Shown here one piece after another: positions 1 through 64,000 of a DNA stretch of 64,000 bases (positions are counted from its first letter, which is position 1; every line of letters starts with the position of its first letter). The DNA is from Pararhodobacter zhoushanensis (GTDB taxonomy: Bacteria; Pseudomonadota; Alphaproteobacteria; Rhodobacterales; Rhodobacteraceae): NCBI RefSeq assembly GCF_003990445.1, contig NZ_REEZ01000009.1, positions 62,001-126,000 on the forward strand, read 5' to 3'. The translations under genes and the position numbers were made by a program. Under the pieces are notes generated by a model. That model worked only from the letters and a program-made list of their open reading frames with translations. It did no database searches and was not told the origin of the DNA.

Positions 1-348
1 GCGTTTGGCGGGGCCTGTGCGGGCCTTGGCGGCGCGTATCTCAGCCTTGTGCGCGTGCCGCAATGGACCGAAGGCATGACAGCCGGTGCAGGGTGGATCG
101 CTCTCGCTTTGGTCGTTTTTGCATCATGGAGGCCTTGGCGCGCCCTGGCAGGTGCTTATCTTTTTGGCGGAATCATGGTGTTGCAGTTGAATCTTCAGGC
201 AGCAGGCTTCCGTATCCCCGTGGAATATCTTGCCATGTCGCCGTACATCATCACCATCCTTGTGCTTGTGATCATGTCGTCGAATCGGGCACGCCGCAGC
301 ATGGCTGCGCCGGGTTCGCTGGGTCGGTCCTTTCACGCCGCCGGGTAA
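1..348 (+). CDS. ABC transporter permease, C-terminal end (partial)
   Basis: The reading frame is open from base 1 and ends at TAA 346-348, so only the last 115 residues are present. It is hydrophobic, with at least three membrane segments. An AGLGGAYLSL stretch near its start matches the late transmembrane region of BPD_transp_2 permeases of nucleoside/simple-sugar importers (family knowledge). The next gene, 50 bp downstream, encodes a BMP-type binding protein, which fits this class. The start and the ATPase gene lie outside the window. The substrate cannot be told from this fragment. Confidence 0.8.
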   Translation, partial: AFGGACAGLGGAYLSLVRVPQWTEGMTAGAGWIALALVVFASWRPWRALAGAYLFGGIMVLQLNLQAAGFRIPVEYLAMSPYIITILVLVIMSSNRARRSMAAPGSLGRSFHAAG

Positions 349-398
349 ACCGGCGCGTTCTTTCCGGGCCTTCGGGCCCACCAACACGGAGGCTATTT

Positions 399-1481
399 AT
401 GAAACGCAGAGAACTTCTGGCCACGTCGGCGGCCGCTCTCGGCCTGGCGGCGGTCGGCACCGGCGCCCGCGCGCAGAGCCCGCTAAAAGTCGGCTTTGTC
501 TACATTGGCCCCCCGGGTGACTTTGGATATACCTACGGCCATGATCAGGCCCGCCTGGCCGCGCAGGAGCATTTCGGCTCGGCGGTCGAAACCTCCTATG
601 TCGAGAACGTGCCCGAAGGCCCGGATGCCGAGCGCATCATGACCCAGATGGCGCTGTCGGGCGCCGATATGATCGTTGCGACCTCGTTCGGCTATGGGCC
701 ATCGCTGAACGCCGTCGCGCAGCGCTTCCCGAACATCGCGTTTGAGCATGCAACCGGCTACCTGCAGGAAGCGCCAAACGTCTCGCTATTCAGTGCACGC
801 TTTTATGAGGGCCGCGCGGTTATCGGCACGATTGCTGGCCGCATGACGACGAGCAACAAGATCGGTTACATCGCGTCTTTCCCGATCCCCGAGGTTATCC
901 GCGGCATCAACGCGGCCTATATCCACGCGAAAAAGGTCAACCCCGATGTCGAACTGAGCGTCGTCTGGGTGTTCTCGTGGTTCGACCCGGCGCAAGAGGC
1001 CGCAGCGGCCCAGGCGCTGATTGAACAGGGTTGCGACATCATCATGCAGCATACCGACTCGACCGCACCGCTAAGCGTGGCACAAGAGCGCGGCGCACTG
1101 ACCTTCGGCCAAGCCTCGGACATGACGCAGTTCGCGCCCGACGTGCACCTGACCGCGATCATCGACAACTGGGCGCCGTATTACATCGAGCGCATTCAGG
1201 CCAAGCTTGACGGCACCTGGGCTGCCGAGAACGTCTGGCTGGGCATCGGGGCAGGCGAAGTGGCCTTTGCGCCTTTCAACGACCGGATCCCGGCCGAGGT
1301 CCAGGAGGAAGCCAACGCACTGATCGAAGCGATCGGTTCGGGCGCGTATCACCCGTTCACCGGCCCGCTGAACAAGCAGGACGGCTCGGCCTGGCTGGCC
1401 GAGGGCGAGATCGCCGATGACGGTACGCTGCTGGGGATGAGCTTTTACGTCGAAGGCATCACCGGCGAAATCCCCGGCTGA
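399..1481 (+). CDS. BMP family ABC transporter substrate-binding protein
   Basis: A 360-residue periplasmic binding protein. The N-terminus (MKRRELLATSAAALGL, then an AxA-like site GARAQS) is a signal peptide with a twin-arginine-like KRR. The mature part begins KVGFVYIGPPGDFGYTY, typical of the Bmp/PnrA family that binds purine nucleosides or related ligands. The ATG has a GGAGG ribosome site 7-8 nt upstream. The same frame runs on upstream to base 63 but has no signal peptide and lies over the permease. It follows the permease directly, so the two form the end of one importer operon. A G-rich hairpin follows. The ligand is not determined. Confidence 0.9.
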   Translation: MKRRELLATSAAALGLAAVGTGARAQSPLKVGFVYIGPPGDFGYTYGHDQARLAAQEHFGSAVETSYVENVPEGPDAERIMTQMALSGADMIVATSFGYGPSLNAVAQRFPNIAFEHATGYLQEAPNVSLFSARFYEGRAVIGTIAGRMTTSNKIGYIASFPIPEVIRGINAAYIHAKKVNPDVELSVVWVFSWFDPAQEAAAAQALIEQGCDIIMQHTDSTAPLSVAQERGALTFGQASDMTQFAPDVHLTAIIDNWAPYYIERIQAKLDGTWAAENVWLGIGAGEVAFAPFNDRIPAEVQEEANALIEAIGSGAYHPFTGPLNKQDGSAWLAEGEIADDGTLLGMSFYVEGITGEIPG

Positions 1482-1502
1482 GCTTGGAGTGCCAAAACAA
1501 AA

Positions 1503-1530
1503 GAGAGGGGGGCCTTCAGCCCCCCTCTTC
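1503..1530 (+). terminator. G/C hairpin terminator after the BMP gene
   Basis: GAGGGGGGC pairs with GCCCCCCTC around a CTTCA loop, 22 bp after the BMP stop, followed by TTCGCTTT rather than a clean T-run. It is also the left module of the intergenic repeat described separately. The convergent gene pair here makes a bidirectional terminator role plausible. Confidence 0.5.
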
Positions 1531-1627
1531 GCTTTCAGCGAATTCACCCCCCGAGGATATTTGAAGAGCAAAGAGGCGCGGTTAATGAAGCGTTAACGCC
1601 GCTCTTTGCTCGGTCAAATATCCTCCA
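1505..1627. repeat. Composite intergenic repeat, copy A
   Basis: Left module: GGGGGGC hairpin, then a TTCGCTTTCAGCGAA hairpin, then TCACCCCCC. From 1553 to 1625 lies a long imperfect palindrome whose arms start GAGGATATTTGA and carry GAGCAAAGAG. Read on the minus strand, the palindrome core is nearly identical to copy D (59075-59145) on the plus strand. The repeat sits between convergent genes. Function is unknown; terminator or MITE-like element are the obvious options. Confidence 0.7.
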
Positions 1628-1635
1628 GGAGGGTC

Positions 1636-1658
1636 CGGGAGGATGGAGAATCCTCCCG
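1636..1658 (-). terminator. Hairpin 3' of the holin gene
   Basis: A perfect 9-bp stem, CGGGAGGAT with ATCCTCCCG, around a 5-nt loop, 18 bp beyond the holin stop codon on the minus strand. No T-run follows, so termination is only inferred from position and stem strength. Confidence 0.35.
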
Positions 1659-1676
1659 AGCGCCGCAGCTGCTCGC

Positions 1677-2192
1677 TCAATCGCCATCCCGAACCGCCAT
1701 CCAATCCGTGAGAGCCGGGTTCTCAGCCGAAGCGGCGTCTGGTGCTGCCGGAACTGGCCGTGCGATCGGCTCGGGCGGGACCGGACGCCCCGCACGCAGA
1801 TAATGCGTCTCGCGGGCGCCGAAGTAGAAGGCGACCACCGCGCCGAGCAGCCACCACAGCGGCTCGGGCACCGCCTGAAGCCCCTGCATCCGCACCGAGA
1901 ACCCGGACGGATCGACCATCGCGTAGCCGAACAGCGCTGGCGTCGCCAGCGCCAGGATCGGGCGCGGCAAGCGGTTCAAGCCGTTGACCAAGCTGTCAAA
2001 CCACCCCCCCGGTGCGCGGTGGAACTCGCTGGCGTAGGAGGCTTGCGCGGCGGAATAGGCGTCATGCCCCAGCTCCAGTTGCCGTGTCGCGTTGGGGCGA
2101 AAGACCTCGGCCACCTCGACCCCGACGCGCCCCAGTTCCGCCGCGCCACCGCGTGAGAACAGCGCGCGCGCCAGTCCCATGATCACCCCCAT
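1677..2192 (-). CDS. GTA-type holin (3TM holin family)
   Basis: A 171-residue membrane protein with hydrophobic stretches around residues 75-90 (ILALATPALFGYAMV) and 110-128 (EPLWWLLGAVVAFYFGA), an amphipathic N-terminus and a Pro/Ala-rich tail. The arrangement and the segment ending FYFGARETHY are those of the GTA_holin_3TM family. It lies directly downstream of, and overlaps by 10 bp, a GH108 endolysin gene, the usual partner. A second Met at 2180 sits 2 bp past the endolysin stop behind a GGGGG site and could be the real start. The expected role is holes in the inner membrane to release endolysin. Confidence 0.75.
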   Translation of the reverse strand: MGVIMGLARALFSRGGAAELGRVGVEVAEVFRPNATRQLELGHDAYSAAQASYASEFHRAPGGWFDSLVNGLNRLPRPILALATPALFGYAMVDPSGFSVRMQGLQAVPEPLWWLLGAVVAFYFGARETHYLRAGRPVPPEPIARPVPAAPDAASAENPALTDWMAVRDGD

Positions 2193-2794
2193 GCCGCCAC
2201 CCTCGCGTAATGTTGCGCCTCACTCAGGCGGTAGCGCGGTGACACGAACGCCTCGGCCCGCACGATCCAGCCGCCCTTGCCCCCGTCCCGCCTGCGCGCA
2301 TAGCGGCGCGAGGCCGGGCGGCGGTCGGCCAGCGCGTAGTAATAGTCGCGCCGGGCGATGCCATAGGCATCGGCCATCCGCTCCGGGGCGATCTGTGCCG
2401 CTGCCTCGGCCGCGCGGCGGGTCTGCGGCCCGATGGTACCGTCGACCGCGACGTCATAGCCCATCGCCACCAGCAGCCGTTGCAGGATGCGCACCGCGTT
2501 GGACCCGGCGTTGACATACATATCGAAGACCGAGGGTTGCAGCACCTCGGGCAACCCGGCGATGCCGGGGCGCTGGAAATAGTGCTCAAGGAAGATGTCC
2601 ACCGCCTGCTCACGGGTCAGCGCGCGCACATCGGCCTCGCTCACCTGCCCGTCGCCGGTCATATCCATGCCCAGCCGCCGCATTGTGTGGATGGTGACAC
2701 CGAAATTGGTAGCGCCGCCCGGATCGGACGGATCATTCACAAAGCCACCCTCGCGGGCGACGATTTCTTCGGCCAGCTCGCGCACATCGCGCAT
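2183..2794 (-). CDS. GTA-type endolysin, glycoside hydrolase family 108
   Basis: A 203-residue muramidase. The N-terminal domain has the catalytic Glu15 in an EGG motif followed by DPGGATNFGVT, the signature of GH108 (secretion-activator/N-acetylmuramidase family). The C-terminal half, from about residue 105, fits a PG_binding_3 domain with GTIGPQT and a Tyr-rich RRDYYYAL segment. There is no signal peptide, which agrees with holin-dependent export. In Rhodobacter capsulatus the GTA endolysin and holin lie apart from the main GTA structural cluster (established knowledge); this isolated pair matches that pattern. No other phage-like gene is nearby. Confidence 0.85.
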   Translation of the reverse strand: MRDVRELAEEIVAREGGFVNDPSDPGGATNFGVTIHTMRRLGMDMTGDGQVSEADVRALTREQAVDIFLEHYFQRPGIAGLPEVLQPSVFDMYVNAGSNAVRILQRLLVAMGYDVAVDGTIGPQTRRAAEAAAQIAPERMADAYGIARRDYYYALADRRPASRRYARRRDGGKGGWIVRAEAFVSPRYRLSEAQHYARVAAWG

Positions 2795-2848
2795 AGTGCC
2801 CTCCGTTCACTGGGAAACGGGGGGCAGGATGCTCAGACGGGGTTCAGA

Positions 2849-3358
2849 TCAGGTATTCGAAGCGCGCGTTGCGTAGTCGCCGTGGTATTCGCATTCCGGG
2901 TGCTCACCCGCCGCTGCCGCGTTCGGACTGCCCTCGGCCCCGACCGCAGCGGCGACTTCACGCGGCATATAGGTCTCGTCGTGCTTGGCGAGGATCTCGC
3001 TGGCTTCGAACACATCGCCAACCAGACGCCCGGTCGCAACGGTGCCCTCGTTCTCACCGAAAAGGTCGGGCAGGATGCCGCGATAGGTCACGGACACGGT
3101 CGAGCAGAAATCGGTCACGGTAAAGCTGATCAGCTCGCCCTGCCCGCGCTGCAGCGAGCCTTCGGCGACCATGCCGCCCAGCCGGAACACTTCATTCGGC
3201 GACGGCGGATCGGCGTGGACCTGACTGGGCGAGCGGAAATAATTGATCCCGTCGCGCATGGCATAGCCGATCAGGCCCGTCGACAGCACCAGTGCCACCG
3301 CCGCGACGGCGATGATCTGCACGCGGCGTTGCTTTTTCAGGCTCTTCATGCCGGCCAT
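2849..3358 (-). CDS. ccmE: Cytochrome c maturation heme chaperone CcmE
   Basis: A 169-residue membrane-anchored periplasmic protein. One N-terminal helix (about residues 13-33) is followed by an OB-fold domain. The heme-attachment motif HDETYMP places the covalent heme ligand at His126 and the conserved Tyr at 130. CcmE takes heme from CcmC and passes it to CcmF/H for cytochrome c assembly. The ATG at 3358 has AGGAGG about 6 nt upstream, which favours it over the Met three codons later. The other ccm genes are not in this window, so ccmE stands alone between murI and the lysis pair. Confidence 0.93.
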   Translation of the reverse strand: MAGMKSLKKQRRVQIIAVAAVALVLSTGLIGYAMRDGINYFRSPSQVHADPPSPNEVFRLGGMVAEGSLQRGQGELISFTVTDFCSTVSVTYRGILPDLFGENEGTVATGRLVGDVFEASEILAKHDETYMPREVAAAVGAEGSPNAAAAGEHPECEYHGDYATRASNT

Positions 3359-3428
3359 GGGGTCCTCCTGTGGTCCGTGCCAGACATAGGCAGTGCGGAC
3401 CCGTCTGGCAATCGGCGCAATTGCCGCA

Positions 3429-4241
3429 TCACGCGGCGCGGAACGGGATGCGCCGGCGCAGGAACAGCGTGGCTTTATGGCCCACGGCGACGGGTTCGCC
3501 GGTGGTTAGGAAACTGCTCTCGGTGCCCGGGCCGATCAGCTCAGGGTGACGCGAGAGGTAGTCGGCCAAGCTGGCAGCGACCAGTTCGGGTTGCGAGTAG
3601 ACCTGAACCTCGGGGCCAAGCGCGGCGCGGAACGCGTCTTCCATCAGCGGGTAATGGGTGCAGCCCAGCACGGCGGCTTCGGGTTTGGGCATACGCCGGT
3701 GCAGTGCCTCGACGTGGCTGTGAACCAGCGCTTCGGCAAGGATCATGTCGCCCTGCTCGATCGCATCGACCACGCCGCCACAGGGCTGCGCCTCGACATC
3801 CACACCGATCGCGCGGAAGGCCAGTTCGCGCTGGAAGGCGCGGCTGGCAACGGTGGCGGGCGTGGCGAACAACGCCACATGCTGTACGGCGACTTCGCGC
3901 GGTGGCGAGTTGTCGCCCCACTGGCGCTCGGTCAGCGCCTCGATCAGCGGAACGAACACGCCCAGCACGCGCTTGCCCTCAGGGATCCAGCCGTCCTGCA
4001 TGCGCCGCAGCGCCGCCGCCGAGGCGGTGTTGCACGCGAGGATCACCAGATCGCAGCCCTCATCGAACAGGCGCTGTACGCCCTGCGTGGTCAGGTTGTA
4101 GATGTCATCGGCATCGCGCACGCCGTAGGGCGTGTTGGCGTTGTCACCGAAATAGACAAAGGGCACGTCGGGCAGTTTGCGCACCAGTGCATCGAGAACG
4201 GTCAGACCACCGAGACCCGAATCGAAGACGCCAACTGCCAT
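3429..4241 (-). CDS. murI: Glutamate racemase
   Basis: A 270-residue cytoplasmic enzyme converting L- to D-glutamate for peptidoglycan. The N-terminal VFDSGLGG holds Asp7, and the two catalytic cysteines are visible as Cys70 in ACNTASA and Cys194 in LGCTHYP. Length and motif order match the family. The start has an AGAGG site. The acyltransferase gene ends 9 bp upstream on the same strand, so the two are probably co-transcribed. Confidence 0.95.
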
Positions 4242-4250
4242 ACACTGCCT

Positions 4251-5177
4251 CTATCGCCGATATTGCTCCTCGAACTCATAGCCCATGCGGGCCGGATCCA
4301 AGGCTTTCGGCGACAATTCATACGTCTTGCGGCGCAGGAAATCCATCACCTGTTTGGAGTCTCGCGCCTGTGTGACCAGCTCCTCGGACGGGATCGGCCG
4401 CCCCACGGCCAGCCGCACCGGGCGGTCCGTCCGGGTGGCAAATTCGCGCACCAGAAGGCCCATGCGCAGGGTATAGCTGAGGTGGCTGGTCAGCTGGAAC
4501 ATGCGGGAATTCTCCCCCTCGAACCAGATCGGCACCACGGTTGCGCCGGATTTCGCGATCATCTTGGCGGTGAAGCCACGCCAGACCGGGTCCATCGCGC
4601 TTTGAAACGGCTTGGCCCCGGTCGCCACGGTGCCGCCCGGAAAGATCCCCACCGCGCCGCCGCCCTGCAGATAGCGGATCGCCTCGGCGCGGCAGGCGAT
4701 GTTGGCGGCCTGCGCCGCGCGGGTGCCCGAGAAGTCGATGGGCAGGATCACACGGTTCACATCCTCGGCGCGCTGAAACACCTGATGCGCGATGATGCGG
4801 AAATCGCCGCCCCGGACGGCGGACAGGATATGGCCCATGACCAGCCCGTCGAGGATGCCGAACGGGTGGTTGGCCACCAGAACCAGCGGGCCCTTGGAGG
4901 GGATTGCGCCCAGCGAGCCTTTGATGACATCGAGCCGCAGGCCGAACCGCTCCATCATCACCCGCCAGAAATCTCGGCCCTGCGCGATGTCGTCCTGATA
5001 CCCCGCCGCGCGGCGCATCAGCGACAACCGCCCGGTGGCGTTCTCGATCGAGCGGATCAGCAGACGCCCCGGCTTGGTGCGCGCCGAATGGGCGTAGGTG
5101 ATCTCGCCGGTGCCGTCCCGCAGGGCACGGGACGGGCGGCGCAGGGGTTCGGGAGCATCAAGAATCGCAAGGGACAT
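4251..5177 (-). CDS. Lysophospholipid acyltransferase family protein
   Basis: A 308-residue PlsC-like acyltransferase. The catalytic block is NHPFGILDG (His104, Asp110), and a second block, GGGAVGIFPGGT with PIWFEGENSRMF, fits substrate binding. The His-Asp spacing is x5 instead of the textbook x4 of NHxxxxD; this NHPFG form is found in the branch related to OlsA and hemolysin-like acyltransferases. It has no obvious membrane-spanning segment. Role by family: acyl transfer to lysophosphatidic acid, a lyso-ornithine lipid or a similar acceptor. Which acceptor cannot be told from the sequence. Confidence 0.8.
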   Translation of the reverse strand: MSLAILDAPEPLRRPSRALRDGTGEITYAHSARTKPGRLLIRSIENATGRLSLMRRAAGYQDDIAQGRDFWRVMMERFGLRLDVIKGSLGAIPSKGPLVLVANHPFGILDGLVMGHILSAVRGGDFRIIAHQVFQRAEDVNRVILPIDFSGTRAAQAANIACRAEAIRYLQGGGAVGIFPGGTVATGAKPFQSAMDPVWRGFTAKMIAKSGATVVPIWFEGENSRMFQLTSHLSYTLRMGLLVREFATRTDRPVRLAVGRPIPSEELVTQARDSKQVMDFLRRKTYELSPKALDPARMGYEFEEQYRR

Positions 5178-5240
5178 GGGGACAAGCCTGTATCGGTTTG
5201 TCCCCCGTCCTAGCGTCTCAGCGTGACAGATCCGCGACGA

Positions 5241-8200
5241 TCATTCAGCCGCCATCCGCGTCGGGGTGCCACCGGCGGCGATGGTTGCCAGCAGTTCCTC
5301 GCGGCGTTTGGCGGCAGCCTTGGCGGCGGCTTCCTTGACCGGGCCGTAGCCCCGGATCGACAGCGGCAGCAGGGCCAGCTCCATCACCGCATCGCGGGTC
5401 TGCGCGGTGAGCTTGGGCAGAACCGTGGCAAGATCGCCTTCGAACTGCTTGATAAGGCTGCGTTCCATCTTGCGCTCGGTCGAATATCCGAAGGGATCGA
5501 ACGGCGTGCCGCGCAGGCCTTTCATCCGGGCCAGCAGCGCAAAGCCGTTGAGCATCCACGCCCCGAATTCGCGCTTTTTCGGACGTCCCTGCGCATCCTT
5601 GCCGGTCAAAAGCGGCGGGGCCAGATGGAAGGTCATCGCGAAATCGCCGTCAAACGTCTCGCGCGCCTTGGCGGCCGAGGACAGGTGCATGCGCGCGACC
5701 TCGTATTCGTCCTTGTAGGCCAGCAGCTTGAAATAGCCCTTGGCGACTGCCTCACGCAGCGCGCGGTCCTCGATGGCGTCCACCTGCTTGCGGAAGCGCT
5801 TGGCCAGCCGCTTGCCCTGATACTCGACCAGCCTCGCCTCACGGTAGGCAATCGGATCAACCGGCACCGTCGAGAAGCTCTCGGGCTGAATGACCTTGGC
5901 CGCCTCTTCGGGATGCAGCACCGCCCAACGGCCAATATCAAAGGCGCGCAGGTTGCGGTCGACGGCGGCTTTGTTCAGGCGGATCGCCTCCTGGATCGCC
6001 TCAAGGCTGAGCGGGATCAGGCCTTTCTGCCAGGCACCGCCCAGCACCATCATGTTGGAATAGATGGAATCCCCAAGCGCAACCCGCGCCAGCTCCGAGG
6101 CATCAAACAGCGCCAGCCGGTCGCGCAGCCGGGCCTCAAGAGAGACCTCCAAGTCACTGACCGGAATACGGAATTCGGTGTTGCGGGTGAAGTCGCCGGT
6201 GACGATGTCATGGCTGTTGACCACGGCACCGGTCTGGCCCGTCGTCATCAGACCAATCGTCTTGGCCCCCGCCGTCACCACCAGATCGCCGCCAATCACC
6301 GCATGGGCTTCACCCACCGCGACGCGCACGGCGCTGATATCCTCGGGCTTGTTGGCAAGGCGCAGGTGGATGTGGACCGCGCCGCCCTTCTGGGCCAGCC
6401 CCGCCATCTCCATCATGCCGGCACCCATGCCGTCGATCTGCGCCGCCTGCGCCAGAACGGCCCCGACAGTCACCACGCCCGTGCCACCGACGCCGGTGAT
6501 GATCACGTTATGCGTGCCCTTGATCACGGGCAGCTCGGCCAGCGGCAGGTCTGGCAGATCCAGCGCGCGGGTGGGCGATTTCTTGACCGTCGCGCCTTGC
6601 AGCGTGACAAAGGACGGACAGAAGCCTTTGACGCAGCTGAAGTCCTTGTTGCACGACGACTGGTCGATGCCGCGCTTGCGGCCCAGCTCGGTCTCGACCG
6701 GAACGATGGACACGCAGTTCGACTGCACGCCGCAATCGCCGCAGCCCTCGCAGACATCGGTGTTGATGAACACGCGCTTGTCGATATCGGGGAACTCGCC
6801 GCGCTTGCGGCGGCGGCGTTTCTCGGCGGCGCAGGTCTGCACGTAGATGATCGCCGAGACACCCGGCGTTTCCGCCATGCGCTTTTGCACCGTCGGCAAC
6901 TCGGCGCGCTCGAATTTTTCGATCCCCGCCGGAAACTTGGCGAAATCAATGTCTTCCTTGGCGTCGTAGACCAGAACGATAGGCTTGACCCCCATCGCGT
7001 GGATCTCATGCGCGATATGGTCGGCGGTCAGCCCGCCCTCATTCTTCTGCCCGCCGGTCATGGCCACGGCGTCGTTGAACAGGATCTTGTAGGTGATCGT
7101 CGTCTTTGCCGCGATGGCCGCCCGGATCGCTTGCAGGCCCGAGTGGTTATAGGTACCGTCGCCCAAATTCTGGAACACATGTTTGCGGGTCGAGAACTGG
7201 CTCTCACCGATCCAGTTCGCCCCTTCACCGCCCATATGGGTAAAGCCCAGCGTCGAGCGGTCCATCCACTGCACCATGTAGTGACAGCCGATCCCGGCAT
7301 AGGCCCGGCTGCCGTCAGGCACTTTGGTCGACGAGTTATGCGGGCAGCCCGAGCAGAAATACGGCACCCGCGCCGCGATATCTCGGGCGTTGTCGGCGCG
7401 ACGCGCCTCGCCCAGACGGGTCAGTCCGGTCTTGATCGCGTCGGTATCGCGACCCTCTTCGATCAGGATCTCACCCAGTTTTTCCGCAATCATCACCGGA
7501 TCGAGCGCATAGCGCGTCGGGAACAGCTCGACCTGACGGCCATGCTCCCAGGTATCGCCCTTGTGCCAGCCATAAACGCGCCGACCGTTGCGGTCGTCAA
7601 ACAGCGTCTCCTTGACCTGCACCTCGATCAGCTTGCGCTTTTCCTCAACCACGATGATCAGATCGAGCCCGTCCGCCCATTCGTGGAAGGTCTCCATGTC
7701 CAGCGGCCACGGTTGCCCGACCTTGTAGGTGGTGATGCCCAGCCGCTCGCATTCCTCGGCGTCCAGCCCCAGCAGCCCCAGCGCGTGCACCAGATCCAGC
7801 CAGTTCTTGCCCGAGGCGACCAGACCGATCTTGGCCCCGTGCCGCCCCCAGACCCGCTTGTCCATCTTGTTGGCGCGCGAGAACGCCTCGGCGGCAAAGC
7901 GCTTGTAGTCGATCATCCGCGCTTCTTGGGCGACCGGCGTGTCCTGCAGGCGGATGTTCAGCCCGCCGTCGGGCATCTTGAAGTCGGGACGCACAAAGCT
8001 GAGGCGATGCGGGTTGGCGTCGACCACAGCCGTGGCCTCGACCGTGTCCTTCATTGTCTTAAGACCCACCCAAAGCCCGGAAAACCGGCTGAGTTCATAG
8101 GCATAGTGGCCGTAGTCAAGGATCTCCTGCACACCCGCCGGGGACACGATCGGCATATAGGCATCGACCATCGCCCAATCCGACTGGTGCAGTACGGTCG

Positions 8201-8657
8201 AGGATTCGCCGGTGTGGTCATCGCCCATCGCCATGATCACGCCGCCCTTGGCGCTGCTCCCGGCCATGTTGCCGTGCTTCATCACGTCGCCCGAGCGATC
8301 CACGCCAGGGCCCTTGCCGTACCACAGGCAGAAGACGCCGTCGTACTTGCCCTCACCGCGCAGCTCGGCCTGCTGGGTTCCCCAGATGGCGGTCGCGGCG
8401 AGGTCTTCGTTCAGGCCTTCCTGAAACGTTACCTGCGCGGCATCGAGAAAGGGTTTCGCCTTGGCCATCTGCAGATCGACCGCGCCCAGCGGCGAGCCGC
8501 GATAGCCTGTCACATAGCCTGCGGTGTTCATTCCAGCGGCCTTGTCGCGGGCGGCCTGCTGCAACATGAGGCGCACCAGCGCCTGGGTGCCGTTCAACAG
8601 AACCGGCGACTTTTCGAGGTCAAACCTATCGTTCAGAGATACTGTCTGCTTACCCAT
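5241..8657 (-). CDS. Indolepyruvate ferredoxin oxidoreductase, fused alpha/beta chains
   Basis: A 1138-residue thiamine-diphosphate, iron-sulfur enzyme that oxidatively decarboxylates indolepyruvate or other aryl/branched 2-oxo acids. Order: N-terminal IorA-like pyrimidine domain; TPP block GDGTYNHSG ... NDAVAMTGGQ in the middle; a ferredoxin-like Cys cluster (CEGCGDC, SSCNKDFSC, KGFC); then an IorB-like gamma domain beginning with the nucleotide-type loop TGVGGTGVV. The ATG at 8657 follows GGGAGGG with proper spacing; a TTG at 8672 is in frame but poorly placed. Archaeal enzymes use two subunits; this one-chain form is common in Proteobacteria. It is divergent from a LysR regulator. Confidence 0.92.
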   Translation of the reverse strand: MGKQTVSLNDRFDLEKSPVLLNGTQALVRLMLQQAARDKAAGMNTAGYVTGYRGSPLGAVDLQMAKAKPFLDAAQVTFQEGLNEDLAATAIWGTQQAELRGEGKYDGVFCLWYGKGPGVDRSGDVMKHGNMAGSSAKGGVIMAMGDDHTGESSTVLHQSDWAMVDAYMPIVSPAGVQEILDYGHYAYELSRFSGLWVGLKTMKDTVEATAVVDANPHRLSFVRPDFKMPDGGLNIRLQDTPVAQEARMIDYKRFAAEAFSRANKMDKRVWGRHGAKIGLVASGKNWLDLVHALGLLGLDAEECERLGITTYKVGQPWPLDMETFHEWADGLDLIIVVEEKRKLIEVQVKETLFDDRNGRRVYGWHKGDTWEHGRQVELFPTRYALDPVMIAEKLGEILIEEGRDTDAIKTGLTRLGEARRADNARDIAARVPYFCSGCPHNSSTKVPDGSRAYAGIGCHYMVQWMDRSTLGFTHMGGEGANWIGESQFSTRKHVFQNLGDGTYNHSGLQAIRAAIAAKTTITYKILFNDAVAMTGGQKNEGGLTADHIAHEIHAMGVKPIVLVYDAKEDIDFAKFPAGIEKFERAELPTVQKRMAETPGVSAIIYVQTCAAEKRRRRKRGEFPDIDKRVFINTDVCEGCGDCGVQSNCVSIVPVETELGRKRGIDQSSCNKDFSCVKGFCPSFVTLQGATVKKSPTRALDLPDLPLAELPVIKGTHNVIITGVGGTGVVTVGAVLAQAAQIDGMGAGMMEMAGLAQKGGAVHIHLRLANKPEDISAVRVAVGEAHAVIGGDLVVTAGAKTIGLMTTGQTGAVVNSHDIVTGDFTRNTEFRIPVSDLEVSLEARLRDRLALFDASELARVALGDSIYSNMMVLGGAWQKGLIPLSLEAIQEAIRLNKAAVDRNLRAFDIGRWAVLHPEEAAKVIQPESFSTVPVDPIAYREARLVEYQGKRLAKRFRKQVDAIEDRALREAVAKGYFKLLAYKDEYEVARMHLSSAAKARETFDGDFAMTFHLAPPLLTGKDAQGRPKKREFGAWMLNGFALLARMKGLRGTPFDPFGYSTERKMERSLIKQFEGDLATVLPKLTAQTRDAVMELALLPLSIRGYGPVKEAAAKAAAKRREELLATIAAGGTPTRMAAE

Positions 8658-8706
8658 CGGGCACCCTCCCAAGTGCTTGCCGTTTCGCTGGCGTTGCGCC
8701 GATTAT

Positions 8707-8725
8707 AGGTCAAAAAGACTGACCT
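8707..8725. promoter_or_regulatory. Candidate LysR operator between ior and lysR
   Basis: A dyad AGGTCA-N7-TGACCT lies in the 170-bp region shared by the divergent oxidoreductase and LysR genes. LysR-type regulators commonly bind short interrupted palindromes in just this position and repress their own gene while controlling the neighbour. The binding itself is inferred. Confidence 0.4.
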
Positions 8726-8826
8726 TAAAAGTGGCGTTCAACAATTCTTTCCTTTTCCGCGTCAGGGTTCTGCCCTACATACGAAAAGCGCCCTCAACCT
8801 TCCCCAAGACACCAGATATAACCACA

Positions 8827-9732
8827 ATGGACTGGGACAAGCTCAGAATCTTCCACGCGGTGGCCGATGCCGGCAGCCTGACCCATGCCGGCGATACGCT
8901 GGGCCTGAGCCAGTCGGCTGTCAGCCGACAGATCCGCGGCCTTGAAGAAGGTCTCGGCTCGACCCTATTCCACCGCCACGCGCGGGGGTTGATTCTGACC
9001 GAACAGGGCGAGCTGTTGTTTGACGCCACCCGCGCGATGACCAAACGCCTTGATACCGCCGCCGCGCGCATCCGCGACAGTGAGGAAGAGGCGTATGGCG
9101 AACTGCGGGTGACGACCACCACGGCCTTTGGCACGCTCTGGCTGGCCCCTCGCCTGCCGACGCTTTACGCCAAGTACCCTGAGATGAAGATCGACTTGAT
9201 GCTGGAAGAGCGCGTGCTCGACCTGCCCATGCGCGAAGCCGACGTGGCGATCCGCATGAAAGAGCCCAGCCAGGCCGACCTGATCCGCAAGCGGCTGATG
9301 TCGGTGCGCATGCGGCTGTACGCATCGACCGAATACCTGCGCCAGAACGGCACGCCCCAAAGCCTGCCCGAGATGTCCGATCACCGGCTGGTCTGCCAGC
9401 ACGCGAACGCCAATCAGGTCGCCGCAGGCGCGGCACTGGTGCGCGAGCTGATGACCCATGCAATCAGGACAACCTTTACCGTCAATAACTACTTTGGCGT
9501 TCTGCAGGCGGTGATCAATCATCTGGGCATCGGCGTGCTGCCCGACTACCTGACCGAAGACTTCCCGCAACTGGTCCGCGTCCTGCCGGATGTGGAAAGT
9601 GCTGAGGTTCCGGTGTTCCTCGCCTATCCCGAAGAGCTGCGGCACTCCAAGCGCGTGTCGGCCTTTCGGGACTTCGTGCTTGAGGGTGTGATCGCCTATC
9701 GACGCAACCGTTCGAACATAAACAGCGAGTAG
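8827..9732 (+). CDS. LysR family transcriptional regulator
   Basis: A 301-residue regulator. The N-terminal winged helix-turn-helix spans about residues 1-62 (LRIFHAVADAGSLTHAGDTL, then LSQSAVSRQIRGLE). A periplasmic-binding-like effector domain follows (TTTAFGTLWLAPRLP, MREADVAIRMKEP). The frame is open upstream to 8524, but that part crosses the oxidoreductase gene; the ATG at 8827 begins the canonical HTH. The leader has no clear ribosome site. Its closest target by position is the divergent oxidoreductase; a dyad between the genes may be its operator. The inducer is unknown. Confidence 0.9.
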   Translation: MDWDKLRIFHAVADAGSLTHAGDTLGLSQSAVSRQIRGLEEGLGSTLFHRHARGLILTEQGELLFDATRAMTKRLDTAAARIRDSEEEAYGELRVTTTTAFGTLWLAPRLPTLYAKYPEMKIDLMLEERVLDLPMREADVAIRMKEPSQADLIRKRLMSVRMRLYASTEYLRQNGTPQSLPEMSDHRLVCQHANANQVAAGAALVRELMTHAIRTTFTVNNYFGVLQAVINHLGIGVLPDYLTEDFPQLVRVLPDVESAEVPVFLAYPEELRHSKRVSAFRDFVLEGVIAYRRNRSNINSE

Positions 9733-9814
9733 AACGCGCGGCGGTTGTGTTGACGTAGGGTGAGGCATGCGCGCAACGCATCACGGTTATGTCGCATGCG
9801 CAGCGAAGAATATA

Positions 9815-9843
9815 TTGAACGCGTGCAACGATTCGACTATTTG
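9815..9843 (+). promoter_or_regulatory. Promoter-like element upstream of the sRNA candidate
   Basis: TTGAAC (9815-9820), a 17-bp spacer, then TATTTG (9838-9843). It would place a transcript start near 9850, which is exactly where the 11-bp hairpin begins. The -10 is imperfect; sigma-70 or an RpoH-type sigma are both possible. Confidence 0.45.
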
Positions 9844-9849
9844 GGACGG

Positions 9850-9924
9850 GAAGATACATGTTTCTTCATGTATCTTCACCTCCCTGTTGGACTTGGGCCG
9901 AGCTTTGCTCGGCCTCTTTTTTTG
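9850..9924 (+). ncRNA. Candidate small RNA (~75 nt) with 5' hairpin and CCUCCC linker
   Basis: In order: a perfect 11-bp stem (GAAGATACATG with CATGTATCTTC, loop TTTCTT, 9850-9877); an 18-nt single-stranded linker, 9878-9895, containing ACCTCCC, complementary to Shine-Dalgarno sequences; and a Rho-independent terminator, 9896-9924. A promoter-like element lies at the right distance upstream. No ORF fits the segment. It overlaps the 3' end of the convergent ECF sigma gene by about 59 bp and is antisense to it. Architecture resembles known Rhodobacterales stress sRNAs in a general way; I cannot assign it to a family. An alternative is that the hairpins simply terminate lysR transcription. Confidence 0.5.
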
Positions 9925-11131
9925 TCAAATTGCCTGCCAGATCCGCTAACCGTGCACGCAAAAAGGCAGTTTCCGCCTCATTTCCCGACAAATCGATCGC
10001 CCGCGCATAGGCTTGCGCCGCTTTTTTCAGACGACCGGTGCGCGATAGCAGTGCAGCATGCGCGGCGTGAAACGGCTGATACGTGGCAAGATCAACCGCC
10101 AGAGCCTCGACTTGAGCAAGCGCCGCCTCGGGTGCGCCGACCTCGGCCAGCGCCACGGCGCGATTCAGGCGCACCACGGGCGTCGGCTCGAACCGCAAGA
10201 GAGAGTCATAGAGCAAGAGCACCTGCGCCCGATCGACCGGGTCGCCCATATGCAGCGCGGCGATGGCAGCCTTGATCTGGAACGGCCCCGGCGCGCGCCG
10301 GGTCAGCGCCTGTTCGATCAGCGCCTCACCTTCGTCTATCAGCCCTCGGTCCCACAAGCTACGATCCTGCGCGTCCAGCGGCACCAGCGTGCCCGCATCA
10401 AGCCGCGCAGCGCGGCGCGCATCGGTCAGCAGCAGCAGTGCCAGAAGCCCTTGTACCTCGGGCTCGCTGGGGCGCTGCTCATTCAGCATCCTGGCCAGAA
10501 AGATCGCCTCGGCGCACAGGTCCACACGGTCCGGCCCACGACCAGCAGTGACCGCGTAGCCTTCATTGAAAATCAGATAGATAACCGTCAACACGGACTC
10601 AAGCCGCGCCGCCCAATCCGCGGGCCCCGGCACCACGAAGGGAATCCCGGCCCGCGCGATCTTGGCCTTGGTGCGGCTAAGACGCTGACCCATCGCCGTC
10701 TCACTGTCCAGAAACGCACGGGCGATCTCGACCGTCGTCAACCCGCCCAGCGTGCGCAGGGTCAGCGCGACACGGCTCTTGGGGTCCAGTGCCGGGTGGC
10801 AGCAGGTGAAGATAAGGCGCAGGCGTTCGTCGGGTATCTCGGGCGTCTCGGCGCTGCTGAACTCTTCGGCGAGCAGCGCCACTGTCGGCGATGCCGCCCC
10901 GGCGCGCTGCGCGCGGCGCAAACGGTCCAGCGCCTTGCGCCGCGCCACGGTGAGCAGCCAGGCGCGGGGCTGATCGGGCACGCCAGACCGGCCCCAATGC
11001 AGAAGCGCCGCTTCCGTCGCGTCGGACAAGGCGTCTTCTGCTAGATCAAAGTCGCGGAACCCGGCGATGAGGGCGGCCAACAGCCGCCCCCGATCTTCCG
11101 CCAGCACCCGTGCCAGCGCCTCTTTGCTCAT
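9866..11131 (-). CDS. ECF sigma factor, ECF42-type with TPR-like C-terminal extension
   Basis: A 421-residue sigma factor. Region 2 is near the N-terminus (FRDFDLAEDALSDATEAAL, WLLTVARRKALDRLRR), and region 4 lies around residues 105-155. A long helical extension follows with the markers IFTCCHPAL and YLIFNEGY, typical of the SigJ-like ECF42 group. Its ATG overlaps the stop of an upstream DGPF/YCII gene as ATGA. ECF42 factors are known to pair with DGPF proteins and lack a classical anti-sigma factor. The last residues are encoded over a plus-strand terminator and an 11-bp palindrome, so this tail may vary between relatives. Target genes are unknown. Confidence 0.9.
   Translation of the reverse strand: MSKEALARVLAEDRGRLLAALIAGFRDFDLAEDALSDATEAALLHWGRSGVPDQPRAWLLTVARRKALDRLRRAQRAGAASPTVALLAEEFSSAETPEIPDERLRLIFTCCHPALDPKSRVALTLRTLGGLTTVEIARAFLDSETAMGQRLSRTKAKIARAGIPFVVPGPADWAARLESVLTVIYLIFNEGYAVTAGRGPDRVDLCAEAIFLARMLNEQRPSEPEVQGLLALLLLTDARRAARLDAGTLVPLDAQDRSLWDRGLIDEGEALIEQALTRRAPGPFQIKAAIAALHMGDPVDRAQVLLLYDSLLRFEPTPVVRLNRAVALAEVGAPEAALAQVEALAVDLATYQPFHAAHAALLSRTGRLKKAAQAYARAIDLSGNEAETAFLRARLADLAGNLTKKEAEQSSAQVQQGGEDT
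9896..9924 (+). terminator. Rho-independent terminator inside the 3' end of the convergent sigma gene
   Basis: GGCCGAGC pairs perfectly with GCTCGGCC around TTT and is followed by TCTTTTTTTG. It is the strongest intrinsic terminator in the first 10 kb. It ends plus-strand transcripts (lysR or the sRNA candidate) while lying within coding sequence of the minus-strand sigma gene. Confidence 0.8.
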
Positions 11132-11466
11132 TCAAAAACGATCAGCGGCCGCACTTCGATGGCACCCACCTGCGCCGAGGGGATCTGCGCCGCCCAGGCC
11201 AGCGCGGAGTCCAGATCCGGGCAATCGAAGATATAGTAACCGCCAAGTTGCTCTTTGGTGTCGGCAAAGGGGCCGTCCATTGTCTCGGTCCGTCCGCCGC
11301 GCACGCGCAGCGTGGTGGCCGTCGCGGGCGGGTGCAGCGCGTCCCCGGCGACCAGCACACCGGCCTCGACGGCGCGGCGGTTCAGGTCAAAATAGGCCTC
11401 GTTCATCGACGCGCCCGATTGCGGCTCCTGAGCGGGATCATAATAGATGAGGGCGATGTATTTCAT
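11128..11466 (-). CDS. YciI/DGPF domain protein, partner of the ECF42 sigma factor
   Basis: A 112-residue protein of the YCII-related fold. It carries the family-naming motif DGPFADTKEQLGGYYI and begins MKYIALIYYDP, standard for this group. AGGAGA precedes the ATG. It is first in a two-gene operon with the sigma factor, joined by an ATGA overlap. By association DGPF proteins are thought to act with ECF42 sigma factors, but their biochemical role is not settled. It has no signal peptide or membrane segment. Confidence 0.9.
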   Translation of the reverse strand: MKYIALIYYDPAQEPQSGASMNEAYFDLNRRAVEAGVLVAGDALHPPATATTLRVRGGRTETMDGPFADTKEQLGGYYIFDCPDLDSALAWAAQIPSAQVGAIEVRPLIVFE

Positions 11467-11668
11467 CGTGGTCTCCTGCGTTGGGGTCAGTGTCGCTGCA
11501 ACAGATCAACCGGGCAAGCCGTCTGCCTGCTGCCGACACCCCAAGGACGCTTGAGCGGGCAGGTTTTCGACAGCTGCGCGAAAATTTTTCGCAGGCGGCC
11601 CGTGTGGCCTTTCCCTCATCCCCCCATGCTTCTAAAAGACGCCGCAACCGCCAAGCCCGGGGGACGGA

Positions 11669-13828
11669 ATGCTCGAACCTGAAATCACCGCTGAACTGAT
11701 CGCTGCGCACGGTCTGAAACCAGACGAGTACGAGCGCATCCTCGAGATCATTGGCCGCGTGCCCAGCTTCACCGAGCTGGGGATCTTCAGCGCGATGTGG
11801 AACGAGCATTGCTCGTACAAATCGTCGAAGAAGTGGCTACGCACCCTGCCGACCACCGGCCCGCAAGTCATCTGCGGCCCCGGTGAGAACGCCGGTGTGG
11901 TCGATATCGGCGACGGTCAGGCGCTGATCTTCAAGATGGAGAGCCACAACCACCCGTCCTATATCGAGCCCCACCAAGGGGCGGCGACGGGCGTCGGCGG
12001 CATTTTGCGCGACGTCTTCACCATGGGCGCGCGCCCGGTGGCGGCGATGAACGCGCTGAGCTTCGGGCTGCCCTCGCATCCCAAGACAGCCCATATCGTC
12101 AAGGGTGTGGTCGAGGGTATCGGCAGCTATGGCAACTGCTTTGGCGTGCCCAACGTCGGCGGCGAAGTGCGCTTCCACGCCAGCTATAACGGCAACTGTC
12201 TGGTCAACGCCTTCGCGGCGGGTCTGGCGGACACCGACAAGATTTTCTACTCGGCGGCCTCGGGCGTCGGCATGCCCGTGGTCTACCTTGGTGCCAAGAC
12301 CGGACGCGACGGGGTTGGCGGCGCGACCATGGCCTCGGCCGAGTTCGATGACACGATCGAGGACAAGCGCCCCACGGTGCAGGTCGGTGACCCGTTCACC
12401 GAAAAGCGCCTGATGGAAGCGACGCTTGAGCTGATGCAGACCGGTGCGGTGATCTCCATTCAGGACATGGGCGCGGCGGGTCTGACCTGCTCGGCGGTCG
12501 AGATGGGCGACAAGGGCGGACTGGGCATCAAGCTGCAGCTCGATGATGTGCCGCAGCGCGAAACAAACATGACCGCCTATGAGATGATGCTGTCGGAAAG
12601 CCAGGAGCGCATGCTCATGGTCCTGCACCCCGAGAAAGAGGCCGTCGCCCGCGCCGTGTTCGAGAAATGGGATCTCGATTTCGCCATCGTCGGTGAAACC
12701 ATCCCCGAGGATCGCTTCCTGATCCTGCACGGCAATGACATCAAGGCTGACCTGCCGCTGTCCAAGCTGTCCTCGGAAGCGCCGGAATACGACCGTCCGT
12801 GGGTTGCGACCCCCGCCGCAGCGGACATGGAGCCGGTGCCGCAGGTTGATCCAATCGACGCGCTCAAGGCGCTGATCGGCAGCCCGAACTATGCCCATAA
12901 ATCATGGGTATGGGAGCAATACGACCACATGGTCATGGGCGATACGGTCCGCGTCCCGGGTCTGGGCGCGGGCGTGATCCGCGTCCACGGCACGCCCAAA
13001 GCCATCGCCTTCACCAGCGATGTGACCCCGCGCTACGTCAAGGCGAACCCGGTTGAGGGCGGCAAGCAAGCCGTCGCCGAGGCGTATCGCAACCTGACCG
13101 CCTGCGGGGCCCTGCCCCTTGCCACCACCGACAACCTGAACTTCGGCAACCCCGAAAAGCCCGAGATCATGGGTCAGATGGTCGGTGCGATCCAGGGGAT
13201 CGGCGAGGCCGTCGCGGCGCTGGACATGCCCATCGTGTCGGGCAACGTCTCACTCTACAACGAGACCGACGGCACCGGCATCCTGCCAACGCCAACGATT
13301 GGTGCGGTCGGCCTGCTCAACTCGCTTGATGAGCTGATCGCGGGCCAACCTTCGGCTGGCGATTTCGCCATCGTCATCGGCGCGACCGCTGGCCATCTGG
13401 GCCAATCCGCCCTGCTGGCCGAAGTCTTCCACCGCGAAGACGGCGACGCGCCGCACGTGGATCTGGTGGCCGAGCGCCGCAACGGCGAGTTCCTGCGCGC
13501 CAACCGCGCGCTGATCAAAGCCGCGACCGATCTGGCCGATGGCGGTCTGGCGCTTGCCGCCTTCGAGATGGCCGAAGCTGCGGGCATGGGCGTCTCTCTG
13601 GATGAAAGCGACAGCGCGTTCCTGTTTGGCGAGGATCAGGCGCGCTATCTGGTCGCCTGCCGCTTCGATCAGGCCGAGGCGCTGATGGTTGCCGCCTCCG
13701 CTGCCGGTGTGCCGATGAACACGGTCGGCAAATTCGGTGGTGACACGGTGTCGATGGGCGCATCCTCGGCCCCGCTGGCCGAGCTGTCTGCGCGCTATCG
13801 CTCGGCCTTCGAAGAGGCGATCGCCTGA
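11669..13828 (+). CDS. purL: Phosphoribosylformylglycinamidine synthase subunit II
   Basis: A 719-residue small-type PurL. It performs the ATP-dependent FGAR to FGAM step of purine synthesis with PurQ and PurS, which are not in this window. Visible blocks are [15 protein letters not shown], the ATP/Mg region [28 protein letters not shown], and the AIR-synthase C-terminal domain ([20 protein letters not shown]). The ATG follows GGGGGACGGA. The stop codon overlaps the likely CTG start of the next gene, suggesting translational coupling. Confidence 0.96.
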
Positions 13829-14331
13829 GGCCGCTGCCCGAGCTCAAAGCCCGGTGCAGCGCCTGCACGGCGCTGTGCTGCATGGCTCTGCCCTTCGACA
13901 AGGGCGACGAGTTTGCGCTCGACAAACCTGCGCTGCACCCCTGCGTGCACCTTGACAGGCATCGCTGCCAGATCCACGACCGGCTTGACGCGTCAGGCTT
14001 TTCCGGCTGCCGGGGCTATGATTGCCTCGGTGCCGGGCAGCGCCTGATGGCCGAGGTGTTTCCGGGTCAGGACTGGCGGCAGGACGCGACGCTGCGCCGC
14101 CCGATGGCCGACGGCTTCGCCGTCCTGCGCCGCATTCACGCAGGGCTGGAGCTATTGCTGGCCACGCAAAAGTTGACGCTGCCCGAGGAATTGGCGCAAG
14201 AACGCGCCGCCCTCATCGACGCCTATCACCCCGCAACCGGCTGGACGCTCGCAACCTTGCAAAGCTTTGACGCACAAGGCCTGCCGCGCCGCTTTTCAGC
14301 GTTCATGGCGGCACTCAGGCCCTACGTCTGA
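13825..14331 (+). CDS. Cys-rich small protein with N-terminal CxxCxxxCC motif, probable CTG start
   Basis: A 168-residue protein if begun at CTG 13825. The N-terminus carries a Cys cluster ([10 protein letters not shown]) immediately before [17 protein letters not shown], then [16 protein letters not shown] and [12 protein letters not shown]: about ten cysteines in 70 residues, suggesting metal or cluster binding. The same N-terminal pattern occurs in a conserved family, including the front of some pentapeptide-repeat proteins (recollection, not a search). The only ATG, at 13882, would delete the CxxCxxxCC. Between the in-frame stop at 13741 and that ATG there is no ATG, GTG or TTG. CTG 13825 follows GAAGAGG by about 7 nt and overlaps the purL stop as CTGA. 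Function unknown. Confidence 0.65.
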
Positions 14332-14399
14332 GCCGCCGCCCCTTGCACCGCGCGGCCCTGCGATTTACATCAAGCTCAGGATCAAGGAGACCCCCAAAC

Positions 14400-14642
14400 A
14401 TGGCCATCTCGGCGACCGAACTCGAAACCCTGCTGCGCGAGTCCTTCCCCGCAGCAAAGATCACCATTACCGACCTTGCTGGCGATGGTAATCATTATGC
14501 GGCCGAAGTGATCGACGCCAGCTTTGCAGGCAAGAACCGAGTGCAGCAACAGCGCGACGTCTATGCCGCCCTCAAAGGCAAGATGGACGGCGCGCAGGGC
14601 GACCTGCACGCGCTTGCCCTGACCACCAAAGCCCCCGACTGA
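14400..14642 (+). CDS. BolA family protein
   Basis: An 80-residue BolA/IbaG-type protein (ITDLAGDGNHYAAEVIDASFAGKNRVQQQRDVY). It has the His and helix-turn-helix-like region of BolA proteins that form [2Fe-2S] complexes with CGFS glutaredoxins. AAGGAGA precedes the ATG. The monothiol glutaredoxin gene lies 363 bp downstream, with one small membrane protein gene between. The pairing supports a joint iron-sulfur trafficking role. Confidence 0.92.
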   Translation: MAISATELETLLRESFPAAKITITDLAGDGNHYAAEVIDASFAGKNRVQQQRDVYAALKGKMDGAQGDLHALALTTKAPD

Positions 14643-14656
14643 ACCGGACCACCGCT

Positions 14657-14953
14657 GTGCGCCCCAGAATCGAACTGTCAAACTGGGCCAGCGCGATGAT
14701 CATCGCGGCGGCAGCGGTCGTGCTTGGCGTCATCTCGTACCGGCGCGGGCCCGAGCCTGACGCCGGAACCGCGATCACCGCCATGGCCTTCATCTTTCAC
14801 GCCGTCATTCTGGGCGCGCTGGTGATGATGGCGCTGCGGTTCTCGTCACTGGTTGAAGGGCGCGGTGCGCTCAAGATTGTGACGGTTCTGGCGCTGGGAC
14901 TTGGAATTCTGTCGTGCCTGGGCCTTCTCGTGCGCGATTTCGGGATTATCTGA
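14657..14953 (+). CDS. Small three-helix membrane protein, unknown function
   Basis: A 98-residue protein beginning at GTG, 14 bp after bolA. Three hydrophobic segments are clear: about residues 12-27, 42-60 and 74-92. A short charged loop (YRRGPEPDAG) follows the first helix. I do not recognise the family. It lies between bolA and grxD on the same strand with short gaps, so it is likely co-transcribed. The start is uncertain because the ribosome site is weak. Confidence 0.6.
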   Translation: MRPRIELSNWASAMIIAAAAVVLGVISYRRGPEPDAGTAITAMAFIFHAVILGALVMMALRFSSLVEGRGALKIVTVLALGLGILSCLGLLVRDFGII

Positions 14954-15005
14954 CGTAGCAAATACCAGCCAGCCCGACCGGGCGGCGATGACAAAGGGAC
15001 CAGCG

Positions 15006-15365
15006 ATGAGCGCTCAGGACACGATCCGCCAGACCGTCGAAGCCAATGACGTGGTGCTTTTCATGAAAGGCACCAAGACCATGCCGCAATGCGGCTTTTC
15101 CAGCCGCGTGGCCGGCGTGCTGAACTTCATGGGCATCGAGTATGCCGACGTGAACGTGCTGGCCGATGCCGAAATCCGTCAAGGGATCAAGGACTTCTCG
15201 GACTGGCCGACCATTCCGCAGCTCTACGTCAAGGGCGAGTTTGTGGGTGGCTGCGACATCATCACCGAGATGACCCTTTCGGGCGAGCTGGACCAGTTGT
15301 TCGAAGCCAAAGGCGTCGCCTATGACAAGGACGCCGCCGAGAAAATCCGCGAAGCCAACGCCTGA
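15006..15365 (+). CDS. grxD: Monothiol glutaredoxin, Grx4/GrxD family
   Basis: A 119-residue monothiol glutaredoxin with active site PQCGFS (Cys29) and the glutathione/cluster-binding segments SDWPTIPQLYVKGEFVGGCDI. CGFS glutaredoxins carry a glutathione-ligated [2Fe-2S] cluster and act with BolA. A frame extension to 14901 is not supported; the ATG at 15006 starts the conserved MSAQDTIRQTVEAND. A strong terminator lies 22 bp after the stop and closes the bolA-grxD unit. Confidence 0.95.
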   Translation: MSAQDTIRQTVEANDVVLFMKGTKTMPQCGFSSRVAGVLNFMGIEYADVNVLADAEIRQGIKDFSDWPTIPQLYVKGEFVGGCDIITEMTLSGELDQLFEAKGVAYDKDAAEKIREANA

Positions 15366-15385
15366 TCGCAGGGTCGCTTCGTCAC

Positions 15386-15417
15386 AAAGGCCGGTGCCAT
15401 GCGCACCGGCCTTTTTT
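15386..15417 (+). terminator. Intrinsic terminator after grxD
   Basis: A stem of AAGGCCGGTGC with GCACCGGCCTT around a short loop runs into six Ts. It is a textbook Rho-independent terminator for the bolA-grxD transcript. Confidence 0.88.
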
Positions 15418-15492
15418 CATGCGCCGACGGATTTTTGTGAACCTTTTGACGGCTCACCCGACCTATGGCTATCAACGCCACAGGTAACCGCC

Positions 15493-15660
15493 ATGTCCCT
15501 GCTCTTCGCCGTCCAGCTCCTCGCGCTCGTGATCGCCACCGCCACCCTGCGGGCCGCCGTGCTGCGAAGCCGCGCAATCAGCGCGCGCCGCCTTGCCGCG
15601 TTAGAGGCTTTTGCCGAAGGGCGCGGTCTGGCAGGCTATACTGGCCGCGGCTTGGCCTGA
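15493..15660 (+). CDS. 55-residue membrane-anchored ORF, truncated paralogue of the next gene
   Basis: One N-terminal helix (SLLFAVQLLALVIATATL) is followed by RSRAISARRLAALEAFAEGRGLAGY. The downstream gene has RSQQIEKRRRAEYQAFADRRGLAY in the same place after its own helix. The small ORF stops right after this shared region, 42 bp before the full-length gene. An AGGT site precedes the ATG. It could be a remnant of a tandem duplication or a real micro-protein. Function is unknown. Confidence 0.45.
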   Translation: MSLLFAVQLLALVIATATLRAAVLRSRAISARRLAALEAFAEGRGLAGYTGRGLA

Positions 15661-15702
15661 CCGGCTTGACGCCGTGGATCTTCATTTGCGCAAGGTGGTT
15701 TC

Positions 15703-16407
15703 ATGACCGACGCCCTCCCCGTCTTGTTGTTCATCGCTGCGGTCATGATCGGCGTCGGCGTCCTGATCTGGCGCAGCCAGCAGATCGAAAAGCGTCGCCG
15801 GGCCGAGTATCAGGCCTTTGCCGACAGACGCGGCCTCGCCTATGCGCTGAGCAAGGCACGCGGCGGCCCGACCATCATCCAGTTCACCGATCGCGCGCGT
15901 GGCCTGACGCTGACCGTCACCCGCGCCTATAGCAAATCCTCGAACGGCAAGAGCCGGACAACGCCGGGTAACACCAAGATCCAGCTGGCCGACCCGCGCC
16001 TGCCCGGCGGCATCGCGCTTTATGCGCCCGAGATGGCGGCAGGTGTCGCGACCGCAGCGAGCAAGGTTATGGGGATCTTTGACAATTCACTGTCCAAGAT
16101 GCTGTTGGGCAAACTGCTGGGCGATGACATCGGCGCCTATCTGGGCGAGATGCACGACCATCCCGCACCCGAGGGTATCGCCCTGACGATCATGGCAACC
16201 GTCAACCCGAACCCGTTGTTCGACGCCCGGTTGATCGAGCATGCCCTGTCAGAAATCCCCACCGCCCGCAACGCCGAGCGCAAGTCCATGGTGCTGATCA
16301 CCGAAAGCGGTCTGCAGATCCGCGCCGGGCGCGACTTCCGAGAGGTGGCCGAGATCGAGCGCTTCCTCGACATCGCCCAGACCCTGCAGGCCGGGCTGCG
16401 CCGCTGA
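15703..16407 (+). CDS. Conserved membrane-anchored protein, unknown function
   Basis: A 234-residue protein with one N-terminal membrane helix (about residues 5-23) followed by a basic stretch (EKRRRAEYQAF) and a soluble domain of about 190 residues. AAGGTGG precedes the ATG. I do not recognise the domain. Its first 50 residues are paralogous to the 55-residue ORF just upstream. It is convergent with zapA, the two stops being only 6 bp apart. Confidence 0.75.
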   Translation: MTDALPVLLFIAAVMIGVGVLIWRSQQIEKRRRAEYQAFADRRGLAYALSKARGGPTIIQFTDRARGLTLTVTRAYSKSSNGKSRTTPGNTKIQLADPRLPGGIALYAPEMAAGVATAASKVMGIFDNSLSKMLLGKLLGDDIGAYLGEMHDHPAPEGIALTIMATVNPNPLFDARLIEHALSEIPTARNAERKSMVLITESGLQIRAGRDFREVAEIERFLDIAQTLQAGLRR

Positions 16408-16413
16408 CGCGGC

Positions 16414-16791
16414 TCAGCCCCGGGTTTCGAACTGCTCGGCCAGATACTCGGCACGCGCCGCCAGATCCGACATCCGCTCAACCGTGCCGGCCGGGATCGC
16501 CGGGGCTGCGGTTTGTTGCGGCAGCGCGCGCAGGCGCTCGACCTCGGCCCGCGCCGCGCCCAGTTCGGCTTCCAGCTGCTTGACCCGGTCTTCGGCCCCT
16601 GCGGTCTTGTCGGCAAGCATCAGGCCGGACATCAGCAGCATCTTGGACTCGGGCAAACGGCCGATCTGGCCAATCAGCGTGGTGGCTTCGGCATCCAGCA
16701 TCGCCGCTGCCGAGCGCAGGTAATGTTCTTCACCCGGCGAGCAGGCGACCTCGAAGTTCTTGCCACCGATCGAGACTGTTTCCGTGGGCAT
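16414..16791 (-). CDS. zapA: Cell division protein ZapA
   Basis: A 125-residue FtsZ-ring stabiliser. The N-terminal domain (VSIGGKNFEVACSPGEEHYLRSAAAMLDAEA) is the standard ZapA fold, followed by a coiled coil (AEDRVKQLEAELGAARAEVERLRAL). AGGAGG lies upstream of the ATG. It follows a coiled-coil gene by 13 bp on the same strand, suggesting a two-gene division operon. Confidence 0.9.
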   Translation of the reverse strand: MPTETVSIGGKNFEVACSPGEEHYLRSAAAMLDAEATTLIGQIGRLPESKMLLMSGLMLADKTAGAEDRVKQLEAELGAARAEVERLRALPQQTAAPAIPAGTVERMSDLAARAEYLAEQFETRG

Positions 16792-16804
16792 ACATGCCTC
16801 CTGT

Positions 16805-17332
16805 TCAGCGCGCGTCAGCCGCGATCAGCGGCTTCAACTCGGCAAGGATTTCTTCCATCTCGGCCATCTCGGCCCGGCGCTCGGCCTGCAGCGCTTCCAG
16901 CTCGGCCGAGATCGACCGGTTGATCAGCGTCGCATCCGGGAACGCCTCGATCTGCGCATCGCGCAGGCTGGCGTTTGAGTCGATCAGCTTCGAATTGGCC
17001 CGTTTCAGCCGCAGCATCTCAAGGCTTTGCAGATCGAGCTGCTCGGTCAGCCGCGCCAGACGGCGCTCAAGCTGCGCAATCGTGGTTTCCTGACGCTGCT
17101 TGACCTGATGCACCCGCTCGCTCAGCTGGGCGTTGGCGGCGCGCTCTTTTTCAAGCGCCTCGCGCAGGCTGGCGATGGTCGCCGCCTGCTCGGGGTCAGG
17201 GGCGGCTTCCGCCCGCGCACCCAAGCCAAAGACCGAAGGCTTGGCTGATTTCGCCGGTGCCCTCTCCAACTGCTGCGAGATCCGCTCGAGCGCGGCCGAC
17301 AGCCTGCGTTCCACCGGGGCCAGATCGCTCAT
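16805..17332 (-). CDS. Coiled-coil protein upstream of zapA
   Basis: A 175-residue, highly helical, charged protein. Heptad-like runs cover about residues 55-165 (EALEKERAANAQLSERV, QLERRLARLTEQLDLQSLEM). GAGGAG stands before the ATG at 17332, which I prefer over the in-frame start at 17374. There is no signal peptide or membrane segment. In Rhodobacterales an unnamed coiled-coil gene commonly precedes zapA; the context suggests a divisome helper, possibly ZapB-like in role. That function is inferred from position and shape only. Confidence 0.8.
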   Translation of the reverse strand: MSDLAPVERRLSAALERISQQLERAPAKSAKPSVFGLGARAEAAPDPEQAATIASLREALEKERAANAQLSERVHQVKQRQETTIAQLERRLARLTEQLDLQSLEMLRLKRANSKLIDSNASLRDAQIEAFPDATLINRSISAELEALQAERRAEMAEMEEILAELKPLIAADAR

Positions 17333-17530
17333 CTTACACTCCTCGACTGTGCCCGTCCTCGCGACGCGAATCATGCGCGCATACCCGGAGGGTCATTTTG
17401 TTTGTAAGAATACGTTGAAAATCCGCCCTTTCCAACCGATCCGCCGCCGATGCCGCGCCAGTACGCTTGAACTCGATCCGAACCCTGCTATGACGCCCGA
17501 TAACACCCCCTTTTTATGAGGAACGCTGTC

Positions 17531-19543
17531 TTGGATATCGCCACGCTCCGCGCCCAGAACCCCGACCACTGGCGTCTCGCCACCGCCATCCGCGTTTTGG
17601 CGATGGATGCCGTCGCCGCCGCCAATTCGGGCCATTCCGGCATGCCAATGGGCATGGCTGATGTCGCGACGGTGTTGTTCCAGAACCACCTCAAGTTCGA
17701 CGCTTCGGCCCCCGAATGGGCAGACCGCGATCGGTTCATCCTGTCGGCGGGCCATGGCTCGATGCTGATCTACGCGCTGCTGCATCTGACCGGCTATGCC
17801 GACATGACGCTTGAGCAGATCAAGAACTTCCGCCAGTGGGGCGCAATCACCGCCGGTCACCCGGAATACGGTCATGTGAAGGGCGTCGAGACCACCACCG
17901 GCCCGCTCGGTCAGGGCATCGCCAACTCGGTCGGCTTCGCCATGGCCGAAGAGCATCTGCGCGCCCGCTGGGGGGCCAAGATCCAGAGCCATTACACCTA
18001 TGTCATCGCCGGGGACGGCTGCCTGATGGAAGGTGTCAGCCAGGAAGCCATCGGCATCGCCGGTCGCCAGAAGTTGTCCCGCCTGATCGTGCTGTGGGAT
18101 GACAACGGCATCACCATCGACGGCAAGGTCTCGCTGTCGGACGTAACCGACCAGAAGGCGCGCTTTGCTGCCTCGGGCTGGGATGTGTTCGAATGCGACG
18201 GCCATGATCCGGCGGATATCGACCGCGCAATCACCGCCGCCAAAGCCTCGCCCCGCCCGGCGATGGTCGCCTGCAAGACGCATATCGCCATCGGCTCGTC
18301 CGCGCAGGACACCTCCAAGGGCCATGGCGCGCTGACCGACGCCAAGCTGATCGCCGACACCCGCGCCGCCTATGGCTGGGAGCATGGCGCCTTCGTCATC
18401 CCCGCCGAGATCAAGACCGAATGGGAAGCCATCGGTGCCAAGGGCCGCGCAGCCCGCACCGAATGGGAGGCACAGATTGCCGCCCTCACCCCGGCCAAAC
18501 GCGCCGAGTTCGAGCGGATCTTCGCCCGTGAGATCCCTGCCCGTCTGGCCGCCGCGATCCGCAAGGTCAAGAAAACCGCCGTCGACGAGCCCAAGAAAAT
18601 GGCCTCGCGCTCGGCCTCTGAAGTGGCGCTCAAGGCGATCAACCCGATCGTCACCGACACCTTCGGCGGCTCGGCGGATCTGACCGGCTCGAACAACACC
18701 AAGACCGCCGATCTGGGCGCTTTCGACATCGACAGCCGCAAGGGCCGCTACATGTACTGGGGCATCCGCGAGCACGGCATGTCCTCGGCGATGAACGGCA
18801 TGGCGCTACACGGCGGCGTGCGCCCCTACTCGGGCACCTTCATGGCCTTCACCGACTACGCCCGCCCGGCCATGCGTCTGAGCGCGCTGATGGGCATTCC
18901 GGTGACCTATGTCATGACCCATGACTCCATCGGTCTGGGTGAAGACGGCCCGACCCACCAGCCGGTCGAGCATCTGGCGATCAGCCGTGCCACGCCCAAC
19001 ACGCTGGTGTTCCGCCCCGCCGATCTGGTGGAAACCGCCGAAGCCTGGGAAGTCGCGCTGCAGCAGAAGACCACGCCTTCGGTGATCTCGCTCAGCCGTC
19101 AGAACCTGGCACCTGCGCGCACCACGCACACTGCCAAGAACCTTGTCGCCCAAGGTGGCTATGTGCTCGCTGACTCGGAAGGCAAGCGTCAGGCGATCCT
19201 GATCGCCACCGGCTCCGAGGTCGAGATTGCGCTCAAAGCCCGCGAGATGCTGCAGGCCGAAGGCATCGGCACCCGCGTCGTCTCGCTGCCCTGCATGGAG
19301 CTGTTCGCGCAGGCCGACGAGTCCTACCGCAAGCGTGTCCTGCCCGCTGGCCCCGTGCGCATCGGCGTCGAGGCAGGCGTGCGCGCCGGTGGCTGGGATC
19401 GCTGGCTGCTGGGCGAGCGCGCCAAGAAATCCGATTTCGTCGGCATGACCGGCTTTGGTGCCTCGGCCCCGGCCGAGCGGCTCTATCAGGAATTCGGCAT
19501 CACCGCCGAGGCGATCGTGGCCAAGGTCAAAGCCCTGCTCTGA
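17531..19543 (+). CDS. tkt: Transketolase
   Basis: A 670-residue thiamine-diphosphate enzyme of the pentose phosphate and Calvin-type pathways. Motifs are [18 protein letters not shown] (donor and TPP site), [13 protein letters not shown] (TPP/Mg), [10 protein letters not shown], and the Pyr-domain [20 protein letters not shown] place the start at TTG 17531 (LDIATLR) because GAGGA lies 8 nt upstream. An in-frame ATG at 17516 overlaps that ribosome site and has none of its own. A terminator follows. No other Calvin gene is adjacent. Confidence 0.95.
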
Positions 19544-19566
19544 CCCCCACGCCCCTGCAAATGCAC

Positions 19567-19594
19567 AACGCCGCCCCAACCCGGGGCGGCGTTT
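19567..19594 (+). terminator. Intrinsic terminator after tkt
   Basis: AACGCCGCCCC pairs with GGGGCGGCGTT around a short loop, then TTGTCATT. It lies 23 bp past the tkt stop and faces a convergent minus-strand gene. Confidence 0.75.
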
Positions 19595-19643
19595 GTCATT
19601 CACCGTGTCGCAAAGACTCAAAGAAGCTGACAGCCGCCGAGGC

Positions 19644-20336
19644 TTACAGAAAACTGCGCTCGTCCAGGGCCTTGGCAATCTCGGCGCGTACCAGCTTGCG
19701 CACCTGCGCGGTGATCCGTTCGCCCAGTTGCCCATGCAGTTCCTCGCGCACGATCTGCGCAATCATCGCCCGCAGAGCGTCCTCGTCAAGGATACCCTCT
19801 TCAAGACCTGCTTCTTCCCTGTCGGAAAGATCTGGCTGGATGCTCACCGCCTCTGTCGCCACCGGATCGGCCTCGGCTTCGGTCTCGACTGCAGGCTCGG
19901 CCGGTTTTGCCGGTGCATTCGCAACGGAACCGACAGCAGAAACGGAGTCATCGGCCCGCGCGACCTCATCGGCGCGGTGCACAAAGCTCAACCGGCCGTA
20001 CAGTTCGGTGACATTCGACGCTTTCGGAGTCTCGTCGACCGAGTCGCTCTCCCAGCTCCCACCGGTGGCCGATACAGCCGCTTCAAGTTCGGCGATGGTG
20101 GCTTCAAGCTTGCCGAAATCTGGGACCGGCAGGTCATGATCCGACGTCGGCTCATCCTCGTCCTGATCGTCGGCTTTCGCGCCCAGCGTCAGGACCAGCG
20201 GCGGTGCCGTGATCCGCTGGGCCTCTGTCAGCACAAGACGCCCGGTGTCGCCGCGTGGCGCACCTTCTTGCGCGACCAGACGGCGGATCGACGTCAGAAC
20301 GTCTTCAATCTCGCGATTGGTCATTGCGTCCGACAT
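19644..20336 (-). CDS. Acidic PopZ-like (DUF2497-like) protein
   Basis: A 230-residue acidic protein. The N-terminus MTNREIEDVLTSIRRLVAQEG and the C-terminus DEDALRAMIAQIVREELHG ... VRKLVRAEIAKAL are two short helical blocks. They are joined by about 130 residues rich in Glu, Asp, Ala and Pro with low complexity. This helix-linker-helix layout recalls alphaproteobacterial PopZ, the polar scaffold that tethers the centromere. The ATG at 20336 follows AGGGG; earlier in-frame Mets at 20354 and 20393 lack one. Identity is a resemblance only; it could be another Rhodobacterales-specific protein. Confidence 0.7.
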   Translation of the reverse strand: MSDAMTNREIEDVLTSIRRLVAQEGAPRGDTGRLVLTEAQRITAPPLVLTLGAKADDQDEDEPTSDHDLPVPDFGKLEATIAELEAAVSATGGSWESDSVDETPKASNVTELYGRLSFVHRADEVARADDSVSAVGSVANAPAKPAEPAVETEAEADPVATEAVSIQPDLSDREEAGLEEGILDEDALRAMIAQIVREELHGQLGERITAQVRKLVRAEIAKALDERSFL

Positions 20337-20423
20337 GCCTGCACCCCTGCTCATTTTGGGATCAAGGATACCCAAGGATGGCGACGTTAACAACCTTGCA
20401 TCACATCGCCCGCCAACAGGCGC

Positions 20424-21806
20424 TCAGCGGTAGCGATCCATGATGCGATCCAGCGCCTGACCTTGGGTCGAGGGCGTGACCCGCGCCGGGCCTTGCCGCA
20501 TGGTGCTGGAATAGGCGCTGACGTCATAGGTCGGGATGCCAAGGTTCAGCGCGGTGACGGTCAGCTGGCCCATCGAGTTGAGCAAGGCATAGGCCGCCAG
20601 TTGCACATTGGCCGCCGCCAGAATGCGCGACGAACGGGCGTCGAGCAGCTCCTGCTCGGCGTCCAGCACGTCCAGCGTGGTGCGCGACCCCAGTTCCGCC
20701 TCGGCGCTTACGGCGTCATAGGCGGATTGCGCGGCGCGGATCTGCTGATCGCCGGCCAGCAAAGTGGCCCGCGCGACGCTGAGCCGCGCCCAGTTCGACG
20801 CGACCGATTGCTGCACGGTTGCAACCGTCTGATGCAATGAGGCGCGCTGCGCTTCGGTCCCGGCAAGCGCCTGACGCTCAACAGAACTCAGACGCCCGGC
20901 CGTGAACAGCGGCACCTGGTAGCTGAGCGATGCACTCACCGAATTAGAGTTGCTCGACGGCCCCTGCGTTCCCGTCAGTCCGGCGGACAGTGAGCCCGAC
21001 ACCTCACCCAGCCGCTGAAGACGGGCGACTTCCATGCCGATTTCCGACGACGCAACAAGATGCTGCGCCTGGGTGATCGCCGGGTGATTGCGGCGTGCCA
21101 GATCCTGCGCCGCCTCCAGCGACGACGGCAACTGAGGCAGCCGCGGCGGGGCCGAGATCGACGCGGGGTAGGCCCCGACGGCGAAATTGTACTGTTCACG
21201 CGCGATGGCAACGTCACCCTCGGCCGCAGCCAGCGCCGAGCGCGAGGCGGCGAGGCGGGCTTCGGCCAGCGCCACATCGGTACGCGTGGAATCGCCCAGC
21301 TCAAACCGTTCGCGCGCTGCGCGCAGCTGTTCGTTGATGACCGAGACGTTGTTGCGCTGCAATTGCACCGTTTGAAGCTGGTTATACAGGCCCAGATAGG
21401 CCTGCACCGCCCCCAGAATAACGTTCTGCTCGATGCCGACCAGCGCGGCGCGCGTCGCCAGAACGCTCTCGCGCGTCATGTCCAGACTGCGGCGGTTGCG
21501 GCCAAAGTCGATCAGCGTCATCGATGCGGTCAGACCCGCGTTGATGCTGGAATCGGTCAGGCCAGTCGTACCGGCGGTTGCCGTTACCGCGAAATTGACC
21601 ACCGGATAGAGCGCGGCGATGGCTTGCTGCACGTCTTCATCCGCGGCCCGCAGAAGGGCACGGTTCTGTTCCAACAGGTTCGATGAGCGATACGCCCCGA
21701 CCATGGCATCGGCGAGCGTGTCGGCGTTTACCATCAGCGGCGTCGCCAGACCGGCCACCAGCGCAATCCCGGCCACCGCCGAGCGAATCCGTGTCAGTAC
21801 GCTCAT
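20424..21806 (-). CDS. tolC: TolC family outer membrane channel protein
   Basis: A 460-residue protein with a signal peptide (IRSAVAGIALVAGLATPLMVNA) and two outer-membrane-efflux repeats rich in helical heptads. It ends with a Gly/Thr/Pro-rich tail. TolC trimers are the exit duct for RND and type I secretion systems; no inner-membrane partner is adjacent. The ATG at 21806 follows GGAGGG; the longer frame to 21914 overlaps the methyltransferase gene upstream and lacks a signal peptide at its start. In alphaproteobacteria tolC often sits downstream of a PIMT-like gene, as here. Confidence 0.92.
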   Translation of the reverse strand: MSVLTRIRSAVAGIALVAGLATPLMVNADTLADAMVGAYRSSNLLEQNRALLRAADEDVQQAIAALYPVVNFAVTATAGTTGLTDSSINAGLTASMTLIDFGRNRRSLDMTRESVLATRAALVGIEQNVILGAVQAYLGLYNQLQTVQLQRNNVSVINEQLRAARERFELGDSTRTDVALAEARLAASRSALAAAEGDVAIAREQYNFAVGAYPASISAPPRLPQLPSSLEAAQDLARRNHPAITQAQHLVASSEIGMEVARLQRLGEVSGSLSAGLTGTQGPSSNSNSVSASLSYQVPLFTAGRLSSVERQALAGTEAQRASLHQTVATVQQSVASNWARLSVARATLLAGDQQIRAAQSAYDAVSAEAELGSRTTLDVLDAEQELLDARSSRILAAANVQLAAYALLNSMGQLTVTALNLGIPTYDVSAYSSTMRQGPARVTPSTQGQALDRIMDRYR

Positions 21807-21885
21807 CGCGCCCTCCAAATCTGGTTTCGGCACGCGCCCGCCGGGCGTGGGCCCTGCGCGCCGCCCGCAGGGGCGGCACACCGCC

Positions 21886-22539
21886 TCAGAGCGCGAAAGC
21901 GCGCGTCGCGGCAAAGCCTTCCAGGATCGGCGCCGTTGCGTTGAACGAGTCGCGCCAGCGGATCACTCCGCCATGCTTGACCCCGACACGCACCGTGCCC
22001 AAGGCTGCTTCCATGAAAATGGCTGCAACCCGGCCGCCGTCTTTCAGTTGATCGACCAGGGCGGCAGGGAACACTTCGACCCCACCCTGCACGACAATCG
22101 CGTCATAAGGCCCGTGAGCCGCCGCACCCGCCGTCGCCACGCCGCGCTCGACAACCACATTCGTGGCACCGATGGATTGCAGCGATGCTTCGGCGTCATC
22201 GGCCAGCGACGAATCGGCTTCAAGCGCGACAACCGCCTGCGCCAGATGCGCGATGACCGCCGACGAATAGCCCGTCCCCGCGGCCACATCGAGCACCAGT
22301 TCGTCTTGCTTGATATCCAGCGTGTCGAGCATTTTCGCCAACGTGCGCGGGTCGAGCAAAACGCGGCCCGCGCCCAGCTGGATATTCTCGCCGACATAGG
22401 CGGCTTCGCTCAGCGTTCCGGGCACGAAGCGCTCGCGCGGAATGGCCAGCATGGCCTGAATGATGGTCAGCTTGGTGACGTCCGACGGGCGCACCTGAGT
22501 GTCGACCATCATCGTCCTGCGGGTGGCAAAATCGGGCAT
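21886..22539 (-). CDS. Protein-L-isoaspartate O-methyltransferase family protein
   Basis: A 217-residue SAM-dependent enzyme. The SAM-binding loop is LDVAAGTGYSSA (residues 83-94), preceded by the family region RERFVPG ... AYVGENIQLGAG. PIMTs repair isoaspartyl residues; this short form without the GGTS-type substrate motif is typical of the alphaproteobacterial branch next to tolC, so true repair activity is uncertain. The tolC gene begins about 80 bp downstream on the same strand. Confidence 0.85.
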   Translation of the reverse strand: MPDFATRRTMMVDTQVRPSDVTKLTIIQAMLAIPRERFVPGTLSEAAYVGENIQLGAGRVLLDPRTLAKMLDTLDIKQDELVLDVAAGTGYSSAVIAHLAQAVVALEADSSLADDAEASLQSIGATNVVVERGVATAGAAAHGPYDAIVVQGGVEVFPAALVDQLKDGGRVAAIFMEAALGTVRVGVKHGGVIRWRDSFNATAPILEGFAATRAFAL

Positions 22540-22671
22540 GGATCAGGCTCCGTCTGGATCTCTGCGCCCCTCTTGCCACAGGGGCCGGGAGCTTGGCAAT
22601 GCTGCCCCCTGTCACAGGCGAACTGGGGGGCCATTATGTGGCTTGATGACACGCAGGCCGAGGGGGTTCAA

Positions 22672-22703
22672 GCGCAATGTTCAGTTTCGACTGAACATTG
22701 CGC
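22672..22703. repeat. Perfect 14-bp inverted repeat with TTCG spacer
   Basis: GCGCAATGTTCAGT, then TTCG, then ACTGAACATTGCGC. It lies 18 bp past the stop of the glutathione transferase gene. No T-run follows on either strand. It could be a terminator-like mRNA end, an RNA processing signal or a protein-binding dyad. Confidence 0.7.
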
Positions 22704-22720
22704 CCTGCCCGCGTGTCTGC

Positions 22721-23422
22721 TCAGGATTCAGGCGGAACCGTCAGACCGCGCTGGACAGCCGGGCGCGCCAGAAAACGCTCCAGCCAGCCCGGAACGTTGC
22801 GCAAGGCATCCCATCCCACGAGTGATTTCGCATCATAGAAACCGATTACCGCGTTGACCCACGGAGCGACGGCGATATCGGCGATCGAGTATTCCCCGAC
22901 AATCCAGTCGCGCCCGTCAAGCTGCTGGTCCAGCACCTTGAGCAGCCGTTCACTTTCGGCGCGATAACGTTCGAACGGGCGCTTGTCCTCGATATCCTTG
23001 CCGGCAAATTTGTGGAAAAAGCCCAGCTGGCCGAACATCGGACCGGCCCCGCCCATCTGCCACATCAGCCATTGCACCGCCTGCCAGCGCAGCGCGGGGT
23101 CTTGCGGCAGCAGTTTGCCGGTTTTCTCGGCCAGATACATCAGGATCGCCCCGCTCTCGAACAGCGCGAGCGGCTGACCGTCCGGCCCGTTCGGGTCAAG
23201 GATCGCGGGGATCTTGTTGTTGGGGTTCAGCGCCAGAAACTCGGGCGTCATCTGGTCGTTGTCGGCGAAACTGATGCGATGGCCTTCATAGGGCAGCTCC
23301 AGTTCTTCCAGCGCGACGCCGATCTTGACGCCATTCGGCGTCGGCAGCGAATAAAGCTGCAGGCGATCGGGATGTTGGGCGGGCCAGCGGCGGGTGACGG
23401 GGTGGTCGGCGAGTGTCGGCAT
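22721..23422 (-). CDS. Glutathione S-transferase, YghU/YfcG-like
   Basis: A 233-residue GST. The N-terminal thioredoxin fold begins with QLYSLPTPNGVKIGVALEEL and includes NPNNKIPAILDP and FESGAILMYLAEKTG; the C-terminal helical domain has DWIVGEYSIADIAVAPW. The TPNG in place of a catalytic Ser/Tyr-Cys fits the Nu-class disulfide-bond reductases (YghU, YfcG). Substrate unknown. It stands alone, with a perfect inverted repeat just past its stop. Confidence 0.9.
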   Translation of the reverse strand: MPTLADHPVTRRWPAQHPDRLQLYSLPTPNGVKIGVALEELELPYEGHRISFADNDQMTPEFLALNPNNKIPAILDPNGPDGQPLALFESGAILMYLAEKTGKLLPQDPALRWQAVQWLMWQMGGAGPMFGQLGFFHKFAGKDIEDKRPFERYRAESERLLKVLDQQLDGRDWIVGEYSIADIAVAPWVNAVIGFYDAKSLVGWDALRNVPGWLERFLARPAVQRGLTVPPES

Positions 23423-23577
23423 GAGTGCTCCGGGTGAAAAGGTCAGACAACGGGCTGGTCAAAATACAACTTGATAAGCCGGCATTTGCAGGCATGACTC
23501 ATAGGTCTAATCGAGGTAAACGCCGCAGCGACCCGCTTCAAGATGCAGGGCAAAGGTGAACAAAGGGACAAGAAGGT

Positions 23578-24030
23578 ATGCTTAAAGAATTTCGCGATTT
23601 TATCGCCCGCGGTAATGTCATGGACATGGCAGTCGGTATAATCGTCGGCGCCGCGTTTACCGCGATCGTCAGTTCACTGGTGGCCGATCTGATCAACCCG
23701 ATCATCGGACTTTTCACCGGTGGCGTCGATTTCACCAACAATTATTTCGTTCTGTCGGGCGAGGTTCCAGCCGACGCCAGCCTGACCGCCGCACGCGAAT
23801 CCGGCGCGTCGGTCTTTGCCTACGGGTCATTCATCATGGCGATCATCAATTTCCTGATCATCGCCTGGGTGGTGTTCATGCTGGTCAAGGGCGTCAACAA
23901 GGTCAAGGACTCGGCCCTGCGCAAAGAGGCTGAAGCAGCACCCGCCGCCGCCGAACCCGCCGCGCCCCCGCCGCCCTCGCCCGAGGCGCTACTGACCGAG
24001 ATCCGCGATCTGCTGGCCGCCCGGACCTGA
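23578..24030 (+). CDS. mscL: Large-conductance mechanosensitive channel
   Basis: A 150-residue inner-membrane channel that opens on hypo-osmotic shock. N-terminal [23 protein letters not shown] is the pore-lining TM1, a periplasmic loop follows, then TM2 around residues 78-102 and a C-terminal helical bundle after a Pro/Ala-rich linker. AAGAAGGT precedes the ATG. A strong terminator follows directly. Confidence 0.96.
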
Positions 24031-24056
24031 CCAACACGCCGGCGCTACACATGATG

Positions 24057-24085
24057 GGGTGGGTCTTTCGAGGCCCGCCCTTTTT
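24057..24085 (+). terminator. Intrinsic terminator after mscL
   Basis: GGGTGGGTCT pairs with AGGCCCGCCC (two G-U pairs) around a TTCG loop and runs into five Ts, 27 bp past the stop. Confidence 0.85.
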
Positions 24086-24103
24086 CAGTGACACGGCCTG
24101 CGG

Positions 24104-24502
24104 TCACGCGGACGGACCGAACACCTCATCGCCGTTGCCCCACAGCGCAATCAGGTCGGCCAAGGTGTCGCGCCCCTCACCGGCCATCCGTAAGGCCAGC
24201 GCATCGGTTCCGATCAGCGCGGCGACGCGCCACGCGTCCTGCGCGGCGGCACGGGCCGGGGCGCCCGCGCCGAGCATCTCTTCGATCGCATTCGCCGCAA
24301 GGGTAAAGGGCAAGGCCAAGGCCAGCGCCGGAATCGTCGGCGATCCGGCGACCAGCTGGTGCGCCAGATCCACGACAACGACGCGCGCCGCTGCCTGCTC
24401 GACCAGAAGCCGCGTCACCACGGTTTCGGTCAAGGCGTCGATTGCGTCCGTGGTTAACACCCGGAACAGTCCCCACGTCCCACGCGCCGGAACGGCGCAC
24501 AC
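24104..24502 (-). CDS. Hypothetical protein at the end of the mnh operon
   Basis: A 132-residue, Ala/Leu-rich, mildly acidic protein starting at GTG 24502. It has no clear signal peptide; a hydrophobic run ALALALPFTLAANAI lies near the middle. I do not recognise it. It follows mnhG by 54 bp on the same strand, so it may be an accessory cistron of the antiporter operon. The start is uncertain because no good ribosome site is visible. Confidence 0.5.
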   Translation of the reverse strand: MCAVPARGTWGLFRVLTTDAIDALTETVVTRLLVEQAAARVVVVDLAHQLVAGSPTIPALALALPFTLAANAIEEMLGAGAPARAAAQDAWRVAALIGTDALALRMAGEGRDTLADLIALWGNGDEVFGPSA

Positions 24503-24556
24503 CCGACGTTTTCATAGCGCAATCTGAGGGATACGCAAACGCCGGGGTTTGCCGGG

Positions 24557-24985
24557 TCAGGTGTTCTGGTCTGGTTCGGTTTCCGGCAACGGTGAAAGAT
24601 CGCGCACACCGCGCGCCGGGCCATCCGCCGTGTAACTGGCCCAACCCGCCCCATCGCGCGGCTCGGGCAGGGTATCGGGCCGCTCGTGCAGGTGGATATG
24701 CACCTTGGCGATGAACAGCGCGGTGATCGGCGAGGTCAGGAACAAGAACAGCGAGATCAGCAGTTCATGCGCCGAAAACCGCCCTTCGGTGGCCAGAACA
24801 AAGATCATCGAGCCGATCAACACGCCGCCGACACCCAGCGTCGTGGCCTTGGTCGGCGCGTGCAGCCGGGTCATGGCGTCGGGCAGCCGGATCAGGCCAT
24901 ACGAGCCGACAAGGCCAAAGAATGCCGCGATCAGCAGGAAAGCCGAGACCGCGATATCGGCCCACAGGGGAAGGTCATATTGCAT
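24557..24985 (-). CDS. mnhG: Na+/H+ antiporter subunit G (Mnh/Mrp/Pha)
   Basis: A 142-residue membrane protein with three helices. The family core is GSYGLIRLPDAMTRLHAPTKATTLGVGGVLIGS. The last 45 residues are a hydrophilic Pro/Glu-rich tail. MnhG is required for assembly of the multi-subunit complex. It lies 12 bp downstream of mnhF. Confidence 0.92.
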   Translation of the reverse strand: MQYDLPLWADIAVSAFLLIAAFFGLVGSYGLIRLPDAMTRLHAPTKATTLGVGGVLIGSMIFVLATEGRFSAHELLISLFLFLTSPITALFIAKVHIHLHERPDTLPEPRDGAGWASYTADGPARGVRDLSPLPETEPDQNT

Positions 24986-24997
24986 GCGCTTGCTCCC

Positions 24998-25267
24998 TTA
25001 CTCGATGATATCGCCGCGCAGAAGAAAGCGGCAGTAGCTGACGGTCGAGATAAAGCCGACCAGGGCAAAGAGCATCGACACCTCAAAGAAGATCGACGAT
25101 CCCAAGGCGATTCCCAACAGGATCAACAGGGCGATGGCGTTGATCACCATGGTGTCCAGCGCCAGGATGCGGTCGCTGATGTTGGGACCGGTGGCCACGC
25201 GCCACAGGTTCAGCAGCAACCCCAGTGAGAAGGCACCGATGGCGATGGTCAGGGCATAACCGATCAT
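24998..25267 (-). CDS. mnhF: Na+/H+ antiporter subunit F
   Basis: An 89-residue protein with three membrane helices and the family motif RVATGPNISDRILALDTM. Its ATG overlaps the mnhE stop as ATGA, so translation is coupled. Confidence 0.93.
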   Translation of the reverse strand: MIGYALTIAIGAFSLGLLLNLWRVATGPNISDRILALDTMVINAIALLILLGIALGSSIFFEVSMLFALVGFISTVSYCRFLLRGDIIE

Positions 25268-25755
25268 TCGAAGATCTCCTTCAGACGGCGTTCATAGCGG
25301 GCCTTGATGTCGTCACGCACAGCCGCCGGATCGGGCGCATGCAGGCAATGCACCAGAATGGCGTGGCCATCCGCGGCCAGATCGCACGATACCGTGCCCG
25401 GCGTCAGCGTGATGGTCATGCCAAGCACGGTGATCGCTTCGGGCGAGGTGATGTCGAGCGGCACACAGATCCACGCCGGTTGCAGTGACTTGCTGGGCTT
25501 GAACAGCACGATCAGCGCGACCTCGGTATTGGCCTTTATGATGTCATAGAGCACGATCAGGCCGTATTCGATGACAACCAATGGCCGGCTGAGCCGCGGC
25601 ATATCAGGCCAGTAGGGCCGGATCAGCATCGGCACGAAAAGCCCCAGCAGCACGGCGAAAACGATCGAGTTGATGGCGACGGTATTGACCAGCAAGAGCC
25701 AGCAAATCGCCAGAACCACCGACAGGACCGGATGGGGCAGCAAACGCGACAGCAT
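25264..25755 (-). CDS. mnhE: Na+/H+ antiporter subunit E
   Basis: A 163-residue protein. N-terminal helices (LSVVLAICWLLLVNTVAINSI) are followed by YDIIKANTEVALIVL and a cytoplasmic domain with TLTPGTVSCDL, the MnhE signature. I place the start at ATG 25755, 1 bp after the mnhD stop; a longer frame to 25812 runs into mnhD and is basic and unlike the family. It overlaps mnhF by 4 bp. Confidence 0.92.
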   Translation of the reverse strand: MLSRLLPHPVLSVVLAICWLLLVNTVAINSIVFAVLLGLFVPMLIRPYWPDMPRLSRPLVVIEYGLIVLYDIIKANTEVALIVLFKPSKSLQPAWICVPLDITSPEAITVLGMTITLTPGTVSCDLAADGHAILVHCLHAPDPAAVRDDIKARYERRLKEIFE

Positions 25756-25756
25756 G

Positions 25757-27385
25757 TCAGTGTCCCTCTTCTTGCGGGGCGTGGCTTTGCGCCGGAGCAC
25801 CGTGGTCGGCACCGTGCAGCGCGTCGGCCAGCTCTTCTTCCTGCTCGGCGCGCACGAGGCGCTCCTCGGGGGTGCCCAGCACGGCGTAGATGTACTCGGA
25901 CGCGTTATAAAGCTGCGCCGCCGTCGCCGTCGTATAGCGCGACACCGGCCCCGCCGCGACAGTCAGGGCGACAACCAGCGCCAGCAAAGCGCCCAGTGCG
26001 GCAAGGCCCCAGCCTGAGGTGCTGCCCGGCGCAACTTCGAACCCGTCGGATGCCGGGGCCACATTGTCGTAGGGCTTCCAGAACAGCTGCGAACCCGCGC
26101 GCGAAAAACCCACCACGGCGATCAGCGAGGTAACCAGCACGAACGCCCAGCCCCAGACCCACCAGTCCTGATCCCGGATGGCTTGCAGCACCATCAGTTT
26201 GCCCAGAAAACCCGACAGCGGCGGCATGCCTGCCGAGGCAATCGCGGCCATGAAGAACATGGCCGAGATCAGCCCGCCCCCGACAATCGGGGCCTGCAGA
26301 CGCAGCGCTGAATTCCCGCGCCGGGCGCGGACCTGATCGACGACCAGAAACAGCGCAGCCCCGGCGAGGGTCGAGTGAATGAGATAGTAAAGCGCGGCCC
26401 CCGTTGAGGCCTCGGTAAACGCGCCCACTGCCAGAAACAGCGTGCCCATCGAGCCGATCGCCGAGAACGACGCCACCCGCGCCAATGTCCCGCCGCCCAG
26501 CACGCCGATCATGCCAATCGCCAGCGTGACCATCGCCGCAGGCGCGATCACGTCGCTGACCAGCCCGCCCATCGAGACAAGCGTGGTCGGGAAGATCAGC
26601 GTGAACACACGGATCACCGAATAAGCGCCGACCTTGGTCATCACGGCGAACAGCGCCGCCACCGGCGCGGGCGCCAGCGCATAGGTGTTGGGCAGCCAGA
26701 AATGCATCGGCAGCAGTGCGCCCTTGAGCACGAAGACCAGCAACAGCAGCGCCGCCGTCACCCGCACCAGTGCCGCATCGCCGGCGGGCAACTGCGTGGC
26801 GCGCTCGGCCAGATCGGCCATGTTGAGCGAGCCAAAGACCGCATAGAGCGTCCCCAGTGCGAACAGGAACAGCGTCGATCCGGCGAGGTTATACATCACA
26901 TACTGCACCCCGCCGCGCAGCCGCATCCGCCCGCCGCCATGGGTCATCAGACCGTACGAGGCGATCAGCAGGATCTCGAAGAACACGAAGAGGTTGAAGA
27001 TGTCGCCGGTCAGCATCGCGCCGAACAGGCCCATCAGCTGGAATTGAAACAGCGCGTGGAAGTTCTTGCCGCGCTGATCCCAGCCGGTGGCCGTCGCATA
27101 GGCCAGTACCACCAGCCCCAGCACGGCGGTCAGCGTGACCATCAGCGCGCTCAACCGGTCCAGCACCAGCACGATACCAAAGGGCGCGGGCCATGAGCCC
27201 AGTTCGTAGCTTTCCACAGCTCCGCTTTGCGCCGCGACCAGCAGCGCCAGCGTCGCGGCGACCATCAGCACAGACGAGGTTAGCCCCGCCACGCGTTGCA
27301 GCACGACATCGTGGCGCATCGTGAGAATGATCAGGGCACCGATGAAGGTGGGCAGTAGAATGGGGGCGATAATCCAATGTTGCAT
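25757..27385 (-). CDS. mnhD: Na+/H+ antiporter subunit D
   Basis: A 542-residue polytopic protein of the proton-conducting (complex I NuoL/M/N-like) family with about 14 helices. Typical blocks: GDIFNLFVFFEILLIASYGL, the Lys-containing FVLKGALLPMHFWLPNTYALAP, and GMPPLSGFLGKLMVL. The C-terminal 40 residues are a charged, His-rich tail. It lies 9 bp downstream of mnhC. Confidence 0.95.
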   Translation of the reverse strand: MQHWIIAPILLPTFIGALIILTMRHDVVLQRVAGLTSSVLMVAATLALLVAAQSGAVESYELGSWPAPFGIVLVLDRLSALMVTLTAVLGLVVLAYATATGWDQRGKNFHALFQFQLMGLFGAMLTGDIFNLFVFFEILLIASYGLMTHGGGRMRLRGGVQYVMYNLAGSTLFLFALGTLYAVFGSLNMADLAERATQLPAGDAALVRVTAALLLLVFVLKGALLPMHFWLPNTYALAPAPVAALFAVMTKVGAYSVIRVFTLIFPTTLVSMGGLVSDVIAPAAMVTLAIGMIGVLGGGTLARVASFSAIGSMGTLFLAVGAFTEASTGAALYYLIHSTLAGAALFLVVDQVRARRGNSALRLQAPIVGGGLISAMFFMAAIASAGMPPLSGFLGKLMVLQAIRDQDWWVWGWAFVLVTSLIAVVGFSRAGSQLFWKPYDNVAPASDGFEVAPGSTSGWGLAALGALLALVVALTVAAGPVSRYTTATAAQLYNASEYIYAVLGTPEERLVRAEQEEELADALHGADHGAPAQSHAPQEEGH

Positions 27386-27394
27386 GTCGGCCCC

Positions 27395-27742
27395 TTAGTT
27401 CCCGGTCTCTGGCTGTTCGCCGGGTTTTTCGATGTCGATCGCATCGGTCCCGGCGTTCAGATACGACCCCAGCGCCAGGATCACCACCAAAGCGGTCATC
27501 CCGAACGAGATCACGATGGCCGTCAGCACCAGCGCCTGCGGCAGCGGGTCGGTCATCACCTCGGCCGCACCCAGGATCGCCGGGGCTCCGGCCACCAGCC
27601 GGCCCGAGGTGAAGATGAAGACGTTCACCGCATAGGTGAGCATCGACAGCCCGAGCACGACCGGAAAGGTCCGCAGCCGGAGCATCAGATAGATGCCTGC
27701 CGCCGTCATCGAGCCGATAGCAATTGCAACCAGTGCTTCCAT
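27395..27742 (-). CDS. mnhC: Na+/H+ antiporter subunit C
   Basis: A 115-residue NuoK-like membrane protein with three helices. Motif LRTFPVVLGLSMLTYAVNVFIF and DPLPQALVLTAIVISFGMTAL are typical. The ATG at 27742 lies 1 bp after the end of the fused subunit A/B gene; the longer frame to 27790 begins inside that gene. Confidence 0.94.
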   Translation of the reverse strand: MEALVAIAIGSMTAAGIYLMLRLRTFPVVLGLSMLTYAVNVFIFTSGRLVAGAPAILGAAEVMTDPLPQALVLTAIVISFGMTALVVILALGSYLNAGTDAIDIEKPGEQPETGN

Positions 27743-27743
27743 G

Positions 27744-30587
27744 TCAGCGGGCCTCTTCAATCTTGGCGACCAGATTGGCGCGCGGGTCAATGTCCATGGG
27801 GGTCAGGTTAACCCCCTCGCCTGCCCGCACGCCGATCCGGCTGAGGCTGGCCAGCGCCAGCATCACGGCGCCAACGACGGTCAGGAACACCCCCAGATCG
27901 AAAGCCGCGGCACTGGCAAGGTGGATTTTGTCCAGCGGCCAGATCTCGACGTAGACGCTGCTCGAGGTCAGGAAATTCCAGCCCAGCACCATGCTGACCA
28001 GCCCGGTCACCACAGCGATCAGCACACCAGTGGCGATCACGCCGTGATAGGCAACCTTCTGGCGTTCCTGTGTCCAGGCGAAGCCGGATGCCATGTATTG
28101 CATCAACAAGGCGATGGCGACGACCAGACCGGCGATGAACCCGCCGCCCGGCTCGTTATGGCCGCGCAGGAAGATATAAATCCCCACCACCAGCGAAATC
28201 GGCAGCGCGACGCGGGTTGCCACCACCATCATCAGCGGGTGGCGGTCCCGCGCCTGCGCCATATCGGGCACCCAGTTCATCAACCGGCGCGAGGCCGGGC
28301 CGACAAGGATCACTTCGACCAGCGCATAGATCACCAGCGCGCCGATCCCCAGCACGGTGATCTCGCCCATCGTATCAAAGCCGCGGAAGTCGACGAGGAT
28401 CACGTTGACTACGTTATTGCCGCCGCCGCCGATATACGAGTTGGCGACATGGTAGTCGGCAATGGTCGGCAGGCTCATGTCGCGGGTCAGGATGGCGTAA
28501 GCCAGCGCGCCGACACCCCCACCCGCAACCAGCGCGATAACACCGTCACGGATCCGGCGCGCGGGTGACGATTCGCGTGGGGTTTCCTTGGGCAGATAGT
28601 TCAGCGCCAGCAGCAGCAGGATGACCGTCACCACCTCGACCGTCAGCTGGGTCAGGGCCAGATCGGGGGCCGAGAAGCGCACGAAGGTCATCGACACCAC
28701 CAGCCCGCAGATCGAGATCACAATCAGCGAGACAAAGCGCATCCGGTGAACCGCGACCACGCCGATAGACGCGACCATGATCAGCACGAAGAAGATCAGC
28801 TCGACCGGCCCCACCGGCAGCATCGCCCGCGTCCCCGGCGTGAACGACCCGCCCCAGAACGCCCAGGCGCCATAGGCGACGACGACCACGGTAAAGATCC
28901 CCAGATAACGCGAGATCGCGCCGTCATGCAGCGCCAGCGTCAGCTCATCGGCACCGCGCGCAGCAGACTCGACAATGGCGTCAAAGATCGACTTGGCCTC
29001 GGGCCGCGGGGCGTTGTCCCAGAAGGGTGCGAGGCCGCGCTGGAAGGCCAGCAGCACGATCCCCACAGCGACCGCGATGCCCGACATGATCAGCGCCGGG
29101 GTCACGCCATGCCACAGCGCCAGATGCATGTGCACCGTCTCGCCGGTCACCGCGCTGGCAACGACATCAACAAAACTTCCAACCGTCTGCGCCGGGAAAA
29201 TCCCGATCACCAGCACCAGCACCGCCAGAATCGCCGGGGATACCCACATGCCGAAGCCCGGATCATGCGGGTGGTGCGGATAGTCGTTGCGTACCGGCCC
29301 CAGGAAGGTGTGGAAGATGAAACGCAGCGAATAGGCGACCGAGAAGATCGCGCCAATCGTGGCAATCACCGCAAACCAGGTGCCGGTGTCATGCGCGGCC
29401 TCCAGCATCATTTCCTTGGACAGAAAGCCGTTGAAGAACGGGATGCCTGCCATCGACAGCGCCGCAATCGTGCCGATGGTAAACGTCACCGGCATCAGTT
29501 TGCGCAACCCGCCCAGCAGGCGGATGTTGCGGGTATGCGCCTCGTGATCGACGATCCCGGCGGTCATGAAGAGCGCGGCTTTGAAGGTAGCGTGGTTGAT
29601 GATGTGGAACACCGCCGCCGTCGCCGCGTACTCGGTGCCCAGCCCTAAGAGCAGCGTGATCAGGCCCAGATGCGAGACCGTCGAGAACGCCAGCAGCGCC
29701 TTGAGGTCATCCTTGAAGAGCGCAATCACCGCACCCAGCACCATGGTGATCAGCCCTGCCCCGGCGACCAGCCAGAACCACTCGGGCGTGCCCGACAGCA
29801 CCGGCCAGAGCCGCGCCATCAGGAACAGCCCGGCCTTCACCATGGTGGCCGAGTGCAGATAGGCCGACACCGGCGTCGGTGCGGCCATGGCATGCGGCAG
29901 CCAGAAATGGAACGGGAACTGAGCCGACTTGGTAAACGCGCCCAGCAGGATCAGGATCAGCGCGGGCAGGTAGTATTCCGACGACCGGATCGCGTCGCCC
30001 TGCTGCAGGATCTCGTGGATGTTGTAGCTGCCCGCGATCTGACCCAGAATCAGCATCCCGCCGATCATCGCCAGCCCGCCGAGGCCGGTCACGGCCAGCG
30101 CCATCCGGGCCCCTTGACGACCTTCGGGCAGATGCTTCCAAAAGCCGATCAGCAGGAAGGACGAGAGCGAGGTCAGTTCCCAGAAGACCAGCAAAAGCAG
30201 GATGTTGTCGGACAGAACAATCCCCACCATCGCGCCCTGAAAGAGCAGCAGATAGGTGAAGAAATTGCCCATCGGGTCGTCTTTGGACAGATAGAACCGC
30301 GCATAGACGATGATCAGCAGACCGATGCCAAGGATCATCGTGGCGAACAGCAGACCCAGCCCGTCGAGCATGAAGGTCACGTTCAGACCGATGACCGGCA
30401 ACCAGTCCCACCCTTGGGTAATCACCTCGCCGCGCATCACCGCAGGGGCGTTCAGCAGCAAGCCGATCAGCGCCAGGGCGGTAACCGAGAAGGTGACGCT
30501 GGCGCAGGTGTTGCGACCCGCGCGGATCATCAGGCCGGGAAGAAGAGCGCCAAGAAAAGGCAGCGCCGCAATCAGGGCAAGGGACAT
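27744..30587 (-). CDS. mnhA: Na+/H+ antiporter, fused subunits A and B
   Basis: A 947-residue protein. The NuoL-like MnhA part comes first, with ENDILLLLVFWELTSLSSFLLIGFW-type and FTKSAQFPFHFWLPHAMAAPTPVSAYLHSATMV-type blocks. From about residue 800 there is an MnhB domain (FLRGHNEPGGGFIAGLV). The fusion is the usual arrangement in alphaproteobacterial Pha/Mrp systems. It heads the operon A/B-C-D-E-F-G on the minus strand, whose product exports Na+ (or K+) in exchange for protons and supports salt and alkali tolerance. The start at 30587 is the first Met before the first helix. Confidence 0.95.
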   Translation of the reverse strand: MSLALIAALPFLGALLPGLMIRAGRNTCASVTFSVTALALIGLLLNAPAVMRGEVITQGWDWLPVIGLNVTFMLDGLGLLFATMILGIGLLIIVYARFYLSKDDPMGNFFTYLLLFQGAMVGIVLSDNILLLLVFWELTSLSSFLLIGFWKHLPEGRQGARMALAVTGLGGLAMIGGMLILGQIAGSYNIHEILQQGDAIRSSEYYLPALILILLGAFTKSAQFPFHFWLPHAMAAPTPVSAYLHSATMVKAGLFLMARLWPVLSGTPEWFWLVAGAGLITMVLGAVIALFKDDLKALLAFSTVSHLGLITLLLGLGTEYAATAAVFHIINHATFKAALFMTAGIVDHEAHTRNIRLLGGLRKLMPVTFTIGTIAALSMAGIPFFNGFLSKEMMLEAAHDTGTWFAVIATIGAIFSVAYSLRFIFHTFLGPVRNDYPHHPHDPGFGMWVSPAILAVLVLVIGIFPAQTVGSFVDVVASAVTGETVHMHLALWHGVTPALIMSGIAVAVGIVLLAFQRGLAPFWDNAPRPEAKSIFDAIVESAARGADELTLALHDGAISRYLGIFTVVVVAYGAWAFWGGSFTPGTRAMLPVGPVELIFFVLIMVASIGVVAVHRMRFVSLIVISICGLVVSMTFVRFSAPDLALTQLTVEVVTVILLLLALNYLPKETPRESSPARRIRDGVIALVAGGGVGALAYAILTRDMSLPTIADYHVANSYIGGGGNNVVNVILVDFRGFDTMGEITVLGIGALVIYALVEVILVGPASRRLMNWVPDMAQARDRHPLMMVVATRVALPISLVVGIYIFLRGHNEPGGGFIAGLVVAIALLMQYMASGFAWTQERQKVAYHGVIATGVLIAVVTGLVSMVLGWNFLTSSSVYVEIWPLDKIHLASAAAFDLGVFLTVVGAVMLALASLSRIGVRAGEGVNLTPMDIDPRANLVAKIEEAR

Positions 30588-30727
30588 GCAGGTTCCTTTG
30601 TCCGAGGGCAGCCTTGCAGGGCGCCGTTGGGGTGGGACGGGCTCACTCCAACCCGCGGCCTTAACATTGAAATCACAGACAGGAAGTCAAGCAAAACCGA
30701 CGCGATCACAGGGCCGTGAGGCCCCCT

Positions 30728-30764
30728 TGAAAATTAAATGGGCGGCCCGTTTCGGGGCCGCCCA
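30728..30764 (-). terminator. Intrinsic terminator after the cold-shock gene
   Basis: A perfect 10-bp stem (TGGGCGGCCC with GGGCCGCCCA, 6-nt loop) is followed on the minus strand by ATTTAATTTTC. It lies about 28 bp beyond the cold-shock gene stop. Confidence 0.8.
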
Positions 30765-30791
30765 ACCGCACCGCAAAGGTGCGAAATCGAC

Positions 30792-30998
30792 TTAGGCCAG
30801 CGCGAGGTTGGTCGCCGACTGGCGGCCGTCACGGCTGGTTTCCAGATCGAAGGTCACTTTCTGACCGTCGTCCAGGCCGCGCAGACCAGCGCGCTCCAGC
30901 GCGGTGATGTGCACGAAGATGTCTTTCTGACCGCCTTCGGGCTGGATGAAACCAAAACCCTTGGTGGCGTTGAACCATTTCACGGTGCCAGTGGCCAT
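30792..30998 (-). CDS. Cold shock protein, CspA family
   Basis: A 68-residue single-domain nucleic-acid chaperone. RNP1 (KGFGFIQ) and RNP2 (DIFVHI) are intact. CAGGAG stands before the ATG at 30998; the 20 extra codons upstream are not family-like. It is a single gene with its own terminator. The leader is long enough for the structured 5' UTR typical of csp genes, but I do not see a defined thermosensor. Confidence 0.95.
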
Positions 30999-31272
30999 CG
31001 TGATACTCCTGTTTAGCGCTGCCCACAGAATGTGACAGCCCGGCTCAGTCAAATCGGGATCGAGCGCAGGGTGCCCGTTGCGGGGCCTAGACAGGTCGAT
31101 AGAGATAACGTCGCTTGCCTGATTTGCCCTAAAACCGCCCCTGACTCAAGGAAATTCGCGGAGAGAGGCCAAACACCGGGCCATGTTCCGCTGCTGGTGG
31201 CTCGTGGCGGGCGTCAATCTTTCATCAACCACACGCGGTCTAGGGTGGGCATGGGAGAACCCGGAACCTGCG

Positions 31273-31935
31273 ATGAAAACGCCTCAGTTGCTGCTTGCCC
31301 TCATGTGTCTCTATGCCGCACCCCTGCCCGCCCGCGCGGTGCCGGAATTATGCGAATCCGCCGCCGTTGCGGCGGCGAGAGAGGCAAACGTGCCCGTCGA
31401 TGTGCTGCTCGCCATCGCGTTGACGGAATCAGGGCGGCAGGCGCAGGGCCGTCTGCGGCCCTGGCCCTGGACCGCCAATGCCGAGGGGCGCGGCTATTGG
31501 TTTGACACACGGCAAGAGGCGGCGGATTTCGCCCACCGGTTGCTGGCGCGCGGCCAGAGGTTGTTTGATCTCGGCTGCTTTCAGATCAACTGGTATTGGC
31601 ATGGCGAAAACTTCACCCGCCCTGACGACCTGCTCGATCCCCTGACCGCCGCCCGCTATGCCGCCCGGCTGCTGGCAACGCTCCATGACGAGTTCGGCTC
31701 GTGGGAAGGCGCGGCAGGCGCCTATCACTCGCGCAATCCGCAGTTCGCTGACCGCTACCGCACCCGCTTCAGCACCCTGCGCGCGGGTTTGAGCGGCAGT
31801 GCCCCGACCATCCCCGACCCGCCGTCGGTCCGCGTGAACACCTTTCCCCTGTTGGCCGATGCCCTGACCCAAGGGGCCTCGCTGGTGCCTTTGGCCCTTC
31901 CCGCCGCCCGTCCGCTGTTCGAGGCTGCTCCATGA
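31273..31935 (+). CDS. Lytic transglycosylase (SLT domain), flagellar-locus type
   Basis: A 220-residue secreted protein. Signal peptide (KTPQLLLALMCLYAAPLPARA), then an SLT domain with the catalytic Glu52 in ALTESG and GCFQINWYWHG. The end overlaps flhA as ATGA. Its position at the head of a flagellar export operon suggests it opens peptidoglycan for the flagellar rod, as FlgJ or SltF does in other bacteria; the family is established, the flagellar role is inferred. The 220 bp upstream hold no other gene. Confidence 0.88.
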   Translation: MKTPQLLLALMCLYAAPLPARAVPELCESAAVAAAREANVPVDVLLAIALTESGRQAQGRLRPWPWTANAEGRGYWFDTRQEAADFAHRLLARGQRLFDLGCFQINWYWHGENFTRPDDLLDPLTAARYAARLLATLHDEFGSWEGAAGAYHSRNPQFADRYRTRFSTLRAGLSGSAPTIPDPPSVRVNTFPLLADALTQGASLVPLALPAARPLFEAAP

Positions 31936-34013
31936 CCCTTTCGCTCAAGAACCTCTTCCAGCCCACGGTCCTGCTGGCCCTCGCCCTGATGGCGGTCATC
32001 GTGATGATGATCCTGCCGATGCCCGCGTGGATGCTCGATATCGGCCTCGCGGCATCCTTTGCGCTGGCAATCCTGATGTTCACCATCACCCTGTTCATCG
32101 AACGCCCGCTGGATTTCTCGATCTTTCCTACCGTGCTGCTTGCGTCGCTCATGCTGCGGCTCTCGCTCAACGTTTCCTCGACCCGGTTGATCATCGGCGA
32201 GGGTCACACCGGACCCCAGGCGGCGGGCAGCGTGATTCAGGGGTTTTCCAGCTTCATCATGGGCGGCAGCGTGTTTCTGGGCGTCGTGGTGTTCTGCGTG
32301 CTGCTGATCGTGAATTTCATCGTCATCACCAAAGGCGCGGGCCGCATGGCCGAAGTCGGCGCGCGCTTCGCGCTCGACGGGATGCCGGGCAAGCAGCTGG
32401 CCATCGACAGCGACATGTCCGCCGGGGCCATCACCCATGCCGAGGCCAAAGCCCGGCGCGAGCAGGAACAGGCCGAGACAACCTTCTTCGGCTCGCTCGA
32501 CGGCGCCTCGAAATTCGTCAAGGGCGACGCCGTCGCCGGGCTTTTGATCACCCTGCTCAACATCGCCGTCGGGCTGTTAATGGGCACCCTGATGCACGGC
32601 ATGCCCCTTGGGGAAGCCTTTGAAACCTATGCGATCCTCACCGTCGGAGACGGTCTTGTCAGCCAGATCCCCGCCGTCATCATCTCGATCGCCGCCGCGT
32701 TGCTGCTCGCCCGCGGCGGGGCCAGCGGCGCGACAGACAGCGCGCTGGTGGCCCAACTGGGCCGCTACCCCTCGGCCCTGCTCACCGTTGCGCTGTTGAT
32801 GGGCCTTCTGGCGTTGATCCCCGGCCTGCCGTTTGTCCCCTTCGTCAGCGGCGCCGCCCTTCTCGGCGTGTCGGCCTGGGCTGCCCGCCACGCTGCGGCC
32901 GCCAGAAAAGCCGCTGCCGAGGCCCCCCCTGCGCGCGAAGACCAGGGCACGTCACTGGGCGATGTGCTCGACCTCGATGAGATCCACGTCACCTTCGCCC
33001 CCGATCTGGTGCCGATGGTGCTGGACCCCGCCACCGGCCTCGACGCGCGCATCATGAACATGCGTAACCATGTCGCGCGCAATTTCGGCCTGCTGTTGCC
33101 CGAGATCCGGTTGACCGACGACCACGGACTCGCGCCCGGCGAATATGCCATCCTCATTCAAGGCGTCGAACAGGGCCGCGACCGGTTGCGCCCGGACCGT
33201 CGCCTTGCCCTGCTGCCCGATGGCGGCGGCGCGGGCGCCCCGGACGGGATCGACGTCAAAGAGCCCGTCTATGCCGCCCCCGCCCGCTGGATCAGTGCTG
33301 AGGATGAAGAGACCGCCGCGCTGAGTGGCCTCACCGTTGTTGGCCCGGCCGAGGTGCTGGCGACGCATCTGCTCGAAGTGCTCAAATCCAACTTCGCGCG
33401 CCTGCTCACCCTGCGCGGCCTGCGCCGGATGCTCGATGAGATGACCAACCTTACCGACCGCTCCCGCGCCGAATCGAACCGCCGCCTGATCGACGAGTTG
33501 ATCCCCGACAAGGTGCCCATCGACACCCTTCTGGCCGTACTGCGCCTGCTGCTGGATGAGCGCGTGTCGATCCGCAATCTGCCGATGATACTGGAAAGCA
33601 TCGCCGAGTTGCGCGTCCAGCATCTGGGCCCCGAGGCTGTCTGCGAACATGTCCGCCAGCGCATGGGCTTTCAGCTGGTCGCCGGGCTAAAGCGCGCCGA
33701 CGGCACGCTGCCGCTGGTGCAGCTGGACCCGGCCTGGGAAGAGATCTTCAACCGGTACCAGATCGACGGCGAGCGTGGCAGTCTGGACATCGCCCTGCCC
33801 CCGGCTGATTTCGGACGCCTCGCCAATGCCTTGGCTGATACCTTCTCGGATCTGGCCGAGGTCGGCACCAATGCCGCCCTCGTGTCACCTGCCCGCCGCC
33901 GTCGCTTCCTGCGTACGGTCATGGCGGCGCGCGACGTCGCCGCCCCGGTACTGGCGTTCGAGGAAATCGGCATGGAGGCGCGCCCGGCCCTCGTCGGACA
34001 GGTCGCCGCATGA
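31932..34013 (+). CDS. flhA: Flagellar export protein FlhA
   Basis: A 693-residue inner-membrane component of the flagellar type III export gate. Eight helices occupy the N-terminal half; the FHIPEP signature reads RMAEVGARFALDGMPGKQLA (then IDSDMSAG). The C-terminal half is the cytoplasmic chaperone-docking domain (ILESIAELRVQHLGPEAVCEHVRQR-type). It overlaps its neighbours by ATGA on both sides, so the operon is tightly coupled. Confidence 0.96.
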   Translation: MTLSLKNLFQPTVLLALALMAVIVMMILPMPAWMLDIGLAASFALAILMFTITLFIERPLDFSIFPTVLLASLMLRLSLNVSSTRLIIGEGHTGPQAAGSVIQGFSSFIMGGSVFLGVVVFCVLLIVNFIVITKGAGRMAEVGARFALDGMPGKQLAIDSDMSAGAITHAEAKARREQEQAETTFFGSLDGASKFVKGDAVAGLLITLLNIAVGLLMGTLMHGMPLGEAFETYAILTVGDGLVSQIPAVIISIAAALLLARGGASGATDSALVAQLGRYPSALLTVALLMGLLALIPGLPFVPFVSGAALLGVSAWAARHAAAARKAAAEAPPAREDQGTSLGDVLDLDEIHVTFAPDLVPMVLDPATGLDARIMNMRNHVARNFGLLLPEIRLTDDHGLAPGEYAILIQGVEQGRDRLRPDRRLALLPDGGGAGAPDGIDVKEPVYAAPARWISAEDEETAALSGLTVVGPAEVLATHLLEVLKSNFARLLTLRGLRRMLDEMTNLTDRSRAESNRRLIDELIPDKVPIDTLLAVLRLLLDERVSIRNLPMILESIAELRVQHLGPEAVCEHVRQRMGFQLVAGLKRADGTLPLVQLDPAWEEIFNRYQIDGERGSLDIALPPADFGRLANALADTFSDLAEVGTNAALVSPARRRRFLRTVMAARDVAAPVLAFEEIGMEARPALVGQVAA

Positions 34014-34801
34014 CGGACGAGATGTTCAGCGCCCTGATGGCGCTGGTGACACAGGTGCAGGCCTATCTGGCGGCGGGCGGGCTGGTCTTTGCCCGCATCG
34101 GCCCGCTCTTCGCCCTGGTCCCTGTCTTCGGTGAACGCGTGGTGCCCTCGCGTATCCGGCTGATCGCGGCGCTCGCGACAACCGTTGTGATCGCCCCTGC
34201 CGTGATCGGCACCCTGCCGGTGCCGCGCGCCAATCAGGTCTCGGTGGCGCTGTTTATCGGCTCGGAATCCCTGATCGGGCTGATCCTGGGCATGGCGCTG
34301 CGCCTGATGGTCATGGTTTTGCAGATGGCGGGCACCAAGGCTGCGCAGGCAACGTCGCTGGCGCAAGCCTTTGGCGGCGCAGGTGTCGACCCACAACCGG
34401 CCATCTCGCATGTGCTGGTCATGGCCGGCCTCTGCGCGGCGGCGATGGCAGGCCTGCCCGAGCGCCTCGCGCAGTATCTTGTCCTGTCTTATGACCTCTT
34501 CCCGCCCGGCCTCTGGCCCAGCCCCTCGGCCCTGGCCCAATGGGGCGTGGCACAAGTCTCGCATGCCTTCGCGCTGGCCTTTTCGCTGGCCGCCCCTTTC
34601 GTGATCGGCGCCGGGCTCTACAACCTCGCCCTCGGCGTGATCAACCGCGCCATGCCGCAGCTGATGGTGGCCTTTGTCGGCGCCCCCGCCCTCACTTTGG
34701 GCGGCCTGATCCTGCTGCTCATCGCCGCCCCCGTCATGCTGCGCTTCTGGCTCCCCGCCTTTCTGACCGTGCTCACGGACCCGCTGAGCATCACGCCATG
34801 A
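34010..34801 (+). CDS. fliR: Flagellar export protein FliR
   Basis: A 263-residue polytopic export-gate protein with about six helices; the conserved ESLIGLILGMALRLMVM segment and GGAGVDPQP are visible. ATGA overlaps join it to flhA and flhB. FliP and FliQ are not in this window. Confidence 0.95.
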   Translation: MTDEMFSALMALVTQVQAYLAAGGLVFARIGPLFALVPVFGERVVPSRIRLIAALATTVVIAPAVIGTLPVPRANQVSVALFIGSESLIGLILGMALRLMVMVLQMAGTKAAQATSLAQAFGGAGVDPQPAISHVLVMAGLCAAAMAGLPERLAQYLVLSYDLFPPGLWPSPSALAQWGVAQVSHAFALAFSLAAPFVIGAGLYNLALGVINRAMPQLMVAFVGAPALTLGGLILLLIAAPVMLRFWLPAFLTVLTDPLSITP

Positions 34802-35886
34802 GCGAGGATGACGGCGCCGACCGCCCGCACGAGGCCACCCCGCGAAAGCTTGACGAAGCGCGGCGCAAGGGCGATTTGCCCCGCACCGCCGACCTCACCG
34901 CTGCCGCCGCAGCTGCGGGGTTTCTGGCGCTGGTCCTGCTGCCCGGCGGCTGGGTGCCACCGCGGATCGGCACGATTGGCGCAAACCTGCTGGACCGCGC
35001 CGACAGCATCGCGCCGGCGCTCTTGGGCGGCGGCAGCGCGCTTGGCGGAACTCTGCTCTCGGGCATCGGCGCGGCCATGGCCCCGGCGATGCTGATCCCC
35101 GGCCTGTGCGCCCTCGCCGTCCTGTTCGCCCTGCGCGGCATCGTCTTTGCGCCCGAAAAACTCTCGCCCAAACTGTCGCGCATCTCGCCGCTGTCGAATG
35201 CCAAGAACAAGTTCGGCCTCTCCGGCCTGATCGAATTTGCCAAATCTGCCCTCAAACTACTAATCTATGCCACCCTGCTCTGGCTCTTCCTTTCCGCCCG
35301 TCTGCCCGACCTGATGCTGACCATCGGTCAAAGCCCCGGTCAGGCCACCGTGGCGATGCTGAGCCTGATGGCCGAATTCTGGACGCTTGTGGTGGTGATC
35401 ATGGTGGCAATCGGCGGGCTCGATCACCTGTGGCAGGTCTTCGACCATTCCCGCAAACAGCGCATGTCGCATCAGGAACTGCGCGAGGATCACAAACAGG
35501 CCGAGGGTGATCCCCATGTCAAACAGCAACGCCGCCAGCGCGCGCATGAGATCGCCACCAACCAGATGCTTGCCGCCGTTCCCACCGCCGCCGTGGTCAT
35601 CGTGAACCCGACGCATTACGCCGTCGCGCTGGCCTGGACCCCCGGCAGCAGCGGCGCGCCGGTCTGCGTGGCCAAAGGCGTCGACGAGATCGCCGCCCGC
35701 ATCCGCAAGGCCGCGCAGGAAGCGGGCGTGCCGATCCATGCCGACCCGCCAACCGCCCGCGCCCTGCACGCCACCGTCGATCTGGGGCGCGAGATCAGCC
35801 CTGATCATTACCAGCCCGTCGCCGCCGCCATCCGCTTCGCCGACGCGATGCGCAGCAAGGTCCGCGCCCGCAAAGGATCGCGCTGA
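34798..35886 (+). CDS. flhB: Flagellar export switch protein FlhB
   Basis: A 362-residue protein. The N-terminal EATPRKLDEARRKGDLPRT and four membrane helices precede a cytoplasmic domain with the self-cleaving NPTH site (Asn270-Pro271-Thr272-His273) followed by YAVALAW. FlhB switches export from rod/hook to filament substrates. The frame is open from 34540 but the ATG at 34798 overlaps the fliR stop and starts the canonical sequence. Confidence 0.96.
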   Translation: MSEDDGADRPHEATPRKLDEARRKGDLPRTADLTAAAAAAGFLALVLLPGGWVPPRIGTIGANLLDRADSIAPALLGGGSALGGTLLSGIGAAMAPAMLIPGLCALAVLFALRGIVFAPEKLSPKLSRISPLSNAKNKFGLSGLIEFAKSALKLLIYATLLWLFLSARLPDLMLTIGQSPGQATVAMLSLMAEFWTLVVVIMVAIGGLDHLWQVFDHSRKQRMSHQELREDHKQAEGDPHVKQQRRQRAHEIATNQMLAAVPTAAVVIVNPTHYAVALAWTPGSSGAPVCVAKGVDEIAARIRKAAQEAGVPIHADPPTARALHATVDLGREISPDHYQPVAAAIRFADAMRSKVRARKGSR

Positions 35887-36269
35887 TGGACCCCCGCCGC
35901 GCCCGGTCCCTTGCCCGGCTAGCCCAACTCGCCGCCCTGACCCGTGAAGCCGAACTGGCCAAACTCGCCGCCGTCGCCCAGTCGCGCGCCCGGCTGCAAT
36001 CCGCGCTCGACACCGTGCGCAAGACCGAAGCCCCGCTCGACCCGGCCGAGGCCATCGCCGATCCCGCGATGATCGGCGCCCGCCTCGCCCATCGCCGCTG
36101 GAGCGAGGTCCAGCAACGCCGCCTCAACCAGCAACTCGCCCTCGTCTCCGCCGACTGGCTGCGCCAGAAACCCGCCGCCGCCCGCGCCTTCGGCCGCGCC
36201 GCCGTGCTCGATGCGCTCAGCCAAAAGGCCCACACCGACCTGCGCACAAAAAATGAGCGCAAGACGTAA
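35886..36269 (+). CDS. Small Ala/Arg-rich flagellar-operon protein, unknown
   Basis: A 127-residue helical, basic protein joined to flhB by a TGATG overlap. It is rich in Ala, Arg, Leu and Gln with long amphipathic helices (about residues 5-50 and 68-115), like export chaperones such as FliJ, but I see no decisive motif. The context makes a flagellar assembly role likely. It is last in the operon; a G-rich repeat follows within 20 bp. Confidence 0.7.
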   Translation: MDPRRARSLARLAQLAALTREAELAKLAAVAQSRARLQSALDTVRKTEAPLDPAEAIADPAMIGARLAHRRWSEVQQRRLNQQLALVSADWLRQKPAAARAFGRAAVLDALSQKAHTDLRTKNERKT

Positions 36270-36285
36270 GCCCCGCACCCCTCAT

Positions 36286-36340
36286 CTGTCCAAAAATATC
36301 CCGGGGGGAGGCCGTCAGGCCGTGGGGGGCAGCGCCCCCC
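36286..36340. repeat. Composite intergenic repeat, copy B (right module)
   Basis: CTGTCCAAAAATATCCCGGGGGG is reduced here to its key parts: CTGTC, AAAAATATC and a G6 run, then GGCCGT and a GGGGGGC-AGC-GCCCCCC-type hairpin (36324-36340). The same hairpin and G-run order occur in copy D. The first 20 bp are nearly the reverse complement of the end of copy C. It lies between convergent genes. Confidence 0.65.
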
Positions 36341-36383
36341 GCGCGCGGCGAAGGGGCTCGATGCCCCTGAGCCGCGCCGACCC

Positions 36384-37544
36384 TTACGCCGGCATCCGCT
36401 GCTCGACCACTTCCGCCCACCACGAACATCCGGCGGGTATCGCGTTGTCGTCGAAATCATAGGCCGGATGGTGCACCATCGCCGTGTCACCATTGCCGAC
36501 CAGAATATACGCGCCCGGCCGCTCTTCGAGCATGAAGGCGAAATCCTCGCCGCCCATGACCAGCGGCGCCGGCGCGCAGCTGCCCGAGACTTTCTCGGCC
36601 ACGCGGGCGGCAAACTCGGTCTGCTCGGGGCTGTTGACCATCACCGGATAGCCCTTGATGTAATTCACCGCGGCCTTCGCGCCGAAGCCCGAACAGATCC
36701 CCTCGGCCAGCGCCTTGATCCGGACCTCGGCCATCGCGCGGGTGTCGGCATCCATCGTGCGCACCGTCCCGCGCAGCTCGACATGCTGCGGGATCACGTT
36801 GAACGCTTCGGATTCGGTACGGAACGACGTCACCGAAACCACCAGATTCTTCACCGGATCATGGTTGCGGCTGGCGACGGTTTGCAGCGCCGTCACCAGC
36901 TGTGCGGCCACGACCGTGGTATCGACCGTCTCGTGCGGTTTGGCCGCATGCCCGCCCTTGCCCTCGACATGGATGGTGAACGTGTCGGTCCCGGCAAAGA
37001 ACGCCCCCTCGCGAATGGCAAAGCTGCCCAGCGGCAGGCCGGGCATGTTGTGCATGCCGTAGACCTCCTGAATGCCCCAACGGTCCATCAGCCCGTCGTC
37101 GCACATCACCTTGCCGCCCGCGCCGCCCTCTTCGGCGGGTTGGAAGATGATCACCGCCGTGCCGTCGAAGTTGCGCGTCTCGGCCAGGTATTGCGCCGCG
37201 CCCAGCAGCATGGCGGTGTGCCCATCATGGCCACAGGCGTGCATCTTGCCCGGGGTCTTGGACGCATGCGGCGCGCCCGTCGCTTCAAAGATCGGCAGCG
37301 CATCCATATCGGCGCGCAGCCCGATCACCTTGCCCGACGCCGTGGCGCGGCCCTTGATCACCGCCACCACGCCGGTTCGGCCGATCCCCTCGACCACCTC
37401 GTCACAGCCAAAACTGCGCAGCTTTTCGGCGACGATCCCGGCGGTGCGGTTCACGTCGAACAGCAGTTCCGGGTTCTCATGAAAATCGCGCCGCCACGCC
37501 GTGATCTCGGGCAGCAGTTCGGCAAAACGGTTCTTGACCGGCAT
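36384..37544 (-). CDS. M20 family amidohydrolase, third tandem copy
   Basis: A 386-residue metallopeptidase of the M20D (hippurate/IAA-amino acid hydrolase) group. Metal residues are visible in RADMDALP (Asp79, Asp81), HACGHDGHT (His102, His106, His109) and PAEEGGAG. It has the dimerisation insert (VEGKGGHAAKPH). It is the last of three tandem paralogues, 15 bp after the second. Family role: cleaving N-acyl amino acids or amide conjugates to free the amino acid. Cytoplasmic; no signal peptide. Substrate unknown. Confidence 0.9.
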   Translation of the reverse strand: MPVKNRFAELLPEITAWRRDFHENPELLFDVNRTAGIVAEKLRSFGCDEVVEGIGRTGVVAVIKGRATASGKVIGLRADMDALPIFEATGAPHASKTPGKMHACGHDGHTAMLLGAAQYLAETRNFDGTAVIIFQPAEEGGAGGKVMCDDGLMDRWGIQEVYGMHNMPGLPLGSFAIREGAFFAGTDTFTIHVEGKGGHAAKPHETVDTTVVAAQLVTALQTVASRNHDPVKNLVVSVTSFRTESEAFNVIPQHVELRGTVRTMDADTRAMAEVRIKALAEGICSGFGAKAAVNYIKGYPVMVNSPEQTEFAARVAEKVSGSCAPAPLVMGGEDFAFMLEERPGAYILVGNGDTAMVHHPAYDFDDNAIPAGCSWWAEVVEQRMPA

Positions 37545-37559
37545 TCTGTCTCTCCTCGC

Positions 37560-38729
37560 TCAGGCGTTCAGCGGCATGCGCTGTTCAGCCAGCGTGGCGA
37601 ACCAGCTGCAGCCCGCCGGGATCGCCTCGTCGTTGAATTCGTATTCCGGGTGGTGCAGATCGGCCGAGGCACCATTGCCCAGCAGGATGAACGCGCCCGG
37701 ACGCTCGGCCAGCATTTCCGAGAAATCCTCGCCGCCCATCGAGGGCACGACATCGGTTTTCACCGATCCCGCAACCAGTTGCGCCGCCGCCATCGCGTAG
37801 TCGGTCTGATCCTCGGCGTTGATCGTCGGCAGCACACCGTCGACATAGAGGAACTCGACCGTGGCGCCATACGCCGCCGCCGTCGAGTCCGCGATCACCT
37901 TCATGCGGTCGCGGATCATTTCCTTGGTCGGCACATCGAACGTGCGTACCGTGCCGGTCAGTTTGACCGAGGCCGGGATGACGTTATGCGCCATCGTATC
38001 CGTGGCAAAGCCGGTAACGGAAACCACCGCCGGTTGCTGCGGGTCCACGTTACGCGCCACCACTTGCTGCATCGCCATCACGATGGCCGAGGCTGCCAGC
38101 GTCGAATCGTAGCTGACATGCGGCTGCGCGCCGTGGCCGCCCTTGCCCTTGACGGTGATCTCAAAGAAATCTGCCGCTGCCAGCAACGGCCCCGATTTGA
38201 TCGCGAACTGACCGGCGGGCAGGCCCGGCATGTTGTGCAGCCCGTAAACCTCCTGAATGCCCCAGCGGTCCATAAGCCCGTCTTTCAGCATCGCCCGCGC
38301 CCCGCCGCCGCCCTCTTCAGCGGGCTGAAAAGCCAGCACCACGGTGCCGTCGAAATTGCGCGTCTCGGCGAGGTATTTCGCCGCGCCCAGCAGGATCGAG
38401 GTATGCCCGTCATGCCCGCAAGCGTGCATCTTGCCCGCATCGGTCGAGGCATGCGGCAACCCTGTGGCCTCGATGATCGGCAGCGCGTCCATGTCGGCGC
38501 GGAACCCCAGCACCTTGCCCGAGCCGCTCTGCCGCCCCTTGATCACCGCAACGATTCCCGACTGGCCGACGCCTTCGGTCACCTCATCGACACCAAAGTC
38601 ACGCAGCAGGGCCGCGACCTTGGCCGTTGTTCGGGGAAGATCGAAACGCAGCTCGGGATGCGCGTGCAGATCCTGACGCCATTCGGCGATCTCGGGGTGC
38701 AGTTCGGCGAAACGGTTCTTGACGGGCAT
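37560..38729 (-). CDS. M20 family amidohydrolase, second tandem copy
   Basis: A 389-residue paralogue of its two neighbours, with the same landmarks: RADMDALPI, MHACGHDGHTS, QPAEEGGGG and VKGKGGHGAQPH. Differences cluster in the dimerisation domain and the metal-distal pocket, which suggests different acyl or amino acid preference. Its ATG overlaps the stop of the first copy (TGATG). Confidence 0.9.
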   Translation of the reverse strand: MPVKNRFAELHPEIAEWRQDLHAHPELRFDLPRTTAKVAALLRDFGVDEVTEGVGQSGIVAVIKGRQSGSGKVLGFRADMDALPIIEATGLPHASTDAGKMHACGHDGHTSILLGAAKYLAETRNFDGTVVLAFQPAEEGGGGARAMLKDGLMDRWGIQEVYGLHNMPGLPAGQFAIKSGPLLAAADFFEITVKGKGGHGAQPHVSYDSTLAASAIVMAMQQVVARNVDPQQPAVVSVTGFATDTMAHNVIPASVKLTGTVRTFDVPTKEMIRDRMKVIADSTAAAYGATVEFLYVDGVLPTINAEDQTDYAMAAAQLVAGSVKTDVVPSMGGEDFSEMLAERPGAFILLGNGASADLHHPEYEFNDEAIPAGCSWFATLAEQRMPLNA

Positions 38730-39901
38730 CAGTTGATCTCCAACGGCATACGACGTTCAGCGAGGGTGACGAACCAGCTGCAACCGACCGGGATGATCGC
38801 GTCGTCGAACTGATAGGCGGGATGGTGGCACATCGGCGTGTCGCCGTTGCCAAGGAACAGATAGGCGCCGGGCCGGGCCTCGAGCATGAAGGCGAAATCC
38901 TCGGCGGGCATCACGGGTGCGATGTCGCGGATCACCGAGCCTGAGACTTCCTCGGCGCAATCGGCGGCGAAATCGGTCTGCTCGGGGTGGTTCACCGTCA
39001 CCGGATAGCCCAGCCGGTAATCCACCGCCGCCACCGCGCCGTATGCCTGCGCCGTGGCGGGCACCAACGCCTCGATCCGTTGCTGCGCCAGAAGGCGCAG
39101 CGCCGGGTCCAGCGTGCGCACGGTGCCTTTCAGCGTGACCTCATGCGCGATCACGTTCGAGGCGACGGAATCGGTGCGAAAGCTGCCGACGCTCACCACG
39201 ACACTGCCCAAAGGGTCGATGTTGCGCGAGACGATGCTCTGCAGGGCTATGACGATATGGCTGGCGACCAGCGTGGTATCGATCGTCTGATGCGGCATCG
39301 CGGCATGGCCGCCCTTGCCGGTCACGGTGATCTCGAATTCATCCGCCGAGGCCATCAGCGGGCCGGTCCGCGTGGCGAATTGGCCGACGGGAAAGCCGGG
39401 CATGTTGTGCAGACCGTAAATCTCCTGCACGCCCCAGCGGTCCATCAGCCCGTCATCGACCATCGCCTTGCCGCCCGCGCCGCCCTCTTCGGCGGGCTGA
39501 AAGGCCAGCACGACGGTGCCGTTGAAGTTACGCGTCTCGGCAAGGTATTTCGCCGCGCCCAGCAGGATCGAGGTGTGCCCGTCATGGCCGCAGGCGTGCA
39601 TCTTGCCGGGGGTCTTGCTGGCGAACTCCAGCCCCGTTGCCTCGTTGATCGGCAGCGCGTCCATGTCGGCGCGAAAGCCGATCACCTTGCCCGAGTCGGT
39701 CCGATTGCCCCGGATCACCCCGACCACGCCGGAAATCCCGATGCCGCTGACCACCTCATCGCAGCCAAAGCCCTTGAGCTTGTCGGCGACGATGCCCGAG
39801 GTGCGCGGCAGGTCGTACATCAGCTCGGGGTTTTCGTGCAGATCATGCCGCCAGGCGGTGATCTCGGGGTGCATCTCAGCGAGACGATTGCGGACGGGCA
39901 T
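38729..39901 (-). CDS. M20 family amidohydrolase, first tandem copy
   Basis: A 390-residue M20D enzyme (RADMDALPINEAT, HACGHDGHTS, QPAEEGGAG, VTGKGGHAAMPH). The ATG at 39901 follows AAGGAG; a longer frame to 39925 is not supported. It leads the three-copy array, 64 bp after an FAD oxidoreductase gene. Each of the three proteins starts MPVKNRFAEL or MPVRNRLAEM, pointing to tandem duplication. Confidence 0.9.
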   Translation of the reverse strand: MPVRNRLAEMHPEITAWRHDLHENPELMYDLPRTSGIVADKLKGFGCDEVVSGIGISGVVGVIRGNRTDSGKVIGFRADMDALPINEATGLEFASKTPGKMHACGHDGHTSILLGAAKYLAETRNFNGTVVLAFQPAEEGGAGGKAMVDDGLMDRWGVQEIYGLHNMPGFPVGQFATRTGPLMASADEFEITVTGKGGHAAMPHQTIDTTLVASHIVIALQSIVSRNIDPLGSVVVSVGSFRTDSVASNVIAHEVTLKGTVRTLDPALRLLAQQRIEALVPATAQAYGAVAAVDYRLGYPVTVNHPEQTDFAADCAEEVSGSVIRDIAPVMPAEDFAFMLEARPGAYLFLGNGDTPMCHHPAYQFDDAIIPVGCSWFVTLAERRMPLEIN

Positions 39902-39965
39902 CGGCGACTCCTTGAGTTTCTTCACCTGTGAACTTGGCGCGGAAAATCGAGGGTAGCAAGGCTTG

Positions 39966-41315
39966 TCACAGGGCCGGCCCCGGCGTCACCCTGCTGCCAT
40001 CCGAAAACCGCCCAAATCTGAAGCGGCTGAGGTCATGGCCCGGATCATTGCCGGTCACCAGATCGGCAAGCACCCGGCCCACGGCGGGCCCGATGCCGAA
40101 GCCGTGGCCGGACAGCCCGGTGCCCAGCACCAGACCGGGCAGCGCGGGGATGTGGTCGAGCACGGGGACCACGTCGGGCATGGTGTCGATCATCCCGGCC
40201 CAGCTGGCGGCAAGTTCGGGTTTTCCCAAAGCAGGGAACGCCCGCGCGAAGGCCTCGCGCGCAGCCTCGATCGCATTGTTGTCCGGTGCGGGGTTGAGCA
40301 CGCGCATCGCCTCGAACGGGCCGGGCTGATCGGCGGACCAGCGGCGCGGGGTGGTCCAGCTGTCGGGGTATCCGCGCGGGGCTGCGGGGCGCAGTTTGGT
40401 TCGCCGCCAGTCGGCTTTGAGGATGGTGAGATAGGCGCCGAAGTGCCGGAACGCATCGGGGCCGACGAACATAACCGGCGGGGTGCCCGGCGCCAGAGTA
40501 TAGCCGCCATCCGCCCGCCGCCGGATCGCGAAGTCCTCATCCGCCGCCGCACCCGCGGCAATATCGGGCAGCGGCACCGTGGCCGACACCGACGACAAGA
40601 CCGCCAGCTGTGGCAGCGACACCCCTGCCGAGCGCAGCAACAGCGATGACCACGCGCCCCCGGCCAACACCACGGCATCGGCCTTGATGCGCCCGTGCTC
40701 GGTGATCACGCCGGTCACCCGCCCCGCCTCGATGTCCAGCGCGCGCACCGCGCAGCTTTCGCGGATCACCACGCCCCCCGCCTGCGCCACCGCACGCGCG
40801 ATCATCGGCAAGGCGACCCAAGGTTCAGCCCGGCAATCCGAGGCCGTGTGCATCCCGCCGATCCACGTCCCCGGTGCCGCCTTGATCAGGCGCTCGGTCT
40901 CGGCGGCGGTGATCATCCGGCTGTCGAGATCATGCGCGCTTGCCTTGGTCAGCCAGTCCTCGAACCCGGCCATTTCGGCCTCGGTCCTGGCCATGTAGGT
41001 CACGCCGACGCGGCGGTAGCCCAGCTCTGGCCCCAACCGATCCGACCAGCGCTGCCACAGCGCGCGGGCTTCGATCGCCAGCGGGATCTCAGCCGGATCG
41101 CGCCCCTGCACCCGTATCCAGCCCCAGTTGCGGCCCGATTGCTCGGCCGCCACCCTGCCCTTTTCGCAGACCACCACCGACAGCCCCTTGCCCGCCAGCT
41201 CCCACGCCGCGCTGATCCCGGCGATGCCGCCGCCGATCACCACGACATCGGCGGCCTTGGGCAAAGGTGCCTGATGCTCGACCGGCAAAGGCCCGGCGAA
41301 GGGGAAGCCGGTCAT
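39966..41315 (-). CDS. FAD-dependent oxidoreductase (D-amino acid oxidase-like)
   Basis: A 449-residue flavoprotein of the DAO fold. The dinucleotide site is VVVIGGGIAGISAAWEL (Gly28-Gly33), and the C-terminus has GLVLGTGLSGHGFGIGPAVG, the second FAD contact. It oxidises a secondary or primary amine of small molecules such as amino acids or polyamine conjugates; the exact substrate is unknown. It overlaps the amidotransferase gene by ATGA and precedes the M20 array, suggesting one nitrogen-scavenging pathway. Confidence 0.88.
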   Translation of the reverse strand: MTGFPFAGPLPVEHQAPLPKAADVVVIGGGIAGISAAWELAGKGLSVVVCEKGRVAAEQSGRNWGWIRVQGRDPAEIPLAIEARALWQRWSDRLGPELGYRRVGVTYMARTEAEMAGFEDWLTKASAHDLDSRMITAAETERLIKAAPGTWIGGMHTASDCRAEPWVALPMIARAVAQAGGVVIRESCAVRALDIEAGRVTGVITEHGRIKADAVVLAGGAWSSLLLRSAGVSLPQLAVLSSVSATVPLPDIAAGAAADEDFAIRRRADGGYTLAPGTPPVMFVGPDAFRHFGAYLTILKADWRRTKLRPAAPRGYPDSWTTPRRWSADQPGPFEAMRVLNPAPDNNAIEAAREAFARAFPALGKPELAASWAGMIDTMPDVVPVLDHIPALPGLVLGTGLSGHGFGIGPAVGRVLADLVTGNDPGHDLSRFRFGRFSDGSRVTPGPAL

Positions 41316-42001
41316 GCAAAGAACTCCGCCAGAAACCCGTTGAACCAGCCGTCGATTGCCGGGTCATGCGCGGCCATAAGCGCCTCTTGCTCGGCCAGCG
41401 TCTGCGCGCCGGGAGCGCCCCAGGGCGCCATGTCGAGCCCTTGCCAGAAGCGCATCACCTCCGGCGTGACCTCAGGGTGAAACTGGAAGCCCCAGGCCGA
41501 GCCCAGCCGGTACGCCTGATTGGCGAATAGCTCGCTTGACGCGAGCAGTTCGGCCCCCTCGGGCAGTACCGCATTGTGCCAGTGCCACTGCGGCATCACC
41601 GCAGGCGCATCGCCGAACAGCCCACGCCCGGCTTCGGTCGGCACGACCGGGTAGTAGCCGAACTCATAGGCTTCATCCGCGCGTGTCCGAACCTCTGCCC
41701 CATGCGCAAACGCGATGTTCTGCGCGCCCAGACAGATGCCAAGCAGCGGCACATCCGCCGCGACCGCGCGGCGGATAAAGGCGTGTTCGTCGGCCAGATA
41801 GGGATAGAGGTCGGTCTGATACGCCTCTTGCGCGCCGCCGTAGATCACGACCGCGCCGATGTCCGCCAGATCATCTGGCAGAGCATCCCCGGCAAACGGG
41901 CGCAGCACCTCATAGGGCCGCCCGGTCCGCTCAAGAAACAGCCGCACCCGGTCAGGGGGCGGCGTGTCGTCCAGATGCTCGACCAGCAGAATCCGGCTCA
42001 T
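41312..42001 (-). CDS. Class I glutamine amidotransferase-like protein
   Basis: A 229-residue GATase1 protein with the nucleophile elbow GICLGAQ (Cys90) and the second catalytic pair FHPE (His175, Glu177). It has no synthetase domain. Such stand-alone enzymes include GMP synthase-like amidotransferases and gamma-glutamyl hydrolases. Joined by ATGA overlaps to the ArgE-like gene above and the FAD oxidoreductase below. Confidence 0.88.
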   Translation of the reverse strand: MSRILLVEHLDDTPPPDRVRLFLERTGRPYEVLRPFAGDALPDDLADIGAVVIYGGAQEAYQTDLYPYLADEHAFIRRAVAADVPLLGICLGAQNIAFAHGAEVRTRADEAYEFGYYPVVPTEAGRGLFGDAPAVMPQWHWHNAVLPEGAELLASSELFANQAYRLGSAWGFQFHPEVTPEVMRFWQGLDMAPWGAPGAQTLAEQEALMAAHDPAIDGWFNGFLAEFFA

Positions 42002-43170
42002 TGGCAGAGGTCGTCGATCAGCCGGTCCATGAACTCTTGCCCTGCCGCGAATTGCTCCAGCGTCAGGAATTCGTCGGGCTGGTGCGCCTGCGCGATGTCG
42101 CCGGGTCCGCAGACGACGGCGGAATAGCCGCGAACCTGAAACTGCCCGCCTTCGGTGCCATAGCTGACCACATGCTCGCCATTGTCGCCGGTCAGACGAC
42201 GCGAGAGCGTTTCAGCCGGTCCGCCATGCTCGGGCGCAAGCGCGGGCACGCCAAAGGTGCTCGACAGCTCGATCGAGGCCTCGGGTCGAATCGCCTTCAT
42301 CCCGGCTTCGATCTCGCGCGCGGCGGCGATGATCTTGTCGCCCCAGCCCGTATCGCCCGGCACCTGACGCACCGAGATCAGGAACTCGCAGTCCTTGGCG
42401 GTGATGTTATGCGCCGTGCCGCCGCTGATCATGCCGACATGCAGGGTCGAAAACGGCGGATCGAACGGGGCGGCCAGCGTGCTGGGTTCCGCCAGCGCGT
42501 TGGCGGCGTTCTGCTGGTTGGCCCAGTCGATCAGCCGCGCGGCTTCCATCACGGCACTGACGCCGTAAGGCTGCATCGAGGAATGCACCTCGAACCCGTG
42601 AATATGCACGTTCAGGCCCACACCGCCCTTGTGGCCGGTCACAACCTTCATCATCGAGGGCTCTCCCACGATGACCGATTCGGCGCGTGGCAGATCCGAG
42701 CCGACCATCGCCTCGACCAGATCAGCCACGGCCATGCAGCCAACCTCTTCGTCATAGCTGAGCGCCAGTTGCAGCGGCTTTTTCAGCGGTGCTTTCGTCG
42801 CGGCAACCATCGCGGCAATCGCCAGCGCATCGAAGCCCTTCATGTCGCAGGTGCCACGCCCGAACAGCGCGCCATCCTTTTCGGTCAGCACCCAGGGGTC
42901 GGTCGTCCAGGCCTGCCCGTCGACTGGCACGACATCGGTGTGCCCCGACAGAATCACCCCGCCCGCCGCATCCGGGCCGACTTGCGCATAGAGATGCGCC
43001 TTGGTCCCGCAAGGTGACAGGATGCGCTCGGACGCGATGCCATGCGCGGACAGATAGTCCTGAACCCAGTCCACCAAGGGCAGGTTCGTATCGCGACTCA
43101 CGGTGGGAAACGCGATCAGTTTCTCCAGAATCTCTCGGGCCGTGAGGGTCGTTTCTTGGGTCGGTATCAT
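41998..43170 (-). CDS. argE: Acetylornithine deacetylase-like (ArgE) M20 peptidase
   Basis: A 390-residue M20A metalloenzyme: SGHTDVVPVDGQAW, GRGTCDMKGFDAL, SYDEEVGCMA (catalytic Glu-Glu), and VGEPSMMKVVTGHKGG. These match acetylornithine deacetylases. The ATG at 43170 follows GGAGA. Most Rhodobacterales make arginine through ArgJ, and this copy heads a catabolic-looking operon, so its substrate may be another N-acyl amino acid. It is divergent from the peptide ABC operon. Confidence 0.85.
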   Translation of the reverse strand: MIPTQETTLTAREILEKLIAFPTVSRDTNLPLVDWVQDYLSAHGIASERILSPCGTKAHLYAQVGPDAAGGVILSGHTDVVPVDGQAWTTDPWVLTEKDGALFGRGTCDMKGFDALAIAAMVAATKAPLKKPLQLALSYDEEVGCMAVADLVEAMVGSDLPRAESVIVGEPSMMKVVTGHKGGVGLNVHIHGFEVHSSMQPYGVSAVMEAARLIDWANQQNAANALAEPSTLAAPFDPPFSTLHVGMISGGTAHNITAKDCEFLISVRQVPGDTGWGDKIIAAAREIEAGMKAIRPEASIELSSTFGVPALAPEHGGPAETLSRRLTGDNGEHVVSYGTEGGQFQVRGYSAVVCGPGDIAQAHQPDEFLTLEQFAAGQEFMDRLIDDLCQ

Positions 43171-43439
43171 CACTGTCTCCGCATGTCGCACAGGCTATCC
43201 TCGCTGTGCATGGATTGAGAGGTCAAGCCCAAGACAGCAGCAAGTCCATGGCGCAACTCCAAGCAAATTCGGCCTCTCCGAACCGCATAGTGCACAATGT
43301 TTGCGCAAAAGCGGGGGTTAGACACCTGTATAACTACACGGATTTAGGCTTGCTAGGTCGTTTGAATGTTGCCAAGCTCATCGAAACAACAGCCGATTCA
43401 GACCTACTGAACGGGATAATAACAAACAGGGAGATGCGC

Positions 43440-44431
43440 ATGCCCGATGGGGCTACGCCGGTTCTTGACGTCAAGGACCTCAAGACCGTTTTCAGCACAC
43501 GCTCTGGCGAAGTGCATGCCGTCAACTCCGTCAGCTTCGATCTTCGCCCCGGTGAACTTCTGGGTGTTGTTGGCGAATCCGGCTCGGGTAAATCCGTGAC
43601 CATGATGTCCCTGCTGGGGCTTCTCCCTTCCCCTCCGGCTGAAGTGCGTGAAGGCACGGTCATGCTGGGTGACATCGACCTGCTTGCCATCGGTGAAGAC
43701 AAGCTGCGCGCGATCCGGGGCCGCGATGTGGGGTTTGTGTTTCAAGATCCGATGACCTCGCTCAACCCGGTGTTCACCGTGGGCTTCCAGATCTGCGAGC
43801 CGCTGCGCAAGCATATGGGCCTGTCCAAGGCCAAGGCGCGCGACCGGGCGGTGGAACTGCTGGAACTGGTCGGCATCCCCGATGCCCGCCGCCGCCTGGA
43901 CGACTATCCGCACCAGTTTTCCGGCGGCATGCGCCAACGCGTGATGATCGCCATCGCGCTGGCCTGTGACCCCAAGGTGCTGATCGCGGATGAACCGACG
44001 ACAGCGCTGGACGTCACCATTCAGGCGCAAATTCTGGAATTGGTGAAAGAGCTGCGCGAGAAGCTGGGCATGGCGATCATCTGGATCACCCATGATCTGG
44101 GCGTGATTGCGGGCATCGCTGATCGGGTGATGGTCATGTACGGCGGTCAGGTCGCCGAGCATGGCCCGGTGCGCGAGATTTTCGCCAACCCCGCGCATCC
44201 CTACACGCGCGCCTTGCTGCGTACGATGCCCAAACTGACCGGCACCCGCGACGCCAAGCTGCGGGTGATCGAAGGCCAGCCGCCGATTCTGGGCCGTCAC
44301 CCCACCGCCTGCCCGTTCATGGCGCGCTGCGCGCATGCCTTTGAACGCTGCGGCACCGAAAACCCGCAGCGCCGTGACGTCGGCAATGGCCATGACGTGG
44401 CCTGTCACTGGGATCACCAAGGGGTACCGGT

Positions 44432-44435
<4 letters not shown>
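43440..44435 (+). CDS. Peptide-type ABC transporter ATP-binding protein (OppD/DppD)
   Basis: A 331-residue ATPase. Walker A GESGSGKS, signature FSGGMRQR, Walker [14 protein letters not shown] and the C-terminal oligopeptide/dipeptide domain with Cys-rich [10 protein letters not shown] are present. AGGGAG lies 6 nt before the ATG at 43440, so the nearer ATG at 43434 and the frame back to 43206 are unlikely starts. First gene of a five-gene importer operon. Confidence 0.93.
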
Positions 44436-45480
<1,045 letters not shown>

Positions 45481-45484
<4 letters not shown>

Positions 45485-47184
45485 AACGCAGAATAGCCCT
45501 GAGCGGGGCGGCTGCCGCACTTGCGCTGATGCCCCTGGCGGCATCGGCCGATCGCGGGGACAGCGGGCACCTGAACCTGATCTACTGGCAAGCCCCGTCG
45601 ATCATGAACGTGTACCTGTCGGGCGGCACCAAGGAACAGGAAGCGTCCAGCATCGTGCTGGAGCCTCTGGCGCGCTATGACGCAGAAGGCGTGCTGACGC
45701 CCTGGCTGGTTGACGAGATCCCGACCGTTGAAAACGGCGGCGTGTCCGAAGACCTGATGTCGATCACCTGGCGCATCACCCCGGGCCTGCTGTGGTCCGA
45801 CGGCACGCCGCTGACCTCGGCGGACGTGGCCTTCACCGCCGAATACTGCATGCACCCCGAAGGCGGCTGCGCCCAGTTGCGCAACTTCAACGACATCGAG
45901 TCGGTTGAAGTCGTCGATGACCTGACCGTCACCGTGCACTTCACCGTGCCAAAGCCGGTTCCCTACGGTCCGTTCGTGTCGGCAGCCTCGCCGATCATCC
46001 AGCGTGCCCAGTTCGAGAACTGCCTCGGCGCCCGCGCGCCGGAATGCACCGAAGCGAACTTCTCGCCCATCGGCACCGGCCCGTTCCGCGTGACGGATTT
46101 CCGTCCCAATGACGTGATCCAACTGGAAGCCAACCCGAACTTCCGCGATCCGATGCTGCCAAACTTCGCAACGGTGACCCTGAAAGGCGGCGGCGACGCA
46201 GCCTCGGCCGGTCGTGCCGTCATGGAAACCGGCGAAATGGACTACGCCTGGAACCTGCAGCTGGCCCCCGATGTCATCGCGACGATGGCACAAGGCGGTC
46301 AGGGCGTGCCGGTCTCGGCTTTCGGAACGCTGGTTGAGCGGATCGAAATGAACCTCACCGATCCGTCGCCGAGCCTGGCACCGGAAATTCGGTCGACCCG
46401 CGAAGCGCCGCACCCGATCCTGTCGGACATCCGCGTTCGTGAAGCGCTGAGCCGCGCCATCGACCGCGAGCTGCTGGTGGAAATCGGCTATGGCACGGCG
46501 GGTCGTCCGGCCTGTAACATCGTTCCGAACCCGCCGGTCTTTGCGTCGGAAGCCAACGATAACTGCATCCCGCAGGATCTGGACCGCGCCCGCGCGCTGC
46601 TGGATGAAGCGGGCTGGGTTCCCGGTCCCGACGGTATCCGCGTGAAAGATGGCGTGCGTCTGGTGATGGATTACCAATCCTCGACCAACGCCGTGCGTCA
46701 GGACTTTCAGGCGCTGATCCAGCAGTGGTGGCGTGAGATTGGCGTCGAAGCCAACCTGCGCAACGTGAACGCTTCGGTGTTCTTCGGCGGTGATCCGGGT
46801 TCGCCCGACACGTTCCAGAAGTTCTATGCCGACGTGGAAATGTACGCCAACAACTTCACCGGCACCGACCCTGAAAGCTATCTGGGCGCCTGGCGGTGTG
46901 GTCTGGAACCGCGCCCGTCGACCCAATGGCAGGGTGAGAACATCAACCGCTTCTGCGATCCCGAGTATGACGCCCTGCACCATGAACTGGCGCAGACCGC
47001 TGCCATCGAAGATCGTGGCCGCATCGCGCGTCAGCTGAACGACATCCTGGTTCAGAACTTCGTCGTTGTGCCGCTGGTTGACCGTGGTCGCGTCGATGCC
47101 CACGCCAACAGCCTTGGCGGCGTGCAGCTGAACGTCTGGGATTCGGGTCTGTGGAACATCGCAGACTGGTACCGCATCCAGTAA
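45481..47184 (+). CDS. ABC transporter substrate-binding protein, SBP_bac_5 family
   Basis: A 567-residue periplasmic protein. The signal peptide is [22 protein letters not shown]. The mature part has the family blocks [32 protein letters not shown] and [16 protein letters not shown]. Several Cys pairs ([17 protein letters not shown]) suggest periplasmic disulfides. Ligands in this family range over peptides, nickel, opines and sugars; I cannot tell which. A hairpin follows, before the permease genes. Confidence 0.92.
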
Positions 47185-47198
47185 CGGCCGATCACGTC

Positions 47199-47228
47199 GG
47201 GCCCGCCTCTCAGGCGGGCCCTTCCTTC
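47199..47228 (+). terminator. Intra-operon hairpin between binding protein and permease genes
   Basis: A perfect 10-bp stem (GGGCCCGCCT with AGGCGGGCCC, 3-nt loop) is followed by TTCCTTCCC, not a pure T-run. Hairpins in this position often stabilise or partly terminate the binding-protein mRNA so that it is made in excess over the permeases. Confidence 0.55.
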
Positions 47229-47258
47229 CCGGAACGCTGAACCAAGGCGCCGCTCCCC

Positions 47259-48269
47259 ATGTTCAACTACACCCTTCGACGATTGCTGCTGGCAATCCCG
47301 ACGCTTTTGTTCATCGCTCTGACGATCTTCCTGCTGCTCGAGCTGTCGCCGGGCGATCCGATGTCCGACATGCCGCTGACGATCCCGCCCGAAGTGCGCG
47401 AGCAGATGCGTATCGCCCTCGGTCTGGGCGAGGCCTGGTACATCCGCTTCTTCAAATGGCTCTATCTGTTCTCGGTCGTTGAACCCAGTCATGTGCTGGC
47501 CAACCTGACCGGCATCCAGAGCCTCGCGATTGAGGGTCAGCGGATCATCTCGTTCCAGAGCCGCTCACCGGTCGCCGATATCATCGCGCAGCGCCTGCCG
47601 CAGACGCTGTGGGTCGTCGGTCTCAGCTATATCTTCGGCATCCTGCTGGCCCTGCCGATCGGCATCTATTCGGCCTACAAGCAATACTCGTGGTTCGATC
47701 AGGCCGGAACGTTCATTTCGATGGTCGGGTTCTCGCTGCCCACCTTCTTCACCGGGCCGCTTCTGATCCTGATCTTCTCGATCTGGCTGGGCTGGTTCCC
47801 GATCATCTATGACACCACCCTCGTCGTCGACAGCTGGTATGATTTCGCCTTGCAGCTCAGACAGATGGCGATGCCGGTGTTTGTGCTGACGCTTTACAAT
47901 GCGGCCCAGATCACCCGCTTCATGCGCGCCTCGATGCTCGACAACATGATGCAGGACTATGTTCGCACTGCCCGCGCCAAGGGCATGACCGAGCGGGTCA
48001 CCATCCTTGTCCACGTCCTGCGCAACTCGATGATCCCGGTGGTTACGGTCATCGCGCTGGGGATCCCGACGGTGTTCACCGGCGCGATCATCACCGAACA
48101 GGTGTTCCGCGTGAACGGGCTGGGTCAGTTGTTGATCATCGCAATCTATGCCTCGGACTTTCCGATGGTGCTGACCCTCTCGGTCGTCTTCGCCATCCTG
48201 ATCGTTCTCTTCAACCTCATCGCCGACATTCTGTATGCCGTGCTTGACCCGAGGATCCGTTATGACTGA
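47259..48269 (+). CDS. Peptide-type ABC transporter permease (OppB/DppB)
   Basis: A 336-residue permease of the BPD_transp_1 family with about six helices. The EAA-type loop is seen near YVRTARAKGMTERV. It begins MFNYTLRRLLLAIPTLLFIALTI, typical of DppB. The next permease overlaps its stop by 8 bp. Confidence 0.93.
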   Translation: MFNYTLRRLLLAIPTLLFIALTIFLLLELSPGDPMSDMPLTIPPEVREQMRIALGLGEAWYIRFFKWLYLFSVVEPSHVLANLTGIQSLAIEGQRIISFQSRSPVADIIAQRLPQTLWVVGLSYIFGILLALPIGIYSAYKQYSWFDQAGTFISMVGFSLPTFFTGPLLILIFSIWLGWFPIIYDTTLVVDSWYDFALQLRQMAMPVFVLTLYNAAQITRFMRASMLDNMMQDYVRTARAKGMTERVTILVHVLRNSMIPVVTVIALGIPTVFTGAIITEQVFRVNGLGQLLIIAIYASDFPMVLTLSVVFAILIVLFNLIADILYAVLDPRIRYD

Positions 48270-49164
48270 CGTCGGCACAATCCGCCCGCCCCGCAACCAG
48301 TGGTGGGACGTCTGGGACCAGTTCAAGACCCACCGCGGCGCCGTGATCGGCAGCATCGTGTTCCTGCTGATCTGCGCGTTCTGCTTTATCGGGCCGTTCC
48401 TGTGGGAGTACAGCGCGACCTACATCGACATCCGGTCGCGCAATCAGGGTCCCTCATGGGCGCATCCCTTTGGCACGGATCAGCTGGGCCGGGATATCTT
48501 TGCCCGGATGATGAAGGGCGGGCAGGTTTCTCTGGCCGTCGGCATTGCCGCGATGGTGCTGTCCGTGTTTCTGGGTGCGCTGATCGGTGTGCTGGCGGGG
48601 TATTTCCGCCGGCTCGACGGGCCGCTGATGCGCCTGACCGACCTGTTCCTCGCCCTGCCCCTGCTGCCGCTCTTGCTGGTCATGTCGATGCTGTTTCGCC
48701 AGAAGCTGTCAGCGATGTTCGGGGTCGAGACCGGCATGTTCCTGATGATCGTCACCGCGATTGCGATCACGTCGTGGATGCGCACCGCGCGGGTGGTGCG
48801 CGGCGACGTGCTGGCGCTGAAAGAGCGCGAATACGTTCTGGCCGCGCGGTCCATCGGCACGCCGAACCGCCGTCTGATCACGCGGCACATCCTGCCCAAT
48901 GTGCTGTCGCCGGTGATGGTGTCCGCCACGCTGATGATCGCCACCGCGATCATCACCGAAAGCGCGCTCAGCTTTCTGGGCATGGGCTTTCCGCCGGACT
49001 TTCCCACCTGGGGCCGGTTGGTGAGCGACGGCATCGATTACCTGCAGCAATACCCGTCGCGGGCGATGCTGCCGGGTGTGTTCATCTCGCTGGTGGTGCT
49101 CAGCGTGAACTACATCGGTGACGGGTTGCGCGACGCGCTCGACCCCCGGATCCGGGGCCGCTGA
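48262..49164 (+). CDS. Peptide-type ABC transporter permease (OppC/DppC)
   Basis: A 300-residue permease. The OppC N-terminal helix, then FGTDQLGRDIFARMMKGGQVSL, and the EAA loop EYVLAARSIGTPNRRLITRHILPN are standard. The ATG at 48262 overlaps the end of the previous permease gene; the frame open to 48235 is not needed. Last gene of the importer operon, followed by a terminator. Confidence 0.93.
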   Translation: MTDVGTIRPPRNQWWDVWDQFKTHRGAVIGSIVFLLICAFCFIGPFLWEYSATYIDIRSRNQGPSWAHPFGTDQLGRDIFARMMKGGQVSLAVGIAAMVLSVFLGALIGVLAGYFRRLDGPLMRLTDLFLALPLLPLLLVMSMLFRQKLSAMFGVETGMFLMIVTAIAITSWMRTARVVRGDVLALKEREYVLAARSIGTPNRRLITRHILPNVLSPVMVSATLMIATAIITESALSFLGMGFPPDFPTWGRLVSDGIDYLQQYPSRAMLPGVFISLVVLSVNYIGDGLRDALDPRIRGR

Positions 49165-49171
49165 AACGACA

Positions 49172-49196
49172 AAGGGGGCCGCAAGGCCCCCTTATT
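49172..49196. terminator. Intrinsic terminator at the end of the importer operon
   Basis: AAGGGGGCC pairs with GGCCCCCTT around GCAA. On the plus strand ATTCATT follows; the stem also ends three bases from the convergent PIN-gene stop, so it may serve both. Confidence 0.75.
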
Positions 49197-49714
49197 CATT
49201 CGACTTCCAAAGCGCGGCCCAATCTGGGCAAATCCGCCTTCTTCATCGCCTTGCGCAGCGCACGGCCGGACAAGCCCGGCCAGACCCGCGCCACCTCGGC
49301 CTCCACCGGCTCGCGCCCGGCCAACCACAACTCCATCACCCAATCATCCGGCGACACTGCCCGGATCCCGTGATGCGCCAGCGCCCGGCGGGGAAAGTCG
49401 CGTAAGTTCAGCGTCAGCAAGACATCCGCCCCCGCCGCAATCGCCGCCGCCAGTACATGCCGGTCCGCCGCGTCGGGCAGATCGAGCAGGCTCAGATCCC
49501 CCGCCGCGCCCTGCCCGTCGGGCCAGCGCGCGCGCATCCGCGCCAGCGCCTCGGCCGCGCCCGGCTCACCCTTGCGGGCCGTGACATGCAGCCATTCCGC
49601 CGCCACGCCCTCGGACCACAGCGGCACGAACAGCCCAGCATCGGCCAGCCCCAGCACCAGATCGCGCAGGATCGGCGGGAACAACACGCAGGTGTCGAGA
49701 AAGACCTTAGTCAA
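49196..49714 (-). CDS. PIN domain protein
   Basis: A 172-residue PIN-fold nuclease-like protein (VFLDTCVLFPPILRDL, then ADRHVLAAAIAAGADVLLTLNLRDFP). The Asp residues at the start and in ADRHVL and NLRDF fit metal ligands. PIN proteins are often toxins of type II systems, but no antitoxin ORF is seen beside it. It begins at TTG 49714 and overlaps the end of the upstream rRNA methyltransferase gene by 8 bp, which suggests coupling and perhaps an RNA-processing role. Start uncertain. Confidence 0.75.
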   Translation of the reverse strand: MTKVFLDTCVLFPPILRDLVLGLADAGLFVPLWSEGVAAEWLHVTARKGEPGAAEALARMRARWPDGQGAAGDLSLLDLPDAADRHVLAAAIAAGADVLLTLNLRDFPRRALAHHGIRAVSPDDWVMELWLAGREPVEAEVARVWPGLSGRALRKAMKKADLPRLGRALEVE

Positions 49715-50909
49715 GCCGGAACGTCAGCGCTTTCAGATAGCCGCTCTCGGCCAGCTGCGGCAGCATCGGGTGGTCCGGCCCGGCAAAGCCGGTGCGGATC
49801 AGTTGCCCCTGACGCTGGCCCTTGCCGATCCCGCGCGTGCAGGCCGCGCGGAAATTCGCCAGATCCGCGGCGTGCGAGCACGAACACAACACCAGATAGC
49901 CGCCGGGTGCCACCAAGGGAGCCGCCATGCGCGCCAGCCGTTCATAGGCGCGCAGGCCTGCGTCCAGCGATTTGCGGCTGGGGGCGAACGCGGGCGGATC
50001 ACAGACGACCAGCTCAAACTGCGCGCCATCGGTGGCCATCGTCTCCAGCGCCTCGAACGCGTCCGACTGCCGGGTTTCAAACCGATCCGACGCGCCCATC
50101 GCCGCCGCACCCTTGGCAGCCAGCGTCAGCGCAGGCTCGGACCCGTCAACGGCCAGCGCCGAAGCCGCGCCGCCAGCCAGCGCAGCAAGGCCGAAGCCGC
50201 CGACATGGCTGAACACGTCCAGCACCCGGCCACCCTTGGCGAGACGCGCCGCGAAAGCATGGTTATCGCGCTGATCGTAGAAGATGCCGGTTTTCTGGCC
50301 CCCCAGCAGATCCGCCATGTATACGGCGTTGTTCATATGCACCGGCACGGGGCCATCCAGCGCGCCGGTCATGACGACGGTTTCTTCGGACAGACCTTCG
50401 AGCGAACGCGCACGGCCCGTCGCGTTCTTGACCACCGTTTTCACACCCGTCACCGCCTGAAGCGCGGCTACCAGCGTGTCCAGATGCGTCTCGGCCCAGG
50501 CCGCGTTCGGCTGGATCACGGCGACATCGCCGAAACGGTCGATGACCACACCGGGGAAGCGGTCGGCCTCGGCATGGATCAGACGGTAGAACGGCTGATC
50601 ATAAAGCGACTCGCGCAGAGCCAGCGCGTGACGGATACGCTCCTCGAACCAGGCGGCGTCAAGCTGTGCTTCATGGTCGCGGTCGAGCATCCGCGCGACA
50701 ATCTTGGATTTGGGATTGACGGTGACCAGCCCCATCTCGCGGCGCTCGGCATCTTCGAGCACGGCCAGTGCGCCGGGCTCAAGCCCTGCGGTGCGGCGGT
50801 CGAGCACCAGTTCGTCGGCATAGACCCATGGAAATCCGTGACGCACGGCGCGGGCTTCGGCCTTGGGGCGCAGGCGGACAATGGGGCGGCTGGGGGAGAG
50901 CGAGGTCAT
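49707..50909 (-). CDS. rlmI: 23S rRNA (cytosine) methyltransferase, RlmI-like
   Basis: A 400-residue protein with an N-terminal PUA domain (residues about 1-80), a central RlmI domain and a SAM-dependent C-terminal domain (GGRVLDVFSHVGGFGLAAL, VCDPPAFAPSRK). RlmI methylates C1962 of 23S rRNA in E. coli. The ATG at 50909 begins MTSLSPSRPIVRLRPKAEARAV-type sequence; a longer frame to 50993 is unlikely. Its stop overlaps the PIN gene start. Confidence 0.88.
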   Translation of the reverse strand: MTSLSPSRPIVRLRPKAEARAVRHGFPWVYADELVLDRRTAGLEPGALAVLEDAERREMGLVTVNPKSKIVARMLDRDHEAQLDAAWFEERIRHALALRESLYDQPFYRLIHAEADRFPGVVIDRFGDVAVIQPNAAWAETHLDTLVAALQAVTGVKTVVKNATGRARSLEGLSEETVVMTGALDGPVPVHMNNAVYMADLLGGQKTGIFYDQRDNHAFAARLAKGGRVLDVFSHVGGFGLAALAGGAASALAVDGSEPALTLAAKGAAAMGASDRFETRQSDAFEALETMATDGAQFELVVCDPPAFAPSRKSLDAGLRAYERLARMAAPLVAPGGYLVLCSCSHAADLANFRAACTRGIGKGQRQGQLIRTGFAGPDHPMLPQLAESGYLKALTFRLD

Positions 50910-50992
50910 GGCGGGCTTTCTGAAACGGTTCCCCTCCCATACCTCTGCCGGGCGCGCGGCAAAAGCCAAAACCGACAGTGCATATACTGACA

Positions 50993-51025
50993 CCGCCCCG
51001 TGCCGGAGGGAGCGGCACAGGGCGG
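50993..51025. repeat. Near-perfect 12-bp inverted repeat between rlmI and the micro-protein gene
   Basis: CCGCCCCGTGCC and GGCACAGGGCGG, one mismatch, spacer of 9. It lies downstream of the minus-strand micro-protein gene and upstream of rlmI. No T-run; probably a mRNA end or a weak terminator between the two genes. Confidence 0.4.
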
Positions 51026-51095
51026 GGATTGTCGATCAGATGCTGACGTCTGAGCGATCAGGGCCAGATGCCCGGATGATCGCGACCCGAAGGTC

Positions 51096-51263
51096 TTAAG
51101 CGGTGTGCGCTTGGCCACCGCGAGCGAACAGGGCAACGACGCCGCGACGCAGCGACTTGAACATGTCCGCAACAGCGCGCGCTTGCATGGCACGGGCTTC
51201 ACGCTCGAGCGTCAGCAGATCGAATTCTTTGATTTCGTACAGGTTTTGAGTGTTCTCGGTCAC
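51096..51263 (-). CDS. Short RSP_7527-type micro-protein
   Basis: A 55-residue protein, NLYEIKEFDLLTLEREARAMQ and then a basic RSLRRGVVALF-like end (AVADMFKSLRRGVVAL). The start is GTG 51263 with AAGGAG about 8 nt upstream. Short proteins with this layout, labelled RSP_7527 family, are common across Rhodobacterales (recollection). Resembles DUF1127-type small Arg-rich regulators in size and tail. Function unknown. Confidence 0.7.
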   Translation of the reverse strand: MTENTQNLYEIKEFDLLTLEREARAMQARAVADMFKSLRRGVVALFARGGQAHTA

Positions 51264-51467
51264 GGCCTTGGCTCCTTGCCAGTGCGGGTCCAATCCCGCT
51301 TTGCATGAGACATACCTATGCCGCAACGCAGCAAAACACCAGTGATGTATACACAAAGCACCCTTGCGTTGGCTGCAAGGCTGGCCAGACCGCTGCCTGC
51401 AATGCAGGCTGTTGTGCCCGAAACCTGCGCAAGGATGGTTTCACCGCGCCCCTCGCGGCCCCCACTC

Positions 51468-51496
51468 TTGCGGCGTTAGCGATAACGAGGTATCAG
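51468..51496 (+). promoter_or_regulatory. Promoter-like element upstream of edd
   Basis: TTGCGG, 17-bp spacer, TATCAG, giving a start about 40 bp before the edd ATG. Matches sigma-70 spacing with an imperfect -10. Confidence 0.4.
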
Positions 51497-51542
51497 ACGC
51501 GCAGAGCCCTCCCCCGCATCCAAAGGCAGAGGCATTCTCAAA

Positions 51543-53348
51543 ATGACCCTCGACCCCCGCATCCGCACCGTCACCGAGCGTATCATCGAGCGCTCGCGTC
51601 CGACGCGCAGCCTGTATCTTGAGCGACTCGCCAAAGCCGCCGAACAAGGCCCGGCCCGCGCGCATCTGGGCTGCTCGAACGCCGCCCATGCCTATGCAGC
51701 AATGGGACAGGACAAGGACGCACTGGCAGCGGCACGTCAGCCCAACCTCGGCATCGTCACCGCGTATAATGACATGCTCAGCGCGCACCAGCCCTTCGAG
51801 ATGTACCCGCAACTGATCCGCGACGCCGCGCGCGACGCCGGGGCCACCGCGCAGGTCGCGGGCGGCGTCCCGGCGATGTGCGACGGGGTCACGCAGGGCC
51901 GCGCGGGCATGGAACTGTCGTTGATGTCGCGCGACACCATCGCGCTTGCGGCGGGCGTGGCGATGAGCCACGACTGCTTTGACGCCGCGCTCTGGCTGGG
52001 GGTCTGCGACAAGATCGTGCCGGGTCTGGTGATGGCGGCGGCCAGCTTCGGGCATGTGCCGGCGGTGTTCGTGCCCGCCGGCCCGATGGTCTCGGGCCTG
52101 CCGAATGATGAGAAAGCCAAGGTGCGTCAGGCCTTTGCACAAGGCAAAGCAACACGCGAAGAACTGATGGCGGCCGAGATGGCCAGCTATCACGGGCCGG
52201 GCACCTGCACCTTTTACGGCACGGCCAACACCAACCAGATGCTGATGGAGATCATGGGGTTGATGCTGCCGGGTGCGGCTTTCGTCAATCCGGGCACCGG
52301 GTTGCGCGAGGCCCTGACCAAGGCGGCCGTCGCCCGCGCAGCGGCGATCACCCATCTGGGCAATGACTGGCGACCTGCCGGGCATGTGCTGGACGAGAAG
52401 GCCTTTGTGAACGGCATGGTCGGGCTGATGGCCACGGGCGGCTCGACCAACCTGATCCTGCACCTGCCCGCCATGGCGCGCGCGGCGGGGATCCGGCTGG
52501 AGCTGGAAGATTTCGACGAAGTCGCGCAAGCCGTGCCGCTGATGGCCAAGGTCTATCCCAACGGGCTGGCCGATGTGAACCATTTCCACGCGGCGGGCGG
52601 GCTTGGCTATATGGTCGGCGATCTGCTGGACGCGGGTCTGCTCCATGAAGATGTCGAGACAGTCGCCGGCACCGGCCTTGCGCGCTATGCGCAGGAGCCC
52701 AAGCTGATCGACGGCGCGCTGACCTGGGTCGACGGACCGGGTGAGAGCCTGAACGACCGCATCCTGCGCTCGACCCGCGATCCGTTTCAGGCGACCGGCG
52801 GGCTCAAGCAGCTTAACGGCAATCTGGGGCGCGGGGTGATCAAGATTTCGGCGGTGGACCCGTCACGCCACGTGATCGAGGCGAAAGCGCGGGTGTTTTC
52901 CGATCAGGCGCAGGTCAAGACGGCGTTTCAGGCCGGGGAATTTACCGAGGACACGATTGTTGTCGTGCGCTTTCAGGGCCCGCGTGCCAATGGCATGCCC
53001 GAGCTGCACTCGCTGACGCCGGTGCTGGCGGTGTTGCAGGACCGCGGGTTGAAGATGGCGCTGGTGACGGATGGGCGGATGTCGGGAGCCTCGGGCAAGG
53101 TTCCCGCAGCGATCCATGTCGCGCCCGAAGCGGCAGCGGGCGGCCCGATCGCCAAGCTGCGTGACGGGGATCTGGTACGGCTCGACGCGGTAACCGGCGC
53201 GCTGGAGGTGCTGGAAGACGGGTTTGCGGCGCGCGAAGCGGTCAGCGCCGACCTGAGCGCCAACGACTGGGGCTGTGGCCGCGATCTGTTTGCCCGGCTG
53301 CGCGGCGGGGCGACGGATGCCACCGAGGGCGCGTCGATCCTGTTTTGA
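51543..53348 (+). CDS. edd: 6-phosphogluconate dehydratase
   Basis: A 601-residue [4Fe-4S] dehydratase of the IlvD/Edd family, the first enzyme of the Entner-Doudoroff pathway. Signature blocks: [40 protein letters not shown] and [19 protein letters not shown]. The ATG follows AGAGG. eda, zwf and pgl are not adjacent, which is unusual but seen in this order. Confidence 0.95.
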
Positions 53349-53453
53349 GGGCTGTGGGTCTATAAGGGTGGCGGGTTTCGCCTTCGGCCGAGACGGCTGA
53401 CGCCGCCTAGCCCTCACGCGACCCGGCGCGCCGCTGACGCGGCGCGCAAGAAA

Positions 53454-53522
53454 GGGGGGCTGTCAGCCCCCCTCTGCGGCTGACGCCGCATTCACCCCCC
53501 GAGGATATTTTTAGACAGAAAA
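53454..53522. repeat. Composite intergenic repeat, copy C (left module)
   Basis: GGGGGGCTGTCAGCCCCCC hairpin (53454-53472), TGCGGCTGACGCCGCA hairpin, TCACCCCCC, then GAGGATATTTTTAGACAG. It matches the left module of copies A and D and ends like the reverse complement of copy B. A further GCGCGCCGC-TGAC-GCGGCGCGC dyad lies just upstream at 53426-53447. Positioned between convergent edd and the MFS gene; bidirectional termination is plausible. Confidence 0.65.
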
Positions 53523-53526
53523 TGTC

Positions 53527-54687
53527 TCAGCCCTGGTGGGCGGCGGCGCGGATCGACAGGGCGCGTGCGGCGAGCAGAGCCAGCGCCAGGACGCCGGCGA
53601 TCAGTGCGAAAGAGGCGCGCAGCCCGGCAAGTTCGGCGGCGAGACCGAGGGCGGGCGGGCCGATAAAGTAACCGCCATAGCCGATCACCGTGGCGCGGGC
53701 GATGGCACGGCTGCGCGATAGCGGGTCCGACAGGCGACCGGTCATCGCCAGCGCTGTCGGCACCACGACCGAGCCGCCCAGCCCCATGACGACAAAGCCC
53801 GCATAAGCCATCAGCGGGCCATTTGCCGCGACGACGATCAACACGCCGCAAACCGAGACGATCAACCCGCCCGCGAGCAGCCGCCGCTCAGGCAGACGCA
53901 TCGACAGGCCTTGCCCGGCCAGCCGTCCCAGCCCCATGGTCAGCGCCATCAGCGCCGGGGCGAGCGAGCCTGACCCCACCGCGCCGCCGAGATCGCGTTC
54001 GATATAGAGCGCCGACCAGGCCTCGACCGCGTTTTCGCTCATCAGGCCGGCGAGGATCAGCGCGCCGCCGAGATAGGGCACCAGCCCGAGCAACGCGCGC
54101 CCGGCGGGGCTGGAACGGCCGCCAAGGCCCTCGATCGGACCGTCACGCTCGATGGCGATGAGCGATAACAGCAGCACCAGCCCGGCGGTGACGCTCAGCG
54201 TGGTGACCGCCCCTGCCCCGGCGGCGCGGGCCACGCCGGTGAGCGCGGCGGCCGCGGCGAAGGCCAGCGAATAGAGCGCGTGGTTGAGGTTCATCAGGCT
54301 TTGGCCGCGCGCCGCTTCGATGGCAGAGAGCCGCGCGTTCATGAACACGTCCAGCGCGCCGCTGGCGATGCCCATGGTCATCAGCGCCAGCACAAAGCCC
54401 AAGGGCGTGCTTATCGCCCCCATCAGCGCCACCGACAGCCCCATCAACGCAACGAAACCCGGCAGCGCCAACCGCCCCAGCGCGGTGCCGATGCGCGGCG
54501 CGAGGGTCATCATGGTGATCGCCGCGACCGAGCCCCAGATCAGCAACAGACCCAGTGTGCCATCGTCCACGCCCAGCCCCGCCTTGATGTCCGGCATCGC
54601 CGCCATAAACGCGCCCCAGACCAGCCCCATGGCGACGAAGCAGGCGGCAGGACCGCGCGAGGCAGAGAGCTGGGCAAAGGAGGGCAT
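53527..54687 (-). CDS. MFS transporter
   Basis: A 386-residue major facilitator with twelve hydrophobic segments and the short inter-helix 2-3 loop APRIGTALGRLALPG. Family features fit small drug or sugar exporters (YbjJ/Fsr-like), but the substrate is unknown. It is convergent with edd and divergent from rplY. Confidence 0.85.
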   Translation of the reverse strand: MPSFAQLSASRGPAACFVAMGLVWGAFMAAMPDIKAGLGVDDGTLGLLLIWGSVAAITMMTLAPRIGTALGRLALPGFVALMGLSVALMGAISTPLGFVLALMTMGIASGALDVFMNARLSAIEAARGQSLMNLNHALYSLAFAAAAALTGVARAAGAGAVTTLSVTAGLVLLLSLIAIERDGPIEGLGGRSSPAGRALLGLVPYLGGALILAGLMSENAVEAWSALYIERDLGGAVGSGSLAPALMALTMGLGRLAGQGLSMRLPERRLLAGGLIVSVCGVLIVVAANGPLMAYAGFVVMGLGGSVVVPTALAMTGRLSDPLSRSRAIARATVIGYGGYFIGPPALGLAAELAGLRASFALIAGVLALALLAARALSIRAAAHQG

Positions 54688-54861
54688 GGGGGTCTCGCGG
54701 TTTGATCTGCGCGCACCCGATCACGCCGGCGCGCCAAGGTCCAGCGCGACGCGGCGCAAGAATGCGCTTTCCTTTGAGCGGGGCATGGGCTATGGCGGCG
54801 CGGCTGCGCATCCACCCTTGGAGGGGCGTGGCGAGTGAAACAGATATTTAGGAGAACCGAT

Positions 54862-55488
54862 ATGGCTGGTGAGATCCCTGATCTGATCGCCGAGGTCCGG
54901 ACGGGGACAGGCAAGGGGGCCGCTCGTCAATCTCGTCGTGACGGCAAAGTTCCGGGTGTGGTCTATGGGGGCGGCGCAGAGCCGATCTCGATCGACTTCA
55001 ACTATAACTACCTTCTGAAGCGCCTCAAAGAGGGCCGCTTCCTGTCCAAGCTCTGGAACCTCAAAGTCGAGGGCCAGGAAGACGTGCGCGTCATCGCGCG
55101 CGCCGTTCAGCGGGACGTCGTGAAGGATCTGCCGACGCACGTCGACCTGATGCGCCTTCGCCGCACCTCGCGGATCAACCTGTTCGTGCACGTCGAATTC
55201 GAAAACCACGCTGAGGCCCCCGGCCTGAAGCGTGGCGGCACGATGGTTGTGGTCCGTCCCGAGGTCGAACTGAACGTTCTGGCTGGTGACATCCCTGAGA
55301 AGCTGGTGGTCGATCTGACCGGCAAGAACATCGGTGACGTTATCCACATCGAAGACATCACCCTGCCCGAAGGCGCGAAAGCGACCATCGCGCGGAACTT
55401 CGTCATCGCCAACATCGCGGCACCCTCGGGTCTGCGTTCGGCCGATGCTGAAGACGGTGACGCAGAAGAAGACGCCGCCGAGGCCTGA
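54862..55488 (+). CDS. rplY: 50S ribosomal protein L25 (Ctc/TL5 type)
   Basis: A 208-residue L25. The N-terminal 5S-rRNA-binding domain ([27 protein letters not shown]) is followed by the TL5 beta domain and an acidic tail ([13 protein letters not shown]). AGGAG precedes the ATG at 54862. A terminator follows 23 bp downstream. Confidence 0.95.
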
Positions 55489-55511
55489 TCCTCGCCCGTG
55501 GCACGTTCTTG

Positions 55512-55539
55512 AAACCCCGCCCTTTTGGGCGGGGTTTTT
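55512..55539 (+). terminator. Intrinsic terminator after rplY
   Basis: AAACCCCGCCC pairs with GGGCGGGGTTT around TTTT and continues into Ts. Confidence 0.88.
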
Positions 55540-55668
55540 CGTTACGGCTCAAGCTGTTGCTCTCAACGCTTAAATTTCATTTGCCTCCGTCCGGCAACTT
55601 TGCAACCGTGGTGTTAACCGGTTTGCGCCCTTGCCGTCAGGCGCCCCCTGAGTGTCGGAGATCTGCAA

Positions 55669-56241
55669 ATGGCCTCAATCCTCCGTCTGGCCGCTGTCTT
55701 GCCAACCGTAACCTGTGCGGCAGCGCTTTGCCTCTGCCTGCCCGCACGCGCGCAAGACAAACCCGATCCCGGCCCCATGGTCTTTCCCAACACCGGAACC
55801 AGCCCCGGTGTTCGGGTCGACGGCCCGGAGGCTTTGACCTGCGCCAGCCTGTTCAACTGGATCGAGCGTCATCGTTCCGACCTCGCGCCGGATCAGAGCC
55901 AGCGTCTGGACGCGATGATCGACGCGATAACGGTTCCGGGCCTTTACACCGTCCCAGCCCCCGACGCGTGCGTCGCCACGGTGCAGTCCATGGCGCGTGA
56001 AGGTTTTGATATCGGCGATCTGGCCCCGCGCCGGACCCTCGGCGTCCAACCCGAATGCGAGGATCTTGTGCCCTTCGTGCAGTCGCGGATCGGCTTGCTC
56101 GACTCGGGTCAACAGCTGGCTCTGCGGCGCGTCATGGCCCGCGTCCACATGCCCCAGCGCGGCGAAACCCATGACATGATGGCCTGCTTCATCGTCCATG
56201 GCGCGCTGGAACGGCTCAACCTGATCGACCAAATGCGATGA
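55669..56241 (+). CDS. Secreted protein of unknown function
   Basis: A 190-residue protein with a signal peptide (ILRLAAVLPTVTCAAALCLCLPARA, cut before QDKPD). The mature part has four Cys (LTCASLF, PDACVAT, PECEDL, MACFIV), suggesting two disulfides. I do not recognise the family. It is followed by pth after 50 bp on the same strand. Confidence 0.7.
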   Translation: MASILRLAAVLPTVTCAAALCLCLPARAQDKPDPGPMVFPNTGTSPGVRVDGPEALTCASLFNWIERHRSDLAPDQSQRLDAMIDAITVPGLYTVPAPDACVATVQSMAREGFDIGDLAPRRTLGVQPECEDLVPFVQSRIGLLDSGQQLALRRVMARVHMPQRGETHDMMACFIVHGALERLNLIDQMR

Positions 56242-56292
56242 CTCGGCGCGCCCGAATGGACAGCCCTGCGGCGGCGCGCTAGAACCGCGCGC

Positions 56293-56970
56293 ATGAAACT
56301 TATCATCGGCCTTGGCAATCCCGGCGCGCAATACGCGCGCAACCGTCACAACATCGGCTTCATGGCGCTCGACCGCATCGCCGAGGACCACGGCTTTACC
56401 CCGTGGAAATCGCGCTTTCAGGGCCAGATCGCCGAGGGGCGGTTGGGCGGTGACAAGGCGGTGCTGCTCAAGCCGCAGACTTTCATGAACCTGTCGGGCC
56501 AGTCCGTCGGCGAGGCGATGCGCTATCTCAAACTGACGCCCGAGGATGTGATCGTGCTGCATGACGAGCTGGATCTCGCGCCCGGCAAACTGCGCCTGAA
56601 ACAGGGCGGCGGGCATGCCGGGCACAACGGGCTGCGCTCGATCCATCAGCATATCGGCGAGGCTTACGGACGCGTGCGGCTGGGCATCGGCCACCCCGGC
56701 CACAAGGACGCGGTGGCGGGCTATGTGCTGCACGACTTCGCCAAGGCGGATGAGGACTGGCTGGACGACCTGATGCGGGGGATCTCGGACGGGGCGCACC
56801 ATCTGGCTGCGGGCGACGGGGCCAAGTTCCAGAACGCTGTGGCGCAGCGCACTGCGCCGCCGCGCAACGCCGGGCGGCCTGCGCCGGTGGCGAAAACCCC
56901 GCCTGCGCCCGAACCACCCGTCGAGGATACCCGCTCGCCCCTGCAACGCCTCGCGGATCGCTTCAGATGA
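56293..56970 (+). CDS. pth: Peptidyl-tRNA hydrolase
   Basis: A 225-residue Pth with [18 protein letters not shown] (Asn9, catalytic His19) and [25 protein letters not shown] (residues about 90-115). It releases tRNA from stalled peptidyl-tRNA. A Pro-rich extension of about 35 residues follows the conserved core, as in other alphaproteobacteria. It overlaps the DUF2332 gene by ATGA. rplY, a common partner, lies just upstream. Confidence 0.95.
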
Positions 56971-57995
56971 GTGACCGGTTACGCCACGCCCTACGCCAGC
57001 AGGCGGACGCCTGCGCGGGCCTCGGCTCGCCCTTCATGGCACAGCTCTGCACCCTGCTGGCCGATCGGCTCCAGCCCGATACACCCCTCACCCGGCGACT
57101 GTTCGACTGGCCTGGGGATCTGACCTCGAACGCCGCCTCGGTCTCGCTAAGGTTGGCCGGTGCTCTGCACGCGCTGGTGCTGCAAGGGCACGCAGGGCTG
57201 GCGGCGGTTTACCCGCCCAACACCTGCGATGATGACAGCCTCTGGCGAGCCGTGCACGCGGCGCTTGACACAGACGCGGCGTTCATCGACCGCTTTATCG
57301 ACAGCGCCCCCCAAACCAACGAAGTCCGCCGCTCGGCCGTGTTGATCGCCACCGGTCACTGGCTCGCTGCGCGCTATCCGTTGCCGCTTGTGTTCAGCGA
57401 GCTGGGGGCCAGCGCCGGGCTCAACCTGAACTGGGACCGCTTCGCACTGGGTCTGGGCACCACGACGCTCGGCCCCGCCGATCCGGTGCTGACCCTGACG
57501 CCCGACTGGCGTGGCCCGCACCCTGCCTCGTCAACCGTGCGCGTCACCGAGCGCGCCGGCGTCGATCTCAACCCCATCGACCTCTCCGACCCCGCGCAGC
57601 GCCTCCGCCTGCTGGCCTATCTCTGGCCCGACCAGCCGCACCGCAAGGCGCTGACCGAAGCGGCCATCGCTGCCACCCCGCCGCGCCCGGCCAAAGCGGA
57701 CGCCATCGACTGGCTGGAGCCCCGCCTGACCCCGCGCCCCGGCCAGCTGCACCTGATCTGGAGCACCATCGCCTGGCAATATTTCCCCGCCGCCGTGCAA
57801 GCACGCGGCACAGCGCTGATCGAGGCCGCGGGGGCCAGCGCCACCACCGACGCCCCGCTCGCCTGGCTCAGCTACGAGGCCGACGGGAAGTCCCCCGGCG
57901 CCGGCCTCACCCTGCGACTCTGGCCCGGCGATCAGACCCTCGACCTCGGGCGCGCCGACTTCCACGGCCGCTGGGTCGACTGGCGCGCGCCCTGA
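56967..57995 (+). CDS. DUF2332 family protein
   Basis: A 342-residue cytoplasmic protein. It has [30 protein letters not shown] and [12 protein letters not shown], recurrent in DUF2332 proteins. The GASAGLNL stretch resembles a nucleotide-binding loop, but no reaction is assigned. Coupled to pth by ATGA. Confidence 0.8.
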
Positions 57996-58093
57996 GTTTC
58001 ATCTTGCCCTCAATACGCCTTTCAGCCGCGACATCCCGCCGCTTCCCGCCGGACGCCTGCGCGACCTAAACCATCCCCGACAGGGAGAGCCTC

Positions 58094-58975
58094 ATGACCG
58101 ATTTTGACACCCGCAAAACCCAGGCCGCCGACTGGTTCCGCAGCCTGCGCGACACGATCACCGCGCGCTTCGAGGCGCTTGAGGATTCAACCGACAGCGA
58201 CCTGCCGCCGGGCCGGTTCGAGGTGACGCCAACAACCCGCGACGAAGGCCGCGGCGGTGGCGGCATCATGTCGGTGATGCGCGGCGGGCGGCTGTTCGAG
58301 AAAGTCGGCGTGAACTGGTCCGCCGTGCACGGCACACTGGGTGAGCGCGCGCAAAAAGCCATGGCGGCGCGCGGCGTGCCCGGCATGGCGGAGGAACCAC
58401 GTTTCTGGGCCTCGGGCATCAGTTTGGTCGCCCATATGCGCAACCCGCACTGTCCGGCGGTGCATATGAACACGCGGATGTTCTGGACGCCGGGGGCGTG
58501 GTGGTTCGGCGGCGGGGCCGACCTGAACCCGTGTCTGGAAGTCGCCGAAGATACCGCCCATTTCCACGCCGAAATGCAACGCGCCTGCGACGCGCATAAC
58601 CCGGCCTATTACCCAAGGTTCAAAGCCTGGGCGGATGAGTATTTCTTCATCCCCCATAGAGGCCGCGCGCGCGGGGTCGGCGGGATCTTCTACGACGACC
58701 TGAATTCGGGCGGCAGCGATCACGACAGCTGGGACGCCGACTTCGCCTTTACCCGCGCGGTGGGCGAAGCCTTCCTGCCCGCCTTCGCCCCCTTGTGCGA
58801 AAAGCGCCGCACGACGCCCTGGACCGACGCCGACCGCGAGGCACAACTGATCCACCGCGGGCTCTATGCCGAGTATAACCTCGTCTATGACCGGGGCACC
58901 AAATTCGGTCTGGAAACCGGCCATGACGCCAACGCCGTGTTGATGAGCCTGCCGCCGCTGGCCAAATGGATCTGA
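58094..58975 (+). CDS. hemF: Aerobic coproporphyrinogen III oxidase
   Basis: A 293-residue oxygen-dependent heme/chlorophyll-pathway enzyme. NPHCPAVHMNTRMFW, WWFGGGADLNPCLE and HRGRARGVGGIFYDDLN are the family blocks with the conserved His and Asp. It oxidatively decarboxylates two propionates of coproporphyrinogen III. A GC hairpin follows. Confidence 0.96.
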   Translation: MTDFDTRKTQAADWFRSLRDTITARFEALEDSTDSDLPPGRFEVTPTTRDEGRGGGGIMSVMRGGRLFEKVGVNWSAVHGTLGERAQKAMAARGVPGMAEEPRFWASGISLVAHMRNPHCPAVHMNTRMFWTPGAWWFGGGADLNPCLEVAEDTAHFHAEMQRACDAHNPAYYPRFKAWADEYFFIPHRGRARGVGGIFYDDLNSGGSDHDSWDADFAFTRAVGEAFLPAFAPLCEKRRTTPWTDADREAQLIHRGLYAEYNLVYDRGTKFGLETGHDANAVLMSLPPLAKWI

Positions 58976-58988
58976 GGATTTCAGCGGT

Positions 58989-59010
58989 GCGCGCGGGAAC
59001 GCCCGCGCGC
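58989..59010 (+). terminator. GC hairpin after hemF
   Basis: GCGCGCGGG pairs with CCCGCGCGC around AACG, then AGGTCTTT. Short T-run; moderate terminator. Confidence 0.6.
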
Positions 59011-59030
59011 AGGTCTTTACGTGCGTTTCA

Positions 59031-59187
59031 GGGGGCTTTCAGCCCCCTCTTCGGCTGACGCCGAATTCACCCCCGAGGATATTTATAGAGCAAAGAGCGG
59101 CATTAACGCTTTGTTAACCGCGCCTCTTTGCTCTTCAAATATCCCGGGGGGCGGGACGGAACGGCCCGGCGGGGGGCAGCGCCCCCC
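59031..59187. repeat. Composite intergenic repeat, copy D (complete)
   Basis: The 334-bp gap after hemF is mainly this element. Left module: GGGGGC hairpin (59031-59047), TTCGGCTGACGCCGAA, TCACCCCC. Palindrome 59075-59145 with arms GAGGATATTT...AAATATCCC and core GAGCAAAGAGCGG. Right module: G6 run, GGCCCGGC, then the GGGGGGC-GCCCCCC hairpin (59171-59187) with a T7 tract about 10 nt later. It is the only copy with all three parts. The remaining bases to 59309 show no gene; a promoter for the phosphorylase is expected there but not evident. Confidence 0.7.
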
Positions 59188-59309
59188 TCGACCTGCGTTT
59201 TTTTCACCACGCGGGGGGTTAGGCGCCCATCACACAGGCACTCACGGGACGCACAAGTACCAAGTCAGGCCGCGGCGCTTTACGGATGCAGCCCAGGCGA
59301 TAGACTCCT

Positions 59310-61082
59310 GTGGAGAACCCGAGGAGCAAACCCATCGCCGCCCCCACCGACTCCCCCAGCCTTCGCACCCGTCTCTCAACCCTGTTGCGCGGGCTCTATC
59401 CCGAGCTCGATCCGCTGGCCCTGACCGGCGAGGTCATCGCCGCCTTCTGGCCCGATGCCCGCCCGCGCCGCCAGCGTCCGCGCCGCCCGTCCAACAACCT
59501 GTGGTCCGAGCGCGACGCGCTGGTCATCACCTATGGCAACTCGATCATCGACGGCCAGCACAAGCCGCTGGATCTGCTGCTTGATTTCGTCGAGGGCAAT
59601 CTGAAGGGCGCGGTGAACGGCGTGCATATCCTGCCGTTCTTCCCCTATACCTCGGACGATGGCTTTGCCGTCACCGATTACTACAAGGTCGATCCGACGC
59701 TTGGCGACTGGCCCGACATCGCGCGGATCGGCTCCGAGTTCATGTTGATGTCCGATATGGTGCTCAACCATGTCTCGTCGCAGGGCACATGGTTCAACGA
59801 TTACCGGCAGGGCAAAGCCCCCTTCGACCGGTTCTTCATGGAAGCCTCGCCCGAGGATGACCTGAGCGCCGTCGTCCGCCCGCGCACCACCCCGTTGTTG
59901 CGGGAGGTCGACACCACCATGGGTCCACGCCATGTCTGGTGCACCTTCAGCCATGATCAGGTCGATCTCGATTTCCGCAACCCCGCCGTCTTGTTGGAGA
60001 TCCTGCGTATCCTGCGCTTTCACATCGATCAGGGCGTGCGCATCATCCGGCTGGATGCCGTGGCTTTCGTGTGGAAGATACCCGGCTCGCCCTCGATCCA
60101 TCTGCCGCAGACCCATGCGATCGTCAAACTGATGCGGGTGCTGGCGGATTTCGCGACGGAAAAGGTCATCCTGCTGACTGAAACCAACGTCCCCAAAGCC
60201 GAGAACCTCAGCTATTTCGGCCGCCGGGACGAGGCGCATATGGTCTATAACTTCCCGCTGCCGCCGCTGGTGCTGCACGCGGTGCTGGCCGGGAACGTGA
60301 AATACCTGCGCCGCTGGTTGCGCACCATGCCGCCTGCCCCGCTGGGCTGCGCCTATTTCAACTTTTCCGCCAGCCATGACGGCATCGGCATGCGCCCGGT
60401 CGAAGGTATCCTGCCGCAGGACGAGATCGGCCAGATGATCACCGCCGTGCAGGATGCAGGCGGCTTGGTGTCGATGCGCTCACTGCCCGGCGGCGCACAA
60501 GCGCCTTACGAGATCAACTGCACCTATTTCGACGCGATGAGCCGCACCTTTGCGGGCGACGAAGCGCTCAAGATCCCGCGTTTCCTGTGCTCGCAGACCG
60601 TGGTGATGTCGCTTGAGGGCATCCCGGCTTTCTACCTGCATTCCCTGATCGCCACGCCCAATGACCACGAGGCCGTCACAAGGCGCGGCATGAACCGGGC
60701 GATCAACCGCCACCGCTGGCACTATCCCGATCTGCGCGAGGCATTGGCCGACCCCGCCAGCGATCAGGCGCAGGTGCTGGGCGAAATGCAGCGCCGGCTC
60801 AAGATCCGCGCGCGGCAGGCGGCATTCCATCCCAACGCCACGCAATTGACGTTGCAGATCGACGACCGGTTGCTGGGCGTCTGGCGTCAGTCGCTGGACC
60901 GCCATCAGTCGATCTTTGCGCTGCACAATGTCTCGGCCGAGAGCATCGAGCTGGACGCCTATGATCTCAACCTGATCGACGACGAAGACTGGCGCGATCT
61001 GCTGACCAATGAGGCGATCATCGCCGACGGGGTGATCCCGATGGCGCCCTATCAGTGCCGCTGGATCACCAACACCGGTTGA
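59310..61082 (+). CDS. GH13_18 sugar phosphorylase, likely glucosylglycerate phosphorylase
   Basis: A 590-residue GH13 enzyme of the sucrose phosphorylase subfamily: VHILPFFPYTSDDGFAVTDY, catalytic Asp249 (IIRLDAVAF), acid/base Glu291 (LLTETNVP) and His356-Asp357 (FSASHDG). This group phosphorolyses sucrose, sucrose 6-phosphate or glucosylglycerate. Beside glucosyl-3-phosphoglycerate synthase and its phosphatase, glucosylglycerate is the best guess. Start: GTG 59310 lacks a ribosome site; a GAGGAG follows at 59321 and an ATC lies 7 nt after it, so the true start is uncertain. It is convergent with the synthase, 4 bp between stops. Confidence 0.85.
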   Translation: MENPRSKPIAAPTDSPSLRTRLSTLLRGLYPELDPLALTGEVIAAFWPDARPRRQRPRRPSNNLWSERDALVITYGNSIIDGQHKPLDLLLDFVEGNLKGAVNGVHILPFFPYTSDDGFAVTDYYKVDPTLGDWPDIARIGSEFMLMSDMVLNHVSSQGTWFNDYRQGKAPFDRFFMEASPEDDLSAVVRPRTTPLLREVDTTMGPRHVWCTFSHDQVDLDFRNPAVLLEILRILRFHIDQGVRIIRLDAVAFVWKIPGSPSIHLPQTHAIVKLMRVLADFATEKVILLTETNVPKAENLSYFGRRDEAHMVYNFPLPPLVLHAVLAGNVKYLRRWLRTMPPAPLGCAYFNFSASHDGIGMRPVEGILPQDEIGQMITAVQDAGGLVSMRSLPGGAQAPYEINCTYFDAMSRTFAGDEALKIPRFLCSQTVVMSLEGIPAFYLHSLIATPNDHEAVTRRGMNRAINRHRWHYPDLREALADPASDQAQVLGEMQRRLKIRARQAAFHPNATQLTLQIDDRLLGVWRQSLDRHQSIFALHNVSAESIELDAYDLNLIDDEDWRDLLTNEAIIADGVIPMAPYQCRWITNTG

Positions 61083-61086
61083 GGCG

Positions 61087-62313
61087 TTATGCCGGCGTGC
61101 TGTCGGCCATGTCGGCAGAGACCGCCGCTTTGAAATCACTCAGGAAACTCGGGTCCGCGGCGTGGACGAGGTTCCAATTCGGGATGAACGGCAGCTCTTG
61201 CGGGTTTTCCAGAAAGACCTGGCCCGCCTGAATGATGTTCTCGGCAAAGAGCGTGATCGAGCGTTCCTCGGCCGGCCGGTCGAATTTTAGCCCGTTCATC
61301 TGGGCCTCGTGCGAGTAGACCTCAAGCATATCCAGCGCCCGGCGATAGTACGTCGCTTTGAGTGTGCGGAAGATGTTGGGGGATAGCACCACGCCATCGG
61401 CGGCCATCTTGCGGAAGATCGCCTTGCAGATGTCCATCGACATCCGGTTAAGACCGCCCAAAGCATCCTCTGCCGACAGCTCCTGATGCTTGTGGTCATA
61501 GAGATCGGCAATCTCGACCTGACAGACCGCGCGCGGCCCCAGATTGCGCCAGGCCTCGGAGAGCACGCCGATTTCCAGCCCCCAGTCCGAGGGCATGCGC
61601 AGATCGGGCAGCGTCGCAGTGCGCATGGCGAATTCGCCCGACAGGGGGTAGCGAAAGGCGCGCAGGTAATCGATGTAATCGCTCGCCCCCAACACCTTGC
61701 GCAATGAGATCAGCAAGGGGCTGACCAGATTGCGCGTCACCCTGCCGCCCAGCTTGTCATTGCCGACGCGGGCGTAAAACCCTTTGGACAGATGATAAGG
61801 GAAAGCCGGGTGCGCGACCGGATAGACCAGCCGCGAGAGCATCTCACGGTGATAGGTCACGATGTCACAATCATGGATCGCCATCACCGCGCTGTCGGCG
61901 CAGCCGATCAGGTAGCCCAGACAGCCCCAGACATTGCGGCCCTTGCCCGGCTCGATCGGCCCCAGCCCGTGCGGTTCCAGCCGCTCCATCAGCGCCTTCA
62001 TGCGCGGGCCGTCGTTCCAGATCACCACATGGTTCTGCGGCAGCCGGGCAAAGAAGCGGCGGGCGTGCAGGTATTGCGCGTGCGTGGCGGCGTCCAGACC
62101 GATGATGATGCGGTGCAGGTACTTCACCTTCGACAGCTCATCGAGGATGTTTTGCAGCGCGTCGCCTTCCAGTTCGGAAAACAGCGAGGGCAGGATCAGG
62201 CTGATCTTGCGGGTCTGGGCGAAGGTTTCCAGCCGGTATTCCAGCTCTTCCAGCGAGCGGGTGCGCAGGTTGTGAAACTGGGCGATATTGCCGTTCTGGT
62301 GAAAGTCAGCCAT
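61087..62313 (-). CDS. Glucosyl/mannosyl-3-phosphoglycerate synthase
   Basis: A 408-residue GT-A glycosyltransferase: ISLILPSLFSELEGDAL, EPGKGRNVWG near the donor, the DxD-type Asp148-Cys-Asp150 (AIHDCDIVTYH), and PSDWGLEIGVLSEAW. This is the pattern of GpgS/MpgS-type enzymes that join a nucleotide sugar to 3-phosphoglycerate. AAGGAG precedes the ATG; it overlaps the phosphatase gene by 8 bp. Donor sugar (UDP/GDP-glucose or GDP-mannose) is not settled from sequence. Confidence 0.85.
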   Translation of the reverse strand: MADFHQNGNIAQFHNLRTRSLEELEYRLETFAQTRKISLILPSLFSELEGDALQNILDELSKVKYLHRIIIGLDAATHAQYLHARRFFARLPQNHVVIWNDGPRMKALMERLEPHGLGPIEPGKGRNVWGCLGYLIGCADSAVMAIHDCDIVTYHREMLSRLVYPVAHPAFPYHLSKGFYARVGNDKLGGRVTRNLVSPLLISLRKVLGASDYIDYLRAFRYPLSGEFAMRTATLPDLRMPSDWGLEIGVLSEAWRNLGPRAVCQVEIADLYDHKHQELSAEDALGGLNRMSMDICKAIFRKMAADGVVLSPNIFRTLKATYYRRALDMLEVYSHEAQMNGLKFDRPAEERSITLFAENIIQAGQVFLENPQELPFIPNWNLVHAADPSFLSDFKAAVSADMADSTPA

Positions 62314-63079
62314 CGAGCCGGTCTCCTTGTTCCATCACGCCAAGGCCGCGCAGCACGGCCTCCAGCCCTTCGCGCCAGCCTGCGGGCCCCTCGCCCTGCG
62401 TGCGCAGGATACGTCCCGTGTCTTCGCCGGGCAGCGGCGGCAGGCCCGGTCCGTGGGTGTTGCGCACAACGATGCCATGGTCGGCGGCGGTGAGCAGTTC
62501 GGCGTCGTTGGGCGCGTCGCCCAAAGCGATGGTCAGATCCGGGCGCAGCTGCGCTTTGAGGTCGGCCAACCGCCCGGCCTTTGTGCCGCCAAAGGACAGC
62601 GTCAGGAACCGCCCGCCGCGTCGGGCGCTGATGCCGCGTGTTTCGAGCGCGGTCAGGAACTCGGCCAGCCCTGGGTCTTCCCCCAGCCACAGTCCCGGCT
62701 CGGAATAGGCGCGGGTGCGGGCAAGGCTGGCCTCGGCTTGTGACAGGCCGGTGACAGCGGACAGCTCAGCGACGCTCATATCGCCAAAGCCCTGAAACGG
62801 CGCGTTAATCTCGGCCAATGCCGCGCGTAACCGCCGATAGGCCGTGTCGTCGAACCGCCCGTCAAACACCGCCGCGCCATTTTCGACAATCGCCGGCCAG
62901 CGTTGCAGGCCCAGCCGTTCTTGCCACACGGTAATCTCGGCCCCGGTCTTCGAGGACGCCAGCACCACCGGCACGTCGCGCGCCGCCAGCCAGTCCAGCA
63001 TCGGTTGCGCAGAGGCGTAGGAATAGGTTGCGTGGTCGAGCAATGTCCCGTCGAGATCACTCACGATCATCAGCCGCAT
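62306..63079 (-). CDS. HAD-IIB phosphatase (glucosyl/mannosyl-3-phosphoglycerate phosphatase)
   Basis: A 257-residue HAD hydrolase: nucleophile block VSDLDGTLLD (Asp8, Asp10), SSKTGAEI, and IALGDAPNDAELL. It is the MpgP/Cof-type that removes phosphate from the 3-phosphoglycerate glycoside to give the compatible solute. AGGAG precedes the ATG. It is first in a two-gene operon with the synthase. Confidence 0.87.
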   Translation of the reverse strand: MRLMIVSDLDGTLLDHATYSYASAQPMLDWLAARDVPVVLASSKTGAEITVWQERLGLQRWPAIVENGAAVFDGRFDDTAYRRLRAALAEINAPFQGFGDMSVAELSAVTGLSQAEASLARTRAYSEPGLWLGEDPGLAEFLTALETRGISARRGGRFLTLSFGGTKAGRLADLKAQLRPDLTIALGDAPNDAELLTAADHGIVVRNTHGPGLPPLPGEDTGRILRTQGEGPAGWREGLEAVLRGLGVMEQGDRLDG

Positions 63080-63191
63080 GATTGCTCCTGTCTTTACAGG
63101 ACCAACCTAGGGCCGCTGCCCGGGCTTGGCCATGCAACAGCGCATCCTACACCTCAGCCGTTCGCGAAGTGCCTCATTTTCGGGCAGCGCT

Positions 63192-63965
63192 TTAGGCCAG
63201 CCCGCGCGTGAACCGCCGCTCAAGCCAGCGGAACCCCAGCGCGATCAGCCCGGCGATGATCAGGTAGATCAGCGCCAGCAACAGGAGCGGCTCGTAGATC
63301 ACGAATGTGTCTTGCCGCACCCGGCTGGCGACCGCGTAAATGTCGATTACCGTGATCGTCGCCACCAGCGGTGTCGCTTTCAGCTGCAGCACCGTCTCGC
63401 CGCCCAAGGTCGGCAACGCGCGGGCCAGCGCCTGCGGCAGCCAGATACGGCGGAACACCGCGAAGCGCGACAAGCCATAGGCCCGCGCGGCCTCAAGCTG
63501 ACCATGCGGCACCGATTTGAACGCGCCGCGCATCACCTCGCCCTCATACCCTGCATAGCTGAGCGACAGCGCCAGCAGCGCATAGGGCCAGGCCTGCCGC
63601 AGATAGGGCCATAGCTCGGACTGGCGGATCCACGGATATTGCGGGAACAGGCTGCCCAGACCGTAGTAGATCAACCAGATCTGCAACAGCAGCGGCGTGC
63701 CCCGGATCAGCGTGCAGAACCAGCGCGCGGGCGCGGCCAGCCAGAACGGCCCCGCCGCCTGCGCCAACCCCAGCGGCAGGGCCATGCTGAACCCGATGAG
63801 CAGCGACAAGGCCAGCAGCCAGAGTGTCCGCCAAAGGCCCTGCGCGCCCAGTTCGGCATAGCGTGGAATCCAGTCCCAGCGCATCGTCAGCCCGGCCCAG
63901 ACCATCACCCCCAGCGCAACGGCGATCAGCCCCACACGGTGCGGTTGCAGCCGGTCACGCCTCAT
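63192..63965 (-). CDS. Polar amino acid ABC transporter permease
   Basis: A 257-residue HisM/GlnP-type permease. The N-terminal helix, then TLIRGTPLLLQIWLIYYGLG and the EAA loop ARAYGLSRFAVFRRIWLPQALARALPTL are standard. Its ATG overlaps the stop of a further upstream permease gene. Substrate unknown. Confidence 0.9.
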   Translation of the reverse strand: MRRDRLQPHRVGLIAVALGVMVWAGLTMRWDWIPRYAELGAQGLWRTLWLLALSLLIGFSMALPLGLAQAAGPFWLAAPARWFCTLIRGTPLLLQIWLIYYGLGSLFPQYPWIRQSELWPYLRQAWPYALLALSLSYAGYEGEVMRGAFKSVPHGQLEAARAYGLSRFAVFRRIWLPQALARALPTLGGETVLQLKATPLVATITVIDIYAVASRVRQDTFVIYEPLLLLALIYLIIAGLIALGFRWLERRFTRGLA

Positions 63966-64000
63966 GCCCGCGCCCCCGCCTGTCCACGCCGGAACCGCGT
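63962..64000 (-). CDS. Upstream gene of the same ABC operon, C-terminal 12 codons (partial)
   Basis: The minus-strand frame ending at TGA 63962-63964 reads a basic tail (RFRRGQAGARA). It overlaps the following permease ATG as ATGA. A second HisQ-like permease is the likely identity; only its end is in the window. Confidence 0.5.
   Translation of the reverse strand, partial: TRFRRGQAGARA

Follow-up and report, generated by a model that had tools for sequence, protein, structure and literature searches.

A compact element lies between a LysR-type regulator gene and a convergent ECF sigma factor gene in the DNA of Pararhodobacter zhoushanensis analysed here (64,000 nucleotides, referred to as the window). 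It raises the questions of which RNA it encodes, what controls this RNA, and whether the RNA acts on the sigma factor gene with which it overlaps. The element very probably encodes a small regulatory RNA (sRNA), namely the local version of SorY, a stress RNA of Rhodobacter sphaeroides.

Layout and fold of the element

Direct reading places TTGAAC at 9815-9820 and TATTTG at 9838-9843, separated by a 17-nt spacer. The hairpin, the ACCUCCC linker, the terminator and the promoter-like boxes described in the initial annotation are all present where it had located them (Table 1). The terminator stem consists of eight Watson-Crick pairs and one G-U pair, and it is also picked up by a terminator scan. 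The 75-nt RNA folds with -33.9 kcal/mol versus a mean of -12.5 for shuffled sequences (z -7.87), and none of 200 shuffles was as good. By analogy with the mapped 5' end of SorY (locus L026, see below), the sRNA would start at 9848-9849, within 2 nt of the start at about 9850 that had been predicted. The idea that the element is an sRNA unit of its own, in which the anti-Shine-Dalgarno linker is exposed, is backed by this fold and by the conservation, the covarying 5' stem and the promoter register described in the following sections.

Table 1. Coordinates of the sRNA and of the features surrounding it in the window.
Feature	Position	Strand	Details
LysR-type regulator gene, LsrB/VtlR-like	8827..9732	+	Pfam HTH_1, LysR_substrate; directly upstream of the sRNA
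Putative LysR (LsrB-like) binding site	9767..9791	+	ATGC-N7-GCAT at 9767-9781, then CAC-GG-TTA-TG; G at 9786, T at 9790
Putative RpoH-type promoter	9815..9842	+	TTGAAC 9815-9820, CTATTT 9837-9842; TTG-N19-CTANNT register
sRNA, SorY-type, about 75 nt	9848..9924	+	SorY model match 9851-9922; start placed by reference to the mapped 5' end of SorY
5' hairpin	9850..9877	+	Perfect 11 bp, 9850-9860/9867-9877, loop TTTCTT; from the fold
Single-stranded linker ACCUCCCUGUUGGACUU	9878..9894	+	ACCTCCC 9878-9884; anti-Shine-Dalgarno CCUCCC 9879-9884; presumed target-pairing region
Intrinsic terminator	9895..9923	+	Stem 9895-9903/9907-9915, T-run 9917-9923 (seven T)
ECF sigma factor gene	9866..11131	-	Sigma70_r2, Sigma70_r4_2, DUF6596; convergent; last 59 bp are the sRNA complement

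Identity as a SorY counterpart

An Infernal/Rfam scan had been suggested as a check of the candidate. At gathering scores, it returned no match anywhere in the whole window. With an E-value threshold, SorY (RF02651) came out on top, its full model matching the stretch at 52.8 bits (E 4e-10) and thus falling short of the Rfam gathering score of 111 bits. A comparison with StsR and CcsR had been proposed, but neither name appears in the list of 11 Rfam matches obtained up to E 10 (Rfam may hold neither). SorY of R. sphaeroides itself scores 115 bits. In the Rhodobacteraceae, a match to the SorY model with an E-value of 0.001 or lower was obtained for 138 of 149 genomes, a count that can include SorX-type copies, as these may also reach this value. 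Because the SorY cut-off passes just one of the 149 genomes of the family, the window RNA remains unlisted by Rfam.

The sole hit above the cut-off, G069:C4:1632645-1632727 (locus L026), begins three bases after genome position 1,632,642, which is reported as the main 5' end of R. sphaeroides SorY, an RNA with its own promoter (PMC6238624). As the model start lies only three bases from the published 5' end and the genome fits R. sphaeroides 2.4.1, L026 is taken as SorY itself. The same genome encodes a TRAP protein (L295), the full 365 residues of which align with PDB 2hzk at 848 bits; we take this entry to be TakP of R. sphaeroides. The structure table labels it SmoM.

The window RNA has the layout of SorY, with the linker CCUCCCUGUUGGACUU between two hairpins and a terminator at the end, and CCUCCCUGUUGGACUU is also contained in the SorY model. 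Both RNAs have the linker and terminator core CCUCCCUGUUGGACUUGGGCCGAGCUU, the two-hairpin layout and the RpoH-type promoter register in common. The 5' stem in the window differs from that of SorY, being shorter and largely different in sequence. With regard to gene order, a LysR gene upstream and purL downstream are found both in the window and at L026, where the LysR match spans G069:C4:1631580-1632431. In the window, the sRNA is separated from purL by two further genes, encoding an ECF sigma factor and a YCII protein. Since LysR precedes and PurL follows it as in R. sphaeroides, the window RNA is regarded as the positional counterpart of SorY. Judged by place and sequence, it is a SorY counterpart that lies outside RF02651 as drawn by Rfam, and not a new kind of RNA.

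SorX and alpha-r8 relatives

Two further Rfam models match the window stretch, namely SorX (RF02784) with 39.9 bits (E 1.5e-8) and suhB/MmgR (RF00519) with 29.9 bits (E 1.4e-4). Membership was rejected for both, as the gathering scores are 46.6 and 41 bits, respectively, and as the upstream gene is of the LysR and not of the OmpR type in the case of SorX. SorX is described as located in the 3' UTR of an OmpR-type gene and as processed (PMC6238624, PMC9438474), and a SorX copy in the window would likewise be a processed, 3'-UTR-derived RNA. The E-value and the linker core common to both RNAs are in line with this reading. The terminator is of the same type as well. However, a better SorX is present elsewhere in the same genome (G000:C54:222290-222363, L056), scoring 67.4 bits and thus exceeding the cut-off. 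The linker of this copy is located 121 bases past the stop codon of an OmpR-type response regulator gene, as for SorX in R. sphaeroides. The window copy, in contrast, follows a LysR gene and possesses the TTG-N19-CTANNT promoter register, which was found in none of nine SorX-type copies. It is thus extremely improbable that the window RNA is a SorX copy, and the assignment to SorY is retained.

A third SorX-like hit in the genome, G000:C2:48546-48613 (L058), was not counted, as it contains no CCTCCCTGTTGG core. This weak hit (31.2 bits) has a TTAGACTGGCCGGCC terminator and starts a few bases past the apparent stop of the second-best LsrB-like LysR gene (C2:47656-48507). L058 is perhaps a second, degenerate LysR-sRNA pair. 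In the loci L019 and L021, a second CTCCCTGTTGGACT core is located about 110 bases downstream of the SorX-type copy, and some genomes may thus carry SorX as a tandem pair.

The alpha-r8 RNAs, which include MmgR (RF00519) and SisA-D of Caulobacter, resemble the window RNA in their 5' hairpin, the CCUCCCU motif and a GACUUGGGCC-type terminator, but their linker is 3-4 nt shorter. When 30 alpha-r8 copies were taken from other families in the class, none had any of the five window neighbours beside it. Upstream features discussed in a later section are equally scarce at these 30 copies, with no exact VtlR box, one relaxed form, two dyads and no LysR neighbour. The SorX model matches in Caulobacter vibrioides, albeit below the cut-off, and four alpha-r8 loci from other families yielded no SorY or SorX match at E 0.01. 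According to PMC12559287, MmgR was the only alpha-r8 member characterised before, and the main text of this work mentions neither SorX nor SorY. A search of the open-access literature, which did not extend to the original SorY and SorX papers, revealed no link between SorY or SorX and alpha-r8; one paper (PMC9670543) contains both 'sory' and 'mmgr'. A common descent of SorY-type RNA and alpha-r8 is considered likely.

Synteny, conservation and covariation

For the comparison across genomes, 134 copies were oriented by the CCTCCCTGTTGGAC core and searched with the window proteins. They include the window (L002) and eight pairs of loci of the same sequence; counts of distinct regions drop such identical stretches. 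Four loci were excluded: L001 and L057, which are further copies of the window record, L040, which lacks the core at the expected place, and L058. The loci L080-L159 represent 80 of at least 119 stretches and were picked by an exact 28-base linker/terminator pattern, which is why conservation of the linker is not argued from them. The loci L002-L056 originate from BLAST or from the SorY and SorX models, a selection that also favours the linker.

The synteny proposed as a test is borne out, with a LysR gene upstream of the sRNA in 118 of the 134 SorY- or SorX-type copies. The remaining 16 comprise nine SorX-type copies, four with short upstream sequence (L097, L103, L130, L138) and three without the gene (L030, L044, L159). 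Downstream, 77 of the 134 copies are followed by PurL in the orientation of the sRNA and one by PurL in reverse, and many stretches end before the position of purL. In the window, purL is located at 11669-13828, beyond the two inserted genes. Two loci carry unexpected organism titles. L097 (JAESPQ010000023.1), titled Alteromonadaceae, has a SorY-type linker, as does L159 (CP059262.1), titled Exiguobacterium profundum, which also shows ECF42 and PurL matches. Both are probably misassigned metagenome assemblies.

Within the genus, 17 of 19 genomes match by DNA, the genome of the window included. An alignment of 16 genus sequences revealed that the linker ACCUCCCUGUUGGACUU is unchanged in all 16, and that ACCTCCCTGTTGGACTT and the GGCCGAGC/GCTCGGCC stem are invariant. 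Eight of the nine terminator pairs never vary. The 5' stem, on the other hand, shows changes on both sides in seven of its 11 pairs. Two-sided changes were counted in 13 cells versus a shuffled mean of 3.9 (0 of 500 shuffles as high), and 91.4% of cells are paired versus at most 50.7% when the structure is slid; the structure used in this test was taken from the window, a choice that favours it. A score for further pair types was equalled by 28 of 500 shuffles, and RNAalifold gave a small covariation term of -0.48 kcal/mol with five pairs showing two-sided change. In the wider set of copies, 107 of 113 distinct 42-base 5' segments form one hairpin that ends no more than 5 nt from CCUCCC (mean z -3.0). 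Conservation thus concerns the shape of the 5' hairpin and the sequence of the linker. A conserved promoter, loop and linker with covarying stems in relatives had been named as support for the candidate. The 5' stem does covary, and both the linker and the promoter register are kept.

Overlap with the ECF sigma factor gene

The sRNA and the sigma factor open reading frame (ORF) overlap by 59 bp (9866-9924), as first described. The initial annotation suggested a possible local antisense role on the sigma factor mRNA, meaning that a cis-antisense RNA would control the 3' end of the convergent transcript. The 59 bp of complementarity in the window follow from the position of the two genes, and three members of the genus (L003, L005, L007) likewise have a sigma factor ORF that extends into the complement of the sRNA. 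As a conserved function, however, this role is not supported. The ECF42 gene was seen in only 26 of 134 copies, and the ORF reaches into the sRNA complement in 16 of these 26 loci, while it ends before the sRNA in the other 10. A LysR gene upstream and purL downstream without an ECF42 match within the stretch were found for 64 of the 134 copies, and the RNA is retained where no ECF42 gene is seen. In the 16 loci with an overlap, the position of the sigma factor stop codon varies, with distances of 3 to 237 bases ahead of the linker (sRNA coordinates). The tail SAQVQQGG of the window sigma factor recurs in L127, because it is encoded by the complement of the conserved linker. Antisense control of the sigma factor mRNA was thus rejected as the conserved role and is very unlikely as an explanation of the window RNA. 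This comparison of loci indicates that the constraint acts on the RNA of the SorY type, that the overlap is incidental, and that the ECF sigma factor is not part of the conserved unit. The sigma factor ORF (9866-11131) ends in run-on codons, and its start-to-stop annotation overstates the conserved C-terminus.

Putative promoter and upstream dyad

The promoter-like boxes had been described without assignment to a sigma factor. A scan for sigma-70-type promoters found none at the element, so that the term promoter is only valid in an RpoH-like sense. The sigma-70 reading was dropped in favour of the RpoH-type register, which fits. For RpoH promoters, TTG at -36 to -34 is reported for both RpoH proteins; C-14 and T-13 are over-represented for RpoHII, A-12 is important and essential for RpoHII, and T-9 is associated with RpoHI (PMC3441632). 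The window register TTG-N19-CTANNT fits these published RpoHI/RpoHII positions (PMC3441632). Among 115 distinct upstream regions of SorY-type copies, 77 contain this register versus 25 of 5657 background windows, and 95 contain a looser form of it versus 36 of 5657. Within the genus, the spacing in L003 is one base longer, and no recognisable -10 element was found in four members (L008, L009, L012, L014). R. sphaeroides SorY is reported to be under the control of RpoHI/RpoHII (PMC5036791, PMC8307010).

Further upstream, 85 of 121 SorY-type copies contain a dyad of the form ATGC-N4..10-GCAT at a distance of 60-160 bases from the linker. The same pattern occurs elsewhere in these loci 73 times in 550,794 bases, and in two of 70 intergenic stretches between iorA and LysR. 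T-N11-A is the form of LysR sites, and ATGC-N7-GCAT fits this form. When the spacing is set to 7 bases, all eight dyad bases are present in 75 of the 121 SorY-type copies, seven in 34 and six in 12, the last being no better than background. Background windows contain eight bases in 0 of 2881 cases and seven in 4.9%, and the nine SorX-type copies have eight bases in none and seven in one.

The dyad starts 34 nt past the stop codon of the LysR gene in the window and is readable as a stem of 4-7 bp with a 7-nt loop, so that it could instead represent a hairpin formed by the 3' end of the LysR mRNA. This is unlikely in view of the fixed geometry of the dyad. Of the 107 occurrences detected with N4-10, 81 have a 7-nt spacing, and in 49 of 56 copies with both elements the dyad centre is 40-41 bases away from the T that opens the -35 element. 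Moreover, the two most fixed positions beyond the dyad, G19 (70 of 72) and T23 (72 of 72), are outside the stem. A protein-binding site is the preferred reading. The extended pattern ATGC-N7-GCAT-N4-G-N3-T was found in 72 of 113 distinct regions and in 0 of 7361 background windows, which are mostly coding DNA and therefore an incomplete control for composition.

A similar site is known from the regulator VtlR, for which the box GCAT-N3-TG-N3-T has been proposed (PMC7486931). GCAT, G and T of the SorY-upstream site are found at the same offsets as in this box (PMC7486931), but where the box has the T of TG, the 77 sites compared carry T in only seven cases and G in 57. Accordingly, the exact VtlR box is present in 11 of 113 distinct regions (48 of 7361 background windows), compared to 93 of 113 for GCAT-N4-G-N3-T (379 of 7361). 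The pattern ATGC-N7-GCAT-R-N-CGG was found somewhere in 135 of 149 genomes, often in several places, and its reversed control is rarer but of other composition. These scattered sites may or may not reflect a wider LysR regulon. The stretch ATGCAGATCCTGCATGCCGG, e.g., G081:C1:34540-34559, recurs away from the sRNA in at least 10 genomes among the matches listed; these sites are perhaps a conserved coding stretch.

The LsrB-like LysR neighbour

The closest PDB relative of the window LysR protein is 9hh1 (E 3.8e-69), with the next at E 1.3e-28. This entry is the deposited structure of LsrB from A. tumefaciens (PMC11975290). The two proteins are identical at 114 of 285 positions and at 44 of the first 60 residues, and each is the best match of the other, in the PDB and in the genome, respectively. 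In six of six chosen genomes, three of them from the genus of the window, the SorY-adjacent LysR is the best match to LsrB, with 226-250 bits versus 119-125 for the next. The redox cysteine pair described for LsrB is not kept, as 101 of 106 LysR copies contain at most one cysteine (none in 31, one in 70, two in five), and the window protein has a single one (190). The neighbour is therefore called LsrB-like and is not filed as LsrB. Upstream of the window LysR gene, a gene of the indolepyruvate ferredoxin oxidoreductase family is encoded in the opposite direction.

VtlR is reported to activate the abcR sRNAs in Brucella and Agrobacterium (PMC7486931). The reported LsrB/VtlR-AbcR system of the Rhizobiales and the SorY locus resemble each other in the LsrB-type LysR protein, in a box that starts with GCAT and has its G and T equally far from it, and in the transport-related sRNA. 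The SorY locus differs in that it has another sRNA, another gene order and no LsrB-style disulphide pair. As the regulator, the site and the adjacent transport-regulating sRNA are all alike, LsrB-type control of SorY is proposed, and the LsrB-like LysR protein probably controls the SorY-type RNA through the upstream dyad.

Proposed mechanism and candidate targets

In the proposed mechanism, the RpoH-type promoter would start an RNA of about 75 nt at approximately 9848-9850, which would be ended by the intrinsic terminator. For the LsrB-like LysR protein, the probable binding site is ATGC-N7-GCAT-N4-G-N3-T at about -75 to -77, from which it would control the promoter. The 5' hairpin would close the 5' end, leaving the linker ACCUCCCUGUUGGACUU exposed, and could protect the RNA together with the terminator. 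The linker would pair, probably on Hfq, with the Shine-Dalgarno regions of mRNAs, and translation or stability of these would be lowered. Pairing of this kind has been proposed for SisA and other related sRNAs (PMC12559287). For SorY of R. sphaeroides, the transcript, its 5' end, Hfq binding and dependence on RpoHI/RpoHII have been reported, as has a target, the mRNA of the metabolite (malate) transporter takP. Induction by singlet oxygen and lowering of takP are further traits by which SorY is defined. By analogy, these traits and the LysR control are inferred to extend to the window organism.

The pairing with ribosome-binding sites suggested by the initial annotation is in agreement with the exposed and conserved anti-Shine-Dalgarno linker, but pairing with takP was no better than that of shuffled linkers. 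The duplex of the window RNA with a takP-like gene of its own genome (L301) reaches -18.0 kcal/mol, which was matched by 642 of 2000 shuffled linkers. The real SorY-takP duplex reaches -24.1 kcal/mol, and with 204 of 2000 shuffled linkers as good it is not significant by the same test.

In the genome of the window organism, 21 sites with up to one mismatch to CCAACAGGGAGG were found. The reversed pattern gave seven, but the comparison is biased, since any Shine-Dalgarno site will match CCUCCC. Three of the 21 sites are exact, and two of these are the complements of the two sRNAs. Eight of the 19 other sites precede the start codon of an ORF of at least 120 aa, and some of these ORFs appear by eye to encode transport binding proteins and catabolic enzymes. 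Across the family, CCAACAGGGAGG-N4-9-ATG occurs in 144 of 295 genomes; among 30 loci examined, 24 are the sRNA's own complement according to an automated test, and two more (L216, L227) look like it by eye. At window positions 381-392 (L079), CCAACACGGAGG differs by one mismatch from the linker complement and lies six bases before the start of a 360-aa ORF, the product of which resembles, on visual inspection, the binding protein of an ABC transporter. L079 is a possible candidate target of the sRNA.

As a whole, the locus is best explained, with a probability of roughly 0.87, by a SorY counterpart that has an RpoH-type promoter, is probably under LsrB-like control and pairs with ribosome-binding sites.

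Implications for the Rhodobacteraceae

With this assignment, an anonymous stretch of DNA becomes a named, testable sRNA. SorY-like RNAs are widespread in the Rhodobacteraceae, though concealed by the Rfam threshold. The LysR neighbour provides a candidate transcription factor for SorY, the control of which is attributed to sigma factors alone in the accessible parts of the published work. LsrB is stated in PMC11975290 to be found solely in the Rhizobiales. A clear counterpart of LsrB adjoins SorY in six genomes of the Rhodobacteraceae, which speaks against this restriction.

The odds appear even that LsrB/VtlR control of a transport-regulating sRNA is an old alphaproteobacterial circuit and not a speciality of the Rhizobiales. 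In such a circuit, the LsrB counterpart of the Rhodobacteraceae would bind upstream of SorY and set its level, and SorY, SorX and alpha-r8 (MmgR, SisA-D) would be of one origin. If true, a metabolic or redox signal would be joined to an RpoH stress promoter, through an sRNA that differs from the AbcR RNAs of the Rhizobiales.
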